Positions 1 to 64,000 of a stretch of 64,000 nucleotides of DNA are shown in pieces. The position numbers and the translations under genes are program-made. The notes beneath the pieces are model-generated. The model did not search any database. It saw only the letters and a list, made by a program, of their open reading frames with translations, and was not told where the DNA came from. The stretch lies in contig DWVJ01000031.1 of NCBI GenBank assembly GCA_019120315.1, forward strand, positions 84,410 to 148,409, in the 5' to 3' direction. The stretch comes from Candidatus Ruminococcus avistercoris (GTDB taxonomy: Bacteria; Bacillota; Clostridia; Lachnospirales; Lachnospiraceae). Numbering within the stretch: the stretch's first letter is position 1; each line of letters opens with the position of its first letter.

Positions 1-1
1 C

Positions 2-175
2 GATCTGTCCATGTTCACGGAAGGGTTCGGAGCCGCCGTCGCCATGGCCAATGCCGATCCGGAAATCCTGAATGCGGCTGATTATATCACCCTTTCCAAC
101 GACAGCGACGGAGCATCATACGCTATGGAACTTCTGATGGACGGAAAACTTAATCAGCTTAAGAAAACTATATGA
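2..175 (+). CDS. HAD-superfamily (Cof-like) hydrolase, C-terminal fragment cut by window start
   Basis: Frame starting at base 2 reads ...GFGAAVAMANADPEILNAADYITLSNDSDGASYAMELL..., the typical Cof-type HAD C-terminus; TGA at 173-175. Confidence 0.75.
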   Translation, partial: DLSMFTEGFGAAVAMANADPEILNAADYITLSNDSDGASYAMELLMDGKLNQLKKTI

Positions 176-268
176 AAAAGAGTAACTTTCCGGTTCTGAC
201 TTTGCTCACAAATTTGCCGGGCGCTGTCCTGATCGGAATGCTTTTTATTTTACAGGCAGGAGGACGAA

Positions 269-1207
269 ATGGAAATCAAACTTTATAATGAATTACCCAA
301 AGAAGCGGTTGAAATCAGGCACAAAGTTTTTGCAGAGGAACAGGGGTTTCAAAATGAATTTGACGAGACGGATAAATTTTCAAAACATCTGGTTTTGTAT
401 GACGCAGAGAGTCCGATTGCAACCTGTCGTTTTTTCTCATTATCATACAGGAAATATATTATTGGGCGCATCGCTGTAATGAAACAGTATCGCGGTCAAA
501 ATATTGGTTCGCATTTATTAACTTTGGCAGAAAACGAAATAAGGAAAGTTGGCGGAACTCAGATTTATTTACATGCACAGGACAGAGCAAGAAAATTTTA
601 CGAGAAAAATGGATATTCCTGTTGCGGAAAAACAGATTTAGACGAAAACTGTCCGCATATATGGATGCATAAAGAAATGATAAAAACGGTTACGCATTTC
701 AGGCAATGCAGCATTGACGATTTAGATATTCTTCGAGACTTTTCCAGGCAGAGATTTTTTGAAACCTTTTCTGCCATGAATACGCAGGAGAACATGACAT
801 CCTATCTGGAAGAATCTTTTTCAACTGAAAAAATCCGGGAAGAACTGACAGATACCAATACAGCCTTCTACTTTCTGTACCGGAACGGGAGGCTGGCCGG
901 ATACCTGAAGCTGAACGAAGCCCCGGCACAGACAGATATTCACGATGAGCAGTCCCTGGAAATCGAGAGGATTTATGTTTCCAGAGAATTCCAGGGAGAG
1001 GGGTTAGGGCGTTTCCTGATGGATAAAGCAATCAACATTGCCGCACAGCGAAATAAAAAATATATCTGGCTCGGTGTCTGGGAAAAAAACGACAAAGCGC
1101 TCCGCTTTTACCAGAAAAGTGGCTTTTACCAGATCGGAACACATTTGTTTGTCATAGGGGATGATAAACAGACTGATTACATTATGCGAAAGGATCTGGA
1201 GGAATGA
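269..1207 (+). CDS. Tandem GNAT acetyltransferase (ElaA-like N-terminal domain + PaiA-like C-terminal domain)
   Basis: 312 aa ORF with two GNAT cores: IGRIAVMKQYRGQNIGSHLL and IERIYVSREFQGEGLGRFLMDKA. Confidence 0.85.
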   Translation: MEIKLYNELPKEAVEIRHKVFAEEQGFQNEFDETDKFSKHLVLYDAESPIATCRFFSLSYRKYIIGRIAVMKQYRGQNIGSHLLTLAENEIRKVGGTQIYLHAQDRARKFYEKNGYSCCGKTDLDENCPHIWMHKEMIKTVTHFRQCSIDDLDILRDFSRQRFFETFSAMNTQENMTSYLEESFSTEKIREELTDTNTAFYFLYRNGRLAGYLKLNEAPAQTDIHDEQSLEIERIYVSREFQGEGLGRFLMDKAINIAAQRNKKYIWLGVWEKNDKALRFYQKSGFYQIGTHLFVIGDDKQTDYIMRKDLEE

Positions 1208-1350
1208 GAGAATATTTTGTTGAGGCTTGCAGCGGAGCAAGTATGGATCCAGCGAAGGAGCAGACAATTTCTGTCATAGATGTGGAAGGCGGACAGGCAG
1301 CTATGACAGATGTACTGGCAGGGATTGCAGTCCTTTCAAAATTCGGTTGA
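1204..1350 (+). pseudogene. Short ORF overlapping the GNAT stop (ATGA); N-terminus resembles a DUF1989-type protein, probably a truncated remnant
   Basis: MREYFVEACSGASMDPAKEQTISVIDVEGGQAAMTDVLAGIAVLSKFG*; only 48 aa and ends inside the 32-bp direct repeat. Confidence 0.4.
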
Positions 1351-1375
1351 TTAACGGAAAAAGATAACATATAAT
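1344..1375 (+). repeat. 32-bp direct repeat, copy 1, containing a sigma-A promoter
   Basis: cggttgattaacggaaaaagataacatataat, identical to 2718-2749; TTGATT-17 nt-TATAAT. Confidence 0.95.
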
Positions 1376-1428
1376 ACAATCAGCTGATACTGACAGTCGT
1401 GAAAAGCACACCGGAAAGGAGTGATACG

Positions 1429-2706
1429 GTGGCAAAATTTTTTAACGTGACAGGGCCATGCATCCCCACAAAGCATTATATGGCTGACATATCGAAACAA
1501 ATCGCCAAGATCCGTAAAATGGTGGATGCGGGAGAGTATTTTGCCATAAACCGGGCGCGTCAGTTCGGAAAAACGACTACACTGACAGCATTGGAGAAAG
1601 CGCTGAAAGAAGATTATCTGGTGATATGGCTTGATTTTCAGGCCTTGGGAAGCGCCTCTTATGAGAATGAAAACATATTCTCTCTTTCGTTCCTGGAACT
1701 CTTTTTCAGAGAGTTAAAGCGCGTGCATGCGGATAAACGCCAGGAGATGAAAGATTGCATGGCGGAAATACAAAAAGTGAGAAGAGAACAGAACAGGAAG
1801 TTTGACCTTATGGAGCTGTTTGGACAACTGTTGGATATCTGCCGCACCAGCGAAAAACCGGTTGTCCTGATGATCGATGAAGTGGACAGTGCGTCGAATA
1901 ACCAGGTATTCCTTGATTTTTTGGCTCAGCTGCGTAATTATTTTCTGGAAAGAGATACAAAAGGTGTGGTCACCTTCCAGTCTGTCATCCTTACGAGTGT
2001 TTACGATATTAAAAAACTGAAACGGAAAATCCGCCCGGATGAGAGCCATAAAACCAACAGTCCCTGGAACATCGCGGCAGATTTTACTTTGGATATGAGC
2101 TTATCCAGAGACGGAATTGCGGGAATGCTTGCGGAATATGAAAAAGACTATCATACCGGGATGAACATCGGAGAAATCGCAGGCCTTTTGTCGGACTATA
2201 CCTCCGGCTATCCTTATCTGGTATCCAGACTCTGCAAGCTGATGGATGAGAAGATTGGAGGGGAAAACGAGGCGGGTAAAAAAGATGCCTGGACCAGAGA
2301 TGGCTTTTTAAATGCGGTGCGGATGCTGCTGATGGAAAGCAACACCTTGTTTGAGTCGCTGATCGGCAAACTGACCGATTATCCGGAACTGGGCAGACGA
2401 TACTTTCTTCTTTACCTCAGACCGATCATCAACGGCACCGGAAATTATTATGTGGAGGCCCGCACCAGGAGCCTTGGAAGGACGGATATTATTGTGGATT
2501 ACCGCGGACAGCAGTTTGTGATTGAGACAAAGATCTGGAGGGGAAACGAGTATCATATGCGGGGAGAGCGGCAGCTTGCCGAATACCTGAAAGACTATGG
2601 ACTGCAGACCGGTTATCTGCTCAGCTTCAATTTCAACCGGAAAAAGGAAACCGGTGTCCGGGAAATTGAGGTGGAAGGGAAGCGGATTATTGAAGCGGTG
2701 GTTTGA
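1429..2706 (+). CDS. AAA-like ATPase with C-terminal PD-(D/E)XK-like domain
   Basis: MAKFFNVTGPCIPTKHYMADI...INRARQFGKTTTL (Walker A-like), VVLMIDEVDSA (Walker B), C-terminal GRTDIIVDYRGQQFVIETKIWRG. GTG start at 1429 preceded by AAGGAG; track ORF starts at 1399. Confidence 0.85.
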   Translation: MAKFFNVTGPCIPTKHYMADISKQIAKIRKMVDAGEYFAINRARQFGKTTTLTALEKALKEDYLVIWLDFQALGSASYENENIFSLSFLELFFRELKRVHADKRQEMKDCMAEIQKVRREQNRKFDLMELFGQLLDICRTSEKPVVLMIDEVDSASNNQVFLDFLAQLRNYFLERDTKGVVTFQSVILTSVYDIKKLKRKIRPDESHKTNSPWNIAADFTLDMSLSRDGIAGMLAEYEKDYHTGMNIGEIAGLLSDYTSGYPYLVSRLCKLMDEKIGGENEAGKKDAWTRDGFLNAVRMLLMESNTLFESLIGKLTDYPELGRRYFLLYLRPIINGTGNYYVEARTRSLGRTDIIVDYRGQQFVIETKIWRGNEYHMRGERQLAEYLKDYGLQTGYLLSFNFNRKKETGVREIEVEGKRIIEAVV

Positions 2707-2717
2707 TGAAATCATAG

Positions 2718-2749
2718 CGGTTGATTAACGGAAAAAGATAACATATAAT
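2718..2749 (+). repeat. 32-bp direct repeat, copy 2, containing a sigma-A promoter, upstream of the radical SAM operon
   Basis: Exact match to 1344-1375. Confidence 0.95.
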
Positions 2750-2778
2750 GGATAACGATTGAGAAAAGAGAGGCTTTT

Positions 2779-4644
2779 ATGAGAAAACTTGCATTAAGCG
2801 ATGAGATACTTCTCAGTATCGAAAACCCGGCCCGTTATATCGGCGGGGAAGTAAACTCGGTGATGAAAGATCCCGAAAAAGTGGACATCCGCTTCGCCAT
2901 GTGTTTTCCTGACGTTTATGAGATCGGTATGTCTCATCTTGGCATACAGATTTTGTATGATATGTTTAACCAGCGGGACGATATCTGGTGCGAGCGGGTA
3001 TATTCCCCCTGGCCGGATCTGGATCAGATCCTGCGCCGGCGAAACATCCCGCTTTTTGCTCTGGAATCCCAGGATGAAATCCGAAAATTTGATTTTCTTG
3101 GCATAACCATCCAGTATGAAATGTGTTATACCAATATCCTGCAGATCCTGGATCTGTCAAAGATCCCCCTGCGCTCAGAAGACCGGACCTGGGAGGATCC
3201 CCTGGTAATCGGCGGCGGCCCCTGTGTCTCCAACCCGGAGCCCTTGGCTCCCTTCTTCGATCTGTTTTATATCGGGGAAGGAGAGACGGTCTACTATGAA
3301 CTGATGGATCTTTATAAAGAATGCAAAAGCGCCGGATGCAGCCGGAGGGAATTTCTGGAAAAAGCTGCCCGCATTCCCGGCATCTACGTACCGCAGCTTT
3401 ATCAGCCAATCTATCATGAAGACGGCACGCTGGAATCTTTTGATCCCCTCGTGGAGGGTATCCCAAAGAAGATCGCGCGGCAGGTGGTAATGGATCTTTC
3501 CCACACCTGGTATCCCCGCAAACCGGTAGTACCTTTTATCCGGGCCACACAGAACCGGGCGGTGCTGGAAATTCAAAGGGGATGTATCCGCGGCTGCCGT
3601 TTCTGCCAGGCCGGGATGATTTACCGTCCGGTAAGGGAACGGGATGTGGATTACTTAAAAGAACTGGCAAAAGATCTGATTCAGAACACGGGACACGAGG
3701 AAATTTCTTTAAGTTCCTTAAGTTCCAGCGATTATTCCCACCTTCCGGAACTGCTGGATTTTCTGATAGAAGAGTGCAAAAAAAACGGCGTCAACATCTC
3801 CCTGCCTTCTCTTCGCATCGACGCTTTTTCTCTGGATGTGATGAGCAAGGTACAGGACGTGAAAAAAAGTTCTCTGACCTTCGCTCCAGAGGCCGGAACC
3901 CAGAGACTGAGAAATGTGATAAACAAAGGTCTGACCGAGGAGGATATACTGGAAGGAGCCGCTCAGGCTTTTGCCGGGGGCTGGAGCAAAGTGAAACTGT
4001 ATTTCATGCTGGGACTGCCCACGGAGACGGAAGAAGACCAAAGAGCCATCGCCCGTCTGGCGGAGCAGGCAGCCCGCAAATACTACGAGATACCAAAGGA
4101 TCAGAGAAAAGGGAAATGCCAGATCACCGTCAGCACCTCTTTCTTCGTCCCGAAACCTTTTACACCTTTCCAGTGGGCGTCCATGTGCCCGGAAGAGGAG
4201 TATCTGTCCCGGGCAGCAGTGGTGCGCGATGAGATCAAAGAACAGCTGAACAAAAAGAGTATCCGCTACAGCTGGCATGAAGCCGATGTGACGATACTGG
4301 AGGGCGTCCTGGCCCGGGGAGACAGGAAAGTGGCCGACGTCCTTTTAGCCGCCTATGAAAAAGGCGCCGTCTTTGACGCCTGGAGCGAGTATTTCAACTA
4401 TGAATACTGGAAAGAAGCTTTTGCACAGACCGGGATCGATCCTGATTTCTATACTCTTCGCAAACGGGAAAAAGCGGAACTCTTCCCCTGGGATTTCATC
4501 GATGTACAGGTTGCAAAATCCTTTCTCTGGAAGGAGTGGGAGCGTTCCATGACCGGCGAAGTGACACCCAACTGCCGCGTACAGTGTTCCGGCTGCGGCG
4601 CATCGTCTCTGGGAGGAGGTGTCTGCATTGAAAGTAAGAGTTAA
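2779..4644 (+). CDS. TIGR03960-type B12-binding domain radical SAM protein
   Basis: 621 aa; radical SAM motif RGCIRGCRFCQAG, N-terminal cobalamin-binding-like region. Confidence 0.9.
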   Translation: MRKLALSDEILLSIENPARYIGGEVNSVMKDPEKVDIRFAMCFPDVYEIGMSHLGIQILYDMFNQRDDIWCERVYSPWPDLDQILRRRNIPLFALESQDEIRKFDFLGITIQYEMCYTNILQILDLSKIPLRSEDRTWEDPLVIGGGPCVSNPEPLAPFFDLFYIGEGETVYYELMDLYKECKSAGCSRREFLEKAARIPGIYVPQLYQPIYHEDGTLESFDPLVEGIPKKIARQVVMDLSHTWYPRKPVVPFIRATQNRAVLEIQRGCIRGCRFCQAGMIYRPVRERDVDYLKELAKDLIQNTGHEEISLSSLSSSDYSHLPELLDFLIEECKKNGVNISLPSLRIDAFSLDVMSKVQDVKKSSLTFAPEAGTQRLRNVINKGLTEEDILEGAAQAFAGGWSKVKLYFMLGLPTETEEDQRAIARLAEQAARKYYEIPKDQRKGKCQITVSTSFFVPKPFTPFQWASMCPEEEYLSRAAVVRDEIKEQLNKKSIRYSWHEADVTILEGVLARGDRKVADVLLAAYEKGAVFDAWSEYFNYEYWKEAFAQTGIDPDFYTLRKREKAELFPWDFIDVQVAKSFLWKEWERSMTGEVTPNCRVQCSGCGASSLGGGVCIESKS

Positions 4645-5335
4645 ATTTGAAAAGACTGGCCCCATGAAATATATCGGGCATCTGGACATGATGCGGTTTT
4701 TCCAGAAAGCCATCCGCAGAGCCGGTATTGACGTGGCTTATTCGGAAGGCTTCAGCCCTCATATGATCATGTCCTTTGCCTACCCCCTTGGCGTGGGAAT
4801 GACCAGCAGCGGCGAGTACTTTGATCTGGAAATCAACACACCTTTGTCCACGGCCGAAATGGGCCGCCGTTTCAACAGTGTGATGGTGGAAGGAGTCCGT
4901 GTCTTAAGCGTCAGGGAAATACCCGATGATAAGAAAAACAAAGGCATGTCCTTGGTGGCAGCCGCCGATTACTATGTGGATTTTGCTCCCGGCATGGAGC
5001 CGGCACAGGACTGGAAAGCCGCCGTTTCTGCCTTTATGGCACAGCCGTCAGTGATGATGCTGAAAAAAACGAAACGCAGTATGGAAGAAACGGATATCCG
5101 CCCCATGATTTACCGGTTTGAGGTGGAAAATCAGCGATTGTTTCTGCAGCTTGCCAGCGGCAGCGCCAGAAACCTGAAGCCTGATCTGGTGATGGAAGCT
5201 TTTTACCGCTATATGGGAGAAGAGATCCGCCCCTTCGCCTGGAAGATTCACAGGCAGGAGATTTACGCCGATGTGGGAACAGAAGAGAACCGGAAACTGG
5301 TAACACTGGAAAGTCTGGGGAAAATCATTGAATAA
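4619..5335 (+). CDS. TIGR03936/DUF2344 radical SAM-associated protein
   Basis: VKFEKTGPMKYIGHLDMMRFFQKAIRRAGIDVAYSEGFSPH; adjacent to the TIGR03960 gene. Confidence 0.85.
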   Translation: MSALKVRVKFEKTGPMKYIGHLDMMRFFQKAIRRAGIDVAYSEGFSPHMIMSFAYPLGVGMTSSGEYFDLEINTPLSTAEMGRRFNSVMVEGVRVLSVREIPDDKKNKGMSLVAAADYYVDFAPGMEPAQDWKAAVSAFMAQPSVMMLKKTKRSMEETDIRPMIYRFEVENQRLFLQLASGSARNLKPDLVMEAFYRYMGEEIRPFAWKIHRQEIYADVGTEENRKLVTLESLGKIIE

Positions 5336-6530
5336 GAAAATTGTCATAACACAGATGACGCTGTATCAAAGCGACTGCCTGATCATGGCAGTACTGGAAG
5401 AGGAGAGGATCATGGAGCTGCAGCTGCATCCCGTCTCTTCTCCTTCCCTTCTGGGAAATATTTATATCGGTATGGTCGACAGGGTGCTGCCTGAAATCGG
5501 CGGCGCCTTTATCAATATCGCTCCTCACCTCTCCTGTTACTATCCGTTGGCAGAGAGGAAGGGAAAGCCGGGACTTCGGCCCGGCGATGAACTGGTGGTG
5601 CAGGTGTGTCAGGAGGCGCTGAAAACGAAAGCGCCAAAGGTGACCACCAACCTGAACCTTTCCGGAAAATATATGGTGGTTACCACGGAAAAGCCCGGAC
5701 TTGGCATATCCGCCAAACTGGAACCGGAGGATAGAAAAAAACTGAAAAACTGGGTATCTCCCCTGATGAGAGAAGACTGCGGCGTTATCATCCGTACCAA
5801 TGCGGCATTTGCCGAAAAAAAAGAAATTCTTGAGGAACTGGATCTTCTGTATCAGCGGATGGAATCCATCGCAAAGAAAGGGAAAAACCGCACCTGTTAT
5901 TCCCTGCTGGAGCAGGCGCCTCCTTTTTACCTGCGCGCTTTGCAGGATGCCAGGGAAGATTCCCTCCAAAATGTGGTGACCGATCTTCCGGATATCTTTA
6001 ATACGCTCAGGGAATACTGTCAGGAATACCGGCCGCAGGCTTTTGAAAAAATCCATTTCTATCAAGACAGCTTACTGCCCCTTGGCAAACTGTACTCCCT
6101 GGAACACGCTCTTACGGAAGCCACACGGGAAAAGGTATGGCTCAAAAGCGGCGGTTTTCTGGTGATACAGCAGACGGAAGCCTTCGTGGCAGTGGATGTC
6201 AACAGCGGAAAGTTCACCACCCGCAAGAAAGCTTCAGAAGCCGCCCGGAAAATCAATCTGGAGGCTGCCCGCGAGATTGCACGGCAATTGCGTCTGCGGA
6301 ATTTATATGGTATTATACTCATTGACTTTATCAACATGGATCATCCGGATCACCGCGATGAACTGCTGCATGTACTGGCATCCTTTCTGCGAAAAGACCC
6401 TGTACGTGCCACGGTCGTCGATATGACCCGGCTTCAGATAACCGAAGTCACTCGTAAAAAAATGCGAAAGTCACTCTCAGAACAGATAAGAGAATTGAAA
6501 CATGGCAAGGAGGTCTGTGAGAATGAGTAA
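5328..6530 (+). CDS. rng: Ribonuclease E/G family protein
   Basis: 400 aa; GNIYIGMVDRVLPEIGGAFINI, FVAVDVNSGKFTTRK, GIILIDFINM; TTG start. Confidence 0.9.
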   Translation: MNKKIVITQMTLYQSDCLIMAVLEEERIMELQLHPVSSPSLLGNIYIGMVDRVLPEIGGAFINIAPHLSCYYPLAERKGKPGLRPGDELVVQVCQEALKTKAPKVTTNLNLSGKYMVVTTEKPGLGISAKLEPEDRKKLKNWVSPLMREDCGVIIRTNAAFAEKKEILEELDLLYQRMESIAKKGKNRTCYSLLEQAPPFYLRALQDAREDSLQNVVTDLPDIFNTLREYCQEYRPQAFEKIHFYQDSLLPLGKLYSLEHALTEATREKVWLKSGGFLVIQQTEAFVAVDVNSGKFTTRKKASEAARKINLEAAREIARQLRLRNLYGIILIDFINMDHPDHRDELLHVLASFLRKDPVRATVVDMTRLQITEVTRKKMRKSLSEQIRELKHGKEVCENE

Positions 6531-7395
6531 TATTGCAGTAGTAACGGACAGCAACAGCGGAATTTCACAGCAGGAAGCAAAGGAGCTGGGTATTCAGGTG
6601 CTGCCCATGCCTTTTTTCGTCAACAACGTACTGCATTTTGAAGATATCGATTTAACCCAGGATGAGTTCTACCGCCGTCTGGAGGAAGGGGCGGACGTAT
6701 CCACCTCCCAGCCTTCCCCTGCCGATGTGATCGAACTGTGGGAAAAGCTTCTGAAAAACTACGATGAAGTGGTGCATATCCCCATGTCCAGCGGCCTGAG
6801 TAATTCCTGCGAGACAGCCATGATGCTGGCCAGAGAATTCAACGGGCGCGTGCGTGTGGTAAACAACCAGCGCATCTCCGTCACCCAGCGCCAATCAGTA
6901 ATGGACGCCCTGGAACTGATCCAGGCAGGAAAAACCGGAAAAGAAATTCAGGAAATTCTGGAGCGGGAAAAGCTGGAATCCAGCATCTATATCATGGTAG
7001 ACACGCTGAAATATCTGAAAAAGGGCGGAAGAATCACCCCGGCCGCCGCCATGATCGGCACCGTACTGAACGTCAAGCCGGTGCTGCAGATCCAGGGCGG
7101 CCGTCTGGACGCTTACGCTAAAGTACGCGGACCTAAACAGGCCAGAAGGACCATGCTGGAAGCCATGGAAAAGGATTTGCAAACCCGCTTTAACGATGCC
7201 GCAAAACGCAAAGAGATCCATCTGTTTGTGGCTCACACGGCGGGAGAAGCCAATGCCAGGATGTTTGCCCAGGAAATTGCCGATACGTTTCCCGATTTTG
7301 GTAAGATCGTCGTCAACGCGCTTTCCTTAAGCGTAGCCTGTCATATCGGTCCCGGCGCGCTGGCCATCGCCTGTTCCAAAAAAATTCCCTGCTAA
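6523..7395 (+). CDS. DegV family protein (fatty-acid binding)
   Basis: MSNIAVVTDSNSGISQQEAKELGIQVLPMPF...TSQPSPAD; start chosen at 6523. Confidence 0.92.
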   Translation: MSNIAVVTDSNSGISQQEAKELGIQVLPMPFFVNNVLHFEDIDLTQDEFYRRLEEGADVSTSQPSPADVIELWEKLLKNYDEVVHIPMSSGLSNSCETAMMLAREFNGRVRVVNNQRISVTQRQSVMDALELIQAGKTGKEIQEILEREKLESSIYIMVDTLKYLKKGGRITPAAAMIGTVLNVKPVLQIQGGRLDAYAKVRGPKQARRTMLEAMEKDLQTRFNDAAKRKEIHLFVAHTAGEANARMFAQEIADTFPDFGKIVVNALSLSVACHIGPGALAIACSKKIPC

Positions 7396-7423
7396 GAAAA
7401 ATGTAATTCTTTGCCGGAAAAAC

Positions 7424-7452
7424 TTGACGGATACAGGTTGACATGGTATTAT
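7424..7452 (+). promoter_or_regulatory. Sigma-A promoter for L21 leader/operon
   Basis: TTGACG-17 nt-TATTAT. Confidence 0.7.
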
Positions 7453-7458
7453 CATTGA

Positions 7459-7535
7459 GTATGCCGCACAGAGAGGTTGAAGCGTCCCGGAAGAAGGGCC
7501 ACCATATCTGGCGAGTAATGATAATAGGAGGTGCC
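7459..7535 (+). ncRNA. Ribosomal protein L21 leader
   Basis: atgccgcacagagaggttgaagcgtcccggaagaagggccaccatatctggcgag immediately 5' of rplU, like the Firmicutes L21 leader. Confidence 0.75.
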
Positions 7536-7537
7536 AT

Positions 7538-7843
7538 ATGTACGCAATTATTGCAACAGGTGGTAAACAGTACAAAGTAGCCGAAGGCGATATCATTAAA
7601 GTTGAAAAACTTGGAGCAGAAGCTGGAGAGACTGTTACATTTGATAATGTGCTTGCAGTAAGCAACGACGGACTGAAGGTTGGCGCAGACGTTGCCAACG
7701 CCAGTGTAACTGCTTCCGTTATGGAACATGGAAAAGCAAAAAAAGTTGTCATCTACAAGTTTAAAAGAAAAACTGGGTATCACAACAAGAACGGTCACAG
7801 ACAGCAGTTCACAAAAGTAAAAATCGAAAAGATCAATGGTTAA
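7538..7843 (+). CDS. rplU: 50S ribosomal protein L21
   Basis: [25 protein letters not shown]. Confidence 0.98.
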
Positions 7844-8156
7844 TATCACAGTTTTCAAAAAACATGGTGATTATGCAGGTTTTGAATCCAGCGGTCATGC
7901 CGGATATGGGGAAGAAGGCAATGATATTGTCTGTGCCGCCGTATCCGCACTGCTGATCAATACCGTCAATTCCATCGAAACTTTTACGGAAGATGATTTT
8001 TCCGGAGAAGAAGGCGATGGATATCTTTCTCTTCATTTTACCGGCGAGGTCAGTGAAAAGTCAGAGCTTCTGATGGATTCCCTGATGCTGGGTCTGAAAA
8101 TGATTGAGGAAAATTACGGACACAAATTTTTAGAGATAACAACCAAGGAGGTGTAA
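7836..8156 (+). CDS. prp: Ribosomal-processing cysteine protease Prp
   Basis: [20 protein letters not shown] motif (His/Cys), between L21 and L27. Confidence 0.95.
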
Positions 8157-8160
8157 GAAC

Positions 8161-8445
8161 ATGTTAAATATGAACCTTCAGTTATTTGCACATAAAAAAG
8201 GTGTTGGTTCTACCAAGAACGGCAGAGATTCCGAGTCAAAGCGTCTGGGCGCTAAAAGAGCGGACGGACAGTTTGTAAAAGCTGGAAACATCCTTTACAG
8301 ACAGCGTGGAACCAAGATTCATCCGGGTGTGAATGTTGGACGCGGCAAAGATGACACGCTGTTTGCACTGGCAGACGGTATTGTCAGATTCCAGAGAAAA
8401 GGAAGAGATAAGAAACAGGTTTCTATCGTTCCGGTATCAGAGTAG
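8161..8445 (+). CDS. rpmA: 50S ribosomal protein L27 with cleavable N-terminal extension
   Basis: [30 protein letters not shown]. Confidence 0.98.
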
Positions 8446-8450
8446 ATTGG

Positions 8451-8484
8451 AAGGCTTCAAATCACATCGGTTTGAAGCCTTTTA
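8451..8484 (+). terminator. Rho-independent terminator after rpmA
   Basis: aaggcttcaaa-N9-tttgaagcctt followed by T-run. Confidence 0.8.
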
Positions 8485-8512
8485 TCATCATAATAAGAGA
8501 GAGCAGAGGTAA

Positions 8513-9805
<1,293 letters not shown>

Positions 9806-9821
9806 AGCAGGGGAGATTCTT

Positions 9822-10127
9822 ATGACAAGTAAACAAAGAGCCTATTTAAAAAGCCTGGCCATGACGCAGGAACCCATTTTACAGATCGGTAAATCCAGTC
9901 TGACACCGGAATTTACCGCTTCCGTGGACGAAGCGCTGGAAGCCCGGGAACTGATCAAAATCAGCGTTCTGAAAAACTGTATGGACGATCCGCGCGCTCT
10001 GGCCGATGTGCTGGCGGACCGGACGAAATCCCAGGTGGTTCAGGTGATCGGAAAGAAAATCGTTCTTTACCGGGAAGGAAAGGGAAACCGGAAAAAAATC
10101 GAATTGCCGCAGGTGAAAAAAGGGTGA
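9822..10127 (+). CDS. yhbY: CRS1/YhbY-type RNA-binding protein
   Basis: MTSKQRAYLKSLAMTQEPILQIGKSSLTPEF. Confidence 0.9.
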   Translation: MTSKQRAYLKSLAMTQEPILQIGKSSLTPEFTASVDEALEARELIKISVLKNCMDDPRALADVLADRTKSQVVQVIGKKIVLYREGKGNRKKIELPQVKKG

Positions 10128-10744
10128 GTGAAAAAAACAGAGCAAGAATCGGGATTATGGGAGGGACCTTCGATCCGATCCATATCGGACACCTGATCCT
10201 CGGTGAAACGGCCTATGAACAGTTTCATCTGGATAAGGTGCTTTTCATGCCTGCAGGAAATCCTCCCCATAAAAAAAACCGCCGCGGTCGTGCAACCGAT
10301 GAAGAAAGGGTGGAAATGGTGCGTCGTGCCATCAGCGGAAACGAACATTTTGAGCTTTCCCTGATCGAAATGAACGAAGACGGGTACACCTACACCTATC
10401 GCACTTTGGAACGGATGCAGCAGGAGAGAAAAGACGCGGATTACTACTTTATCATCGGGGCAGATTCTTTATATAATTTTGAAACCTGGATGGAGCCTGC
10501 ACGCATCTGCCAGGCTGCCAGGATTGTGGTCGCGACACGCGATCATACAGAAGAGGAAAGTCTGGACCGTGAAATGCATCGTTTATCTGTCAAATACAAC
10601 GGCACATTCCTGAAGCTGGACAGCCTGAATATCGATATTTCATCCCAGATGCTGCGCGCATGGATCAATGAAAACAGAACAATCCGTTATTACGTCCCGG
10701 ACGGGGTGGCAAACTACATTCGCAAAAATCATATTTACCAGTAA
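10124..10744 (+). CDS. nadD: Nicotinate-nucleotide adenylyltransferase
   Basis: GIMGGTFDPIHIGHLILGE. Confidence 0.95.
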   Translation: MSEKNRARIGIMGGTFDPIHIGHLILGETAYEQFHLDKVLFMPAGNPPHKKNRRGRATDEERVEMVRRAISGNEHFELSLIEMNEDGYTYTYRTLERMQQERKDADYYFIIGADSLYNFETWMEPARICQAARIVVATRDHTEEESLDREMHRLSVKYNGTFLKLDSLNIDISSQMLRAWINENRTIRYYVPDGVANYIRKNHIYQ

Positions 10745-10776
10745 ATCAGCAGAAGCTTTCAGATAAGAGGGGTTAT

Positions 10777-11367
10777 ATGGCAAATTCCAATTACGATTTA
10801 AGAAAAATGGAAAAGAAACTGAAAAAATATCTGGATCATCATCGTATGGTGCACACCAGAGGCGTCATGTATACGGCAGCCTGTCTCGGCATGGCTCACG
10901 ACTGTGACCTGGAGCAGTGTCAGACGGCCGGCCTGCTCCATGACTGTGCAAAGTGCATCCCGGATTCCAAAAAGTTACGGCTGTGCGCAAAAAATCATAT
11001 TGATATGACCGATTATGAAATGCGTCACCCCTTTATCCTTCATGCAAAACTGGGCGCCTGGGTTGCCAGACGAAAATACGATGTACAGGATCCCGAAATC
11101 TTAAATGCCATCACCTGCCATACCACCGGAAAAAAAGCTATGACGGATCTGGAAAAGATCATTTACATCGCTGATTATATCGAACCGGGCCGGACGAAAG
11201 CCCCGCGCCTGGATCTGGTGAGGAAAACAGCTTTTGAGGATCTCGATGAAGCCATGTATATGATCCTGTCGGATACCCTGCAGTATCTGCGAAGGGGAAA
11301 CAGGGAAATCGACCTGATAACAGAAAGTGCTTTTGCCTATTACTGTAACCTTCACAATCAAAAATAA
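10777..11367 (+). CDS. yqeK: HD-domain diadenosine tetraphosphatase YqeK-like
   Basis: HTRGVMYTAACLGMAH...LLHDCAK; between nadD and rsfS. Confidence 0.9.
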   Translation: MANSNYDLRKMEKKLKKYLDHHRMVHTRGVMYTAACLGMAHDCDLEQCQTAGLLHDCAKCIPDSKKLRLCAKNHIDMTDYEMRHPFILHAKLGAWVARRKYDVQDPEILNAITCHTTGKKAMTDLEKIIYIADYIEPGRTKAPRLDLVRKTAFEDLDEAMYMILSDTLQYLRRGNREIDLITESAFAYYCNLHNQK

Positions 11368-11380
11368 AGAGGAGAATCAT

Positions 11381-11743
11381 ATGAACAGAGGAAAAGAAAT
11401 GGCCCGGCTGGCGTGCAAAGCGCTGGAAGACAAAAAGGCGGTGGATATCAAGGTAATCGATATCGAAAAGGTTTCCATTCTCGCCGACTACTTTATCATA
11501 GCCAGCGGAACCAACCGCAATCAGGTTCAGGCCATGGCTGACAATGCCGAAGAAATTTTGGGACGCGCCGGATATGAACCCCGTCAGATCGAAGGGTATC
11601 AGAACGCCAACTGGATCCTGATGGACTACGGCGATCTTGTGATCCATATCTTCGACGAGGAAAACCGTCTGTTCTACGATCTGGAACGGATCTGGAGAGA
11701 CGGACAGTCTTTGAGTATCACGGACCTGGATAAAGCTGAATGA
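11381..11743 (+). CDS. rsfS: Ribosome silencing factor RsfS
   Basis: VIDIEKVSILADYFIIASGTNRNQVQAMAD...GDLVIHIF. Confidence 0.95.
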   Translation: MNRGKEMARLACKALEDKKAVDIKVIDIEKVSILADYFIIASGTNRNQVQAMADNAEEILGRAGYEPRQIEGYQNANWILMDYGDLVIHIFDEENRLFYDLERIWRDGQSLSITDLDKAE

Positions 11744-11755
11744 ATTCGGACAAAA

Positions 11756-11803
11756 AAACCGGCGAAAGCAAAGGATTTTTCTTTGCTTCCGCCGGTTTTT
11801 TTA
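11756..11803. terminator. Bidirectional terminator between rsfS and lexA
   Basis: aaccggcgaaagcaaag-gattttt-ctttgcttccgccggtttttt with A-run upstream and T-run downstream. Confidence 0.85.
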
Positions 11804-11816
11804 ATTTTCTGCAAAA

Positions 11817-12443
11817 TCAATTCATAAAACGCATAACGCCAATCACTTTTCCCAGAATTTTGAGTTCATCCCCCACGATAATGGGCTCCATGGTATCATT
11901 TTCCGGCTGCAGCCGGAAATGGCCGTCTTCTTTATAAAACGTCTTGACCGTAGCGGAATCATCCAGCAGTGCAACCACCATATTGCCGTTTTCCGCCGTA
12001 TTCTGACTTTGCACCAGAACATAGTCGCCATCCAGAATACCGGCATTGATCATACTTTCCCCGTGTACTTCCAGGATGAAGGCATCGGAGCGGGGCATCC
12101 GTTCTGCTGGAATGGGAAAATAGGATTCGATATTTTCCTCCGCAAGAATCGGCTCGCCGGCAGCTACCCGTCCCACGATGGGAACGCTGACCATCTCGCT
12201 GCGCGCCGCATTAAAATTATCATCCAAAATTTCAATCGCCCGCGGCTTTGTGGAATCTCGTCTGATATATCCGTTTCTTTCCAGGGATGCAAGATGGGCG
12301 TGAACGGATGATGTGGATTTCAGCTGAACTGCTTCGCAGATTTCCCTGACGGCAGGAGGATATCCTTTCGTCAGAATTTCGTTTTTTATATAATCCAGGA
12401 TTTCCTGCTGTTTCCTGCTGATTTTCCCGTAGGTCATCATCAT
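11817..12443 (-). CDS. lexA: SOS repressor LexA
   Basis: KQQEILDYIKNEILTKGYPPAVREICEAVQLKSTSSVHAHLASLE; AAGEP cleavage region, HGESMINAGI. Confidence 0.97.
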   Translation of the reverse strand: MMMTYGKISRKQQEILDYIKNEILTKGYPPAVREICEAVQLKSTSSVHAHLASLERNGYIRRDSTKPRAIEILDDNFNAARSEMVSVPIVGRVAAGEPILAEENIESYFPIPAERMPRSDAFILEVHGESMINAGILDGDYVLVQSQNTAENGNMVVALLDDSATVKTFYKEDGHFRLQPENDTMEPIIVGDELKILGKVIGVMRFMN

Positions 12444-12526
12444 ACCTCCAACATGAGTTTTTCAGGCTGAGCAACATTCCGCCGCCGACATTTTTATTTG
12501 ATTTTATCACAGTTTGGCAGATAATG

Positions 12527-12553
12527 CAAACATATATTCGAAATATCTGTTCG
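12527..12553 (-). promoter_or_regulatory. LexA box(es) upstream of lexA
   Basis: caaacatatattcg (12527-12540, 12/14 to CGAACATATGTTCG) overlapping the -35 of a TTGCAT-17-TAAAAT promoter on the minus strand; a weaker adjacent site runs to 12553. Confidence 0.65.
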
Positions 12554-12561
12554 ATGCAGAT

Positions 12562-13551
12562 TCAGGATTTGCCATCTTTTTTATACAGCTTCCGATATCG
12601 CAGAGGAGGCAGCCCCACTCTATGCACAAAGGCCTTTGTGAAATAGCTGGGACTTTTGTACCCGATTCGCCGGGATATTTCCGCTGTGGAAAGATCCGTC
12701 GTCATCAGAAGCGTCTGCGCTTCTCCGATTTTCCTCTCGATGAAATAACTGGTAAGGGAATAGCCGAAGGTTCTTTTGAAAACACGGGCCAGATAAGATT
12801 CGCTGATGCCAAAATATCCAGCCACCAGCGAAACACTAAGAGCCGTAACCGGCTGGGAATCCACATACCGGTGGATCTGATACCCGAGGCTGTTCTCCGG
12901 CCTGCCCCATACAGCGGACTTTTCATTTCCCTGACGGATCACATCGAGGGTGAGATAGAAGAGGGATTCAAAAAGTGACTGACAAACCATATGAGAATAT
13001 CGGTTTCCACGGAGCGCCTCATCAAAAATCATCTGCATAAGCTGGCGGAACATATAGCTTTTTTCATCCAGATGAAAGACCGGACTGACACCGTTTTCTA
13101 TCATACAGTCCGGCTTTTGTCCGGGGAGCAGAATTCCCTCCGCAGCACAGCACAGTATCGGCAGCATATTATGATTCACAAATTCACAGTGGACGGTATC
13201 GCTGTTGTAAATCACCAGATCACCGGCTCTCACCGGGTACCGTACATTGTCAATTTCATACTCTCCCTGACCGCTTATCACATACACAAATTCCACCAGA
13301 CCGGAATGGGTATGCGCGCTGCGCGGATACATCAGTTCCGTACCGTCCAGCTTACAGACATACAGAAGACGTGGACTGCCTGTTTCCATTTTTTTTCGTC
13401 CGCTGTCCCGGGCAATATGAATCTGCATAAGAACACCTCCTGTTCCGGTAAACCGATACCCATATCCAACTTGCTTCCAGTTTACCGGAAAATTTTTTTC
13501 TGTCAAGAACACTGCCTGTTTGAAAAATTTTTTCTGTTCAGAAAAAGACAA
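12562..13551 (-). CDS. AraC family regulator (cupin + HTH_18)
   Basis: N-terminal cupin-like GLVEFVYVISGQGEYEID; C-terminal SESYLARVFKRTFGYSLTSYFIERKIGEAQTLL...ISRRIGYKSPSYFTKAF. Confidence 0.9.
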   Translation of the reverse strand: MSFSEQKKFFKQAVFLTEKNFPVNWKQVGYGYRFTGTGGVLMQIHIARDSGRKKMETGSPRLLYVCKLDGTELMYPRSAHTHSGLVEFVYVISGQGEYEIDNVRYPVRAGDLVIYNSDTVHCEFVNHNMLPILCCAAEGILLPGQKPDCMIENGVSPVFHLDEKSYMFRQLMQMIFDEALRGNRYSHMVCQSLFESLFYLTLDVIRQGNEKSAVWGRPENSLGYQIHRYVDSQPVTALSVSLVAGYFGISESYLARVFKRTFGYSLTSYFIERKIGEAQTLLMTTDLSTAEISRRIGYKSPSYFTKAFVHRVGLPPLRYRKLYKKDGKS

Positions 13552-13736
13552 AATATCCTTTTCCCCACATCTCCCTGCCGCGTCTGTTCCGTCATAAAAA
13601 CAGAAAAAAATACAAGTGCAACAAAAATAGCAGAATATTGTTGTAAAACATCACATATGGACGAAGAAAAGTTTACAGTGATATGCTGTAAGCGTTTCAA
13701 AAAGTCAGAATATAGCAAGAACAGGAGGGAAACGTT

Positions 13737-14750
13737 ATGGAATTACAAATTGGAGTTGTTGGTCTTGGTGCCATCGGACGGGATCATGTGAAACGGCTGA
13801 CAGAACGGATCACCGGATGCAAGGTGGCGGCAGTTTCCGAAATGAACGAAGAAATCGGGCGGAAAGTGGCACAGCAGTATAACGCAAAGTTTTACGCAGA
13901 CGGAGAAGAACTGATCAACAGTCCCGAGGTGCAGGCCGTCATGGTAACTACCTGGGATCCGGCACACGCTCAGTACGTACTGGCCGCCATCCGGGCCGGA
14001 AAATACGTATTCTGTGAAAAGCCCCTGGCCACAGAAGTATCAGAATGTGAAACCATTCTGGCAGAAGAGCAAAAATTCGGTAAACGGATCGTGCAGGTGG
14101 GCTTCATGCGCCGGTATGATCCCGGATATGTGGAGATGAAACAGGCCATTGAAGACGGAAAAATCGGCCTTCCTCTGATCGTACACGCCTGCCACCGCAA
14201 CATGAATCACGCTGCGACCATGACCTCGGAAATGTCCATCAAAAACTCCGGCGTACACGAGATCGATATTTTCCGCTGGCTGCTGGATGACGAATACGTT
14301 TCCGGCCAGGTGGTGCTTCCCCGGCAAAGCCGTATCTCCGCAGGCGAAGGTCTGCAGGATCCCCAGATCATGATGCTGCGCACAAAAAAAGGGATCTGCA
14401 TCGATGTGGAGATCAGCCAGAGTTCCGGATACGGATATGATATTCAGTGCGAAGTGGTGGGTGATCTTGGAACCATCCGCCTTCCAGATCCGCCCACGGT
14501 CATCACCAAAACAGACTGCACCAGAACGACGGCCATCATGCCGGACTGGCAGAACCGCTTTATCGAAGCGTATAATATCGAAATGCAGGACTGGGTGGAT
14601 CGTGTGCGAAAGGGAGAAAAGCTGACCGGCGCCTCTTCCTGGGACGGCTACGCCGCTTGTCTGACCGCCTATGTACTGGGGCAGTGCCGTGAAGAAGGGG
14701 GAACCGCCAGGGAAATCCGCTTCCCGGAAAAACCGGAATTTTATAAATAA
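13737..14750 (+). CDS. Gfo/Idh/MocA family oxidoreductase (inositol 2-dehydrogenase-like)
   Basis: QIGVVGLGAIGRDHVKRLTERITGCKVAAVSE; CEKPLATEVSEC; FMRRYDPGY. Confidence 0.9.
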   Translation: MELQIGVVGLGAIGRDHVKRLTERITGCKVAAVSEMNEEIGRKVAQQYNAKFYADGEELINSPEVQAVMVTTWDPAHAQYVLAAIRAGKYVFCEKPLATEVSECETILAEEQKFGKRIVQVGFMRRYDPGYVEMKQAIEDGKIGLPLIVHACHRNMNHAATMTSEMSIKNSGVHEIDIFRWLLDDEYVSGQVVLPRQSRISAGEGLQDPQIMMLRTKKGICIDVEISQSSGYGYDIQCEVVGDLGTIRLPDPPTVITKTDCTRTTAIMPDWQNRFIEAYNIEMQDWVDRVRKGEKLTGASSWDGYAACLTAYVLGQCREEGGTAREIRFPEKPEFYK

Positions 14751-14836
14751 ACATTTGTTCGATAAATCTGTTGACAAAACATGTGTTCGGCTGTATAATA
14801 ATCATCACAGAACAGATGTTCGCGAACGTCTGTTCC
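14748..14836 (+). promoter_or_regulatory. SOS control region: perfect sigma-A promoter with four LexA-box-like sites
   Basis: TTGACA (14771-14776)-17 nt-TATAAT (14794-14799); box-like sites TAAACATTTGTTCG 14748-14761, AAAACATGTGTTCG 14776-14789, AGAACAGATGTTCG 14809-14822, CGAACGTCTGTTCC 14823-14836. Confidence 0.8.
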
Positions 14837-14841
14837 TCATT

Positions 14842-14900
14842 GCAGACATTCCAGCGCTTCGAGTGTCGGAAACACTAAGCGATTTCACTGGGATGTCTGT
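14842..14900 (+). other. Structured 5' UTR element: long nested hairpin
   Basis: gcagacattccag ... ctgggatgtctgt outer stem with inner cgctt-cg-agtgt-cggaa-acact-aagcg stem. Confidence 0.6.
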
Positions 14901-14953
14901 ATCATAAAAAGATGAAACACAGATGTGGTGTTTTCTTTGTATGGGAGGTAACG

Positions 14954-15292
14954 ATGATGAAAAGGAGAAGGAACACAAGAAACCGAAGACGATTACAGTT
15001 ATTAACCATGTTTATCTGCTTTCTGCTCTGCACCGGCTTTGCCGTTCAGAACAGCGCCCGGAAAATCGATGCAGAGAGCGATCTCAACAGAATAACCTAC
15101 AAATATTACAAAAGTTATTATGTGGAAACGGGAGACAGTCTCTGGAGTATTGCAAAGGAGAACATTTCAGAGGAATATGCCAATATCGGCGAATATATTG
15201 CAGAAGTAAAAGATATCAATCATCTGAAAGGAAATACTCTGACTCAGGGAAGTCATATCTGCATTCCCTATTATTCCACCGAACATAAATAG
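14954..15292 (+). CDS. yneA: LysM-domain membrane-anchored protein, YneA-like SOS cell-division suppressor
   Basis: N-terminal TM LQLLTMFICFLLCTGFAV, then YYVETGDSLWSIAKENIS...LKGNTLTQGSHICIPYY; GGGAGG RBS before ATG at 14954; SOS boxes upstream. Confidence 0.75.
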   Translation: MMKRRRNTRNRRRLQLLTMFICFLLCTGFAVQNSARKIDAESDLNRITYKYYKSYYVETGDSLWSIAKENISEEYANIGEYIAEVKDINHLKGNTLTQGSHICIPYYSTEHK

Positions 15293-15298
15293 CAGCAG

Positions 15299-15349
15299 AA
15301 GGGCCATATGTTTACATAATTCATTTATGTAAACATATGGCCCTTTTTG
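15299..15349. terminator. Bidirectional terminator with 21-bp perfect stem
   Basis: aagggccatatgtttacataa-ttcat-ttatgtaaacatatggccctttttg. Confidence 0.9.
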
Positions 15350-15351
15350 CT

Positions 15352-16038
15352 TTAAATACCGGAAACCACTTTGAGAATCAAAAAAAACAAAACGGGAACC
15401 ACCAGAGCCGGCAGCATATTCAGCGTCTTGCAGTCCTTCAGATTCAGGATGGAAAGTCCCGACGCCGCAATCAGGAATCCGCCCACGATGGTGATTTCCG
15501 CCATCAGGGAATCTGTGAGAAAACTCTGCAGGTAAGTAGCTCCCAGATAGATCGCCCCCTGCCAGCAAAAAAGCACCGGCGCCGCCAGCGCCATGCCGAT
15601 CCCGTAAGTGGAGGCGAGCACGGTGGATGTGACAAAATCCAAAGTTGCATTGGTAAACAGATACGTATGATCTCCGTAGAGAGCGCTCTGCATCGGCCCT
15701 AAGATGGAAAGGCTGCCGATGCAGTACAACAGGATTCCTGTGGAAAGTCCCTTGCCCAGCTCTGATTTCCCCAATCGTCCCATCAAGCCCTGAAATTTCC
15801 CGTCAATGTTCAGAATCGTTCCCAACAGGCTGCCCAGCGCCAGACTGACGATAAACAGAACAGGATACTGGCTGCCGGACATATTCGACACCACCGCATT
15901 GATGCCAAGCCCGGTGGCCGCCAGCCCCATGGCCGTATACAAGGCTTCCTGATATTTTTCGTTGATTCCCTTTTTTAAGGCGCTGCCCAACAGACTGCCT
16001 GCCAGAATCGTGCCGGTATTTACAATCGTTCCAATCAT
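15352..16038 (-). CDS. DUF554 family membrane protein
   Basis: MIGTIVNTGTILAGSLLGSALKKGINEKYQEALYTAMGLAATGLGI. Confidence 0.9.
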   Translation of the reverse strand: MIGTIVNTGTILAGSLLGSALKKGINEKYQEALYTAMGLAATGLGINAVVSNMSGSQYPVLFIVSLALGSLLGTILNIDGKFQGLMGRLGKSELGKGLSTGILLYCIGSLSILGPMQSALYGDHTYLFTNATLDFVTSTVLASTYGIGMALAAPVLFCWQGAIYLGATYLQSFLTDSLMAEITIVGGFLIAASGLSILNLKDCKTLNMLPALVVPVLFFLILKVVSGI

Positions 16039-16350
16039 ACTCTTTCCCTCCCGAATTGTTATCTTTTCAATTATACGCTTTTCCCATCACGGCGGTCAAG
16101 TAACGCTTTTCCGTCATCGATTTAAGACCGTCATTATACACATGACATATTTTTCTTTCTTCCTTTTTTATCGTTATTATGTCAAGAAAACGAACGAATA
16201 TCCCCTGATTCTTGTAAACTTTTCCAAAACAAGTAAAAAAAATCCACTTTAGGAAAAAAATTTGAGTGTTCAAAAATAAATACAAATGATATTTTATTAA
16301 TGGTGATCGCGATACCACCGAGAAATCGAATACATACGGGAGGTTAAGGT

Positions 16351-17379
16351 ATGAAGAAAATTATAAGTATGTTATGTGCAGCAACTCTTTTCGCTTCTGT
16401 TCTGATGGGATGCGGAGGCGGAGGAAAGGAAGAGGCATCCTCTGATGCAGCAACAGCGGAAAATACTTCTGGAGAAGACGCATCAGCAGAAGAAGGCAAA
16501 AGCGCAGATGGGATTAAAGTAGGATTTGTCGTAAAATCTTTGGCCGACCAGTACTGGATTCTGGTAAAAGCAGGCGCTGAGGCAGCTGCCGAAGAAAACG
16601 GAGTAGAGCTGACCTTCATCGCTCCAAATGCAGAAAGTGATGTAGCAAAACAGGTAGAAAACATTGAAACACTGATCGCAGCGGGCGTAGATGTGCTCTG
16701 TATCGCACCGTCCAATGATGAGACCGTACTTCCGGCGCTGGAAAACGCTGTAAAAGCCGGCATCAAAGTCATCGCTGTGGATACCGATTCTTCTTTGGAA
16801 GACAAGGTGTGCTTCATCGGAACCGGTAATGAAGCCGCTGCCAAAGAAGGCGCTCTGTGGGCAGGCGAGCAGGTTGGCGAAGGTGCCAAAGCCATCGTAC
16901 TGCGAGGCCGTCTCGGCGACGCTACCCATGACGCCAGAGAAGCGGGCGTGGTAGCCGGTCTGGAGGAAAAAGGTGTAGAGGTTCTGGAAGTACAGGCTGC
17001 TGACTCCACAGAGGAAAAAGGTATGAGCGTCAGCGAAAACCTGCTGCAGAAATATGACGATGTGGATCTGATCATCACCACAGCCGACTCCATGGCAACA
17101 GGAGCCTGCAACGCAGTGGAAGCCGCTGGAAAAGATACTCTGGTATACGGCTTTGACGGAACTCTTCCTGTAGCGGAAAAAGTAGAAGCCGGCGAAGTTC
17201 TGGGAACAACCGCTCAGCATCCTTATGAGATGGGTGTTCTGGGAATTGAAACCGCCATCAAGATCATGAACGGTGAAGAAGTAGACGCAGTCATCGATTC
17301 CGGTCAGGAAGTCGTAAACAGTGAAAACGCAGCAGATTTCATCGCAGATCTGGAAAGTAAAGTTGGAAGTGCTGAATAA
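16351..17379 (+). CDS. Sugar ABC transporter substrate-binding lipoprotein (RbsB/periplasmic-binding-4 type)
   Basis: Lipobox LMGCGGGG; DGIKVGFVVKSLADQYWILVKAGAEAAAEENG...VDVLCIAPSNDETVLPALENAVKAGIKVIAVDTD. Confidence 0.92.
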   Translation: MKKIISMLCAATLFASVLMGCGGGGKEEASSDAATAENTSGEDASAEEGKSADGIKVGFVVKSLADQYWILVKAGAEAAAEENGVELTFIAPNAESDVAKQVENIETLIAAGVDVLCIAPSNDETVLPALENAVKAGIKVIAVDTDSSLEDKVCFIGTGNEAAAKEGALWAGEQVGEGAKAIVLRGRLGDATHDAREAGVVAGLEEKGVEVLEVQAADSTEEKGMSVSENLLQKYDDVDLIITTADSMATGACNAVEAAGKDTLVYGFDGTLPVAEKVEAGEVLGTTAQHPYEMGVLGIETAIKIMNGEEVDAVIDSGQEVVNSENAADFIADLESKVGSAE

Positions 17380-17683
17380 AATTCAGAATTTCACTGCGGC
17401 GGCAGGCGTTGTTTTTATGGCAAGGATGAACTCCGGACTGCCGGATTCCGGTTCCTCCAGCGAATTTGACGTCATCACCGCAGTGGTGATCGGCGGAACC
17501 TCCCTGGCAGGCGGAACGGGAACCATCACCGGAACTCTGATCGGCGCCATGATCGTCGGTATTATCAATAACGTGCTGAATTTCTGGAGCATCAATTATA
17601 ACTGGCAGAGTATCATCAAAGGAATCATTATCCTGATTGTCATTATGGCAGATTACAGCCTGAAGAAAAAGCAGAAGTCTTGA
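17380..17683 (+). pseudogene. C-terminal remnant of an RbsC-like sugar ABC permease
   Basis: AAAGVVFMARMNSGLPDSGSSSEFDVITAVVIGGTSLAGGTGTITGTLIGAMIVGIINNVLNFWSINYNWQSIIKGIIILIVIMADYSLKKKQKS; only about the last 100 aa, no ATPase gene and no permease N-terminus. Confidence 0.85.
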
Positions 17684-17709
17684 CAGATTTTCCTGTCTTC
17701 TGCTATAAT
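17680..17709 (+). promoter_or_regulatory. Sigma-A promoter for the recombinase gene
   Basis: TTGACA-18 nt-TATAAT, overlapping the permease remnant stop. Confidence 0.75.
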
Positions 17710-17773
17710 CAATCTATACGACAAATGCGAGTTTATTAAAAAGATCTGTATAAAAAAGAAGGGACACACGCAC

Positions 17774-18838
17774 ATGGCCGAAAAACGTATTACTTACCGT
17801 ACAAAAACCGATATCGACAATACCCTGAAGCTTCGGGATGTTCTGAAAAGCCTTCCGCCTTTTGCCAGGGATTATTTTCGCTCCATCGACGGAACTACCA
17901 CGACGAAAACACGGATTTCCTATGCTTATGATATCCGTGTTTTTTTTCAGTTCCTTGCGGAGGAAAATCCTGCTTTTAAGAATCGTTCCCTGCAGGATCT
18001 GACCGTCGATGTGCTGGATCAGATCACCGCTTTGGATATCGAGGAATATATGGAATATCTGAAGGTTTACAAAGATCCTGAGGGAAATCTTACTACCAAC
18101 GGCGAACAGGGATTAAAACGCAAAATATCGGCTCTGAGAAGCTTTTACGCCTATTACTTCAAACATGAAATGATTCGTACCAACCCCACTGTGCTGATTG
18201 ATATGCCGAAAATCCATGAAAAATCCATCGTCCGCCTTGACAGCGACGAGGTAGCTCTGCTGCTGGATTACATGGATCACTGCGGCGACACACTCACCGG
18301 ACAGCGGAAACGATACTTTAAAAAGACAAAGGAACGGGACATCGCTATCGTCACTCTCCTACTGGGAACAGGTGTTCGTGTTTCCGAATGTGTGGGGCTG
18401 GATATCGAGGACGTGGATTTCAAAAATAACGGGATCAAGGTAACCCGAAAGGGCGGAAATGAAATGATCGTCTATTTCGGTCCGGAGGTGGAACAGGCAT
18501 TGAAAAAGTATCTCCCGGTGCGGGAGGGAATCACTCCCGTGGCCGGCCATGAACACGCTCTCTTCTATTCCACCCAGCGCAAACGGATGGGCATCCAGGC
18601 GGTGGAAAACATGGTCAGAAAGTATACCAGCGCCGTCACCAGCACGAAAAAAATCACTCCCCATAAGCTTCGCAGCACCTACGGTACTTCTCTGTACCGG
18701 GAAACCGGCGATATCTATCTGGTAGCGGATGTGCTGGGGCACAAAGACGTCAACACTACCAGAAAGCATTATGCGGCCATTGATGATGACAGACGCCGCA
18801 GGGCTGCGAAAGCCGTGACGTTACGGGAGAAAAAATAA
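17774..18838 (+). CDS. XerC/D-like tyrosine recombinase
   Basis: Catalytic motifs GTGVRVSECVGL, HKLRSTYGTSL, LGHKDVNTTRKHYA. Confidence 0.92.
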   Translation: MAEKRITYRTKTDIDNTLKLRDVLKSLPPFARDYFRSIDGTTTTKTRISYAYDIRVFFQFLAEENPAFKNRSLQDLTVDVLDQITALDIEEYMEYLKVYKDPEGNLTTNGEQGLKRKISALRSFYAYYFKHEMIRTNPTVLIDMPKIHEKSIVRLDSDEVALLLDYMDHCGDTLTGQRKRYFKKTKERDIAIVTLLLGTGVRVSECVGLDIEDVDFKNNGIKVTRKGGNEMIVYFGPEVEQALKKYLPVREGITPVAGHEHALFYSTQRKRMGIQAVENMVRKYTSAVTSTKKITPHKLRSTYGTSLYRETGDIYLVADVLGHKDVNTTRKHYAAIDDDRRRRAAKAVTLREKK

Positions 18839-18860
18839 AGGGAGCTTAAAGCTCCCTTAA
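18838..18860. terminator. Terminator between recombinase and PepSY gene
   Basis: aagggagctt-aa-agctccctt hairpin in convergent intergenic space. Confidence 0.65.
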
Positions 18861-18872
18861 AACATGTTATCC

Positions 18873-19589
18873 TCAGTCATCATAAATGGATTCTCTGCCC
18901 TGCTCCATTACCGTTCCGTCGGCTGCGTTAATTTCAAAATCGTATTCTGTCTCGCCGCTGACGCATTCCAGTTCGTAGACGCTTCTTCCGTCATCCCTGT
19001 CGAATTCCTCACCAATCCACTTCACATTAGCTGCATCCAGTCCTGCCGCTTTCAGAGCCGCCTCTTTAGCCTGCTCCAGGCTGATCACGGTTCCGGACTG
19101 CTGTGTCTGGGCCGGAATATCAAAATCATCGATCTCGGAATCAAAGCTTACGATCTCACCGGTGGCGGCATCAATCTCGTAATCGTATTCCGTATTTCCG
19201 CTGTAGAAATCAACATCGTAATCCAGACGTCCATCGTCCCGATCCAGTCTTACTTTTACGAAGGTTACATCTGCTTCAGCCAGTCCTGCGTGCTCCAGCG
19301 CAATTTCTCTGGCTTTTGCTTCCCCGATATCATCTCCGGATGTATTGTTCTGCGCCTGGGATACCCCATTATCTGCCGCAGGAGCTGCGGTGGTTTCCGC
19401 CGTGGGTGTGGCAGTCACTTCTTCTTTTACTTCTTCCGTCACAGCGGGTGTGGCTTCCTGTGTCACCGTGGGGGTAACAACTGCTGCTCCGTCATCCTGA
19501 GAGGGGGATGCAGAACTATCGTTTCCTCCGCATGCTGTGATAAAAACAGTTCCCAATACCGCCAGTGCAATTAATACTCTTTTCTTCAT
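18873..19589 (-). CDS. Lipoprotein with two PepSY domains
   Basis: Lipobox FITACGG; two repeats AREIALEHAG...DYDVDFYSGNTEYDYEIDAATGEI and AKEAALKAAG...YELECVSGETEYDFEINAADG. Confidence 0.88.
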   Translation of the reverse strand: MKKRVLIALAVLGTVFITACGGNDSSASPSQDDGAAVVTPTVTQEATPAVTEEVKEEVTATPTAETTAAPAADNGVSQAQNNTSGDDIGEAKAREIALEHAGLAEADVTFVKVRLDRDDGRLDYDVDFYSGNTEYDYEIDAATGEIVSFDSEIDDFDIPAQTQQSGTVISLEQAKEAALKAAGLDAANVKWIGEEFDRDDGRSVYELECVSGETEYDFEINAADGTVMEQGRESIYDD

Positions 19590-19691
19590 AATAATCTTCC
19601 TTTCTGTCTCGATTTATTTTCTTTTTCTTGTTTTCTATGATTGTATTATACCTGCCGATTATTAGAATAAAATTAGAATATCCTTTAATTT

Positions 19692-21071
19692 TTAATTTTT
19701 TTCTTCACGGACCGGAAAAGAAACGGTAAACCTGCTTCCCACATGTTCCACACTCTCCACGTTCACTTCCGCCTTATGAATTCTGGCAATCTGACGCACC
19801 ATGGACAGTCCCAGGCCCAGGCCGCCTTTTTCCCGTGAACGGGATTTATCGACGCGGTAAAAACGGTTCCAGATATGAGGCAGGTCTTCGGCCGAGATGC
19901 CGATTCCGTTGTCCGTCACAGAAAAAAGGACGCTTTTCTCCTTTTGTCTTAGCGATACCTGGATATATCCGTTCTCCCGTCCATACCGATAGCTGTTGCG
20001 GATCAGATTGGATATCATCCTGGAAAACAAAGTGGCGTCCGCCATCAAAGTGATACCCGGTTCGATCTCCCGGCTCAAAGAGATATTGTTTTCCGGAACC
20101 TCCGCCTGCTCGTCACAGACTGATTCCACCAAGGCGCTGATATCCGTCGGATACAGCTGTACATCCTGAATACGCTGCTCTAATCTGGTGAAAGCCAGCA
20201 GCGATTCGATCAGCTTCGACATCCGATAGCCCTGCCGCTGAATCGATCCGATACATTCATACAGTTCTTCCTCGCCGGACGCATTTTCCAGCGCGTACTC
20301 GCACTGAGCCAGAATCACCGCCACCGGCGTGCGAAGTTCATGAGAGGCATCTGAGGTAAACTGTTTCTCCGCATTAAAGTTTTCTTCCAGCCGTTCAAAC
20401 ATAATATTAAATGTTTCCGACAGCTGTCCCAGTTCATCCCGGTTCTTTACTTCAATTCTGCGGCTCAGATCTCCGCTTTCCGCCACAGACTGCGCCGTCT
20501 GACTGATCCTGCGTATCGGCCGCAGGGACCGTCTGGCCAGCAGATATCCGCCGCCGGCAGCCAGAAAGATGAGAACAGGCAGCATGATCAGCGCTGCCGT
20601 GCGCAGCGCTTCCTGACTGATGGTACTGCCCGAAACGGGAATGACGCTTCGCAGCCACAGATCGGGATCGGGTGAAAACGAAAGCTTCCGGTCCATCAGG
20701 TAGTACTGTTCCCCTCCGGCGTTGACCTTTTTCTCCTGTCCGTTTTCAAAAGGAATCTGCATCAGACGCTCCGCCGGCAGATACCCGGTGATGATTCCTC
20801 CGTCTTCCGCCGCCAGGATGGAATAGACGTTATCTTCATAAGTCCTGAAATCATCATCCAGCTCCAGCACCCCGTCATCGTAGCTGACTTCCCCTGCGAT
20901 TTCATGAAATACCCGCTGCAGAACATTTCTGGAATTCCGGACCGTCACGGAACTGGACGCCAGCGCGAGGAAACCGAACATAAGGCATGCCAGCAGAATC
21001 ATACTGAACGTAAACCACAGAGTCAGTTTTGATTTGATGGACATTTGTCTTTTCCTTTGTCTCTTTTTCAT
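19692..21071 (-). CDS. Sensor histidine kinase (HAMP, HisKA, HATPase)
   Basis: FTSDASHELRTPVAVILAQ; SRMISNLIRNSYRYG; GLGLGLSMVRQIARIH. Confidence 0.95.
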   Translation of the reverse strand: MKKRQRKRQMSIKSKLTLWFTFSMILLACLMFGFLALASSSVTVRNSRNVLQRVFHEIAGEVSYDDGVLELDDDFRTYEDNVYSILAAEDGGIITGYLPAERLMQIPFENGQEKKVNAGGEQYYLMDRKLSFSPDPDLWLRSVIPVSGSTISQEALRTAALIMLPVLIFLAAGGGYLLARRSLRPIRRISQTAQSVAESGDLSRRIEVKNRDELGQLSETFNIMFERLEENFNAEKQFTSDASHELRTPVAVILAQCEYALENASGEEELYECIGSIQRQGYRMSKLIESLLAFTRLEQRIQDVQLYPTDISALVESVCDEQAEVPENNISLSREIEPGITLMADATLFSRMISNLIRNSYRYGRENGYIQVSLRQKEKSVLFSVTDNGIGISAEDLPHIWNRFYRVDKSRSREKGGLGLGLSMVRQIARIHKAEVNVESVEHVGSRFTVSFPVREEKN

Positions 21072-21751
21072 ATACTTTCCTTCATCTGATAGCCCACACC
21101 ACGGACGGTATGGATCAGTTTCGAATCATATCCGTCGTCGATTTTCTTTCTCAGATAAGTAATATAAACATCCACCACGTTGGTGCCGCCGTCATAGTCG
21201 AAATTCCACACATTGTCCTCAATTTTCTGTCTGGACAGCACTTTTCCTTTATTTCGCAGAAGATACTCCAGCAGGGCGAATTCCCTGGCTGTCAGTTTAA
21301 TTTCTTTCCCCGCCCGGCATACTCTGTGACTTTGCGTGTCCAGCGTGAGATCGGCGATGGAGTACACATTGGTGGGATTCTGCGAGCTGGTTCGTGTCAT
21401 AGCCCGGATCCGGGCCGTCAGCTCATCAAAGGAGAAGGGTTTGATCAGATAATCGTTGGCTCCCATATCCAGTCCCAGAACTCTGTCGGCAACGGTGTCC
21501 CTGGCCGTCAGGAAAATGACCGGCGTCAGATTATTCTTTTTGCGCAGCGATGCAACCACCTGCAGCCCGTCCATCTTCGGCATCATGATATCCAGTATGG
21601 CCGCGTCATAGTCCGCCGCCTCCAGATAGGCCAGAGCCTCCTCGCCGTCAAAACAGGCGTCCACCGCATACCCCTCCGCCGTCAGTCTCTTTACCATAAT
21701 TTTATTTAAATCTCCATCATCCTCCGCGATCAGTATCCGCATGCTTCTCAC
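21068..21751 (-). CDS. OmpR-family response regulator
   Basis: MRILIAEDDGDLNKIMVKRLTAEGY...ILDIMMPKMDGLQV; winged-helix C-terminus. Confidence 0.96.
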   Translation of the reverse strand: MRSMRILIAEDDGDLNKIMVKRLTAEGYAVDACFDGEEALAYLEAADYDAAILDIMMPKMDGLQVVASLRKKNNLTPVIFLTARDTVADRVLGLDMGANDYLIKPFSFDELTARIRAMTRTSSQNPTNVYSIADLTLDTQSHRVCRAGKEIKLTAREFALLEYLLRNKGKVLSRQKIEDNVWNFDYDGGTNVVDVYITYLRKKIDDGYDSKLIHTVRGVGYQMKESI

Positions 21752-21797
21752 CTCCGGTTTTATCTTACACGATCCGCATTAAAACAGGATTAGAAAA

Positions 21798-22238
21798 TCA
21801 CAGCTGATCCAGGACGATGGTAAAGGGACCGTCGTTGACAAGGGAAACCTGCATCTGCGCGCCAAAGACGCCGCCTTCCACCATATCGACATATTCTTTG
21901 GCTTTTTCCAGCATATACTCATAGAGCGGTTCAGCCAGATCCGGGGAAGCGGCCTCGATAAAGCTGGGCCGGTTTCCTTTCTTACAGTTGGCATAGAGGG
22001 TAAACTGAGAAACCAGCAGCAGCTCTCCCCCCACGTCCAGCAGGGATAAATTTGTTTTTCCCTTTTCGTCTTCAAAGATCCGAAGATCAACCAGCTTTTT
22101 TAGATAACGGTCCGCCGTCTCTTTCGTGTCCTCCGGTGCGATACCCACAAATACCAACAGTCCCTTGTATATTTCTCCCACGGTTTTGCCCTCTACCGTT
22201 ACTTTGGCTTCCTTTACTCTTTGTATCACCAGTTTCAT
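21798..22238 (-). CDS. dtd: D-aminoacyl-tRNA deacylase
   Basis: [50 protein letters not shown]. Confidence 0.97.
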
Positions 22239-22407
22239 ATAGTCCTCCTTATCTGACGGTACCTTTTCCGTCAATAAATAATATTCCTGATCCTATTATC
22301 CATGATACCATAATTTCCCTTCCTTATGCCATTGTTCCCTAAAAAAATCATTTCCTTTTAAGCTAATTTCAAGTATAATACCCAAAGGACAGAAAGGAGA
22401 ACACATT

Positions 22408-23139
22408 ATGAAACTGCAGCAGCTTCTCAGCTATACACGAAAAGCCGTGGATGAATATCAGATGATCGAGACAGGCGATAAGATCGCCGTAGGAATCTCA
22501 GGCGGGAAAGACAGCCTGACGCTTTTGTATGCCCTGCACGGGCTGAAACGGTTCTATCCCCGCCCCTTTACCATAGAAGCCATCACCGTTGACCTGGGAC
22601 ACCCAGGCTTTCATCTGGATCGGATCGCGGATCTTTGCCGCACTCTGGAAGTGCCTTATACTGTCGTACACACCGACATCGCCAGAATTATTTTCGATGA
22701 GCGAAAAGAAACCAACCCCTGCTCCCTCTGTGCAAAAATGCGCAAAGGAGCGTTGAATGAAGCCATAAAAAAAGCAGGCTGCAATAAAGTAGCCTACGCG
22801 CACCATAAGGATGATATCATTGAAACCATGCTCATGTCTTTGATCTATGAAGGGCGGTTTCATTCCTTTTCCCCGAAAACTTATCTGGACCGTATGGATC
22901 TGACTGTGATCCGTCCCCTCATGTTTGTGGATGAAATGGATGTCCGCGGTTTTCAGAAGCTGTATCAGCTTCCCGTGGAAAAAAGCGCCTGTCCCGCAGA
23001 CGGCCACACCAAACGGGAATACGTCAAAAATCTGATCCGGCAGCTGACCGCAGAAAATCCGGGCGTCAGAGAGAGGATGTTTGCCGCTGTAATCAACGGC
23101 AATATCCCCGGCTGGCCTGCCCGGACTTCCGGAAAATAA
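22408..23139 (+). CDS. TtcA/TilS-like tRNA thiolation ATP pyrophosphatase
   Basis: IAVGISGGKDSLTLLYAL (PP-loop), CSLCAKMRKGALNEAIKKAGCNKVAYAHHKDD. Confidence 0.92.
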   Translation: MKLQQLLSYTRKAVDEYQMIETGDKIAVGISGGKDSLTLLYALHGLKRFYPRPFTIEAITVDLGHPGFHLDRIADLCRTLEVPYTVVHTDIARIIFDERKETNPCSLCAKMRKGALNEAIKKAGCNKVAYAHHKDDIIETMLMSLIYEGRFHSFSPKTYLDRMDLTVIRPLMFVDEMDVRGFQKLYQLPVEKSACPADGHTKREYVKNLIRQLTAENPGVRERMFAAVINGNIPGWPARTSGK

Positions 23140-23147
23140 GAGAATGT

Positions 23148-23777
23148 TTACTCTCTGCTTTCGCGCTGTGCGATGGCATTCTTTATCATGGCGATGCATC
23201 CGTCGATACCAAACCGTCCGCTGTCAAGGCACATATGGTAGCTGGAGGCGTCGCCCCATTTTTTATTGCTGTAATAGTTATAATAGCTGGCTCGTTTTTT
23301 ATCCGTCTTGGTGATCCGATCCTTGGCTTTGGCATCTGTCAGATCGTATTTTTGCGCAATCCGGCGGATCCGGTTTTTCATACTGCTGTGGATATACACG
23401 CTGATGCAGTTGCTGTACTCCTCCAGCGCATAATCCGCACACCTTCCGACGATCACGCAGGGTCCTTCATTGGCAATCGCCTTGATGGCGTTGAACTGAG
23501 CCAGGAAGATCTTCTGATTGATCGGCATATCCGTAAAGGACGAAGAAGTGTAGCCGAAGGAATAAGTGTCCATAACCAGGGAATACAGGAAACTGTTGGT
23601 GGGCTTTTCATCATGATTCTCAAAAAGCTCCTCGCAGATACCGCTGTCCTTGGCTGCCCTGGACAGTAATTCTTTATCATAAAAAGGGATCTCCAGCTCT
23701 TCCGCCAGTTTCTTCCCGATTTCTCTTCCGCCGCTTCCGTACTGCCGGCTGATGGTGATGATCGTGTTGGTTTTCAT
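23148..23777 (-). CDS. Cytidylate kinase-like family protein
   Basis: IITISRQYGSGGREIGKKLAEELEIPFYDKELL. Confidence 0.9.
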   Translation of the reverse strand: MKTNTIITISRQYGSGGREIGKKLAEELEIPFYDKELLSRAAKDSGICEELFENHDEKPTNSFLYSLVMDTYSFGYTSSSFTDMPINQKIFLAQFNAIKAIANEGPCVIVGRCADYALEEYSNCISVYIHSSMKNRIRRIAQKYDLTDAKAKDRITKTDKKRASYYNYYSNKKWGDASSYHMCLDSGRFGIDGCIAMIKNAIAQRESRE

Positions 23778-23869
23778 ATCAATGCACTCCCTTCTCTGAT
23801 AAATTCTTGCAATAATGTCTTTCTTATCGCTTATTATACATTATTTTCACCGAAAAGTACACTAATATT

Positions 23870-24790
23870 TCATAATTTTCGTAATAATTGCTCAAAATAC
23901 TCCGGAAGTGGTGCAGTAAACTCCAGATATTCCCCGGTGACCGGATGAAGGAATCCCAAAACCATGGCGTGCAGACACTGCCCCTGGAGTCGAAAGGGAC
24001 ATTTTGCCGGCCCGTAAATCTCATCCCCCAGCAGCGGATGACCGATATGGGACATGTGCACCCGGATCTGATGCGTCCTGCCGGTTTCCAGCCTGCACTC
24101 GATATACGTGTAATCGCCGAACCGTTCCAGTACCCGGTAATGAGTGACAGCCCTTTTCCCGTTCCGGTAATTGACCGCCATTTTTTTCCGATCCACCGGA
24201 TGACGGCCGATGGGAGCGTCCACCGTGCCTTCGTCTTCCCTGATATTGTGATGAACGACGGCCCGGTACCGCCGGGTGATGGAATGCTCCTTCAGCTGCG
24301 CGGCCAACGACTGATGAGCCAGATCTGTCTTGCAGACCACCAGCGCCCCCGTCGTATCTTTGTCGATCCGATGGACAATTCCCGGCCGCTGTACGCCGTT
24401 AATCCCGGACAGCTGTCCCGAACAGTGGTACAAAAGGGCGTTGACCAGCGTTCCGCTGCTGTGGCCGGCAGAGGGATGCACCACCATGCCTTTGGGCTTG
24501 TTGACCACCAGAAGCTCCGGATCCTCGTAAAGAATATCCAAAGGGATATCCTCCGGCAGGATATCCACAGGTTCCTCATCGGGAAGCGTCACCATCACCC
24601 TGTCCTGTACATTCAGTTTAAAACTGGCTTTTTCCGGACGGTCATTCACCGTCACGTACCCTTCCTTAATCAGTTTTTGCAGATAAGAACGGGAAACCCC
24701 GTCCAGATAATCAGACAAAGCCTTATCCAGACGGGTTCCCTTAAGTTCCTCATTTATCGGAAGATGATATGTTTCCATCGTGTTTTCCAT
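23870..24790 (-). CDS. RluA-family pseudouridine synthase
   Basis: S4 domain N-terminus; GIVHRIDKDTTGALVVCKTD. Confidence 0.95.
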   Translation of the reverse strand: MENTMETYHLPINEELKGTRLDKALSDYLDGVSRSYLQKLIKEGYVTVNDRPEKASFKLNVQDRVMVTLPDEEPVDILPEDIPLDILYEDPELLVVNKPKGMVVHPSAGHSSGTLVNALLYHCSGQLSGINGVQRPGIVHRIDKDTTGALVVCKTDLAHQSLAAQLKEHSITRRYRAVVHHNIREDEGTVDAPIGRHPVDRKKMAVNYRNGKRAVTHYRVLERFGDYTYIECRLETGRTHQIRVHMSHIGHPLLGDEIYGPAKCPFRLQGQCLHAMVLGFLHPVTGEYLEFTAPLPEYFEQLLRKL

Positions 24791-25313
24791 CCTTTTTCAA
24801 AAAAGCAAAATCTTCCTCTTCCTTATAATAAAACAAAATAAAAAAGACGAGAAGGAATACCGATACTGTCACATAAATATCGGCCACATTAAAAACGGGG
24901 AAGTCGATGCAGGAAGCATAAAAGAAATCGACCACATAGTTCAGGCGAATCCGATCGATCAGATTTCCCACCGCTCCCGCGGCAATGCCCACCCCCAGCG
25001 CCGCCAGCGGCAGATAATGGCTTTGCTTTGGCAGGCGCAGGTAAAACCAGATGATAAAAATCAAAAACACCGCGCACAGCAGGATAAACACCCACTGCTG
25101 GTTCTGCAGGATGCCAAAAGCCGCGCCTCTGTTTTCCAGATAATGCAGCTGAAAGACGCCGGGAATCAGGATGATATCCGGCTGATCCTTCAGATGGAGG
25201 ACCGCCAGATGTTTCGTCCATTGATCCAGGGCGATCAGTACCAGCAGGCCAATCAGTCCCGTGATGTACCAAGCTGCACCCTTTTGCTGTCCTTTCCCAT
25301 ACTTCTCTTTCAT
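24750..25313 (-). CDS. lspA: Signal peptidase II
   Basis: ALDQWTKHLAV...ENRGAAFGIL...GNLIDRIRLNYVVDFF. Confidence 0.97.
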   Translation of the reverse strand: MKEKYGKGQQKGAAWYITGLIGLLVLIALDQWTKHLAVLHLKDQPDIILIPGVFQLHYLENRGAAFGILQNQQWVFILLCAVFLIFIIWFYLRLPKQSHYLPLAALGVGIAAGAVGNLIDRIRLNYVVDFFYASCIDFPVFNVADIYVTVSVFLLVFFILFYYKEEEDFAFLKKDGKHDGNISSSDK

Positions 25314-26413
25314 GCTCGATCTCCTGCCCCTAGAATGTAATCGATGGCGGACAGTATCTCCTCATCGGATACCGACCGGTCGATAATCCCATGACCTATC
25401 TGCTCCAGCAGAATAAACTTGACCTTGCCCTGCTCCATCTTCTTGTCAGATTTTGTCGCTTTTAAGACGTCCTGCGCTTTTGGCCCCTCAACAGTCACCG
25501 GCAGCTGGAACCACCTGTTTCCCTGCTCGATCAATGCGAGATCTTCCCGGCTGATCAGTCCTCTTTTCCAGGAAATCCAGGCTGCCGCCACCGTTCCCAG
25601 CGCTACGCACTGCCCGTGCTGCATCTGGAAATCCATCAGCTTTTCCACTGCATGCCCGATGGTATGGCCCAGATTCAAAACCGCTCTTTCTCCCTGCTCC
25701 GTAGGGTCGTTCTCCACCACTGCCTTTTTGATCCGGCAGCTTCCTTTAATCATATCAATCAGAACGTCTCCCTCTTTTGCCGCAATCTTTTCTCTGTTTT
25801 CCAGCACCCACCGGTAATAGTTCTCATCCCGGATCAGACCGGATTTCAAGACCTCGCCCATGCCGCTGGCAAACTGTACATCCGGCAGGGTCCGCAGTGT
25901 CTCCATGGCCATATAAACCAGCCGGGGCTGATGAAAAGCCCCCACCATGTTTTTGAACCGGTCGAAATCCACACCCGTTTTCCCGCCGATGCTGCTGTCC
26001 ACCTGCGCCAGCAGCGTGGTGGGGATCTGAATGAAATCGATCCCTCTCAGATAAGTGGCGGCGGCAAAGCCGGTCAGATCCCCTGTCACCCCTCCTCCGA
26101 GGGCTACCAGTACATCCTTTCGCTCAAAATGATGTTCGATCAGACTGGTATACAATTTCTTTACCGTATCCAGCGTCTTGTTTTCTTCTCCTGCTTCAAA
26201 AACAAAATCCGTCACCTGCGCAAACACCGGCTGCAGGCTGCTTCGCACCTTCTCCAGATAGAGCGGTGCGATACAGGTATCGGTGACAATGCAGGCCTTT
26301 CTTCCGGAATCGTACAGAGACGATACCGCTTCCTGCAGCCCGGAAAAGGTATCGTCCCAGACAATTTCATAACAAAATTCATGCTCCCGTTCCACAGTCA
26401 TCTGTTGTCTCAT
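25310..26413 (-). CDS. aroB: 3-dehydroquinate synthase
   Basis: VALGGGVTGDLTGFAAATYLRGIDFIQIPTTLLAQVDSSIGGKTGVD. Confidence 0.97.
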   Translation of the reverse strand: MRQQMTVEREHEFCYEIVWDDTFSGLQEAVSSLYDSGRKACIVTDTCIAPLYLEKVRSSLQPVFAQVTDFVFEAGEENKTLDTVKKLYTSLIEHHFERKDVLVALGGGVTGDLTGFAAATYLRGIDFIQIPTTLLAQVDSSIGGKTGVDFDRFKNMVGAFHQPRLVYMAMETLRTLPDVQFASGMGEVLKSGLIRDENYYRWVLENREKIAAKEGDVLIDMIKGSCRIKKAVVENDPTEQGERAVLNLGHTIGHAVEKLMDFQMQHGQCVALGTVAAAWISWKRGLISREDLALIEQGNRWFQLPVTVEGPKAQDVLKATKSDKKMEQGKVKFILLEQIGHGIIDRSVSDEEILSAIDYILGAGDRA

Positions 26414-26426
26414 CTTTTTCCTCCCG

Positions 26427-27179
26427 TCATCTGTAACGATTGATCCAAATCCGGCATCTCCCCTTTTTCGTTTGGGAAAGGATGCCCATATACTGAAATT
26501 TCCCCATTCCCCTCACGGAAACGATATCTTTCTCCTTCAGGGAATGGCCGTTGGAAGTTACCATTTTTCCGTTTACAAAGACCCGTCCGCCTTCGATCAG
26601 GCCTGTGATACCGCTTCTGGATGTAGCGAAGGCCGCGCCGATGACGCTGTCCAGCCGGGCAGAAGCCACCGTAGCCGTCAGCTCCTGATACGAACGTGCC
26701 GCATTCACCGAAGAAGGATCCACGGCTTTTACATAAACCATGCTTCTCCCCACACGGGTAAGTTCGCGGCAAATAAATTCTTCCATCCGCTGTACGCAAA
26801 AGACATAGGCGCACCCTTCTTCCGTCAGGATATCCCCAAGCATGCTTCTCTCGATTCCAAGATTCACAAGCGCTCCCAGATAATCCCGATGTCCCGGCGG
26901 CCGGCTGAATTTACGGTCCGCCGCCTCGATTTTCAAACAAACGATGGGAAAAGTCCATTCATAAGAAAGAGCATCAGGTATAAATGCTGTTATCTGACGC
27001 TCTGACATTTCATAACCACCGAAGGATCTTTGGCTGACGCCCCATCTGCGGACATCCAGGTTATTTATCATATGAAGTTCGTTCAGATCCAGGAAATCTG
27101 TAAATGTAACGATATCCCTCTGGTAAGCGCTGCAGCACAGTTCCTGAATCCTTTTTCTGAAAAACTCATCCTTATCCAT
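26427..27179 (-). CDS. YlmH-like S4-domain RNA-binding protein
   Basis: S4 domain: RLDSVIGAAFATSRSGITGLIEGGRVFVNGKMV; precedes SepF/YggS in typical order. Confidence 0.9.
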   Translation of the reverse strand: MDKDEFFRKRIQELCCSAYQRDIVTFTDFLDLNELHMINNLDVRRWGVSQRSFGGYEMSERQITAFIPDALSYEWTFPIVCLKIEAADRKFSRPPGHRDYLGALVNLGIERSMLGDILTEEGCAYVFCVQRMEEFICRELTRVGRSMVYVKAVDPSSVNAARSYQELTATVASARLDSVIGAAFATSRSGITGLIEGGRVFVNGKMVTSNGHSLKEKDIVSVRGMGKFQYMGILSQTKKGRCRIWINRYR

Positions 27180-27184
27180 AATAC

Positions 27185-27787
27185 TTAGAAACTGGTGCGG
27201 ATAGGCGGAAGATCGAAGGCGCCGCTTAAGATCTCCTGGATATCTCCGGAAACCTCCACATTATCCGGTGTAAGGATAAAGATATAACTGGAAATCTTCT
27301 GCAGTCCGCCGCCGATGGAGTAGCAGGAACCTGACGAAAAGTCGATAATTCTCTGGGCAACCTCCACATCGATTCCCTCCAGATTCAAAACTACGGTACA
27401 GTGCGCAATCAGCGTATCCGCGATATCTCTGGTGTCTTCCATAGAAGTCGGTTTGATCACGCAGACCTCCATAGTATTGCCTCCTGACTTTCTGCGCATC
27501 GGCGTAACCTTGCTGGAAGTTGTCGTCCTGCTCTGATGCTTGATCGGTTTTACCTCTTTGATGACGGTGTCGGTGTTTTTGGTCTTTTTGGCGGTTCTGG
27601 ATTTTTCAAAAGGATCGTCCAGATCATCCAGCTCGTCCAACTCCTGATCTTTGTCTTTTTTCTTGAAAAAATGACGTTTCGGTTTTTCTTCTTCTTCCTC
27701 CATATCTTCATCATCGAAGAACTCGTCGTCGTCATCATAGTCGTCATTTAAACGAATGGCATCCAAAAACTTGTCTAATACGCTCAT
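27185..27787 (-). CDS. sepF: Cell division protein SepF
   Basis: VCVIKPTSMEDTRDIADTLIAHCTVVLNLEGIDVEVAQRIIDFSSGSCYSIGG. Confidence 0.96.
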   Translation of the reverse strand: MSVLDKFLDAIRLNDDYDDDDEFFDDEDMEEEEEKPKRHFFKKKDKDQELDELDDLDDPFEKSRTAKKTKNTDTVIKEVKPIKHQSRTTTSSKVTPMRRKSGGNTMEVCVIKPTSMEDTRDIADTLIAHCTVVLNLEGIDVEVAQRIIDFSSGSCYSIGGGLQKISSYIFILTPDNVEVSGDIQEILSGAFDLPPIRTSF

Positions 27788-27796
27788 GTTATACTC

Positions 27797-28507
27797 CTAT
27801 CTGTTTTCCAATGGTTTCACTGAGTAATCCCTCTCGCCGAAAATGCCGGTCCCCACACGGACCATGGTGGCTCCTTCCTCAACTGCCACTTCATAATCTC
27901 CGGTCATACCCATACTCAGGATATTCACATTAACATTATTCATGTTTTTCCCCTTCATGTCAACACCTAATTGCCGCAATTTCCGGAAAACCGGACGATT
28001 TTCTTCCGGATCCGACACGTAAGGAGCGATTGTCATCAGTCCTTCTATCCGGATATTGGGAAGAGAGGAAATCTGTTTTGCCAGAGTCATTGCCTCATCA
28101 CAGCCGACTCCGTATTTGGATTCTTCTCCCGCCACATTTACTTCCAGCAAAATGGGAACGGTAACGTCCTTTTTGACAGCTTCCTGACTGATCGTTTCCG
28201 CCAGACGCAAAGAATCCACCGAATGAATCAGAGCAGTCTGTCCGACAATGTACTTCACCTTATTTCGCTGCAGATGACCGATCATATGCCACCGCACGTC
28301 GCCAGGCATCTCCTCATATTTCCGGGTAATTTCCTGAACTTTATTTTCTCCGAAATCCCGCTGCCCTGCATCATAAGCTTCCCGCATCATTTCCACCGGT
28401 TTCGTCTTACTGACAGCGATCAGTGTAACTTCATCAGGATCTCTCCCGACTCGTCTGCAGGCAGCTTCAATCCTTTCTCTCACCGTCTTCAGGTTTTCCT
28501 GTACCAT
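27797..28507 (-). CDS. YggS-family PLP homeostasis protein
   Basis: VTLIAVSKTKPVEMMREAYDAGQRDFGENKVQE; MGMTGDYEVAVEEGATMVRVGTGIFG. Confidence 0.96.
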   Translation of the reverse strand: MVQENLKTVRERIEAACRRVGRDPDEVTLIAVSKTKPVEMMREAYDAGQRDFGENKVQEITRKYEEMPGDVRWHMIGHLQRNKVKYIVGQTALIHSVDSLRLAETISQEAVKKDVTVPILLEVNVAGEESKYGVGCDEAMTLAKQISSLPNIRIEGLMTIAPYVSDPEENRPVFRKLRQLGVDMKGKNMNNVNVNILSMGMTGDYEVAVEEGATMVRVGTGIFGERDYSVKPLENR

Positions 28508-28530
28508 ACTGACACATCTCCTTTTACCAA

Positions 28531-29967
28531 TTAGTACAATATTTCCTCTTCTTTTACCGTGCTGCTGTCGTAAACAATATTATCGTAAAGGGCGATCCCG
28601 TAATCGGTGCCCGTTTCCACAATACAGTACTCTTCATTCTGATCGATAATAGATATCCTTCTAAAAACAGCGTACCCTCTGTTGGTGGAATAAACGCCCT
28701 CTAAGGGCATGGTATCCCGGATCGTATAACGCTCCGTGGAATTTGGTTTTACCAGCACATCTCCCTCCTCAAAGGCGGTCATATCCACATAATAGAAATC
28801 ATCCTGCTGTGCGTAGACGGTAGTGCTGACAAATTCCGTGGAATTTTCTCCGTCCGCTCCCTCGACTTCTTTGAGAAAACCGATTTCATCACTGTCATTT
28901 CCCGTCGTCTCATACCCTGTGGGTATCACGTAAAAGTCTTTATTCACAATGGAGGAAAGCGGGATTTTAAGCCCGGTCTCCGTATTGGTCACCAGTTCAA
29001 TCTCCACAAAACGATCCGACGCATACCGAATCATCCCATTGGTAAAGGTGATTTTCGCATAATAGCCGTCTTCTCTTGTGAGCAGTGTAAACTTGCCCGT
29101 CTGAGTCAGTCCGTCCTTTACAAAGCGGACGCGCATATTCTCTCTGCCGGCCAAAGACACCACCTGGGTATCGGAAAGGGGGATATAAAGGGACCACACC
29201 TCGCTGGTGATCAGCTTATAGACGTCGTCGCCCACTTCCACCGTATCTTTGCGCAGATTGCTCTGCTGATAAGATTTCTGATTAAAATCATCCAAAGTCA
29301 GATTTTCTTCTGTTACCTCTTCGTATCCGTCGCTGGAAAACTGGATCAGGCCGTCCGCCGGCGCGTAATTAACCGTCTCCCCACCGATGGTCTGCGGTTC
29401 GATGATATTCTGCCCTTCCTCCGTGCTCTGATCATTTTCATCCTTGTCCGTCTGCGAAGATGATCCGACGCTTTGCGGTACCTCACCCTCATAACGAATC
29501 AGACTGCCTTCCAGTTCATATTTGAAGCTGTAGGTGTCATAGAAATTATCAGAATCAAATCCATTGGCAAACCGAGCCACACTGGAGCGCACCTGCGCCA
29601 GCTGCTCATCGGTAAGCGGGACGGTACTTTCCGCCGCTTCTGTGCTTCCCACGGAATATACGGCGCCTTCTTTTTTCACTTTGGAATTATCCCTTGCATA
29701 ATAAGTGATATCCCCTGACGTGCTGCTTTGAATCACCTGTTCGGATCGCAGGATCAAGGCGGTATAGGTCTGATTGCGTGACAAAGGACCGCTGGTCACC
29801 TGGTAGGAGGTTACATGGGTTGCTGTCAGATACATAATAACACTGATCAGCATATAAATAAACAGTGCGCCAAACAACATGGTCCCGATATTCAGCGTTA
29901 TCACTTTTCTGATATCGGAAAGATGGATGTCCGGACGCTTCCACTTCTTTTTCCTTCGAGATGGCAA
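28531..29967 (-). CDS. HlyD-like secretion/efflux adaptor membrane protein
   Basis: Single TM N-terminus, ILRSEQVIQSSTSGDITYYARDNSKVKKEGAVYSVG; adjacent to yggS/sepF. Confidence 0.8.
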   Translation of the reverse strand: MPSRRKKKWKRPDIHLSDIRKVITLNIGTMLFGALFIYMLISVIMYLTATHVTSYQVTSGPLSRNQTYTALILRSEQVIQSSTSGDITYYARDNSKVKKEGAVYSVGSTEAAESTVPLTDEQLAQVRSSVARFANGFDSDNFYDTYSFKYELEGSLIRYEGEVPQSVGSSSQTDKDENDQSTEEGQNIIEPQTIGGETVNYAPADGLIQFSSDGYEEVTEENLTLDDFNQKSYQQSNLRKDTVEVGDDVYKLITSEVWSLYIPLSDTQVVSLAGRENMRVRFVKDGLTQTGKFTLLTREDGYYAKITFTNGMIRYASDRFVEIELVTNTETGLKIPLSSIVNKDFYVIPTGYETTGNDSDEIGFLKEVEGADGENSTEFVSTTVYAQQDDFYYVDMTAFEEGDVLVKPNSTERYTIRDTMPLEGVYSTNRGYAVFRRISIIDQNEEYCIVETGTDYGIALYDNIVYDSSTVKEEEILY

Positions 29968-30129
29968 TTTTATGCCTCCTTATCTTACTACTTATACTCC
30001 ATAACATTACATTGTTTTATTTTAGCATTTTCCTTACCATACCTCAAGATGAAATTTACGGTTTCGGAATACTTCCCGCAAAATCAGGGCAGACTGTAAA
30101 CAGACCAATGAAAATCAGGAGGAATGATC

Positions 30130-30351
30130 ATGAATACTTCAGGTTTGGATTACACTGCGCTGACCATTGCCCTTATAGGAGCCATAAACTGGGGACTGAT
30201 CGGATTTTTCCGCTTTGACCTGGTCGCGTTCCTCTGCGGCAATATGTCCTGGATTTCCAGAATCATCTATGCTCTGGTGGGACTTTCCGGTCTTTACCTT
30301 CTCACCATGTACGGAAGAATCGTCTCCGGAAGAAGCGCACAGAGTATCTGA
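30130..30351 (+). CDS. DUF378 family small membrane protein
   Basis: ALTIALIGAINWGLIGFFRFDLVAFL...RIIYALVGLSGLYLL. Confidence 0.9.
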   Translation: MNTSGLDYTALTIALIGAINWGLIGFFRFDLVAFLCGNMSWISRIIYALVGLSGLYLLTMYGRIVSGRSAQSI

Positions 30352-30356
30352 CCAGC

Positions 30357-30405
30357 GCGATACCTCGCTCATGCAAGCATAGCGGCCGCCCTCCGGGCGT
30401 ATCGC
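30357..30405. repeat. Nested palindromic element, three-way-junction-like
   Basis: gcgatac ... gtatcgc outer stem enclosing gctCatgc-aa-gcatagc and gccc-tcc-gggc hairpins. Confidence 0.7.
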
Positions 30406-30410
30406 ACAAA

Positions 30411-30443
30411 AAGAGGGGGCTGAAGACCTTTACTTCATCCCCC
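30411..30443. terminator. Terminator in convergent intergenic space
   Basis: agggggctgaag-acctttac-ttcatcccccgtatctttt. Confidence 0.7.
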
Positions 30444-30472
30444 GTATCTTTTCTATTTATAAAAAACGGTCG

Positions 30473-30892
30473 TCATGCGGAAATCGTCACTTTTCCTCTT
30501 AATGCGTCGCTGATTGCATTTTCGTTAATCGATACGCTGATCACGAAATCAACGCCGAATTTTTCACTGATCGCATCCAGCTGCAGGATCGTATCCGTCA
30601 CATCCTCATCACCCAGCCGGGCAATCTTAATAAAGCTGTCCAGGTAGATCTGCTCCAGATCGTGATCCTGAGAAAGGATTCCGCAGATAAAACCGATAAA
30701 TTCATCACTGTTTTTTAACGGAAATCCGGACACGTCGATCAAACGGATTTTATTGTTCAGTTCATACATATGTTTCGTACTTTTATCCAGATATACAATG
30801 TTGCCCCGGGCCTCCTGAATGGCCTCGTTCACCTTATCCAAGAGCTGCTTAGTCTTTCCTTCTCCTTTATCTCCAATAATCAATTGAACCAT
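30473..30892 (-). CDS. Small uncharacterised P-loop ATPase-like protein
   Basis: 139 aa; Walker A-like GDKGEGKTKQ, Walker B-like EQIYLDSF. Confidence 0.75.
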   Translation of the reverse strand: MVQLIIGDKGEGKTKQLLDKVNEAIQEARGNIVYLDKSTKHMYELNNKIRLIDVSGFPLKNSDEFIGFICGILSQDHDLEQIYLDSFIKIARLGDEDVTDTILQLDAISEKFGVDFVISVSINENAISDALRGKVTISA

Positions 30893-31006
30893 AGCAGTTT
30901 CCTCCTTAAGTCATCATTTAATATGTATTTTCACTAAAAATACATCATTTCATGGTATCATTATAGTGTATTTAAGACAAAAAGACAATGCTTATTTTGA
31001 AATTCT

Positions 31007-32017
31007 TTAAGAATTAATTTTTCCCAGCAATTGATTCATATCTTCGTATAATTGCGCTTTTGTTCCTGCATTCAGAACGATTGAAACATAAGGAGCGCCA
31101 TACTCATTCTGACTCAAAATTGCCAGACAGGATCCCGCCTTACTGGTCGTTCCCGTTTTTCCTCCCAGCACCGTCACGCCGGGCGGAGCCGACTCTTCGC
31201 CCGTCAGATAGTGATCCGTGGAGTCCAGATGAAGCTGCACTTCTTCGCTTCCCCTGGTCAGCGTCAGGTTGTAGACGCTCAGCTGCATCACATCCACAAA
31301 GTAATCGTAATTCAGCGCCTCATTCAGCATCAGATAGATATCATAGGCTGTCGTATAATGATCGTCGTCGTGAAGTCCGGTGGGATTGACAAAATGGGTG
31401 TTGGTGGCCCCCAGAGCCCTGGCTTCCTCATTCATCATCTCCACAAAATGCTCCACCGATCCGCCCAGATGTTCCGCGATGGCCATGGCCGCATCGTTTC
31501 CGGAATACACCAGCAGTCCGTGGAAAAGCTCGTCCATGGTGACCATATCGCCCGGCTGAAAGCCGCAAAGCTGCGACCCTTCCTCCAGCGTCACCGCATT
31601 CTGGCTGATGGTAACCACATCGTCCATATCCCCGTATTTAATAGCCAGAATCGCCGTGATAATCTTGGTGATACTGGCAGGATATGCTTTTTCATGAATG
31701 CCCTGGGCGAACATCACTTCGGAATTATCAATGTCCAGGAGACAGCTTTTTTCGTCATTGACCATGCTGACGCCCTCCAGTCCCACATTTTCCGCCGTGA
31801 CGCACAGTTCGGCGGCAAAGGGCTGTGCCCTTTGAAACTCGCCGGCATTGTCCAAACTCTCCTGTTCCTGATAAGCCATGGTAAGATCCAGATTTTTATC
31901 TCTGCGGATTCTCATGATGCCAAGGATCCCCAGCAGCAGTACGATAAAGAGAATCATGATCAGGAAAACGGTATTCATGATAACGCGCTGTCGTCTTTTT
32001 CTGTTTTTCGCCTTCAT
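31007..32017 (-). CDS. D-alanyl-D-alanine carboxypeptidase (S11, DacF-like)
   Basis: PASITKIITAILA (SxxK), SGNDAA (SxN), GGKTGTT (KTG). Confidence 0.93.
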   Translation of the reverse strand: MKAKNRKRRQRVIMNTVFLIMILFIVLLLGILGIMRIRRDKNLDLTMAYQEQESLDNAGEFQRAQPFAAELCVTAENVGLEGVSMVNDEKSCLLDIDNSEVMFAQGIHEKAYPASITKIITAILAIKYGDMDDVVTISQNAVTLEEGSQLCGFQPGDMVTMDELFHGLLVYSGNDAAMAIAEHLGGSVEHFVEMMNEEARALGATNTHFVNPTGLHDDDHYTTAYDIYLMLNEALNYDYFVDVMQLSVYNLTLTRGSEEVQLHLDSTDHYLTGEESAPPGVTVLGGKTGTTSKAGSCLAILSQNEYGAPYVSIVLNAGTKAQLYEDMNQLLGKINS

Positions 32018-33147
32018 CTTTTCCTCTTATCTCCCTGTATATAATTTCTGTTTTGCAGCCCTACATTCAGTACCAGTCCCATACCGATATACAAACTGAC
32101 CATGGAAGTCAGTCCGTAGCTGACAAAGGGAAGGGGCGTCCCCGTATTTGGCATCAGTCCGGTGGCCACGCAGATATTGATAAAACTCTGAAAGGCCACG
32201 ATGGTAGCCACGCCGCAGCATATGAGCTTTCCGGATAGATCCTTGGCCCGTATGCCGATCACCACACATTCCAGGCAGATCACCGCAAGCAGCACGATGA
32301 TGACCGAAGAACCCAAAAATCCCAGCTCCTCTCCCGCTACGGCAAAGATAAAGTCTGTCTGTACCTGAGATACGAAATTTCCTTTGGTCGCGGACGCCAC
32401 CTCGTTATTATTGTACCCTTTTCCGGTCAGCTGGCCGGAACCGATGGCCGTGATGGAGTTCTGCTGCTGCATGATATCATCGGAATATTCCGCATCCTCC
32501 GGATACAAAAAGGACATGATACGGGTTTTCTGATAATCCTCCAAAATCGGCAGATCCGTCTGCGTGACCAGAATCAAAAACACAATCACCAGCGGCACGG
32601 TAATCAGCAGCACCGTACCGATAATCTTGTAACTAAGGCCTGCAATATACAGCAGCACGCAAAACAGCACCGCCACCGTAATGGTATTTTTCAGGTCCGG
32701 CTGGATCTTGATCAAAATCAGCGGAACAGCGATCAGCAGAATGGATTTCGCCAGCGTTTTCAGCGTATTCAGGTCATTCTCGTGATCCATCAAAAAACGT
32801 GCGAAAAACAGGATCAGTATGATTTTGGAAAGTTCCGTCGGCTGAAACTGCAGCGGACCGATGGAGATCCACCTGGTAGCTCCATAGGTTGTCTTACCGG
32901 CAATCCGCACCGCCAGCAAAAGCAGTATATTGACGAAGTACAAAATCCAGTAAAAATTCAGGATCCAGCTGAAATCGATCAGAGATACCACCGTCATCAC
33001 CGCCAGGCCCAGAATCACACCGAACAGCTGCCTAGGCTGAAGAGATTTCATGGCGCTGCCAACCAGCATCACGCCGATACCGCTTATGACAACCAGCCAT
33101 AATACCAGTCTGAAACTGTAATCTTTTAACTTGTATAACTTAAACAT
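32014..33147 (-). CDS. rodA: Rod-shape determining SEDS glycosyltransferase RodA
   Basis: FQPTELSKIILILFFARFL...GLMPNTGTPLPFVSYGLTSMVSLYIGMGL. Confidence 0.93.
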   Translation of the reverse strand: MFKLYKLKDYSFRLVLWLVVISGIGVMLVGSAMKSLQPRQLFGVILGLAVMTVVSLIDFSWILNFYWILYFVNILLLLAVRIAGKTTYGATRWISIGPLQFQPTELSKIILILFFARFLMDHENDLNTLKTLAKSILLIAVPLILIKIQPDLKNTITVAVLFCVLLYIAGLSYKIIGTVLLITVPLVIVFLILVTQTDLPILEDYQKTRIMSFLYPEDAEYSDDIMQQQNSITAIGSGQLTGKGYNNNEVASATKGNFVSQVQTDFIFAVAGEELGFLGSSVIIVLLAVICLECVVIGIRAKDLSGKLICCGVATIVAFQSFINICVATGLMPNTGTPLPFVSYGLTSMVSLYIGMGLVLNVGLQNRNYIQGDKRKR

Positions 33148-33157
33148 ATTTCATCCT

Positions 33158-33406
33158 TTATCTGCTATGAGGTGTCTTTTTTACCGCTATGGTGGCCGAA
33201 AGGGTGGGCGGAACCGCCCGGAAGGTAAGAGATACCTTATCCTCATCCACCAGTATGTACTTGTTCACGGCTTTTATCATATCTTTCTTCATCATCAGTA
33301 AAATTCCCGGGGAACAGTCGATCCGTTCCGCATCCACCAGCAGCCGAAGCCTGTCCTTGGCAATGACGCTGGTGTTTCTTCTCTTCCCTCGAAACATACC
33401 GGTCAC
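33158..33406 (-). CDS. minE: Cell division topological specificity factor MinE
   Basis: VIAKDRLRLLVDAERIDCSPGILLMMKKDMIKAVNKYI. Confidence 0.93.
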   Translation of the reverse strand: MTGMFRGKRRNTSVIAKDRLRLLVDAERIDCSPGILLMMKKDMIKAVNKYILVDEDKVSLTFRAVPPTLSATIAVKKTPHSR

Positions 33407-33409
33407 CTC

Positions 33410-34210
33410 CTATGATTTGCCGAACAACCGCCGGAAAAATCCCTTTTTCTCCGTCAGATCCAAAAGCGGGACCTCTTCTCCCAGTATTCTTTTGCAAATG
33501 TTCAGATAAGCCTGCCCCGCCAGAGAGGAATCTCCCGCCAGAGGCTCGCCCTGGTTGGTGGCGATGACAATGTTTTCATCGTCCGGTACCGCGCCGATCA
33601 GATCCACCGCCAAAATATCCACCACATCATCCACCGACATCATATCGCCCCGTTTGACCATATCCATCCGCAGCCGGTTGATGATCAGCTGGATATTGCG
33701 CATGCCGTCCGATTCCAGCAGACCGATGATCCGGTCCGCGTCGCGGATGGCAGATACCTCCGGCGTGGTGACCACCAGCGCGCGGGTGGCGCCGGCCACG
33801 GCGTTTTTAAACCCCTGCTCAATGCCGGCGGGACAGTCCAAAAGGATATAATCGAACTCCTCCTTTAAATCTTCGCACAGCTTTTTCATCTGTTCCGGCG
33901 TCACGGACGATTTATCCCTGGTCTGTGCCGAGGGCAGCAAAAAAAGCTGTGAAGGAAATTTCTTATCTTTGATCAGAGCCTGCTTCATACGGCAGTTTCC
34001 TTCGATGACGTCCACCAGATTGTAGACAATCCGGTTTTCCAGTCCCATAACCACATCCAGGTTTCGCAGACCGATATCCGTGTCCACCAGCACCGCTTTT
34101 TTCCCCAGGGCCGCCAGTCCACAGCCGATATTCGCCGTGGTTGTGGTTTTTCCCACGCCCCCTTTTCCCGATGTAATGACAATCACTTCACCCATTTTCC
34201 TATCCTCCAA
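33410..34210 (-). CDS. minD: Septum site-determining ATPase MinD
   Basis: VIVITSGKGGVGKTTTTANIGCGLA; VDTDIGLRNLDVVMGLENRIVYNLVDVIEG. Confidence 0.98.
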   Translation of the reverse strand: MEDRKMGEVIVITSGKGGVGKTTTTANIGCGLAALGKKAVLVDTDIGLRNLDVVMGLENRIVYNLVDVIEGNCRMKQALIKDKKFPSQLFLLPSAQTRDKSSVTPEQMKKLCEDLKEEFDYILLDCPAGIEQGFKNAVAGATRALVVTTPEVSAIRDADRIIGLLESDGMRNIQLIINRLRMDMVKRGDMMSVDDVVDILAVDLIGAVPDDENIVIATNQGEPLAGDSSLAGQAYLNICKRILGEEVPLLDLTEKKGFFRRLFGKS

Positions 34211-34248
34211 ACAATTCTGCGATTTTTCAGCTTTCGTATTCAGCCGGA

Positions 34249-37149
34249 TTAATCCGTTTCCACGTTGGAAGTACCTTCTGAAAGTGCGGTTCCTGTCAAT
34301 ATCTCGGCATCGTCTTTCAGTTCAAAATAGTAATTTAAAATATCCTTTGCCACCATACCGGCGTTAACGCCGGTATAACCGTAGGCAATGCGGACGCACA
34401 TGGCGATTTCCGGATCCTCATAGGGCGCATACCCGATAAACACACCGTGACTGGCACGGTTGTTCACCTGCTGGGCCGTACCGGTCTTGCCGGCCAGGCT
34501 GACCTCCAGATCCTTAAAGGATTCCGCATTGGTTTCTGTGATAACGCCCCGCATTCCCACATGTACGTCTTCCCAGATGTCATCCGATATTTCCAGCTGA
34601 CTCTCCACGCCGGGCGTGTAATCTTCGATCAGATTTCCATCTGCATCGGTCACTTTGTCCAGCAAAGAGATCTGATAGCTTGTTCCGCTGTTGGCCAGTG
34701 TGGTCACATAGCGGGCCAGCTGAGACGTGGTATAGTTATGCGTACCCTGACCGATGGCCGAGGGGATGGGCATCTGATCGGAAATCTCCGGATCCGCCTC
34801 CGATATCTCGATACCGGAATTTTTATCAAAATCAAACATTTCAGCGTAGTAAGTCAGCCTGCGGATCGCCTGGCTGTCGGAGAAGACTCCGTTTTCATCC
34901 AGTCCCATGCGGTAGGCAATTTCACTCATAAATACGTTGCAGGAATTGGTGATACCGCCCCGGATATCCAAAAGGCCATGCCCCTGGGTAAACCAGCACT
35001 GCAGCGGGGAACCCGGAATCTTATCAAACAGTCCGGTACACTGGATGACGGAGTCATCGTCGATGACGCCTTCCAACAGACCGCCCACACTGGTTACCAG
35101 CTTAAAGGTGGAACCGGGCGCTGTTTTCTGCTGCGTGGCCTTGTTGTAAAAAGGCTGGGACAGATCGCTGTTCAGTTTCTGGTAATACTCCACGTCCATC
35201 TGATTGGCCAGACGGTTATTATCATATCCCGGATAAGTAACGCAGGCCAGGATCTCGCCGGAATTTGGATCGGTGATCACCACCGAACCGGAACAGGGAT
35301 CCAGGGCAAGCTGTGCCGGCGTGATCTCCAGCTTTGATATTTTCTGATACATAAAATCAAAGGAACTCATCTGCCCGGATGCCAAAGCGGCATAATCCGG
35401 ATCATCCGCGGAGAGAATGCCCTGGTCATAGAGCGCAAGACAAAGCTCCGTTCCCGAGATCACATCATCCAGGATCAGATAGTGGTACAGCAGCTTGGAA
35501 AACTCACTGTCTGTTTTCAGATAATCGGCAATATAGGCCGCCAGCGCTTCATATACCTCATGGGAATCCAGATAGGTATCTTCCTCCGTGAAACCGGAGA
35601 TATCCACCCAGTTCTGGCTGGCCGCATAAGTGAGAAACTCCTGCAGGCTGATGGTTTCCTCTCTGGTCCATGCCAGGTAAGTCTCATCCGCCTTGTCGAT
35701 GGCGTCCTCCTTTAAAATGCCGGTGTCCTCCATCAGCATATCATTGACGATATAGCTGATATACTCCTGCATCTCCTCCGGCAAATCTTTATAAGCCTGG
35801 GGCTGATCTCCCGTCAGCTGATCCGTCACAGAGGCAAAAACCTGCTGCTGCTTCTGGGTGAACCTGGCATAGATGCTTTTTTCCGTCTCTGATGCATCCT
35901 CCGCCGCAAAGTGATCCATATCCAGCACACTATTGTTGATCAGCGCAAAATACACATCATAGATGGGGATGGGGATCGCGGAGGTATCGGTATTTTCATC
36001 GGCTTCAAACTCTTTGATAGGAGAAAGATTCCCCAGGATGATGCCGGCGATGGTCTGCTCCAGTATCTGGTAGGAAGCAATCTGCAGATCCCGGTCGATG
36101 GTCAGATAAACGTCATTTCCCTGAACCGGTTCCTGCATGGAATCTTCATCGATCTCCAGCACCTTGCCAAGACTGTCCACGTAGACCGTCTCACTACCGT
36201 CCTTTCCCTGCAGCGTGGTTTCCATCACCTGCTCGATTCCCGTCTTTCCCACGATGGAAGTGGTGGAATAGTCAGGGTTTTCCTCCTGCAGTTCTTCCAG
36301 CTCTTCCGAAGAAATTTTGCCGGTATAACCGATAAGAGGAGCAAAATACTCGCTGTCATTGTAAACCCTCACAGAGTCCTCCATGATATCCACGCCTTCC
36401 AGCTCGCTTTGATGCTCCATGATCGTCGCCACGGTCTTTTCACTGACGTCGGTGGCTATGGTTACCGGAACGTACTTCTGATAACTGATGGTGGACAGAA
36501 GATACCGCAGGGAAGTCATTTTCAGCAGTTCTTCTTTACTGTAGGATTCCGGAAGCCCGTACTGTTCCAGCTCTTTGGCGGTATAGGGATCCTCTTCTGG
36601 AATAATGGCAAACCGTTCCACCGCCAGATCCTCCATGATCTGATCCGGCGTAGCATTGACTTCATCCTTTTCCAGATCATCGATCAGGCTGTGGCCATAT
36701 ACGTCGGCCCGGAACCGGTCCAGCGAAAAATCGGTGACGTCAAAAGCGTATTCCCCGTTTTCACCTATGACAATATGAAAACTGTTGTCCACCTCGTCGC
36801 CGCAGGACTCGATGATCTGAATCAGTTTCCAGATCTCTGCGTTCAGGGAAAGATTCCGGATCCGGTTGGAATCATATGTCCCGCTGTCCTCCAGGGTCAC
36901 GGAATAGGATAGTTCGTTGTAGGCCAGCACATTGCCGCTGCGGTCCATGATATTTCCTCTGGTGCTTTTTATGGTTCGCTCTCTCGTGGTCTGCAAAGAA
37001 AAATTGTCCGCATACTCCTGTCCGTGGATAATCTGCAGAGAAAAAATCCTCTGCAGAAGTATCGCCGCCATCACGAGAAAACCTATGATCAAAACGCTCG
37101 TTCTCGACAGATTTATTTTCTGAAATGTCTTTTTTATCTTCTTAACCAA
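34249..37149 (-). CDS. mrdA: Penicillin-binding protein 2 (class B transpeptidase), 966 aa
   Basis: APGSTFKLVTS (SxxK), SNVF-like ITNSCNVFM, VSLAGKTGTAQ (KTG). Confidence 0.93.
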   Translation of the reverse strand: MVKKIKKTFQKINLSRTSVLIIGFLVMAAILLQRIFSLQIIHGQEYADNFSLQTTRERTIKSTRGNIMDRSGNVLAYNELSYSVTLEDSGTYDSNRIRNLSLNAEIWKLIQIIESCGDEVDNSFHIVIGENGEYAFDVTDFSLDRFRADVYGHSLIDDLEKDEVNATPDQIMEDLAVERFAIIPEEDPYTAKELEQYGLPESYSKEELLKMTSLRYLLSTISYQKYVPVTIATDVSEKTVATIMEHQSELEGVDIMEDSVRVYNDSEYFAPLIGYTGKISSEELEELQEENPDYSTTSIVGKTGIEQVMETTLQGKDGSETVYVDSLGKVLEIDEDSMQEPVQGNDVYLTIDRDLQIASYQILEQTIAGIILGNLSPIKEFEADENTDTSAIPIPIYDVYFALINNSVLDMDHFAAEDASETEKSIYARFTQKQQQVFASVTDQLTGDQPQAYKDLPEEMQEYISYIVNDMLMEDTGILKEDAIDKADETYLAWTREETISLQEFLTYAASQNWVDISGFTEEDTYLDSHEVYEALAAYIADYLKTDSEFSKLLYHYLILDDVISGTELCLALYDQGILSADDPDYAALASGQMSSFDFMYQKISKLEITPAQLALDPCSGSVVITDPNSGEILACVTYPGYDNNRLANQMDVEYYQKLNSDLSQPFYNKATQQKTAPGSTFKLVTSVGGLLEGVIDDDSVIQCTGLFDKIPGSPLQCWFTQGHGLLDIRGGITNSCNVFMSEIAYRMGLDENGVFSDSQAIRRLTYYAEMFDFDKNSGIEISEADPEISDQMPIPSAIGQGTHNYTTSQLARYVTTLANSGTSYQISLLDKVTDADGNLIEDYTPGVESQLEISDDIWEDVHVGMRGVITETNAESFKDLEVSLAGKTGTAQQVNNRASHGVFIGYAPYEDPEIAMCVRIAYGYTGVNAGMVAKDILNYYFELKDDAEILTGTALSEGTSNVETD

Positions 37150-37664
37150 GGTGATCTTTGTCCTTCCACTTCATATTCTGACAGTTTACGGTTTATTTTG
37201 AAAAACAGCCGATAGAAAATCAGCGTCATAACCACAGTGTAGACGGTTTCCGGAATGATAACACGGCTTAAATATCCCGGAAAATACAGTCTTCCCCTCA
37301 GCATGAACTGCAGCCCGTATATGACGCAGCCGTATGCCAGATCACTGACGGTGACCAGCGCCATGGGCACTTTGATATCCTCATCAAAAAACACTTTATA
37401 AAGGAAGCCGTTCAGATACCCCACCCAAAGATAGATCAGCGCGTTGAATCCAAAAAGGTTCCCATAAAAAAGATCAATCATCAGCCCGCTTAAAAAACCG
37501 GTGAACATTCCGATTCGTTTCCCGCACATCAGCCCGAAGGAAACGGTCAGGATCAGCAGCAGATTCGGCGAGACAGAAGCGATTGCCAGGGCTTTGAACA
37601 CCGTGCTCTGCAGCAGGAACGTGACCAAAACCAAAGCAGCCAGTATCAGCTTTCTGCGCATCAT
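37134..37664 (-). CDS. mreD: Rod shape-determining protein MreD
   Basis: Hydrophobic 176 aa, LLQSTVFKALAIASVSPNLLLILTVSFGLMCGKRIGMFTGFLSGLMIDL. Confidence 0.93.
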   Translation of the reverse strand: MMRRKLILAALVLVTFLLQSTVFKALAIASVSPNLLLILTVSFGLMCGKRIGMFTGFLSGLMIDLFYGNLFGFNALIYLWVGYLNGFLYKVFFDEDIKVPMALVTVSDLAYGCVIYGLQFMLRGRLYFPGYLSRVIIPETVYTVVMTLIFYRLFFKINRKLSEYEVEGQRSPWLRR

Positions 37665-38515
37665 TCTCCTCCTTTATCCTTCAGCTCTTTGATCACCAGC
37701 ACTTCATGGATATGGGCAAAATCCACGACAGGAACCAGGTAACCCGTTTTCGTCAGATTATTGGAATCCATCTCCACTTCATCGATATAGCCGATCAGAA
37801 TTCCCTTTAAAAATTTATCGCTGATATCGGAGGTGACGATCCGGTCGCCGGGCTGTACTTTATCTTCCCTGTCCAGCAGCTGGATAAAATTCAGTTTTCC
37901 TTCTTCCATCAGCAGCAGATTTCCGGTGACCATGCAGTTGTCCGAGGTGGATGCCACCGTAGCGCTGACATTGCTGGAATCATCGATGATGGAACGAACC
38001 GTCGCCCAGTCCTTTCCCACTTCCGTCACGATGCCCGCCAGGCCTCCGTCCGCCAGGACGTTCATATCCACCTGGATGCCGTCGTCGCTTCCCCTGTTGA
38101 TGACAAAAGTACTGTACCAGTTTCCCGGATCTTTGGAGATCACCTGGGCGGCCACTTTATCATACTGGGTGTAATCCTGATCCAGCTCATAAAGCTTAGT
38201 CAGCCGGTTCAACTCTTCCTGATCCTCCAGCAGCTTATTATTTTCTTCTGTCAAGGAAGCCACTTTTTCCTCCAGCTCTTCATTCTCTTTTTGCAGCTTT
38301 TTCGCATCCTGGAAGCCGCTGGTCTGATCCCGCAGCCAGCTTCCCATTACATTGATCCCTTTCTGAAAAGGAGAAATCACGTATCCTGCTCCCTGCTGCA
38401 GCGGGGCAAAAGAAAATCTGGAGGAGGCAGCCAATCCGATCAGCCCGATACAGATGACCGTCATGATGATAACCCAGTGTTTTGTCTTGATGGAAAATCG
38501 ATTTTTTTTCTTCAT
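37661..38515 (-). CDS. mreC: Rod shape-determining protein MreC
   Basis: Coiled coil then VAAQVISKDPGNWYSTFVINRGSDDGIQVDMNVLADGGLAGIVTEV. Confidence 0.95.
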   Translation of the reverse strand: MKKKNRFSIKTKHWVIIMTVICIGLIGLAASSRFSFAPLQQGAGYVISPFQKGINVMGSWLRDQTSGFQDAKKLQKENEELEEKVASLTEENNKLLEDQEELNRLTKLYELDQDYTQYDKVAAQVISKDPGNWYSTFVINRGSDDGIQVDMNVLADGGLAGIVTEVGKDWATVRSIIDDSSNVSATVASTSDNCMVTGNLLLMEEGKLNFIQLLDREDKVQPGDRIVTSDISDKFLKGILIGYIDEVEMDSNNLTKTGYLVPVVDFAHIHEVLVIKELKDKGGE

Positions 38516-38526
38516 GATACTCCTTA

Positions 38527-39555
38527 TTAATACCTGTGTTTCTTTCCCTTGCTTCTGGCCGGAAAGGCCCAGTGCCAAAGCGTTTTATGTGTAATGATCT
38601 CCTTTAACCCGTATACGGCGGACAGATCGCTGTACTGGGAGGTTTTCACCGCACATTCCAGTCTTCTGGACAGATAAGCGCTCAGATTGGTGATCTTTGT
38701 GCATCCACCGGCCAGATAGATTCCCTCCTGAAGGATACTGCTGCGCACCTGAGGCGGCGTCCGCTCCAGAAACAGCTGGATTTCCTCGCACATATGATTT
38801 ACGATGCGCCGCACCGCTTCATTGACAATAACGTCCGTCACGATTCCTTCCCGGGGCAGGCCGGAAACCGTGTCGACCCCGACTACTTTCCTGGCCTCGC
38901 TTTTTTCCAGCGAAAATCCGGCCATGGCAGCCTTCAGCCGCGCCGCCGTCCGACGGCTGATATGCAGTCCGCAGCGCTTTCTCACATTGGCCACAATGGC
39001 GTCGTCGATGGAATTCCCTCCGCTGCCCAGCGGTTTGCTGATGATAACCCGGCTGTCCGCGATGATGGAAAGTTCCGTGGACTGAGCGCCCATATCGATA
39101 ATCATAGACCCTCTGGTTTTGGTGATGGGAATTCCCAGCGCCAGCGCGTTGACGATGGGCCGTTCCACCAGATACACGCGGCTCTTTCGCAGATCTCCTC
39201 CGCTGGCTACCGCATGATAGGCTCTTTTTTCAATCTCCGTCATATTCATGGGGACAGAAAAATAGACAATCGGCCTGCTCCCGAAGTATCTGCTGATTTT
39301 TCGAAGCAGCAGCTGTAATACGACTTCCAGATGGCCGATATTTGCAATCATACCGCCGCTCATGGGAGAAGAGACTTCAATATTATGAGGAGATTTTTCA
39401 TACATTTCGTAAGCGTCATTGCCGATGGCAATCACCTCGTCTCCATTTCTGATGGCGATCATGTTCTTTTCGATTAATATTTCATCTTTCTTCAGAGAAT
39501 AGATCTTTACAGTGTCCGAACCAAGATCCACTCCGAATATTTCCTGTAAAATCAT
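38527..39555 (-). CDS. mreB: MreB/Mbl-like actin homolog
   Basis: FGVDLGSDTVKIYSL, GGMIANIGHLEVVLQLLL, MIIDMGAQSTELSIIA, YLAGGCTKITNLSAYLSRRL. Confidence 0.92.
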   Translation of the reverse strand: MILQEIFGVDLGSDTVKIYSLKKDEILIEKNMIAIRNGDEVIAIGNDAYEMYEKSPHNIEVSSPMSGGMIANIGHLEVVLQLLLRKISRYFGSRPIVYFSVPMNMTEIEKRAYHAVASGGDLRKSRVYLVERPIVNALALGIPITKTRGSMIIDMGAQSTELSIIADSRVIISKPLGSGGNSIDDAIVANVRKRCGLHISRRTAARLKAAMAGFSLEKSEARKVVGVDTVSGLPREGIVTDVIVNEAVRRIVNHMCEEIQLFLERTPPQVRSSILQEGIYLAGGCTKITNLSAYLSRRLECAVKTSQYSDLSAVYGLKEIITHKTLWHWAFPARSKGKKHRY

Positions 39556-39569
39556 GATAGATAACCCCT

Positions 39570-40274
39570 TTATGTCAGCTGCATCATCCCCTCCTGACGC
39601 AGACTGCAGTAAGTAAGATCACCGATGATAATGTGATCCAGCAATGAAATGCCAAGAATCTCCCCTGCCTGGCAGACCCGTCTGGTAATCCGGATATCCT
39701 CCTCGCTGGGCAGGGGATCCCCGCTGGGGTGATTGTGCACCAGGATGATATACACGGCATGATAAGACATCGCCTCCAGGTAGATCTCCCTGGGCGATAT
39801 GAGCGATGCGTTGACCGTGCCTCTGGAAAGTTCCGTCTCTCCCAGCAAATGATTCCTGGTATCCAGCATCATGCACACCAGTGTTTCCTGCTCCAGATGC
39901 CGCATATCTTCCATGTAATAATCGGCGATGGTTCCGGGTTCCTGAAAACGCAGCGCGCTCTTCGATGCGCTTTTGGCAATCCTTCTTGACAGTTCCCCGA
40001 TACATTTGATCTGTATCGCCTTTACCTCTCCGATCCCTTTGATCTCCTGAAGCTGTGTCAGGGACAGGTGATGGAGGCCCAAAAGCCCCGGATAGGTTGG
40101 GGAACATGTCAGTATCTCGCTGGCCAGCGCAAGGGATGAACTTCCTTTCGTTCCGCTGCGCAGAATGATTGCCAGCAATTCCTCATCGGACAGTTTTTTC
40201 GCGCCCAGCTTTCTGAATTTCTCATAAGGACGCATTTCAACAGGCAACTGTTTCATTTTTTTATGATTCGTCAT
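39570..40274 (-). CDS. radC: DNA repair protein RadC (JAB/MPN domain)
   Basis: LVHNHPSGDPLPSEEDIRITRRV. Confidence 0.96.
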   Translation of the reverse strand: MTNHKKMKQLPVEMRPYEKFRKLGAKKLSDEELLAIILRSGTKGSSSLALASEILTCSPTYPGLLGLHHLSLTQLQEIKGIGEVKAIQIKCIGELSRRIAKSASKSALRFQEPGTIADYYMEDMRHLEQETLVCMMLDTRNHLLGETELSRGTVNASLISPREIYLEAMSYHAVYIILVHNHPSGDPLPSEEDIRITRRVCQAGEILGISLLDHIIIGDLTYCSLRQEGMMQLT

Positions 40275-40357
40275 AGTCCTCCTTAGTCTCTTCAGGCAGA
40301 AACCAGGAATGTCCGATTTTTATTCTAGCACAAATGCGCGCCAAAGTATACCGCCTT

Positions 40358-42031
40358 TTATGTTAAATTTTCCATTTGTCCGAGGATAACGGCCTCCGCC
40401 GTTTTCAGACCGTCCATGGCCGCCGATGTGATGCCTCCCGCGTAACCGGCTCCCTCCCCGCAGGGATACAGTCCCTTTACGGCGCTCTGGAATGTATCGT
40501 CCCGCCAGATCCGCACCGGAGAAGAAGAACGACTCTCCACCGCGGAAATCAGACAGTCATCCCGGTCAAATCCGGCGATTTTGCTTCCAAAAGCGCGGAT
40601 CCCCTCTTCCAGCGCATTTCCCATAAAAGGAGGAAGCAGGGAGCGGACATCGGTCAGATCATACGCTCCTTTCATGCAGGGCTTTACCTCACCCAGTCCG
40701 GCGCTCGCCTGGAAACGGCAAAAATCAGCAAAAAGCTGTACTGGTATGGCTCCCTGCCCCGCCGCAAACGCCTTTTCCTCCAAGGCGCGCTGAAAGGCGA
40801 TGCCTCTTAGCGCCTCCGGGACAGAAGAATCGCCGTACTTCATAAAATCCTCCGTCGTCACCGTAACGATCAGCGCGCTGTTGGCGTTGCGGGAATCCCT
40901 TCCGTGATAACTCATGCCGTTGACTGCCAGCAGACCTTTTTCGGAAGAGGCATTGACCACATACCCTCCGGGACACATGCAGAAGCTGTAGACTCCTCTG
41001 CCGTCTTTTGTCTGATGGGTCAGCTTATAGGGCGCCGCCCCCAGACGCGGCGCCTGCTCCCTGCCATACTGGGAAAGATTGATCATCGTCTGCGGATGCT
41101 CGATACGGATACCGGCCGCAAAGGATTTGGCGCTCATGGGGACTCCCCTGTCATACAGCATTTGGAACGTATCCCGCGCACTGTGCCCGATGGCCAGAAC
41201 CAGCGCGTCTGCCGGAAGCCATTCTTTATGATTGACTTCTATGGCGGTGATTCTTCCCTTCCCGCAGGCAATATCCGTCATCTTTGTCCCAAAGAAAAAC
41301 CGGCCTCCCATTTCTTCGATGGATCGTCTCAGATTTCGGACGATGGAAATCAGCTGATCCGTGCCCAGATGGGGTTTCTGCTGCCAGAGAATCTCCTCCG
41401 GCGCTCCAGCCTGCACGAACAGTTCCAGCACTTTGCGGTTCCGTCCTCTGGGATCTTTGACCGTAGTATTTAACTTCCCGTCGGAAAAAGTACCGGCTCC
41501 GCCTTCCCCGAACTGCACGTTGGATTCTTCATCCAGTATGCCGCTTTCCCAGAACGCATTCACCTTCCGGATCCGTTCCTCCACCTTATCGCCCCGTTCC
41601 AGAATCTGCGGCGCAAATCCGTGGCGTGCCAGAAGCCACGCGCAGAACAGCCCCGCCGGACCGCTTCCAACCACCACCGGCCGGAAGGCAGGATTGACTT
41701 TTCCCTCCGGCGCAAAATCGTATCCCTTCTCGTCGGTTAACGTAACATTTTTATTGTTAACTTTTTTCCAGATCTTTTCCTCGCGAATACTTTTCAGCGA
41801 TACGTCGACGGAATATACCAGATATAATTCCGGTTTCTTCCTGGCGTCCAGGGACTGCCGGACGATTTGTACCCGCTCGATCTCATCCCGGGAAACCCGA
41901 AGGATGTGAGTGATCTTTTTCATCAGTGCATCGCTGCCGTGATCCACCGGAAGTTTCATCTGTGTGATTCTTATCATATGATCTCCTTTGCGCAGGCCCT
42001 GCCGGCCACCGCCGCGCTGCTCCAGGCCCAC
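40358..42031 (-). CDS. NAD(P)/FAD-dependent dehydrogenase
   Basis: VVVGSGPAGLFCAWLLARHGFAPQILERGD; GEGGAGTFSDGKLNT; GEGAGYAGGITSAAMDGL. Confidence 0.92.
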   Translation of the reverse strand: MGLEQRGGGRQGLRKGDHMIRITQMKLPVDHGSDALMKKITHILRVSRDEIERVQIVRQSLDARKKPELYLVYSVDVSLKSIREEKIWKKVNNKNVTLTDEKGYDFAPEGKVNPAFRPVVVGSGPAGLFCAWLLARHGFAPQILERGDKVEERIRKVNAFWESGILDEESNVQFGEGGAGTFSDGKLNTTVKDPRGRNRKVLELFVQAGAPEEILWQQKPHLGTDQLISIVRNLRRSIEEMGGRFFFGTKMTDIACGKGRITAIEVNHKEWLPADALVLAIGHSARDTFQMLYDRGVPMSAKSFAAGIRIEHPQTMINLSQYGREQAPRLGAAPYKLTHQTKDGRGVYSFCMCPGGYVVNASSEKGLLAVNGMSYHGRDSRNANSALIVTVTTEDFMKYGDSSVPEALRGIAFQRALEEKAFAAGQGAIPVQLFADFCRFQASAGLGEVKPCMKGAYDLTDVRSLLPPFMGNALEEGIRAFGSKIAGFDRDDCLISAVESRSSSPVRIWRDDTFQSAVKGLYPCGEGAGYAGGITSAAMDGLKTAEAVILGQMENLT

Positions 42032-43158
42032 TGCAGGTTATAGCCGCCGCAGTTTCCATCCACATCCACCACTTCTCCGGCAAAATACAGTCCCGGCACC
42101 AGGGTGGATTCCATGGTTTCCGGCCGGATTTCTTCCGTGGATACGCCGCCGGAGCAGACCTGAGCCTGAGAAAAAGGCCCCGTTTCCCGGATGATGATGG
42201 GGTAGTTTTTTATTTTCTGAGCCAGTTCCATGGTATAACGGATTTCCGTACACAAAATGGGAATCAGCTTTTTGGGCAAAAGTCCGATCAAAGATTCTTC
42301 CAGCGTCTTGTAACTGCAGCTTTCCAACCGTGATTCCAGAAAAGCCGCCAACTGTTCCACGGAAAAATCCGGCATAAAGTCTAAAACAGCCAGCACACGG
42401 CTCCCCCGCTCCAGGGCACGGGCAGCAAAACGGCTGATGGAAAAGACCGGTATGCCGGAGATGCCGTAGTCGGTAAACTGGACTTCGCCCCGCTGATACG
42501 CAATCTGGCAGTCATTTTCCAGCAGCGCAACCGCCGCTTCAAACCGGACGCCCGCCCATTTGGCGAACCAGGAACCCACGCCCTTTAACCCCACCAGAGC
42601 CGGCAGCGGCGTCACAATCCGGTGCCCCAGGCTCTGCGCTAAAGAAAAGCCGTCATTTCCGGAACCGGTCACGGAAGAAGCGCAGCCGCCCGCCGCCAGG
42701 ATCACCCGTTCCGCCTGATAGGTGTAGGTTTCTGTTGAAACATAAAAGAGTTCCCTCTCTTTTCGAATTCCCGTCACACGTTCTCTGGTTTTTAGCTTTA
42801 CCTTACGATGACGCGCTTCCATATACAGTACGTCCCGGACGGCGGACGCCTGCTCGCTGTAGGGATACAGCCCGCCGCTGCGGTTTTTCGTATAAATGCC
42901 AAGGCCGGTAAAAAACTTCAGCGTCTCAGGCAGGGGAAAGGCGCAGATCACACGCCAGGGAAACTCCTCCTGACTGCTGTGATATTCCTGCGGATCCTGC
43001 TTCACATTGGTCAGATTGCATTTTCCATTGCCCGTAGCCAGAAGCTTTTTCCCAAAACCGTCGTTTTGCTCCAGCACCGTGACCGCCGCGCCCTCTCCCG
43101 CTGCCATAACGGCAGCCATCAGTCCTGCTGCTCCTCCTCCTATGACGATAACCCGCAT
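41974..43158 (-). CDS. BaiN/HI0933-like flavoprotein
   Basis: MRVIVIGGGAAGLMAAVMAAGEGAAVTVLEQNDGFGKKLLATGNGKCNLTN. Confidence 0.95.
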   Translation of the reverse strand: MRVIVIGGGAAGLMAAVMAAGEGAAVTVLEQNDGFGKKLLATGNGKCNLTNVKQDPQEYHSSQEEFPWRVICAFPLPETLKFFTGLGIYTKNRSGGLYPYSEQASAVRDVLYMEARHRKVKLKTRERVTGIRKERELFYVSTETYTYQAERVILAAGGCASSVTGSGNDGFSLAQSLGHRIVTPLPALVGLKGVGSWFAKWAGVRFEAAVALLENDCQIAYQRGEVQFTDYGISGIPVFSISRFAARALERGSRVLAVLDFMPDFSVEQLAAFLESRLESCSYKTLEESLIGLLPKKLIPILCTEIRYTMELAQKIKNYPIIIRETGPFSQAQVCSGGVSTEEIRPETMESTLVPGLYFAGEVVDVDGNCGGYNLQWAWSSAAVAGRACAKEII

Positions 43159-43173
43159 ATCCCTCTCCTTTCC

Positions 43174-44475
43174 TTACAGGGTAACCAGTCCTCTTTCTTT
43201 CAGTTTCTGAAGACTCATCAAAATTCCCAGTTTTGCATGTTCCCAGGTCAGACCGCCCTGAAAATAAACGGCGTAGGGCGGTTTGATGGGGCCGTCCGCG
43301 CTCAGCTCGATGGAAGATCCCTGGACGAACGCCCCCGCCGCCATGATCACATCGCTGTCATAACCGGGCATGGCCCACGGTTCCGGATCCACGTAACTGT
43401 CCACCGGCGCTGCCGCCTGTATCCCTTTACAGAATGCAATGACACTTTCTGGATTTCCAAATTCCACCGCCTGTATGATATCATGACGGCTCTCTGTTCC
43501 ATTTGGTATCACAGAAAATCCCAGCTTTTCATAGATGTTTGCGGCGAAAATCGCGCCTTTGAGCGCTCCCGCCACCACGGTAGGCGCCAGGAAAAATCCC
43601 TGGTAGAAAGACTGGTTGACGCCCAAAGTAGCTCCCACCTCTTTCCCCAATCCGGGGGAAGTCAGACGGTAAGCCGCATTCCTTACGTACTCTTCTTTGC
43701 CGGCGATATATCCGCCGATGGGCGCCAGTCCGCCGCCTGGATTTTTGATCAGCGATCCCACCATCAGATCCGCTCCCACATCGGTAGGTTCTCTGCGCTC
43801 CACAAATTCTCCGTAACAGTTGTCCACCATACAGATCACGTCCGGCTTGATCTTTTTGACAAAGGAAATCAGTTCTCCGATCCTGTCAACGGACAGCGTC
43901 GGCCTGGTCTGATACCCCTTGGATCGCTGGATGGTCACCAGTCTGGTACGGTGGTTGATGGCTTTTTCTATGTTTTCAAAATCAAAAGAACCGTCCGGTT
44001 TCAGATCCACCTGCCGGTAGGAAACCCCGTATTCCGCCAGTGAACCATTGGAAGGACGGATGCCGATGACTTCCTCCAGCGTATCATACGGTTTTCCCAC
44101 CGGTGAAAGCAGCTCGTCATTGGGCCGCAGATTCCCCGCCAGCGCCACCGCCAGCGCATGGGTTCCGCAGGCGATCTGGGGGCGCACCAAGGCGTCTTCT
44201 GTGTGAAAAGCACTGGCATAGACGGCTTCCAGTGTATCCCGTCCCAGATCGTTATAACCGTAACCGCTGCTGGAATACAGACAGGCCTCGCTCACCCGGT
44301 TCTCCTGCATGGCGCGGATCACCTTCAGCTGATTGTATTCCGCCGTCTCGTCAATCTTATCAAACCGCTCTTTCAGTGTTTTGCATATTGTTTCTCCAAA
44401 CTCATATACATCCCCGTCAATCCCCAGAGCCTGATACATTCCTTTGTTCTCGTCCATATTATCCCCCGTTTTCAT
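43174..44475 (-). CDS. Methionine gamma-lyase / aluminium resistance family PLP protein
   Basis: PQIACGTHALAVALAGNLRPNDELLSPVGKPYDTLEEVIG; DVICMVDNCYGEFVERREPTDVGADLMVGSLIKNPGGGLAPIGGYIAG. Confidence 0.93.
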   Translation of the reverse strand: MKTGDNMDENKGMYQALGIDGDVYEFGETICKTLKERFDKIDETAEYNQLKVIRAMQENRVSEACLYSSSGYGYNDLGRDTLEAVYASAFHTEDALVRPQIACGTHALAVALAGNLRPNDELLSPVGKPYDTLEEVIGIRPSNGSLAEYGVSYRQVDLKPDGSFDFENIEKAINHRTRLVTIQRSKGYQTRPTLSVDRIGELISFVKKIKPDVICMVDNCYGEFVERREPTDVGADLMVGSLIKNPGGGLAPIGGYIAGKEEYVRNAAYRLTSPGLGKEVGATLGVNQSFYQGFFLAPTVVAGALKGAIFAANIYEKLGFSVIPNGTESRHDIIQAVEFGNPESVIAFCKGIQAAAPVDSYVDPEPWAMPGYDSDVIMAAGAFVQGSSIELSADGPIKPPYAVYFQGGLTWEHAKLGILMSLQKLKERGLVTL

Positions 44476-45412
44476 ATATTCCCTGCTTCTTGCACAAAGT
44501 CAGCATATAATCCAGTATTTTCTTCTCATCGTAATCAAACTTTTCTTTTTCAATCCAGATCACGTCTTTCTCCCGCCGAAACCAGGTCAGCTGCCGTTTG
44601 GCAAAATGCCTGGTATCCCGTTTCAAAATCCGCACTGCTTCTTCCAGGGAGATCTCTCCCTCCAGCCAGGAAAGCAGTTCCTTGTAGCCCAGTCCCTGCA
44701 TGGAAGTCATTCCCCTGGTATAGCCTTCTTTGTACAGCGTCTCCACCTCTGCCGCCAGACCTTCCTCCATCATCTGATCGACTCTCTGTTCGATTTTCTG
44801 ATAAAGAAGTTCCCGCGGTTCATTGAGCACAAAATACAGATACCGGTAGGGCGATTTCCTTTCCCGCTGTTCCCGGTTATGTGCCGAAATCTGCTTTCCC
44901 GTCTGCTGATGGTATTCCAGCGCCCGGATCACCCTCCTGACATTATGGGGGTGAATCTGCGCCGCGGCATCCGGATCCCTTTCCTTAAGCATCCGGTGCA
45001 GTTTTGGCGCGCCTTCCCGCCTGGCAATCTCTTCCAGTTCCCGGCGCAGGCCGCAATCCTCTCCATGACTGGTAAAATCAATGTCATAGAGAACCGACTG
45101 GATATAAAATCCGGTCCCTCCGGTCAGGATGGGAATATGGTTCCTTTTCCATATCTGCTCCATAGCCTCCTTAGCCATTTTCTGAAACCGTACCACGTCG
45201 AAAGCCTGCGCCGGATCCAGCACATCGATCAGATGATGGCGAATCCCTTCCATCTGATCCGGCCGGATCTTGGCCGAACCGATATCCATCTTCCGGTAAA
45301 CCTGCATGGAATCTGCGGAAATGATTTCTCCTTTGACCGCCCTGGCCAGGCCAAGGGACAGTTTTGTCTTTCCCACCGCGGTGGGCCCGGTCAATATCAA
45401 CAATGGTTTCAT
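44459..45412 (-). CDS. miaA: tRNA dimethylallyltransferase
   Basis: LILTGPTAVGKTKLSLGLARAVKGEIISADSMQVYRKMDIGSAK. Confidence 0.97.
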   Translation of the reverse strand: MKPLLILTGPTAVGKTKLSLGLARAVKGEIISADSMQVYRKMDIGSAKIRPDQMEGIRHHLIDVLDPAQAFDVVRFQKMAKEAMEQIWKRNHIPILTGGTGFYIQSVLYDIDFTSHGEDCGLRRELEEIARREGAPKLHRMLKERDPDAAAQIHPHNVRRVIRALEYHQQTGKQISAHNREQRERKSPYRYLYFVLNEPRELLYQKIEQRVDQMMEEGLAAEVETLYKEGYTRGMTSMQGLGYKELLSWLEGEISLEEAVRILKRDTRHFAKRQLTWFRREKDVIWIEKEKFDYDEKKILDYMLTLCKKQGIYENGG

Positions 45413-45432
45413 GACGTCTCTTCCCTTTCTAT

Positions 45433-47289
45433 CTATACGCGCTTGAATTTCTTTTCCAGCTCATAGCGGCTCATGGAAATGATGGTGGGCCGTCCATGGG
45501 GACAGTGATACGGATTCTCCAGTTTCAAGAGCTGGCCGATCAGGTGCTCCGCTTCCTGATAAGAGAGGTTCTGATTCCCCTTTACCGCGGCTTTACAGGC
45601 CATAGAAGCCAGCTTTCCGGCAAAAATCTCCGGCGTCATCCTGCCGTTTTCTTCCTCCAGACTGTCCAGCAGTTCCACGAATATCTCCTTGTCTTCAATC
45701 CCGTACAGATTACAGGGAACGGCCCGGATCGTATATTCCTTCCCGCCGAAAGGTTCCAGTTCAAATCCAAATTCCCGAAACCACGACTCATTTTCCCGAA
45801 TCAGTTCCAGTTGGCGCAAGCTTAAGGAAACCACCGCAGGAATGGCCAGATACTGGGAGATGATCTCCTTCTTTTTCATCTCATGGAGCAGCCTCTCATA
45901 CAGGACTTTCTCATGGGCGGCATGCTGATCGATGATAAACAGTTTGTCCTCCATCTGTACCATCCAGTATGTACCGAACACCTGACCGATCACCCGGTGA
46001 AGACTCCGGGAATTTTCCGCAAGCAGTTTCCTGTCTTCAAACAGACTCATCTGTTCTTCTTTTTTCCCGTCTTTTTCTTCTTCCTTTTTCACCGGCACCT
46101 TTTCATAGACGCCGGTTTCCCGGATCTTACTTTCCGGCGGGATCGGTTTGGGATCCTCCGCCGTTTCTTTAGAAAGAGCTGCCTGCGCCTGTTTTCTTTT
46201 TATCTCAAAGGGCTCCGGAGCCGGCGCGGCAGCCGGCCTTTCCTGTGCCGGTTTCCTTCGGGCCGGATCAAAGGAAACTTCCGGGATCAATTCTTTTCCC
46301 GTCAGTGCGTCATTGACCGCCCGGTATACGATATGATACAGTTCCTCGCTGTTTTGGAAACGCACCTCCCGTTTGGCCGGATGGACGTTCACATCCACTT
46401 TCTCAGGATTGATCTGAAAGAAAAGCGCCGTAAAAGGAAATTTATGCTGCATCAGAAAAGACCGGTAGCCATCCTCAATGGCCTTGGTGAGGATATTATT
46501 TTTGACATACCGTCCGTTTACAAAATAGTTCTCAAAACCGCGATTGCCTCTGGATACAGTCGGTTTCCCGATATAACCGCTGATGGAGACGTCTCCTTCC
46601 TCCGCCTTTACTTCCGTCAGCTCTTTTGTAATCTCCCGCCCATAGATCTGATAGATGATTTCCTTAAAATTCCCATTTCCCGAAGTGTTCAGCCTGGTCT
46701 GGCCGTTTTGCATAAATTTAAAGGAAATCTCCGGATGTGACAGGGCCATCTGTTCCATCAGGCTGCCGATATAGGAGCCTTCCGTGGCCGGAGATTTTAA
46801 AAATTTGGCCCTGGCCGGCGTATTGTAAAAAAGATTTCGCACCAGGAACGTGGTGCCCTTTGGCGCCCCGATCTCCTCCTGCTCTTTTTCCACCCCGCCT
46901 TCGATAATATAACGGGTTCCGGTCAGCGCATCCGGCGTTTTGGTGATCAGCTCCACCTGGGATACCGCGGCGATACTGGATAACGCTTCTCCGCGAAACC
47001 CCAGGGAAGATATCGTCAGAAGATCCTCCAGGGAAGTAATCTTGCTGGTGGCGTGACGCCAGAAGGCAGAGGGCACCTGATCCTTTTCGATTCCGCCTCC
47101 GTTATCGGTGATCCGGATCAGCGAAATTCCTCCCTCCCGGATTTCCACCGTTATGGCCGTCGCCCCCGCATCGATGGAATTTTCCACCAATTCTTTCACC
47201 ACAGAGGATGGCCGTTCCACCACCTCTCCGGCTGCAATTTTATCAATTGTCACCTGATCCAGCATCGTAATTTTTCTCATATCTGCCAC
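45433..47289 (-). CDS. mutL: DNA mismatch repair protein MutL
   Basis: LDQVTIDKIAAGEVVERPSSVVKELVENSIDAGA; FRGEALSSIA. Confidence 0.98.
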   Translation of the reverse strand: MADMRKITMLDQVTIDKIAAGEVVERPSSVVKELVENSIDAGATAITVEIREGGISLIRITDNGGGIEKDQVPSAFWRHATSKITSLEDLLTISSLGFRGEALSSIAAVSQVELITKTPDALTGTRYIIEGGVEKEQEEIGAPKGTTFLVRNLFYNTPARAKFLKSPATEGSYIGSLMEQMALSHPEISFKFMQNGQTRLNTSGNGNFKEIIYQIYGREITKELTEVKAEEGDVSISGYIGKPTVSRGNRGFENYFVNGRYVKNNILTKAIEDGYRSFLMQHKFPFTALFFQINPEKVDVNVHPAKREVRFQNSEELYHIVYRAVNDALTGKELIPEVSFDPARRKPAQERPAAAPAPEPFEIKRKQAQAALSKETAEDPKPIPPESKIRETGVYEKVPVKKEEEKDGKKEEQMSLFEDRKLLAENSRSLHRVIGQVFGTYWMVQMEDKLFIIDQHAAHEKVLYERLLHEMKKKEIISQYLAIPAVVSLSLRQLELIRENESWFREFGFELEPFGGKEYTIRAVPCNLYGIEDKEIFVELLDSLEEENGRMTPEIFAGKLASMACKAAVKGNQNLSYQEAEHLIGQLLKLENPYHCPHGRPTIISMSRYELEKKFKRV

Positions 47290-49979
47290 CGGTTCTTAAT
47301 CTTATTCTGAAGACGGTTCAGGGTATTTAACGCCTCCAGCGGCGTTAAATTGGAAATATCCAGCGCCTTCAGTTCCTCTATAATATCATCGTTTTGTACC
47401 GTGTCAAACAGGGACATCTGTTTCATATCCACCTCGTCGTAATGAACGGATTTCCCCTTTTTCTTCCCCGCCTGGGAAAGATCCTTCACCGCCGCCAGAA
47501 TGTCCGCGTTGCTCAGCTCCTCCACCAGTTCCCTGGCGCGGGCGATCACACTGTCCGGCACGCCGGCCAGCTTGGCCACCTGGATACCGTAGCTTTTATC
47601 CGCGCCGCCCCGGACGATTTTTCGCAGAAAGACGATATCGTCTCCTTTTTCTTTCACGGCGATACAGTAATTTTTCACTCCCGGCAGTTTGCCTTCCAGT
47701 TCTGTCAGCTCGTGATAATGGGTGGCAAACAGCGTTTTTGCACCCAAAAGCTTTGGATTGCTGATATGCTCTATGACCGCCCAGGCAATGGACAGTCCAT
47801 CAAAGGTGCTGGTCCCCCTGCCGATTTCATCCAGGATCAGCAAACTATTGGCCGTGGCGTTGCGCAGGATGGTAGCCACCTCCGTCATCTCCACCATAAA
47901 GGTACTCTGTCCGCTGGCCAGATCGTCGGAAGCGCCCACACGGGTAAAGATCCGGTCCACAATCCCGATCTTCGCTTTCTCCGCGGGCACGAAACTGCCG
48001 ATCTGCGCCATCAGCACGATGAGGGCCGCCTGGCGCATGTAGGTAGACTTACCGGCCATATTGGGACCCGTAATGATGGAGATGCGGCTGGCGCCGTTGT
48101 CCAGATAGGTATCGTTGGGAATGAACATATCGTTGGAAATCATTTTCTCCACCACCGGATGGCGGCCGCCTTTGATATCGATGACCCCGCGGCTGTTCAT
48201 CTTCGGCCGGACGTAATGATTGTGCATCGCCGTCAGGGAAAGAGACGCAAACACATCGATGCCGGCCACTGCCTGCGCCGTTTCCTGGATCCTGGCAATC
48301 TCCTTTGCCAGCGTATCCCGCACCTCGCAGAACAGCTGATACTCCAGCGCATACAATTTATCCTCCGCACCCAGAATCATATTTTCCAGCTCTTTGAGTT
48401 TCGGCGTATAATACCGTTCCGCGTTGGCCAGCGTCTGCTTGCGGATATAATCCTCCGGAACTTTGTCCTTAAAAGAATTAGTTACCTCCAGATAATAGCC
48501 AAAAACCTTATTGTATTTGATTTTCAGATTCCGGATGCCTGTTCTCTCCCGCTCCTGTGTCTCCAGCTGAGTCAGCCAGGTCTTTCCTTCCGTCTTTGCC
48601 TGCCGGAAATGATCCACATCCTCATGAAAGCCATCCTTGATGATGCCGCCTTCCTTCATAGCCAGGGGCGGCTCCTCCTGGATGGCAGACTCCAGCAGCT
48701 GATACAGGTCGTTCAGATCGTCCAGCTGACGGTACAGCCGCGCCAGCAGGGGACTCTCAAATTCTGCCAGCAGGCTGCGGATATGGGGCAGCATGGACAA
48801 AGAGGATTTAAAAGCGATCAGATCCCTTGGGTTTGCCGTCTGATAGCTGATTTTGCTGACCAGCCGTTCCAGGTCGTAAACCGGATTCAGGTACTCTCGG
48901 ATTTCATCCCGGGAAATCGCCTTTTGATTCAGCTCTTCCACTGCATCCAGCCGTTCGTTGATCTGATCGATATCGATCAGGGGCTGTTCCACGAAATTGC
49001 GCAGCATCCTGGCTCCCATGGCCGTTTTCGTCTTGTCCAGCACCCAGAGAAGAGAACCTCTCTTTTGCTTCTCCCGCAATGTCTCCACCAGTTCCAGATT
49101 TCTCCTGCTGGAACTGTCGATCACCATGTATTTCTCCGCCGCATAGGGATGAATCTGCGTCATATGGGCCATGGAAGTTTTCTGCGTCTCAAAAAGATAC
49201 AAAAACAGAGCGCCTGCGGCAATCATCCCCGCGGGATAATCCACAAGCCCCAGGCCCTTAAGAGAAATCGTTTTGAAGTGATCCTTCAGTGTTCTCTGGC
49301 ACAGTTCATCGTCAAAATACCAAGCATCCAGAGCATAGACCGTGATCCCCAGACGGTTTTTCAGATCGTCCAGATCGATTCCGCTGACCAAAAACGCCTG
49401 ATTGCAAATGATCTCGGCCGGCATGAATTTGGCAATTTCATCCAGAAGTTTTCTCTCTTTATCCACCTCTGTGAGGAAGCATTCTCCTGTTGTCACGTCC
49501 GCCAAAGAGATGCCGTACATCCCATCCAGGCAGACGATGGCCATAATATAATTATTCTTCGATTCATCCAGGCTCTGGGTATTCAGATTGGTTCCCGGCG
49601 TGACGATGCGGGTGACCTCCCGCTTCACCAGCCCTTTGGCCTGTTTCGGATCCTCAACCTGCTCACAGATCGCCACTTTATATCCTTTGTCAATGAGACG
49701 GTTAATATAAGTATCCGCGGAATGGTATGGCACGCCGCACATGGGAGCACGCTCTTTTTGGCCGCAGTCTCTGCCGGTCAGTGTTAATTCCAGTTCTTTG
49801 GACGCCAGCAGCGCGTCGTCAAAAAACATCTCATAAAAATCACCCAGCCGGTAGAAGAGAATACAATCCTGATAGGCTTCTTTTGTCTCCACATACTGCT
49901 GCATCATTGGTGAAAGGTTTGTCACAGATTTTCCCTCGCTTCCTAAATGCGGCTTCCCATATAATAGAAGCCGCGGCAT
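47277..49979 (-). CDS. mutS: DNA mismatch repair protein MutS
   Basis: FYRLGDFYEMFFDDA; GPNMAGKSTYMRQAALIVLMAQIGSFVPA; start likely internal to the track ORF. Confidence 0.98.
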   Translation of the reverse strand: MPRLLLYGKPHLGSEGKSVTNLSPMMQQYVETKEAYQDCILFYRLGDFYEMFFDDALLASKELELTLTGRDCGQKERAPMCGVPYHSADTYINRLIDKGYKVAICEQVEDPKQAKGLVKREVTRIVTPGTNLNTQSLDESKNNYIMAIVCLDGMYGISLADVTTGECFLTEVDKERKLLDEIAKFMPAEIICNQAFLVSGIDLDDLKNRLGITVYALDAWYFDDELCQRTLKDHFKTISLKGLGLVDYPAGMIAAGALFLYLFETQKTSMAHMTQIHPYAAEKYMVIDSSSRRNLELVETLREKQKRGSLLWVLDKTKTAMGARMLRNFVEQPLIDIDQINERLDAVEELNQKAISRDEIREYLNPVYDLERLVSKISYQTANPRDLIAFKSSLSMLPHIRSLLAEFESPLLARLYRQLDDLNDLYQLLESAIQEEPPLAMKEGGIIKDGFHEDVDHFRQAKTEGKTWLTQLETQERERTGIRNLKIKYNKVFGYYLEVTNSFKDKVPEDYIRKQTLANAERYYTPKLKELENMILGAEDKLYALEYQLFCEVRDTLAKEIARIQETAQAVAGIDVFASLSLTAMHNHYVRPKMNSRGVIDIKGGRHPVVEKMISNDMFIPNDTYLDNGASRISIITGPNMAGKSTYMRQAALIVLMAQIGSFVPAEKAKIGIVDRIFTRVGASDDLASGQSTFMVEMTEVATILRNATANSLLILDEIGRGTSTFDGLSIAWAVIEHISNPKLLGAKTLFATHYHELTELEGKLPGVKNYCIAVKEKGDDIVFLRKIVRGGADKSYGIQVAKLAGVPDSVIARARELVEELSNADILAAVKDLSQAGKKKGKSVHYDEVDMKQMSLFDTVQNDDIIEELKALDISNLTPLEALNTLNRLQNKIKNRWQI

Positions 49980-51391
49980 TCATCCAAAGAAACCGGCAGA
50001 AGTTTCCCGATTTCCTCTTTTGTCCCCGGAAAATGAACGAGAATGTTCTGACTCATTCTTCCCGTCAGCAGACCCTCCTTATGACTGTCGATCTCCTCGG
50101 CCAACACTTCCTGCACCGTCCCCTGAAAACGGGAGGTCCTCTCCTCGGATATCTGCTGAACTTCTTTGAGCAGACGGGAGAAACGATCTTTTACCACTTC
50201 CTCCGGCACCTGATTTTCCATGGCCGCCGCCGGCGTGCCAGTTCGTTTGGAGTAGATAAAAGTAAAGGCGCTGTCAAAGCGTACCTTGCGGATCACATCC
50301 AGTGTTTCCTGAAAATCCTCTTCCGTCTCTCCCGGAAAGCCGACGATAATATCCGTAGTCAGAGAAATATCCGGCACTGCCTGCCGGATCTTCTTGGTCA
50401 ACGCCAGATAATCCTCCTTGGTATACCGGCGGTTCATTTCTTTTAAAATACGGCTGCTGCCCGACTGCAGCGGCAGATGCAGATGATGGCAGATTTTATC
50501 GCTGGATTTCATCACCTGGATCAGTTCATCCGACAGATCCTTGGGATGGGAGGTCATAAACCGGATACGCTTAAGACCTGGAATTTTTTCAATCTCCTGC
50601 AAAAGCTGTGCAAAGGTAACCGGCTCGTCCAGATTTTTGCCGTAGGAGTTGACATTTTGCCCCAGCAGCATCACCTCCACCACGCCGTCCGATACCAGTT
50701 TTTCTATCTCGCGGATGATATCTTTTGGATTTCTGCTGCGCTCCCGTCCTCTCACGTACGGAACGATACAGTAGCTGCAGAAATTATTGCAGCCGAACAT
50801 GATGTTGATGCCGGATTTAAAAGCGTATTTGCGGTCCGTAGGCAAATCCTCCACGATCTGATCTGTCCCCTCCCAGATATCCACAACCATATTGTCCGAT
50901 TCCATCCGCCGAATCAGAAGTTCGGCAAACTTGAAGATATTATGCGTGCCGAAAATCAAATCCACAAAAGGGTAGCTTTTCCGGATTTTCTCCACCACCT
51001 GGGATTCCTGCATCATACAGCCGCACAGTCCGATCCTCATATGGGGATTTTTCTTTTTCAGGCTATGCAGATAGCCCAGACGCCCATATACTTTCAGATT
51101 GGCGTTTTCCCGCACCGTACAGGTATTGTAAATCACCAGATCGGCGCGGTCTTCCTCCCCTTTTATAAAACCGGCCGCCTCCAGAATCCCCTCCAGTTTC
51201 TCGGAATCCCGGGCATTCATCTGACAGCCGAAGGTAACACAGCAAAAGAATAGGTTACGTCCCAGTTCCTCGCTCTTTTTTTTGACCAATTTTCTGGCTT
51301 GCTCTATAAAATAATATTGCCGGGCTGGTTCTTCCATCGGCGCATTTCTGAAAATTTCACTCTCTTCTATTCTCTTTTCCTGGTCTGGCAT
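49943..51391 (-). CDS. miaB: tRNA-2-methylthio-N6-dimethylallyladenosine synthase
   Basis: FGCQMNARDSEKLEGIL; GCNNFCSYCIVPYVRGRERSR. Confidence 0.97.
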   Translation of the reverse strand: MPDQEKRIEESEIFRNAPMEEPARQYYFIEQARKLVKKKSEELGRNLFFCCVTFGCQMNARDSEKLEGILEAAGFIKGEEDRADLVIYNTCTVRENANLKVYGRLGYLHSLKKKNPHMRIGLCGCMMQESQVVEKIRKSYPFVDLIFGTHNIFKFAELLIRRMESDNMVVDIWEGTDQIVEDLPTDRKYAFKSGINIMFGCNNFCSYCIVPYVRGRERSRNPKDIIREIEKLVSDGVVEVMLLGQNVNSYGKNLDEPVTFAQLLQEIEKIPGLKRIRFMTSHPKDLSDELIQVMKSSDKICHHLHLPLQSGSSRILKEMNRRYTKEDYLALTKKIRQAVPDISLTTDIIVGFPGETEEDFQETLDVIRKVRFDSAFTFIYSKRTGTPAAAMENQVPEEVVKDRFSRLLKEVQQISEERTSRFQGTVQEVLAEEIDSHKEGLLTGRMSQNILVHFPGTKEEIGKLLPVSLDECRGFYYMGSRI

Positions 51392-51763
51392 GATGATGTT
51401 TTCGCTCCTTCTTACTTTTTAACACCTCCTACTTGTTTATTGATCAAGTCTATTATAGCACGGAGGAAGTTAGAATTTTATTTTTGCAAATAGTTATAAT
51501 ATCAGTTATCGTTAAAAAATTCGCATATTTCACTGCGAATCTACTTACTTTTGTCAATATATGTTCCGAATATAAACAGTTTCCATTATAGCATACTTGT
51601 TCAGAAACCCGCAACAAGAAATATGGTGAAAATTACGGAGCGAATTATGTTAGTAACACTTCCAGTCTGGATCAAGGGCGCGGAGTATTACTATCAAGAG
51701 GGGAATTCTGTTATGGGGCATTTTTAAATTGTTCCTAAGTAGTAAAAACATAAAATAAGGGCT

Positions 51764-51792
51764 GCAAGAAAGTCAATTCTTGCAGCTCGTTA
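51764..51792 (-). terminator. Terminator downstream of 5-FCL gene (minus strand)
   Basis: gctgcaagaa-agtcaa-ttcttgcagc hairpin. Confidence 0.65.
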
Positions 51793-51817
51793 CAGCGTAA
51801 TAGCAACCCCCATACTG

Positions 51818-52366
51818 TCATTCATAAATCTCTTTCTCCGTTACCAGCGCCTGCGGCAGGATATCCAGTTCCTCAAAGGGTACTTTATCAAACACCTGGA
51901 ACTCAAAAGCCACCGCCGCCGTGCGATGATCCGGATGTCTGCTTAAATAACGATCATAAAATCCCTGACCGTAGCCGATGCGATGACGCATCCGGTCAAA
52001 GGCCACCCCGGGAACCAGCAAAAAGGCGTCCTCACAGAAGGCTTCCCGGCAGTTTTCCGGCTCGGGGATCTGGAAATACCCGGGTTTCAGCTGATCAAAG
52101 GAGGTGATTTCATAGAAAATCATATCTTTTCCCGTCACCTTTGGAACGGCAACCCGTTTTCCCATCTGCCAGGAACGCCGGATCAGTTCCCTGGTCATCA
52201 CTTCCCGGTTAAAATCCATATAGGCGAACATCCAGTCGCTTTTTTTCCAGGCATCCAGCGTCAGAATCTTTTCGCAGATGGCCTGGCTGGCCTGTTCGAT
52301 CTGCTCCGGGGAAGCTTCCTTTCTCCTTTTAAAAACTTCTTTTCTAATGCTTTGTTTTGTGTCCAT
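51818..52366 (-). CDS. 5-formyltetrahydrofolate cyclo-ligase
   Basis: RKEVFKRRKEASPEQIEQAS; LVPGVAFDRMRHRIGYGQGFYDRYL. Confidence 0.95.
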   Translation of the reverse strand: MDTKQSIRKEVFKRRKEASPEQIEQASQAICEKILTLDAWKKSDWMFAYMDFNREVMTRELIRRSWQMGKRVAVPKVTGKDMIFYEITSFDQLKPGYFQIPEPENCREAFCEDAFLLVPGVAFDRMRHRIGYGQGFYDRYLSRHPDHRTAAVAFEFQVFDKVPFEELDILPQALVTEKEIYE

Positions 52367-52565
52367 ATTTTTCTCCCAGATTTACAATCGTGCCGTCCTT
52401 TTCCTGAATATCAATCTGATCCAGCTGGGATCGAAGATTCATGCGGACGCTGGCGATATACTCTCTTCTTAACCTGGCCTGTTCCGCCTTTTCCTGGGGG
52501 GTCAGTCCCACAGACTTGGACTTGCGGGCCAGTTCATTGATGCGGGCAAGATCTTTTTCGTTCAT
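52344..52565 (-). CDS. DUF896 family protein (YnzC-like)
   Basis: INELARKSKSVGLTPQEKAEQARLRREYIASVRMNLRSQLD. Confidence 0.95.
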   Translation of the reverse strand: MNEKDLARINELARKSKSVGLTPQEKAEQARLRREYIASVRMNLRSQLDQIDIQEKDGTIVNLGEKYGHKTKH

Positions 52566-52613
52566 AATACTATTCTTCTCCTTTTCCTGGTGTCGTTTAA
52601 CCGTATACTTCCG

Positions 52614-53459
52614 TCAGAGCATTTTCTCAATATAATCAATGAGATAAAATTCCTCCCTTTGATTGGCCCGAAACAGCGTTCCGCAGCATTCTCCGTTTAT
52701 GATCCGGTGAATGATATGGAAATCTTCGCCGTTGGCGATAATCATATCCGCTCCCGCGCTGGTAGCCAGCTTGGCCGCCTTCAGCTTGGTGGCCATGCCG
52801 CCGGTTCCCACACTGCTTCCTGTGGTTCCTTTCCCCATCTCGATCAGATGGGCGTCTATGGATTCCACCACATCGATAAATCTGGCTTTTTTATTCAGAT
52901 GGGGATCGTCAGTAAACAGTCCGTCGATATCCGACAGCAGGATCAAAAGATCTGCGCCGATCAACGCCGCCACCACGGCGGACAGCGTATCGTTGTCGCC
53001 GAACTCGATCTCATAGGTGGCGATGGTGTCATTCTCATTGACGATGGGAATGGAACCCAGTTTTAACAGTTCCTCAAAGGTATTCTGCGCATTCCGCCGG
53101 TTCAGATTATCCACCATGGTGTTTTTCGTCATCAGCACCTGGCTGGCAACCTGATTGTACTCCGCAAACAGTTTCTGATAAATCATCATCAGCTTGGCCT
53201 GGCCGATGGCCGCACAGGCCTGTTTGAATGCGATATGATCCGGCGCATCCTTCATGCCCACACTGTTTTTTCCTACCATAATGGCGCCGGAGGAAACGAG
53301 TACCACCTCTTTCCCCTGATTTCTCAGATCACTGACCTCTCTCACCAGAATCTCCAGTTTAATCAGATCCAGTTTTCCCGTCTCTTTATGCGTTAAAGAG
53401 GATGAGCCGATCTTGATAACAATCCTTTTTTTATCCTTCAGTTTTTCACGAAAATCCAA
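52614..53459 (-). CDS. proB: Glutamate 5-kinase
   Basis: KRIVIKIGSSSLTHKETGKLDLIKLE; LLILLSDIDGLFTDDP; GTGGMATKLKAAKLA. Confidence 0.97.
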   Translation of the reverse strand: MDFREKLKDKKRIVIKIGSSSLTHKETGKLDLIKLEILVREVSDLRNQGKEVVLVSSGAIMVGKNSVGMKDAPDHIAFKQACAAIGQAKLMMIYQKLFAEYNQVASQVLMTKNTMVDNLNRRNAQNTFEELLKLGSIPIVNENDTIATYEIEFGDNDTLSAVVAALIGADLLILLSDIDGLFTDDPHLNKKARFIDVVESIDAHLIEMGKGTTGSSVGTGGMATKLKAAKLATSAGADMIIANGEDFHIIHRIINGECCGTLFRANQREEFYLIDYIEKML

Positions 53460-53483
53460 TGTTCTGTCCTCTTCCTATATCCT

Positions 53484-54722
53484 TTAATATTCCGTATCTG
53501 CCGCCTCTGCTGCAGATATGGCTATTTGGTTTTGCCCCATGGGCGGCGTAAACCCGTCGCTGTCCGTAACGGCAGTCTGTTCCCGGTACGTATCCTGTAC
53601 GATGCACACCCAGGTTTTTCCCGTATTTAATGTAATTTCATTGCCATTGCTGTCGTAGTAATAAGTGGGTCCCCAAGGCGTATGCTTTTTCCAGGTAACG
53701 GGAATCGCCTGTCCGTTGGTAATATAGATTCCTTCCCCCGGTTCATCCACATCAATATTCAGATAACCATTTTTGTCGTAAAACCGCCAGGAGGAAAACT
53801 GTATGAGAATGTTCCGGCAGGTCAGCTGCTCTCCGGTCTCCTCGTCAATCTGCGGTTCTGCGTATTGGTAACGATAGTACAGCCCGTCCTCCTGATGGTA
53901 TTCAAACCAGGGCTGATTATACTCATACCCGATCTTCACGATCTGCGCTTTCCAGTTTCCCGGAAGCTCCACCGTCTCTCCCACTTTGGCAAAAGTATAG
54001 GCGCCTTCATACCCCTCCTCATACTCCTGACTGTACCCACAGATCTCTATCCCCTTTTGGATCCCCTCAAAACTGGTGTAGGCGTTATGGGGGGATTTCC
54101 GGTCTTTGGTACGGTAAAACACATAATCCGTGTAGTCGGCAAGCCCGCTGATATTATCCACCTGCGGCAGTTCCAGAATGGGAAGTGCATAAGCCGACTG
54201 ACCATAATGGGTATAGATTGCATCAAAGCCCGCGGCATAAAAAATAAAGTAATCACGGCAGCTGCGCATGGAACCGATTTTTTCCAGCTGATCGTAGTCT
54301 TCCATGATTGCCATCAGCCTGGTGATCCCGCCCTCCACCGGCGCCTCATAAATCACGCCCGCATTGGCAATGCCCGACTGAGGCACTGCATCCCGGCTGT
54401 TGCTCATCATAAAGGCCACCGGCCTTCTGGAGCCGATTTCCTTTTTCACATATTCCCCGGTAAGATAGCTTTTCACCATTCCCTCCGGAATGATTTCTTC
54501 CTCAGATTCAATTTCCTGGGGCTCAACGATCCTGGGTTCCTCTGTGGGAACCGCTGTCGCCTCCGCCGTCGGTTCCGGTGTCGGCAGGGAAGGCTGCGGC
54601 TCTTCCTTCCTGCGGCATCCAGCCAGCAGCAGCGCCAGCAAAACTGCAAAAAGCAATGCTGTCATCCTCTTTTTCAAAACTGCTCTCCTTCTCCCGTTCT
54701 CATCTGCCGATGCCAAGGGCAT
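53484..54722 (-). CDS. DUF3048 domain lipoprotein (YerB-like)
   Basis: Lipobox LLLAGCRRK; RRPVAFMMSNSRDAVPQSGIANAGVIYEAPVEGGITRLMAIMED. Confidence 0.92.
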   Translation of the reverse strand: MPLASADENGRRRAVLKKRMTALLFAVLLALLLAGCRRKEEPQPSLPTPEPTAEATAVPTEEPRIVEPQEIESEEEIIPEGMVKSYLTGEYVKKEIGSRRPVAFMMSNSRDAVPQSGIANAGVIYEAPVEGGITRLMAIMEDYDQLEKIGSMRSCRDYFIFYAAGFDAIYTHYGQSAYALPILELPQVDNISGLADYTDYVFYRTKDRKSPHNAYTSFEGIQKGIEICGYSQEYEEGYEGAYTFAKVGETVELPGNWKAQIVKIGYEYNQPWFEYHQEDGLYYRYQYAEPQIDEETGEQLTCRNILIQFSSWRFYDKNGYLNIDVDEPGEGIYITNGQAIPVTWKKHTPWGPTYYYDSNGNEITLNTGKTWVCIVQDTYREQTAVTDSDGFTPPMGQNQIAISAAEAADTEY

Positions 54723-55197
54723 TTAATACCTGCTCCTGCTTGGCCTCCATCTGTGCCGCCTCGTCCGTCTCCATATGATCATATCCCAACAGGTGCAGCA
54801 GACTGTGGGCAATGAGAAAGGCATATTCTCTCTTTTCCCCATGACCGTATTCCGCAGCCTGACTGCGAAGCCGCGGCACACAGATCATAATGTCTCCTAA
54901 AATCAATTCCCCGCTGTCCGGATCCAGGAAAATATCTTCCTGTTCCTCCACCGTCTGATAATGGGCAGGAGCCGCAAAATCCACCGCTGGGAAAGACAGC
55001 ACGTCCGTCTCCCGGTCAATGCCGCGAAACTCCCTGTTGGCCCGGCGGATATCTTCCGAATCCGTCAGCACCAGCGTCACTTCCACCTCATATGGACAGT
55101 TTTCCTGATGCATCGTCTCCCGGATCACCTGAGCGGCTATGTCCTCACAAGAAAAATCAAAGGAATACTCCCCTTCGTTCTCCAGCCATAATGTCAT
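54700..55197 (-). CDS. ybeY: Endoribonuclease YbeY
   Basis: RGIDRETDVLSFPA; AFLIAHSLLHLLGYDHME. Confidence 0.97.
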   Translation of the reverse strand: MTLWLENEGEYSFDFSCEDIAAQVIRETMHQENCPYEVEVTLVLTDSEDIRRANREFRGIDRETDVLSFPAVDFAAPAHYQTVEEQEDIFLDPDSGELILGDIMICVPRLRSQAAEYGHGEKREYAFLIAHSLLHLLGYDHMETDEAAQMEAKQEQVLNALGIGR

Positions 55198-55199
55198 AT

Positions 55200-56192
55200 C
55201 TATCTCCTGTTCCTGTTACTTGTGGTTCTCTTTCCTTTTTTTTCATAGGCTTCATAGGCCTGTACAATTTTTTGCACCAGCGGATGGCGGACCACATCCT
55301 TACTGGTCAGCTGACAAAACGCAATGTCGTCTATCTTCTTCAGTACCTGCATGGCCACATCCAGACCGGACACCGTTCCTTTTGGCAGATCCTTCTGTGT
55401 GGCATCGCCTGTGATGATCACCTTGGAACCGAAACCGATACGGGTCAGAAACATTTTCATCTGGGCCGGCGTGGTATTCTGCGCCTCATCCAGGATGATA
55501 AAAGCATTATCCAGCGTCCGCCCCCTCATATATGCCAGCGGAGCCACCTCGATCAGACCCTTCTCCATGTTTTTGGTAAAACTTTCCGCTCCCATAATCT
55601 GATACAGCGCATCGTAAAGAGGGCGCAGATAGGGATCTACTTTGCTTTGCAGATCCCCGGGAAGAAATCCCAGTTTTTCTCCGGCCTCGATGGCCGGACG
55701 GGTGAGGATAATCCGATTCACCTCGTCATTTCGAAAAGCCGTAATCGCCATCGCCATCGCCAGATAAGTTTTTCCGGTTCCTGCAGGGCCGATGCCAAAG
55801 ACAATCATTTTTTCCCGGATACTATCCACATACTGCTTTTGCCCCAGTGTCTTCGGCTTTACCATCCGCCCGTTGATGGTGTGACAGATGCAGTCTTTAT
55901 CCATCTCAACGATGGCCGATTCTTTCTCTTCCATGGAAAGCGCCAGGGCGTAATCAATCTGCTGTTCCGTGATCACATTTCCGCGAACGGCAAGCGTTGA
56001 CAGCTGCTCCATAATTCTTCTCGCTTTATCCACTTTATCCGCCGGACCGATCACCTTGATGGAACCGTCCCGCGAAATCAGGGAAACCTGAAGGGTGCGT
56101 TCGATCTTTTTAATATGCTCATCAAACTGGCCAAAAATATTCGTTTCCTGTCCGGCGGGAATCTGTATCGTCGTTTCTGTAATGCTGCTCAT
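55200..56192 (-). CDS. phoH: PhoH family ATPase
   Basis: FGIGPAGTGKTYLAMAMAI; FIILDEAQNTTPAQMKMFLTRIG. Confidence 0.97.
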   Translation of the reverse strand: MSSITETTIQIPAGQETNIFGQFDEHIKKIERTLQVSLISRDGSIKVIGPADKVDKARRIMEQLSTLAVRGNVITEQQIDYALALSMEEKESAIVEMDKDCICHTINGRMVKPKTLGQKQYVDSIREKMIVFGIGPAGTGKTYLAMAMAITAFRNDEVNRIILTRPAIEAGEKLGFLPGDLQSKVDPYLRPLYDALYQIMGAESFTKNMEKGLIEVAPLAYMRGRTLDNAFIILDEAQNTTPAQMKMFLTRIGFGSKVIITGDATQKDLPKGTVSGLDVAMQVLKKIDDIAFCQLTSKDVVRHPLVQKIVQAYEAYEKKGKRTTSNRNRR

Positions 56193-57427
56193 GTATCAGA
56201 TGTCCTTTCTTTCGTCACTTCTCTTTTCTCAACCGGAGAAGTTTCCCTCATCATTTCCTTTACGAGAATCTTCCCCTTCATGACACACATATTTGCCGAT
56301 GTGTCTATTTTAACATCTTTCCTGTAGATTTCTACCCCTTTTTGCGTTAAATTCTTCAAAAATGTGTACAGGCGGCGGTTGGCTTTTTGAATCGCCTCTT
56401 CTTTCGTATACGTTTTCTTTCGTATCTCATAGGGACGAATCTGCGTGGTGCCGTAAGAAAAAGGAAGTACAAAATTCTCTGTCAGACAAACCGTCCTAGT
56501 ATCTGTGATCTGATCATAACGAACATCGCCATCCGGGCGAAGTCCAAAATCAAACCGGTAAGAAAACGCGTTAAAAAAGAACCCCCTGGAATCCTCGCCG
56601 GTATAAATCCGCTGGGTATACTGCCTGGAAAATTCATCATAATAAGAATAGGAAAGAAATGCCCAGATATCCGCATCTGCAGTCACATATTCATATCCGG
56701 TAACCTCCTGGGCATCGTTCTTTATCTCCAGCGTTCCGGAAACCAGGATATCTCCTTTTTTAAATGTCTGTCCTGCGCTGACCCGGGGCACACCGCTTCT
56801 GGTAACGATGGAAATCACTCTGCCATCCCTGTGCGCCACGATATCACAGGGTTCTTTTTCCTGAGCCGCTTCCTGCTCCAAAAGAACATCCTCACGGTTT
56901 TCTTTTACTTCCACCAGCAGTCTGGTCCCCTCGATTCTGGCGGATACCCATATCAGCCGAGGAAACTGCTTCCTCAGCAGCGCGGCAATCTCAGGGCAGT
57001 CCACTTTTCTTTTGGCAATGCCGTGATATACATTATTTTCTTCCAGACAGGCAAGGATCGTCCGGGTGCTGTAAATGGTGTTTCCCTCCACATGGATGTT
57101 CCAGATCCGCAGCGAAAGCAGATAAATCAGCAGCAGGAACAATACCATACCCAGAAAAAAAGCCTTCCTTTTTCTGCTGCGCCAGAAAAAGAAGGGCAAT
57201 CCATATCTTTTCACGATTCTGACTTTAGTCTTTGTTTTTCTGGCTGCCGGACGAATCTTTCGAAAATCCGCAACACTCATACAGGCTGTCTGAGCATCCG
57301 TGCCCTTTTGTATCTTCCACAACGTCAGATCCCCTGCAGCACACAGATTCAGAAAACGTTCCGTCTCCTTTCCGTGAAACTGGATCTGCACAAAACCATG
57401 TATGTATCGCAGCCCCTGTTTTATCAC
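56189..57427 (-). CDS. yqfD: Sporulation protein YqfD
   Basis: FLNLCAAGDLTLWKIQK; single TM then FPRLIWVSARIEGTRLLVEVKE. Confidence 0.93.
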   Translation of the reverse strand: MIKQGLRYIHGFVQIQFHGKETERFLNLCAAGDLTLWKIQKGTDAQTACMSVADFRKIRPAARKTKTKVRIVKRYGLPFFFWRSRKRKAFFLGMVLFLLLIYLLSLRIWNIHVEGNTIYSTRTILACLEENNVYHGIAKRKVDCPEIAALLRKQFPRLIWVSARIEGTRLLVEVKENREDVLLEQEAAQEKEPCDIVAHRDGRVISIVTRSGVPRVSAGQTFKKGDILVSGTLEIKNDAQEVTGYEYVTADADIWAFLSYSYYDEFSRQYTQRIYTGEDSRGFFFNAFSYRFDFGLRPDGDVRYDQITDTRTVCLTENFVLPFSYGTTQIRPYEIRKKTYTKEEAIQKANRRLYTFLKNLTQKGVEIYRKDVKIDTSANMCVMKGKILVKEMMRETSPVEKREVTKERTSDT

Positions 57428-57443
57428 ATCTCCACCTCATATT

Positions 57444-57734
57444 CTATTCGAAAAAAACTGCCTGAATCTGTCCGGTCACTTTCATTTCATCTCTGCTGTA
57501 GTAGACAATCATCAGGTGTTCCCCTTCGATTCGCATCTTTCCTCTTTTCAGAAGAATATGGACGCAGCTGTTCTGATATTCCAGAATTTTCCGGTAATTT
57601 TCCACCACAATCTCACTGCAGCCGCTGCAGGTGACCAGAGAATCCTGGCAGGACAGATCCACGGGAATCTGCAGAGAATCCAGAAACCGTTTCTGCAGAG
57701 AACGGATTTTTTTCAACGAAACATCTCCCGGCAT
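57444..57734 (-). CDS. yqfC: YabP/YqfC family sporulation protein
   Basis: ENYRKILEYQNSCVHILLKRGKMRIEGEHLMIVYYSRDEMKVTGQI, directly upstream of yqfD. Confidence 0.88.
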   Translation of the reverse strand: MPGDVSLKKIRSLQKRFLDSLQIPVDLSCQDSLVTCSGCSEIVVENYRKILEYQNSCVHILLKRGKMRIEGEHLMIVYYSRDEMKVTGQIQAVFFE

Positions 57735-57765
57735 TTATTATTCAGTATATGAGTCGGACTGCCGA

Positions 57766-58302
57766 TTATGACTCCATGAAAATCAGACTGAACCAGAGAA
57801 TCATGTTCTCTCCCAGAAAATAGTCCATCTGATTCTGCTCAATCGTATTGGTCAGCACGATACCGTGGCTTTCAATACAAGGATGCATAATCTCCGGATG
57901 GGCGCAGGTCTTCTTCGGATAAGTGCATTTCTCACAGTAGGAGCAGGAATCCGAGGACAGTGTATAACAGGGAACACCATTGATCCGGAGAAATTTTTCA
58001 ATTTTTCTGGTGATCAGTTCATGTTCCTGTTTAGTCTTTAAATTCTGTTCCAGGTTAAAGTAATCCGGCACCTCGGCCACAGAAGAAAACAAAAGAACTT
58101 TTGGATATTTCAGACAGGTTTCCCTGCACTTTTCCACACTCCCCACAGCCGGCGGACAGGACCAGGAATTCCCGTACCGGGGACATTCCCGTTTGCAGAT
58201 GGTTCTTACCTTGTCCGAAAACTCCAGCTGGCTGCTGTCCAGAAGCGCATACTGATAGATGGGAAACTGGGTAATATATTCTTCGATAATTTCGAATTTC
58301 AT
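57766..58302 (-). CDS. DUF2284 family metal-binding protein
   Basis: CKRECPRYGNSWSCPPAVGSVEKCRETCLKYP; SDSCSYCEKCTYPKKTCAHPEIMHPCIESHGI; start placed at MKFEII. Confidence 0.9.
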   Translation of the reverse strand: MKFEIIEEYITQFPIYQYALLDSSQLEFSDKVRTICKRECPRYGNSWSCPPAVGSVEKCRETCLKYPKVLLFSSVAEVPDYFNLEQNLKTKQEHELITRKIEKFLRINGVPCYTLSSDSCSYCEKCTYPKKTCAHPEIMHPCIESHGIVLTNTIEQNQMDYFLGENMILWFSLIFMES

Positions 58303-58386
58303 CTTAGGGCCTCCTCGAATAATAAGATTGCTATTGTGCATTATATCATACGGCAATTCAAAAATCCAATGAAAGAAGCGCAGAGG

Positions 58387-58685
58387 TCACTCCCCTACGC
58401 CTTCGCTTTCGAGAAACTGTGCAACAGTCATGCACTTTGGATGTTCCATATCCAGACTTAAAAAATCCTTGTCGCCAGTGAGGATAATATCCACATCAGA
58501 TACGATGGCCGCGTTTAAGATTGGCTGATCTTTTGCGTCGCGTATCAGCTTTTCAGCTCCGCAATGTTGCGGTCGCACAGGACAATTTCGTGATTCTCTG
58601 CGATATAGAGCAAACCCCGCGCCGGTTTGGAACGGGGAAAAACCAGTGCGGAAAATAGAATGTTTGTATCTACCAATATCCGCAT
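58387..58685 (-). pseudogene. PIN-domain toxin gene with internal deletion/frameshift
   Basis: N-terminal frame MRILVDTNILFSALVFPRSKPARGLLYIAENHEIVLCDRNIAELKS* then C-terminal EKLIRDAKDQPILNAAIVSDVDIILTGDKDFLSLD in another frame; middle missing. Confidence 0.85.
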
Positions 58686-58686
58686 T

Positions 58687-58962
58687 TTACCGTCTCTTTC
58701 CATAACGCGTTTCGTCTACAAGTGCCTGAATATCATCTTCACTGGATACATCCAGTGCTTCAGCAGCTCCGGCAAAGGCAGCCTGCGCTTTTCGGATAGC
58801 CGCGGCGGAAGCGTTGCTGATAACGATCTCTCCATTCTGCTTTTGGAGGAACAGAATTTTATCGCCGGATTTCAGACCAAGCTGTCGCCGGATTTCAACC
58901 GGCACAGTAATTTGACCATTTGCAGAAATTTTCGCCAGGTTCATATAAGTCACCCTTTCCAT
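58687..58962 (-). CDS. AbrB/MazE-type antitoxin
   Basis: NLAKISANGQITVPVEIRRQLGLKSGDKILFLQKQNGEIVISN. Confidence 0.92.
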   Translation of the reverse strand: MERVTYMNLAKISANGQITVPVEIRRQLGLKSGDKILFLQKQNGEIVISNASAAAIRKAQAAFAGAAEALDVSSEDDIQALVDETRYGKRR

Positions 58963-59040
58963 TCTTTAGAACTCAAGTTTTCTTTATCTTTGCTTATATT
59001 ATATTCCATGTGCCGGTGAAAGTAAACTTGTCCAAGTAAA

Positions 59041-59080
59041 AAAATAATCGGTGCCAGTTTCAGCACCGATTATTTTACTT
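59041..59080. terminator. Bidirectional terminator after carB
   Basis: aaaataatcggtgc-cagtttca-gcaccgattatttt. Confidence 0.88.
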
Positions 59081-59082
59081 TA

Positions 59083-62000
59083 TTATTTATCTTTTATCAG
59101 ACTGTGCAGCTCCTGCAGAGAACGAACTTCGCTTCCGCCATACCGTTTCATGGCTTTGATGCCGCTGATGGTTGCCTTGGCCGCAGCGATGGTGGTCATA
59201 TAAGGAACTTTTTTCTTGATTGCAGTTTTCCGCAGATAACTGTCATCCCACTGTCTTTCCCGTCCGATGGGCGTGTTGATAATCAGATCCACCTCACCGT
59301 TGGTAATCAGATCCAGCATATTGGGTCTGCCTTCCTGCAGCTTATTGATCATCTGTGCTTCAATCCCTGCCTCCTGCAGCAGTTTGCAGGTATTGCGGGA
59401 AGCAATAATCTTAAATCCTTCCTCCGCGAAATCCCTGGCCAGGTCCACAACCTCCGGTTTGTCCTTATCATTGACAGAAATCAGCACCCTTCCTTCCAGC
59501 GGCAGTCTGGTCTGCGTTGCCTCCTGTGCTTTATAGAACGCCTCGCCGTAGTGAGCGGAAAGTCCCAGCACCTCGCCGGTGGAACGCATTTCCGGTCCCA
59601 GAACAGGGTCGACTTCCTGGAACATGTTGAAGGGGAATACTGCTTCCTTCACACCGTAATAGGGAATATGCTGCTCTTTCAACTGCGGTACCGGCGACGG
59701 TCTGCCGGTCAGTTCCGATGTCACGATATCGATGGCCAGCGGAACCATACGAATATTGCAGACTTTGGATACCAGCGGCACGGTACGGGATGCCCGCGGA
59801 TTGGCCTCCAGAACATACACTTTTCCGTTCTCGATGGCATACTGCATATTCATCAGACCTTTGACATGCATCTCTTCCGCAATCTTTCTCGTATATTCTT
59901 TGATTGTCTCCAGATTTTCCTCCGGTATATGTTTGGAGGGAATGATGCAGGCGGAGTCGCCGGAATGTACGCCGGCCAGCTCGATATGCTCCATTACCGC
60001 CGGAACGAAAGCATGGGTTCCGTCACTGATGGCGTCGGCCTCGCACTCGGTAGCATGGCTTAAGAACCGGTCGATCAGAATCGGACGATCCGGCGTCACG
60101 CCGACAGCCGCTTTCATATATTCCGTCATACTTTCCGGATCGTATACCACTTCCATGCCGCGGCCGCCCAATACGTAGGAGGGACGAACCATTACCGGAT
60201 AGCCGATCTCTTCCGCGATCTTCAGCGCTTCCTCCACATTGACCGCCATACCGGACTCCGGCATGGGGATACCCAGTTTATCCATCATGGCGCGGAACTG
60301 ATCTCTGTCTTCCGCCAGATCGATGACAGAAGGTGAGGTTCCCAGAATTTTCACGCCGTTTTTCTCCAGATCCGCGGCAAGATTCAGCGGTGTCTGACCG
60401 CCGAACTGGGCGATAACGCCCACCGGTTTTTCTTTCTTATAGATACTCAGCACATCTTCCAGCGTCAGCGGTTCAAAATACAGCTTGTCGGATGTGTCAT
60501 AATCCGTGGAAACGGTCTCCGGATTACAGTTGACGATGATCGTTTCAAATCCCAGTTTTTTCAGAGCCAGGGAAGCATGTACACAGCAATAGTCGAATTC
60601 AATACCCTGCCCGATCCGGTTGGGGCCTCCGCCCAGGATCATGATCTTTGGTTTATCCGTGCTGACCGGATTTTTGTCTTCGCTGTTGTAGGTGGAATAG
60701 TAATAAGCGTTATCCTTCGTGCCGCTGACATGAACGCCTTCCCATGCTTCCTCCACACCCAGGGAAATTCTCTTCTCTCTTACCTCGTCTTCTGTGATAT
60801 CCAGAATCTGGCTTAAATATTTATCAGAAAATCCGTCTTTCTTTGCCTGAATCAGCATCTGATCCTCCGGAAGACGGCCTTTGCTCTTCGCCAGAGTCTC
60901 CTCTTCCTCCACCAGTTCTTTCATCTGTTCGATAAAATAGTGTTTTACTTTGGTGATCTCATGGATCTCATCCACAGAGGCGCCTTTGCGCAGCGCTTCG
61001 TACATGGCAAAGTACCGCTCGCTGGAGGGTGTCATCAGCATTTTGAGGAGATCTTCTTTTGATTTCTGATCAAAGTTTTTGGCATGTCCCAGACCATACC
61101 GTCCCGTCTCCAGACTGCGGATCGCTTTCTGGAATGCTTCCTTGAAATTCTTTCCGATACTCATGACTTCACCCACAGCACGCATCTGCGTACCCAGTTT
61201 GTCCTGTACCCCTTTGAATTTCTCGAAGGCCCATCTGGCAAATTTGATTACCACATAGTCTCCGTCCGGCACGTATTTATCCAGCGTACCGTATTTTCCG
61301 CAGGGAATCTCATCCAGCGTCATGCCGGTGGCCAGCATGGCGGATACCAGCGCGATGGGGAATCCGGTCGCCTTGGACGCCAGAGCGGAGGAACGGGATG
61401 TTCTGGGATTGATCTCGATGATGATATCCCTGTCCGTTTTCGGATCATGCGCCCACTGTACATTGGTTCCGCCGATCACCTCGATGGATTCTACGATTTT
61501 ATAAGATTTTTCCTGCAGACGTTTCTGCACGTCTTCCGAAATGGTCAGCATAGGAGCAGAACAGAAAGAATCTCCTGTGTGAACGCCAAGAGGATCAATG
61601 TTTTCAATGAAGCACACGGTGATCATGTTGTTTTTGGAGTCACGAACCACTTCCAGTTCCAGTTCCTCCCAGCCAAGGATGGATTCCTCCACAAGAACCT
61701 GCCCCACCAGACTGGCCTGAAGACCTCTTGCGCAGACAGTTTTCAATTCTTCCACATTGTAAACCAGTCCGCCGCCGGCGCCGCCCATGGTATATGCCGG
61801 ACGAAGGACAACAGGATATCCCAGTTCATCCGCGATCTTTAAGGCTTCCTCCACTGAATAGGCCACTTCGCTTCTGGCCATCTCGATGCCCAGTTTTCCC
61901 ATGGCTTTCTTAAATTCGATGCGGTCCTCTCCTCTTTCGATAGCGTCTACCTGCACGCCGATTACCTGTACGCCGTATTTATCCAGGATTCCCGCTTTGG

Positions 62001-62307
62001 AAAGTTCTGAACATAAATTAAGACCTGACTGTCCTCCCAGATTTGGCAGCAGAGCATCCGGTCTTTCTTTCTTGATAATCTGCTCAAGTCTTTCCACATT
62101 GAGCGGTTCGATATAAGTAACGTCAGCTGTCTCCGGATCCGTCATAATCGTAGCCGGATTGGAGTTGACCAATACGATTTCATAACCGAGTTTTTTCAGA
62201 GCCTTGCAGGCCTGTGTACCTGAATAGTCGAATTCACACGCCTGTCCGATGATAATCGGACCGGAACCGATGATCAGTACTTTATGGATATCTTTTCTTT
62301 GGGACAT
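59083..62307 (-). CDS. carB: Carbamoyl-phosphate synthase large subunit
   Basis: KVLIIGSGPIIIGQACEFDYSGTQACKAL; duplicated ATP-grasp; MGS-like C-terminus. Start at 62307 after GGAGGAATTGTG. Confidence 0.98.
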   Translation of the reverse strand: MSQRKDIHKVLIIGSGPIIIGQACEFDYSGTQACKALKKLGYEIVLVNSNPATIMTDPETADVTYIEPLNVERLEQIIKKERPDALLPNLGGQSGLNLCSELSKAGILDKYGVQVIGVQVDAIERGEDRIEFKKAMGKLGIEMARSEVAYSVEEALKIADELGYPVVLRPAYTMGGAGGGLVYNVEELKTVCARGLQASLVGQVLVEESILGWEELELEVVRDSKNNMITVCFIENIDPLGVHTGDSFCSAPMLTISEDVQKRLQEKSYKIVESIEVIGGTNVQWAHDPKTDRDIIIEINPRTSRSSALASKATGFPIALVSAMLATGMTLDEIPCGKYGTLDKYVPDGDYVVIKFARWAFEKFKGVQDKLGTQMRAVGEVMSIGKNFKEAFQKAIRSLETGRYGLGHAKNFDQKSKEDLLKMLMTPSSERYFAMYEALRKGASVDEIHEITKVKHYFIEQMKELVEEEETLAKSKGRLPEDQMLIQAKKDGFSDKYLSQILDITEDEVREKRISLGVEEAWEGVHVSGTKDNAYYYSTYNSEDKNPVSTDKPKIMILGGGPNRIGQGIEFDYCCVHASLALKKLGFETIIVNCNPETVSTDYDTSDKLYFEPLTLEDVLSIYKKEKPVGVIAQFGGQTPLNLAADLEKNGVKILGTSPSVIDLAEDRDQFRAMMDKLGIPMPESGMAVNVEEALKIAEEIGYPVMVRPSYVLGGRGMEVVYDPESMTEYMKAAVGVTPDRPILIDRFLSHATECEADAISDGTHAFVPAVMEHIELAGVHSGDSACIIPSKHIPEENLETIKEYTRKIAEEMHVKGLMNMQYAIENGKVYVLEANPRASRTVPLVSKVCNIRMVPLAIDIVTSELTGRPSPVPQLKEQHIPYYGVKEAVFPFNMFQEVDPVLGPEMRSTGEVLGLSAHYGEAFYKAQEATQTRLPLEGRVLISVNDKDKPEVVDLARDFAEEGFKIIASRNTCKLLQEAGIEAQMINKLQEGRPNMLDLITNGEVDLIINTPIGRERQWDDSYLRKTAIKKKVPYMTTIAAAKATISGIKAMKRYGGSEVRSLQELHSLIKDK

Positions 62308-62419
62308 CACAATTCCTCCGTTCATACTTATTTCTACCTTTATCACAGAACATTATACATGAAAACCGTTGTGCATTCAATGATGATTTCAAAAAATGCG
62401 GGACGAACATTCCGCAGAA

Positions 62420-62698
62420 TTATTCGTCCCATCCTTCTGTAAACCTTATATTGACGGCAATGTTTCTCACCACATCGCCCTCCATCAGTTCCATATCTTC
62501 CGGATCGGAAACGGCAGGCAGCACGCCTTCGTCCTCCATCAGTTCCACATACAGCCAGTCATAAGCCGCCTCGTTGGCTTTATCCACCGCTTCCTCCAGC
62601 GTATCGCCGCTGGCCTGGCAGCATTCCAGATCTGGAAAAAACGCGTCGTAAGTTCCCATATCATTTTTCCGGATCACCGCCGGATAAATAAATTTCAT
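62420..62698 (-). CDS. HicB-like antitoxin family protein
   Basis: MKFIYPAVIRKNDMGTYDAFFPDLECCQASGDTLEEAVDKANEAAYDWL; GGAGG RBS inside the upstream gene end. Confidence 0.85.
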   Translation of the reverse strand: MKFIYPAVIRKNDMGTYDAFFPDLECCQASGDTLEEAVDKANEAAYDWLYVELMEDEGVLPAVSDPEDMELMEGDVVRNIAVNIRFTEGWDE

Positions 62699-63773
62699 AT
62701 TCTCAGTTCCTCCACTTTGCAATGATGTTTTTTTTCGGATTTGTCATATCCGATCATCTCGACAAGCTGATCCATCAGTTCTTTGTTTGGAATGGACACC
62801 ATGCCATTTTCGCAGCTTAAAAAGCCATAAACAACCATGGCCGATAAAATCTCTTCCTTGGTTCTTAGTTCCTGTGACGTGGCTGCATATTCCCGGACTC
62901 TGGCCGGAACACTGCTTCCTGATATCATGACCGCAATATCATCCCGGACTGCATCCACATTATTGCGAATATAATAGAACATCTCATCATACGGACCAGA
63001 ACTAGTCCAGTAATTCCCCAGATTATTATTAGAAAGGGACATCACAACCGATCTTGACTTCTCTTTCAGTAAATCCAAAATATTCCGAAAACCGCTCTTC
63101 CGATGCCAGTGTAAATTCACTGAACATATTCAATTCTGAACCACTGGAATATTTTGCAATTGGCAGAATGCCGGTCATATAAGCGAGAAGTACGTATGGT
63201 CTGTCTTTCAGCAGGTTGCGCAGAAAAGAAAGGTACTTCCTTTTCTCGTCATCTGAAATAAAATCCTGATGGAAAATATAGTCCCATTCATCCAACACGA
63301 AAATAAACCGTGCAGAATCGTCTGTGGAATACAGTTCCATAAGAAAATCCGCCGCATTTTCTTCCGGATCAAATACTGCATGGGGATATTTTTTTCATCA
63401 GATCTTTCACCAGTCTTTTTTCTATCCTTCCAATATACTGCTTGTAGGAAGTATAGCCTCTCCCCAATTCATTAAAAGAAATATGAATAACGGAAAACTG
63501 ATTACAGTATCTGTCAAACTCCTTATCCTCTGCAATCTGTAACGACCGGAAAATATCCCGAGAATCAAATGCATTCGAAAAAAAAGCAGCAATCATATTC
63601 GCCATTACCGTTTTCCCAAATCGTCTCGGTCTTGTAATACAGATATGATTATTTCCTGTTCTCACCAATGGAAATAATTCCGTCAAAATCCTGGTCTTAT
63701 CTACAAAATATGGTTTTTCTGTTTCACTTTTATACAAAGTGTACGCTGTCTTACTGTCCAGATAAACACCCAT
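62695..63773 (-). pseudogene. Decayed PF09820-like AAA-ATPase gene (two frame disruptions; lacks nuclease-like C-terminus)
   Basis: YFVDKTRILTELFPLVRTGNNHICITRPRRFGKTVMANMIAAFFS; second frame FIFVLDEWDYIFHQDF...LLAYMTGILPIAKYSSGSELNMFSEF...YFGFTEREVK; third frame SVVMSLSNNNLGNYWTSSGPYDEMFYYI. Confidence 0.85.
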
Positions 63774-63899
63774 ACGCTGCTCTTCACCTTTCAGAGATCT
63801 TTCTTTCCTGCCGCTATTTTATCATGTATGCAAACCGGAAGCAAGGAGCCCTTTGCACATGCGAATAATATTTTTTACTAACTTCCAATAGAAAAGATC

Positions 63900-63998
63900 T
63901 CACCCCAGTTTGGTAAGTTCTCCCTGAAAAGTCGCCTGGTATAACCCGCTTCGGGACAGATATTTCATGGATTCATATGTTAAAGAACCACCCCACCA
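63900..63998 (-). CDS. C-terminal end of an unidentified protein running off the window
   Basis: Open frame ...WWGGSLTYESMKYLSRSGLYQATFQGELTKLG* reading from the window end; family not recognised. Confidence 0.3.
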   Translation of the reverse strand, partial: WWGGSLTYESMKYLSRSGLYQATFQGELTKLG

Positions 63999-64000
63999 GC

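Follow-up and report, generated by a model that had tools for sequence, protein, structure and literature searches.

An AAA ATPase/PD-(D/E)XK nuclease-like gene between two exact copies of a promoter upstream of a TIGR03960 radical SAM operon

Genes of the AAA/PD-(D/E)XK class are present in multiple copies in gut bacteria and beyond, and in the literature surveyed their spread and role were found unexplained. For the DUF1703-type genes (PF09820 + PF08011 PDDEXK_9), horizontal transfer and expansion have been described, with no insertion mechanism given (PMC6387759). As regards the Rpn nucleases (YhgA-like, PF04754), RpnA leaves ends that can prime a polymerase and promotes RecA-independent transfer (PMC5350276), and these nucleases were reported to have neither inverted repeats nor target-site duplications (PMC10327210).

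The locus described here lies near the start of a 64-kb stretch of DNA, called the window, which belongs to a draft assembly of 48 contigs with a total of 2.44 Mb and a completeness of 92%. The 32-mer CGGTTGATTAACGGAAAAAGATAACATATAAT occurs on the plus strand at 1344-1375 (copy 1) and at 2718-2749 (copy 2), without mismatches and with a start-to-start distance of 1374 bp. It is the sole exact direct repeat of at least 16 bp with a spacing of 200-5000 bp in the 64-kb window. When up to three mismatches were allowed, no further copy was found in the window, where none is expected on the basis of shuffled sequence, and no third copy was found in the 2.44 Mb of its own genome. A promoter scan revealed TTGATT-17-TATAAT in both copies, with 10 of 12 consensus positions matched. 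Between the two copies there is one gene only (1429-2706, plus strand); no transposase domain (Pfam) and no integrase gene were found in this interval, and no terminal inverted repeats were seen at the unit ends in an inverted-repeat search. The first-pass annotation had reported the exact repeat, its promoter motif, the 1374-bp unit, the single gene and the absence of a transposase, and every number was confirmed. On the left of copy 1, a 48-codon open frame (1204-1350) that stops within the repeat, and whose sequence weakly resembles the start of DUF1989 (E=0.099), is probably a truncated gene.

The gene between the repeats starts with GTG and encodes a protein of 425 residues. Its N-terminal half gave AAA_35 and AAA-ATPase_like matches, both above the Pfam cut-offs (for PF09820, 28.8 bits with respect to a gathering score of 26.1), and its C-terminus matched PDDEXK_3 with 21.5 bits, just under the 22-bit cut-off. 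PDDEXK_3 is the only nuclease domain of this kind listed among the Pfam matches, which contain neither the PDDEXK_9 (PF08011) C-terminal domain nor PF04754 (Rpn). The motif residues D353, E366 and K368 are invariant in 36 homologues. As compared to four close relatives, which are 507-534 residues long, the window protein lacks 110 residues, missing in frame between the ATPase and the nuclease parts, a gap found in none of 134 other family proteins. The lost stretch includes positions conserved in the family, and for this reason the protein may be altered or inactive; the motif residues of both domains are retained. The AlphaFold2 model is of middling quality (pLDDT 77), and its best fold matches in the PDB are AAA+ proteins of the Orc1/Cdc6 type (top match 2qby_A, E=3.2e-06). 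The PDB sequence search returned no relative. The PADLOC models gave weak matches only, the best being PDC-S54 (E=1.6e-4, over 40 residues), and a defence-system label for the gene was dropped.

The 32-mer was then searched, with up to three mismatches, in 397 genomes of the same family. Outside its own genome it was found in one of them, G117, which belongs to another genus. In G117, 31 of the 32 bases are conserved and the sequence is present once; it occupies the promoter position of the corresponding TIGR03960 gene, and the AAA gene is absent. An empty site with a single repeat, for which the first-pass annotation had looked to related strains, does therefore exist, in another genus and not in a sister strain, and its right flank goes with copy 1. 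With this distribution, the 32-mer is not the widespread promoter-like repeat that had been considered as an objection to the insertion; its 29-bp core has no exact match in viral contigs either, and a phage or common element was rejected. A second genome of the same other genus, G414, also has no ATPase-nuclease gene at the TIGR03960 operon. The 32-mer was not found in G414 at up to three mismatches, so that the single-copy comparison is made with G117 only. Within the genus of the window no empty site was present: three other genomes of the genus have unrelated promoter DNA at the operon, with no AAA gene there. Several other genomes of the family (L015, L016, L021, L022 and L030) share another conserved promoter of the TIGR03960 operon (CTTGAAGTTCT...ATGTATATAATAG), unlike that of the window.

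The two copies differ in their relation to the single-copy site. Copy 1 and its surroundings are identical to G117 at 51 of 54 positions over 1334-1387, colinearly on both sides. The similarity includes the 12 bases that directly follow the promoter, ACAATCAGCTGA (1376-1387, plus strand), which represent the beginning of the native operon leader and are identical in G117. The copy-1 side and the G117 site have therefore 44 bp in common (1344-1387), more than the 32-bp repeat. From 1388 to the start codon, the similarity to the G117 leader is no better than that of shuffled sequence, and a leader homology past 1387 was rejected as chance level. In copy 2, the match to G117 is confined to the repeat core (30 of 30 aligned bases). 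What follows copy 2 directly is the short leader GGATAACG. The leader region (2750-2778, plus strand) contains a ribosome-binding site and is shortened by about 47 bp of the 5' part that is present in the G117 leader; it is followed by the TIGR03960 radical SAM gene (2779-4644, plus strand; NCBIfam), first of the operon. In this region, positions 2747-2810 of the window are identical to the leader and gene start of G414 at 64 of 64 positions. The segment delimited by the end of the G117 leader homology and by the start of copy 2 (1388-2717, plus strand) is what we take to be the inserted unit. It consists of the AAA/nuclease gene, preceded by about 41 bp in which a ribosome-binding site lies and followed by 11 bp, and its own upstream stretch gave no promoter match on the plus strand.

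Comparison with G117 thus places the insertion, indicates that the gene is absent from the single-copy site and identifies the copy with native flanks. Since the 12 bases found after the single copy of G117 also follow copy 1, copy 1 is, judging from the flanks, the native promoter and copy 2 the added one. This reverses the order implied by the first-pass annotation, in which copy 2 was the original promoter of the operon. The broader proposal made there, a gene insertion with duplication of the promoter, gains from the single-copy site in G117; its plain form, a 32-bp target duplication, does not fit, because ACAATCAGCTGA would then follow copy 2, whereas it actually follows copy 1. That the copies do not differ at a single base points to a recent event and speaks against an old, divergent duplication, which had also been considered as an objection.

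In our opinion, insertion of the AAA gene plus duplication of the promoter is the best account of the locus and, on balance, a probable one. The AAA gene, together with about 41 bp of upstream and 11 bp of downstream sequence, would have entered the 5' leader of the operon at about 1387/1388, 12 bp downstream of the promoter core, and a host stretch of at least 44 bp containing the promoter (1344-1387) would have been duplicated to both sides of the gene. The right-hand copy would then have lost about 47 bp of leader through a deletion between two AAT triplets, which would leave the exact 32-bp repeat. A 44-bp duplication followed by this loss would be the smallest correction that makes the plain-duplication model fit. 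Transcription of the AAA gene could start from copy 1 and that of the operon from copy 2, so that the insertion would cost the host little. From this arrangement we infer that duplication accompanied the insertion, that a deletion trimmed the right-hand copy and that both promoters are used. In favour of the account are the single-copy site of G117, the absence of the AAA gene from G414, the colinearity of copy 1 with G117, the identity of the two copies and, from the class at large, the similar outlines in L167, L103, L126 and L074, the excess of close flanking repeats and the movement in single-gene units, all described below. Several observations count against the account: the extra deletion that it needs, a comparison site that belongs to another genus, the lack of flanking repeats around most family members, the loss of 110 codons by a gene that may be inactive, and the report that Rpn nucleases have no target duplications (PMC10327210).

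The question whether related genes carry similar repeats was addressed by looking for direct repeats (E ≤1e-6) in 250-bp flanks. Close flanking direct repeats were found around 6 of 167 AAA/PD-(D/E)XK genes as compared to 0 of 592 other genes (Fisher p = 1.1e-4), where the controls were not matched for mobility and the six positives comprise the window, which prompted the test, and L185, an apparent shared terminator, so that four cases are left without these two. One of the four, L167, was first noticed as a control gene when a previous form of the test was run, and later proved to be of the DUF1703 type. Most of the 167 family genes have no flanking repeat. In the own genome, three other PF09820 genes, two of which run to or near contig ends, have no end repeats of about 30 bp, and such repeats, which the first-pass annotation had proposed to look for around other genes of the class, do not hold as a rule. 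Short target duplications (10-14 bp) showed no shift with respect to controls as a mark of the family. Repeats at five loci were set aside: an antitoxin fragment next to an intact toxin-antitoxin pair (L063), tandem copies (L093), a paralogue array (L095), the terminator-like sequence of L185, and a repeat located at contig ends (L116). The last is a contig of 4766 bp with an AAA gene and an exact 99-bp repeat at both ends; it may be circular or represent a single tandem-array unit.

The four cases besides the window resemble long duplications (38-132 bp). In L103, the AAA gene has the intact next gene on its right and, on its left, a copy, decayed to 74%, of about 95 bp from that gene's 5' end; the same neighbours are found in G546 without the AAA gene. 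In L167, a canonical DUF1703-type gene lies between two 61-bp repeat copies of 98% identity, which contain the upstream half of the next gene's promoter. This promoter is single in L159 and L181, where it precedes related genes with no DUF1703-type gene between. L167 has the same outline as the window, namely promoter, inserted gene, promoter, next gene. In L126 and L074 the repeat consists of the 3' end of the preceding gene, 38 bp of an rlmD-type gene and 132 bp (93% identical) of an AraC gene, respectively. In our reading, the differences between the copies in L074 and L126 are nearly all synonymous, a pattern that counts against the insertion account in suggesting diverged functional alleles and not a decaying fresh duplicate, and for this reason we are cautious about assuming one mechanism for all cases. 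A conserved promoter-like stretch, TTGACAAyTTCATACTTTAyATyAGATT, precedes AAA genes of different genomes (L159, L181 and L167); L159 and L167 agree at 97% over 33 bp, a conservation beyond that expected from the genes, and the stretch is perhaps a shared regulatory site.

The AAA family has a patchy distribution, with a strong match in 47 of the 397 family genomes and up to 16-17 matched places per genome, some of which may belong to a single gene. The searches yielded a single plasmid record, no record from phages and no PHROG match, and three relatives were found in viral contigs; on the basis of the plasmid, phage and PHROG results, plasmid or phage spread was rejected. Similar AAA genes are found among differing neighbours, and the DNA similarity often stops near the gene. 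In L105 (6001-9033), a full AAA gene precedes a methyltransferase gene and the remnant of another copy follows it, at the position where the relatives L079 and L107 have their AAA gene. These patterns point to movement in units of approximately one gene. Genes of the family often lie directly beside other DUF1703-type genes (L054, L072, L076, L141 and L219), and therefore the class tends to cluster. Another DUF1703-type gene, at the end of the window (62695-63773) and close to that of the contig, is split into several short frames and is probably a decaying copy. On contig 29 of the own genome (L238, 604-4696), one of the three other PF09820 genes mentioned above, of the DUF1703 type, has an Rpn-like nuclease gene on either side; these two neighbours are paralogues with about 72% similarity at the DNA level.

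Other explanations of the locus were considered, which in decreasing order of probability are a fusion of alleles, an assembly error, separate events and the action of an integrase. The first is linked to the recombinant character of the neighbourhood. Over its first 60 bp, the TIGR03960 gene shares 97% identity with G117 and 75% with G003, which is of the same genus as the window; the first 60-120 bp are 97% and 87% identical to the other genus, and the remainder near 70%. Beyond the 5' end of the gene, the window is mostly nearer to G003 than to G117. This shift in sliding identity indicates an exchange between lineages of a recombinant tract that comprises the promoter and the operon's 5' end. 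On the left of the repeat, a HAD hydrolase gene (ending at position 175 of the window) has its best match in G003 and none in G117 or G414. Two alleles could have been fused at this locus: a donor promoter together with the AAA gene would have recombined into the resident chromosome immediately in front of the promoter already there, and the two copies would be the promoters of donor and resident, with no duplication at insertion. Such a fusion would agree with a promoter and gene start that are a tract in common with another genus, with a copy-1 side that is G117-like and a copy-2 side that is G414-like, and with the L074 and L126 repeats, which resemble diverged alleles; it would also explain the differing leaders after the two copies without any extra deletion. 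However, it requires a donor in which this promoter precedes the AAA gene, none of which was found, two promoters identical over 32 bp and an illegitimate join precisely at the left edge of the resident promoter, and the first entry of the gene would merely be shifted to the donor. We regard allele fusion as the main rival and as rather unlikely.

It is improbable, in our judgement, that the assembly placed two alleles from a mixed sample one after the other, giving a false second promoter copy. The draft state of the genome, with its 48 contigs, the resemblance of the two sides of the insertion to two different relatives and the unusual loss of 110 codons within the gene would be in line with such an error. 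On the other hand, the upstream HAD gene and the body of the operon both group with the same genus, so that the contig does not simply combine two species; moreover, the deletion in the gene is in frame and similar structures are present in other assemblies. A slightly smaller probability is assigned to two separate events, in which the gene would have entered the leader without duplication and the promoter would later have been copied before the operon and kept by selection. This would be consistent with native flanks around copy 1 and with a copy 2 that is native only from the AAT junction on, but copy 2 begins at most 11 bp from the stop codon of the gene, which for a later event would be a chance hit, and the same outline is found in other members of the class. 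Finally, an integrase encoded outside the unit could have integrated it site-specifically and used the repeats for attachment, the unit then being a satellite or the remnant of an integrative element; we consider this very improbable. In its favour are the exact repeat at both ends and the position of L126 at the 3' end of an rlmD-type gene, a known integration site of integrative elements. Against it are an interval without integrase, a repeat that was not found in viral contigs and was found in a single other genome of the 397, and repeats that from case to case have no common length or sequence.

Going back to insertion with promoter duplication, its most speculative part is how the duplications would arise. 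Breaks or nicks made by a nuclease of this class, followed by filling-in or by template switching of a polymerase, might give duplications that are long and vary in length: the gene would insert into a gap left by a break or by nicks far apart, and repair would copy the neighbouring host DNA. Considering that RpnA leaves polymerase-priming ends and promotes RecA-independent transfer, such chemistry is plausible. Speculatively, the AAA protein itself might make its own insertion and duplication. As a generalisation, AAA/PD-(D/E)XK genes might be self-moving single-gene elements with long variable target duplications (about 40-130 bp), which leave the host gene working and take over its promoter; we regard this as rather unlikely at present. 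If it were true, a whole promoter or gene end would be copied, so that the host gene still works and the host promoter is taken over. The window suggests how a promoterless gene may gain expression without harm to a conserved neighbour, and the long duplications around a few relatives are a clue to the possible movement of these multi-copy genes. A recent exact promoter duplication, a comparison site and a few similar cases provide a handle on the insertion mechanism.

With respect to the known systems, the window gene resembles the DUF1703-type genes in that its product has an N-terminal ATPase matching PF09820 and a C-terminal nuclease of the PD-(D/E)XK type, and its family shares with them a patchy distribution, multiple copies and signs of horizontal transfer. 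Unlike in DUF1703-type proteins, the C-terminus scores PDDEXK_3 and not PDDEXK_9, and an internal domain has been lost in this copy; the gene belongs to a subfamily (opening FNVTG...HYMVD) distinct from the canonical DUF1703-type genes that lie beside family members. Similarity to the archaeal AAA+ proteins of the Orc1/Cdc6 type is at the level of the fold and concerns the ATPase part only, with TM-scores <0.5 and 10-15% identity. Rpn genes also encode PD-(D/E)XK nucleases, with variable copy number and gain or loss of single genes; they differ in having no ATPase domain, and a minority of the present class, unlike what is reported for Rpn, has long direct duplications. As in insertion sequences, a gene-sized insert is flanked by a direct repeat of host DNA and is absent from the related locus. 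The window unit differs from them in carrying no transposase and in showing no terminal inverted repeats, and the duplications around members of the present class are long (38-132 bp) and variable in length.
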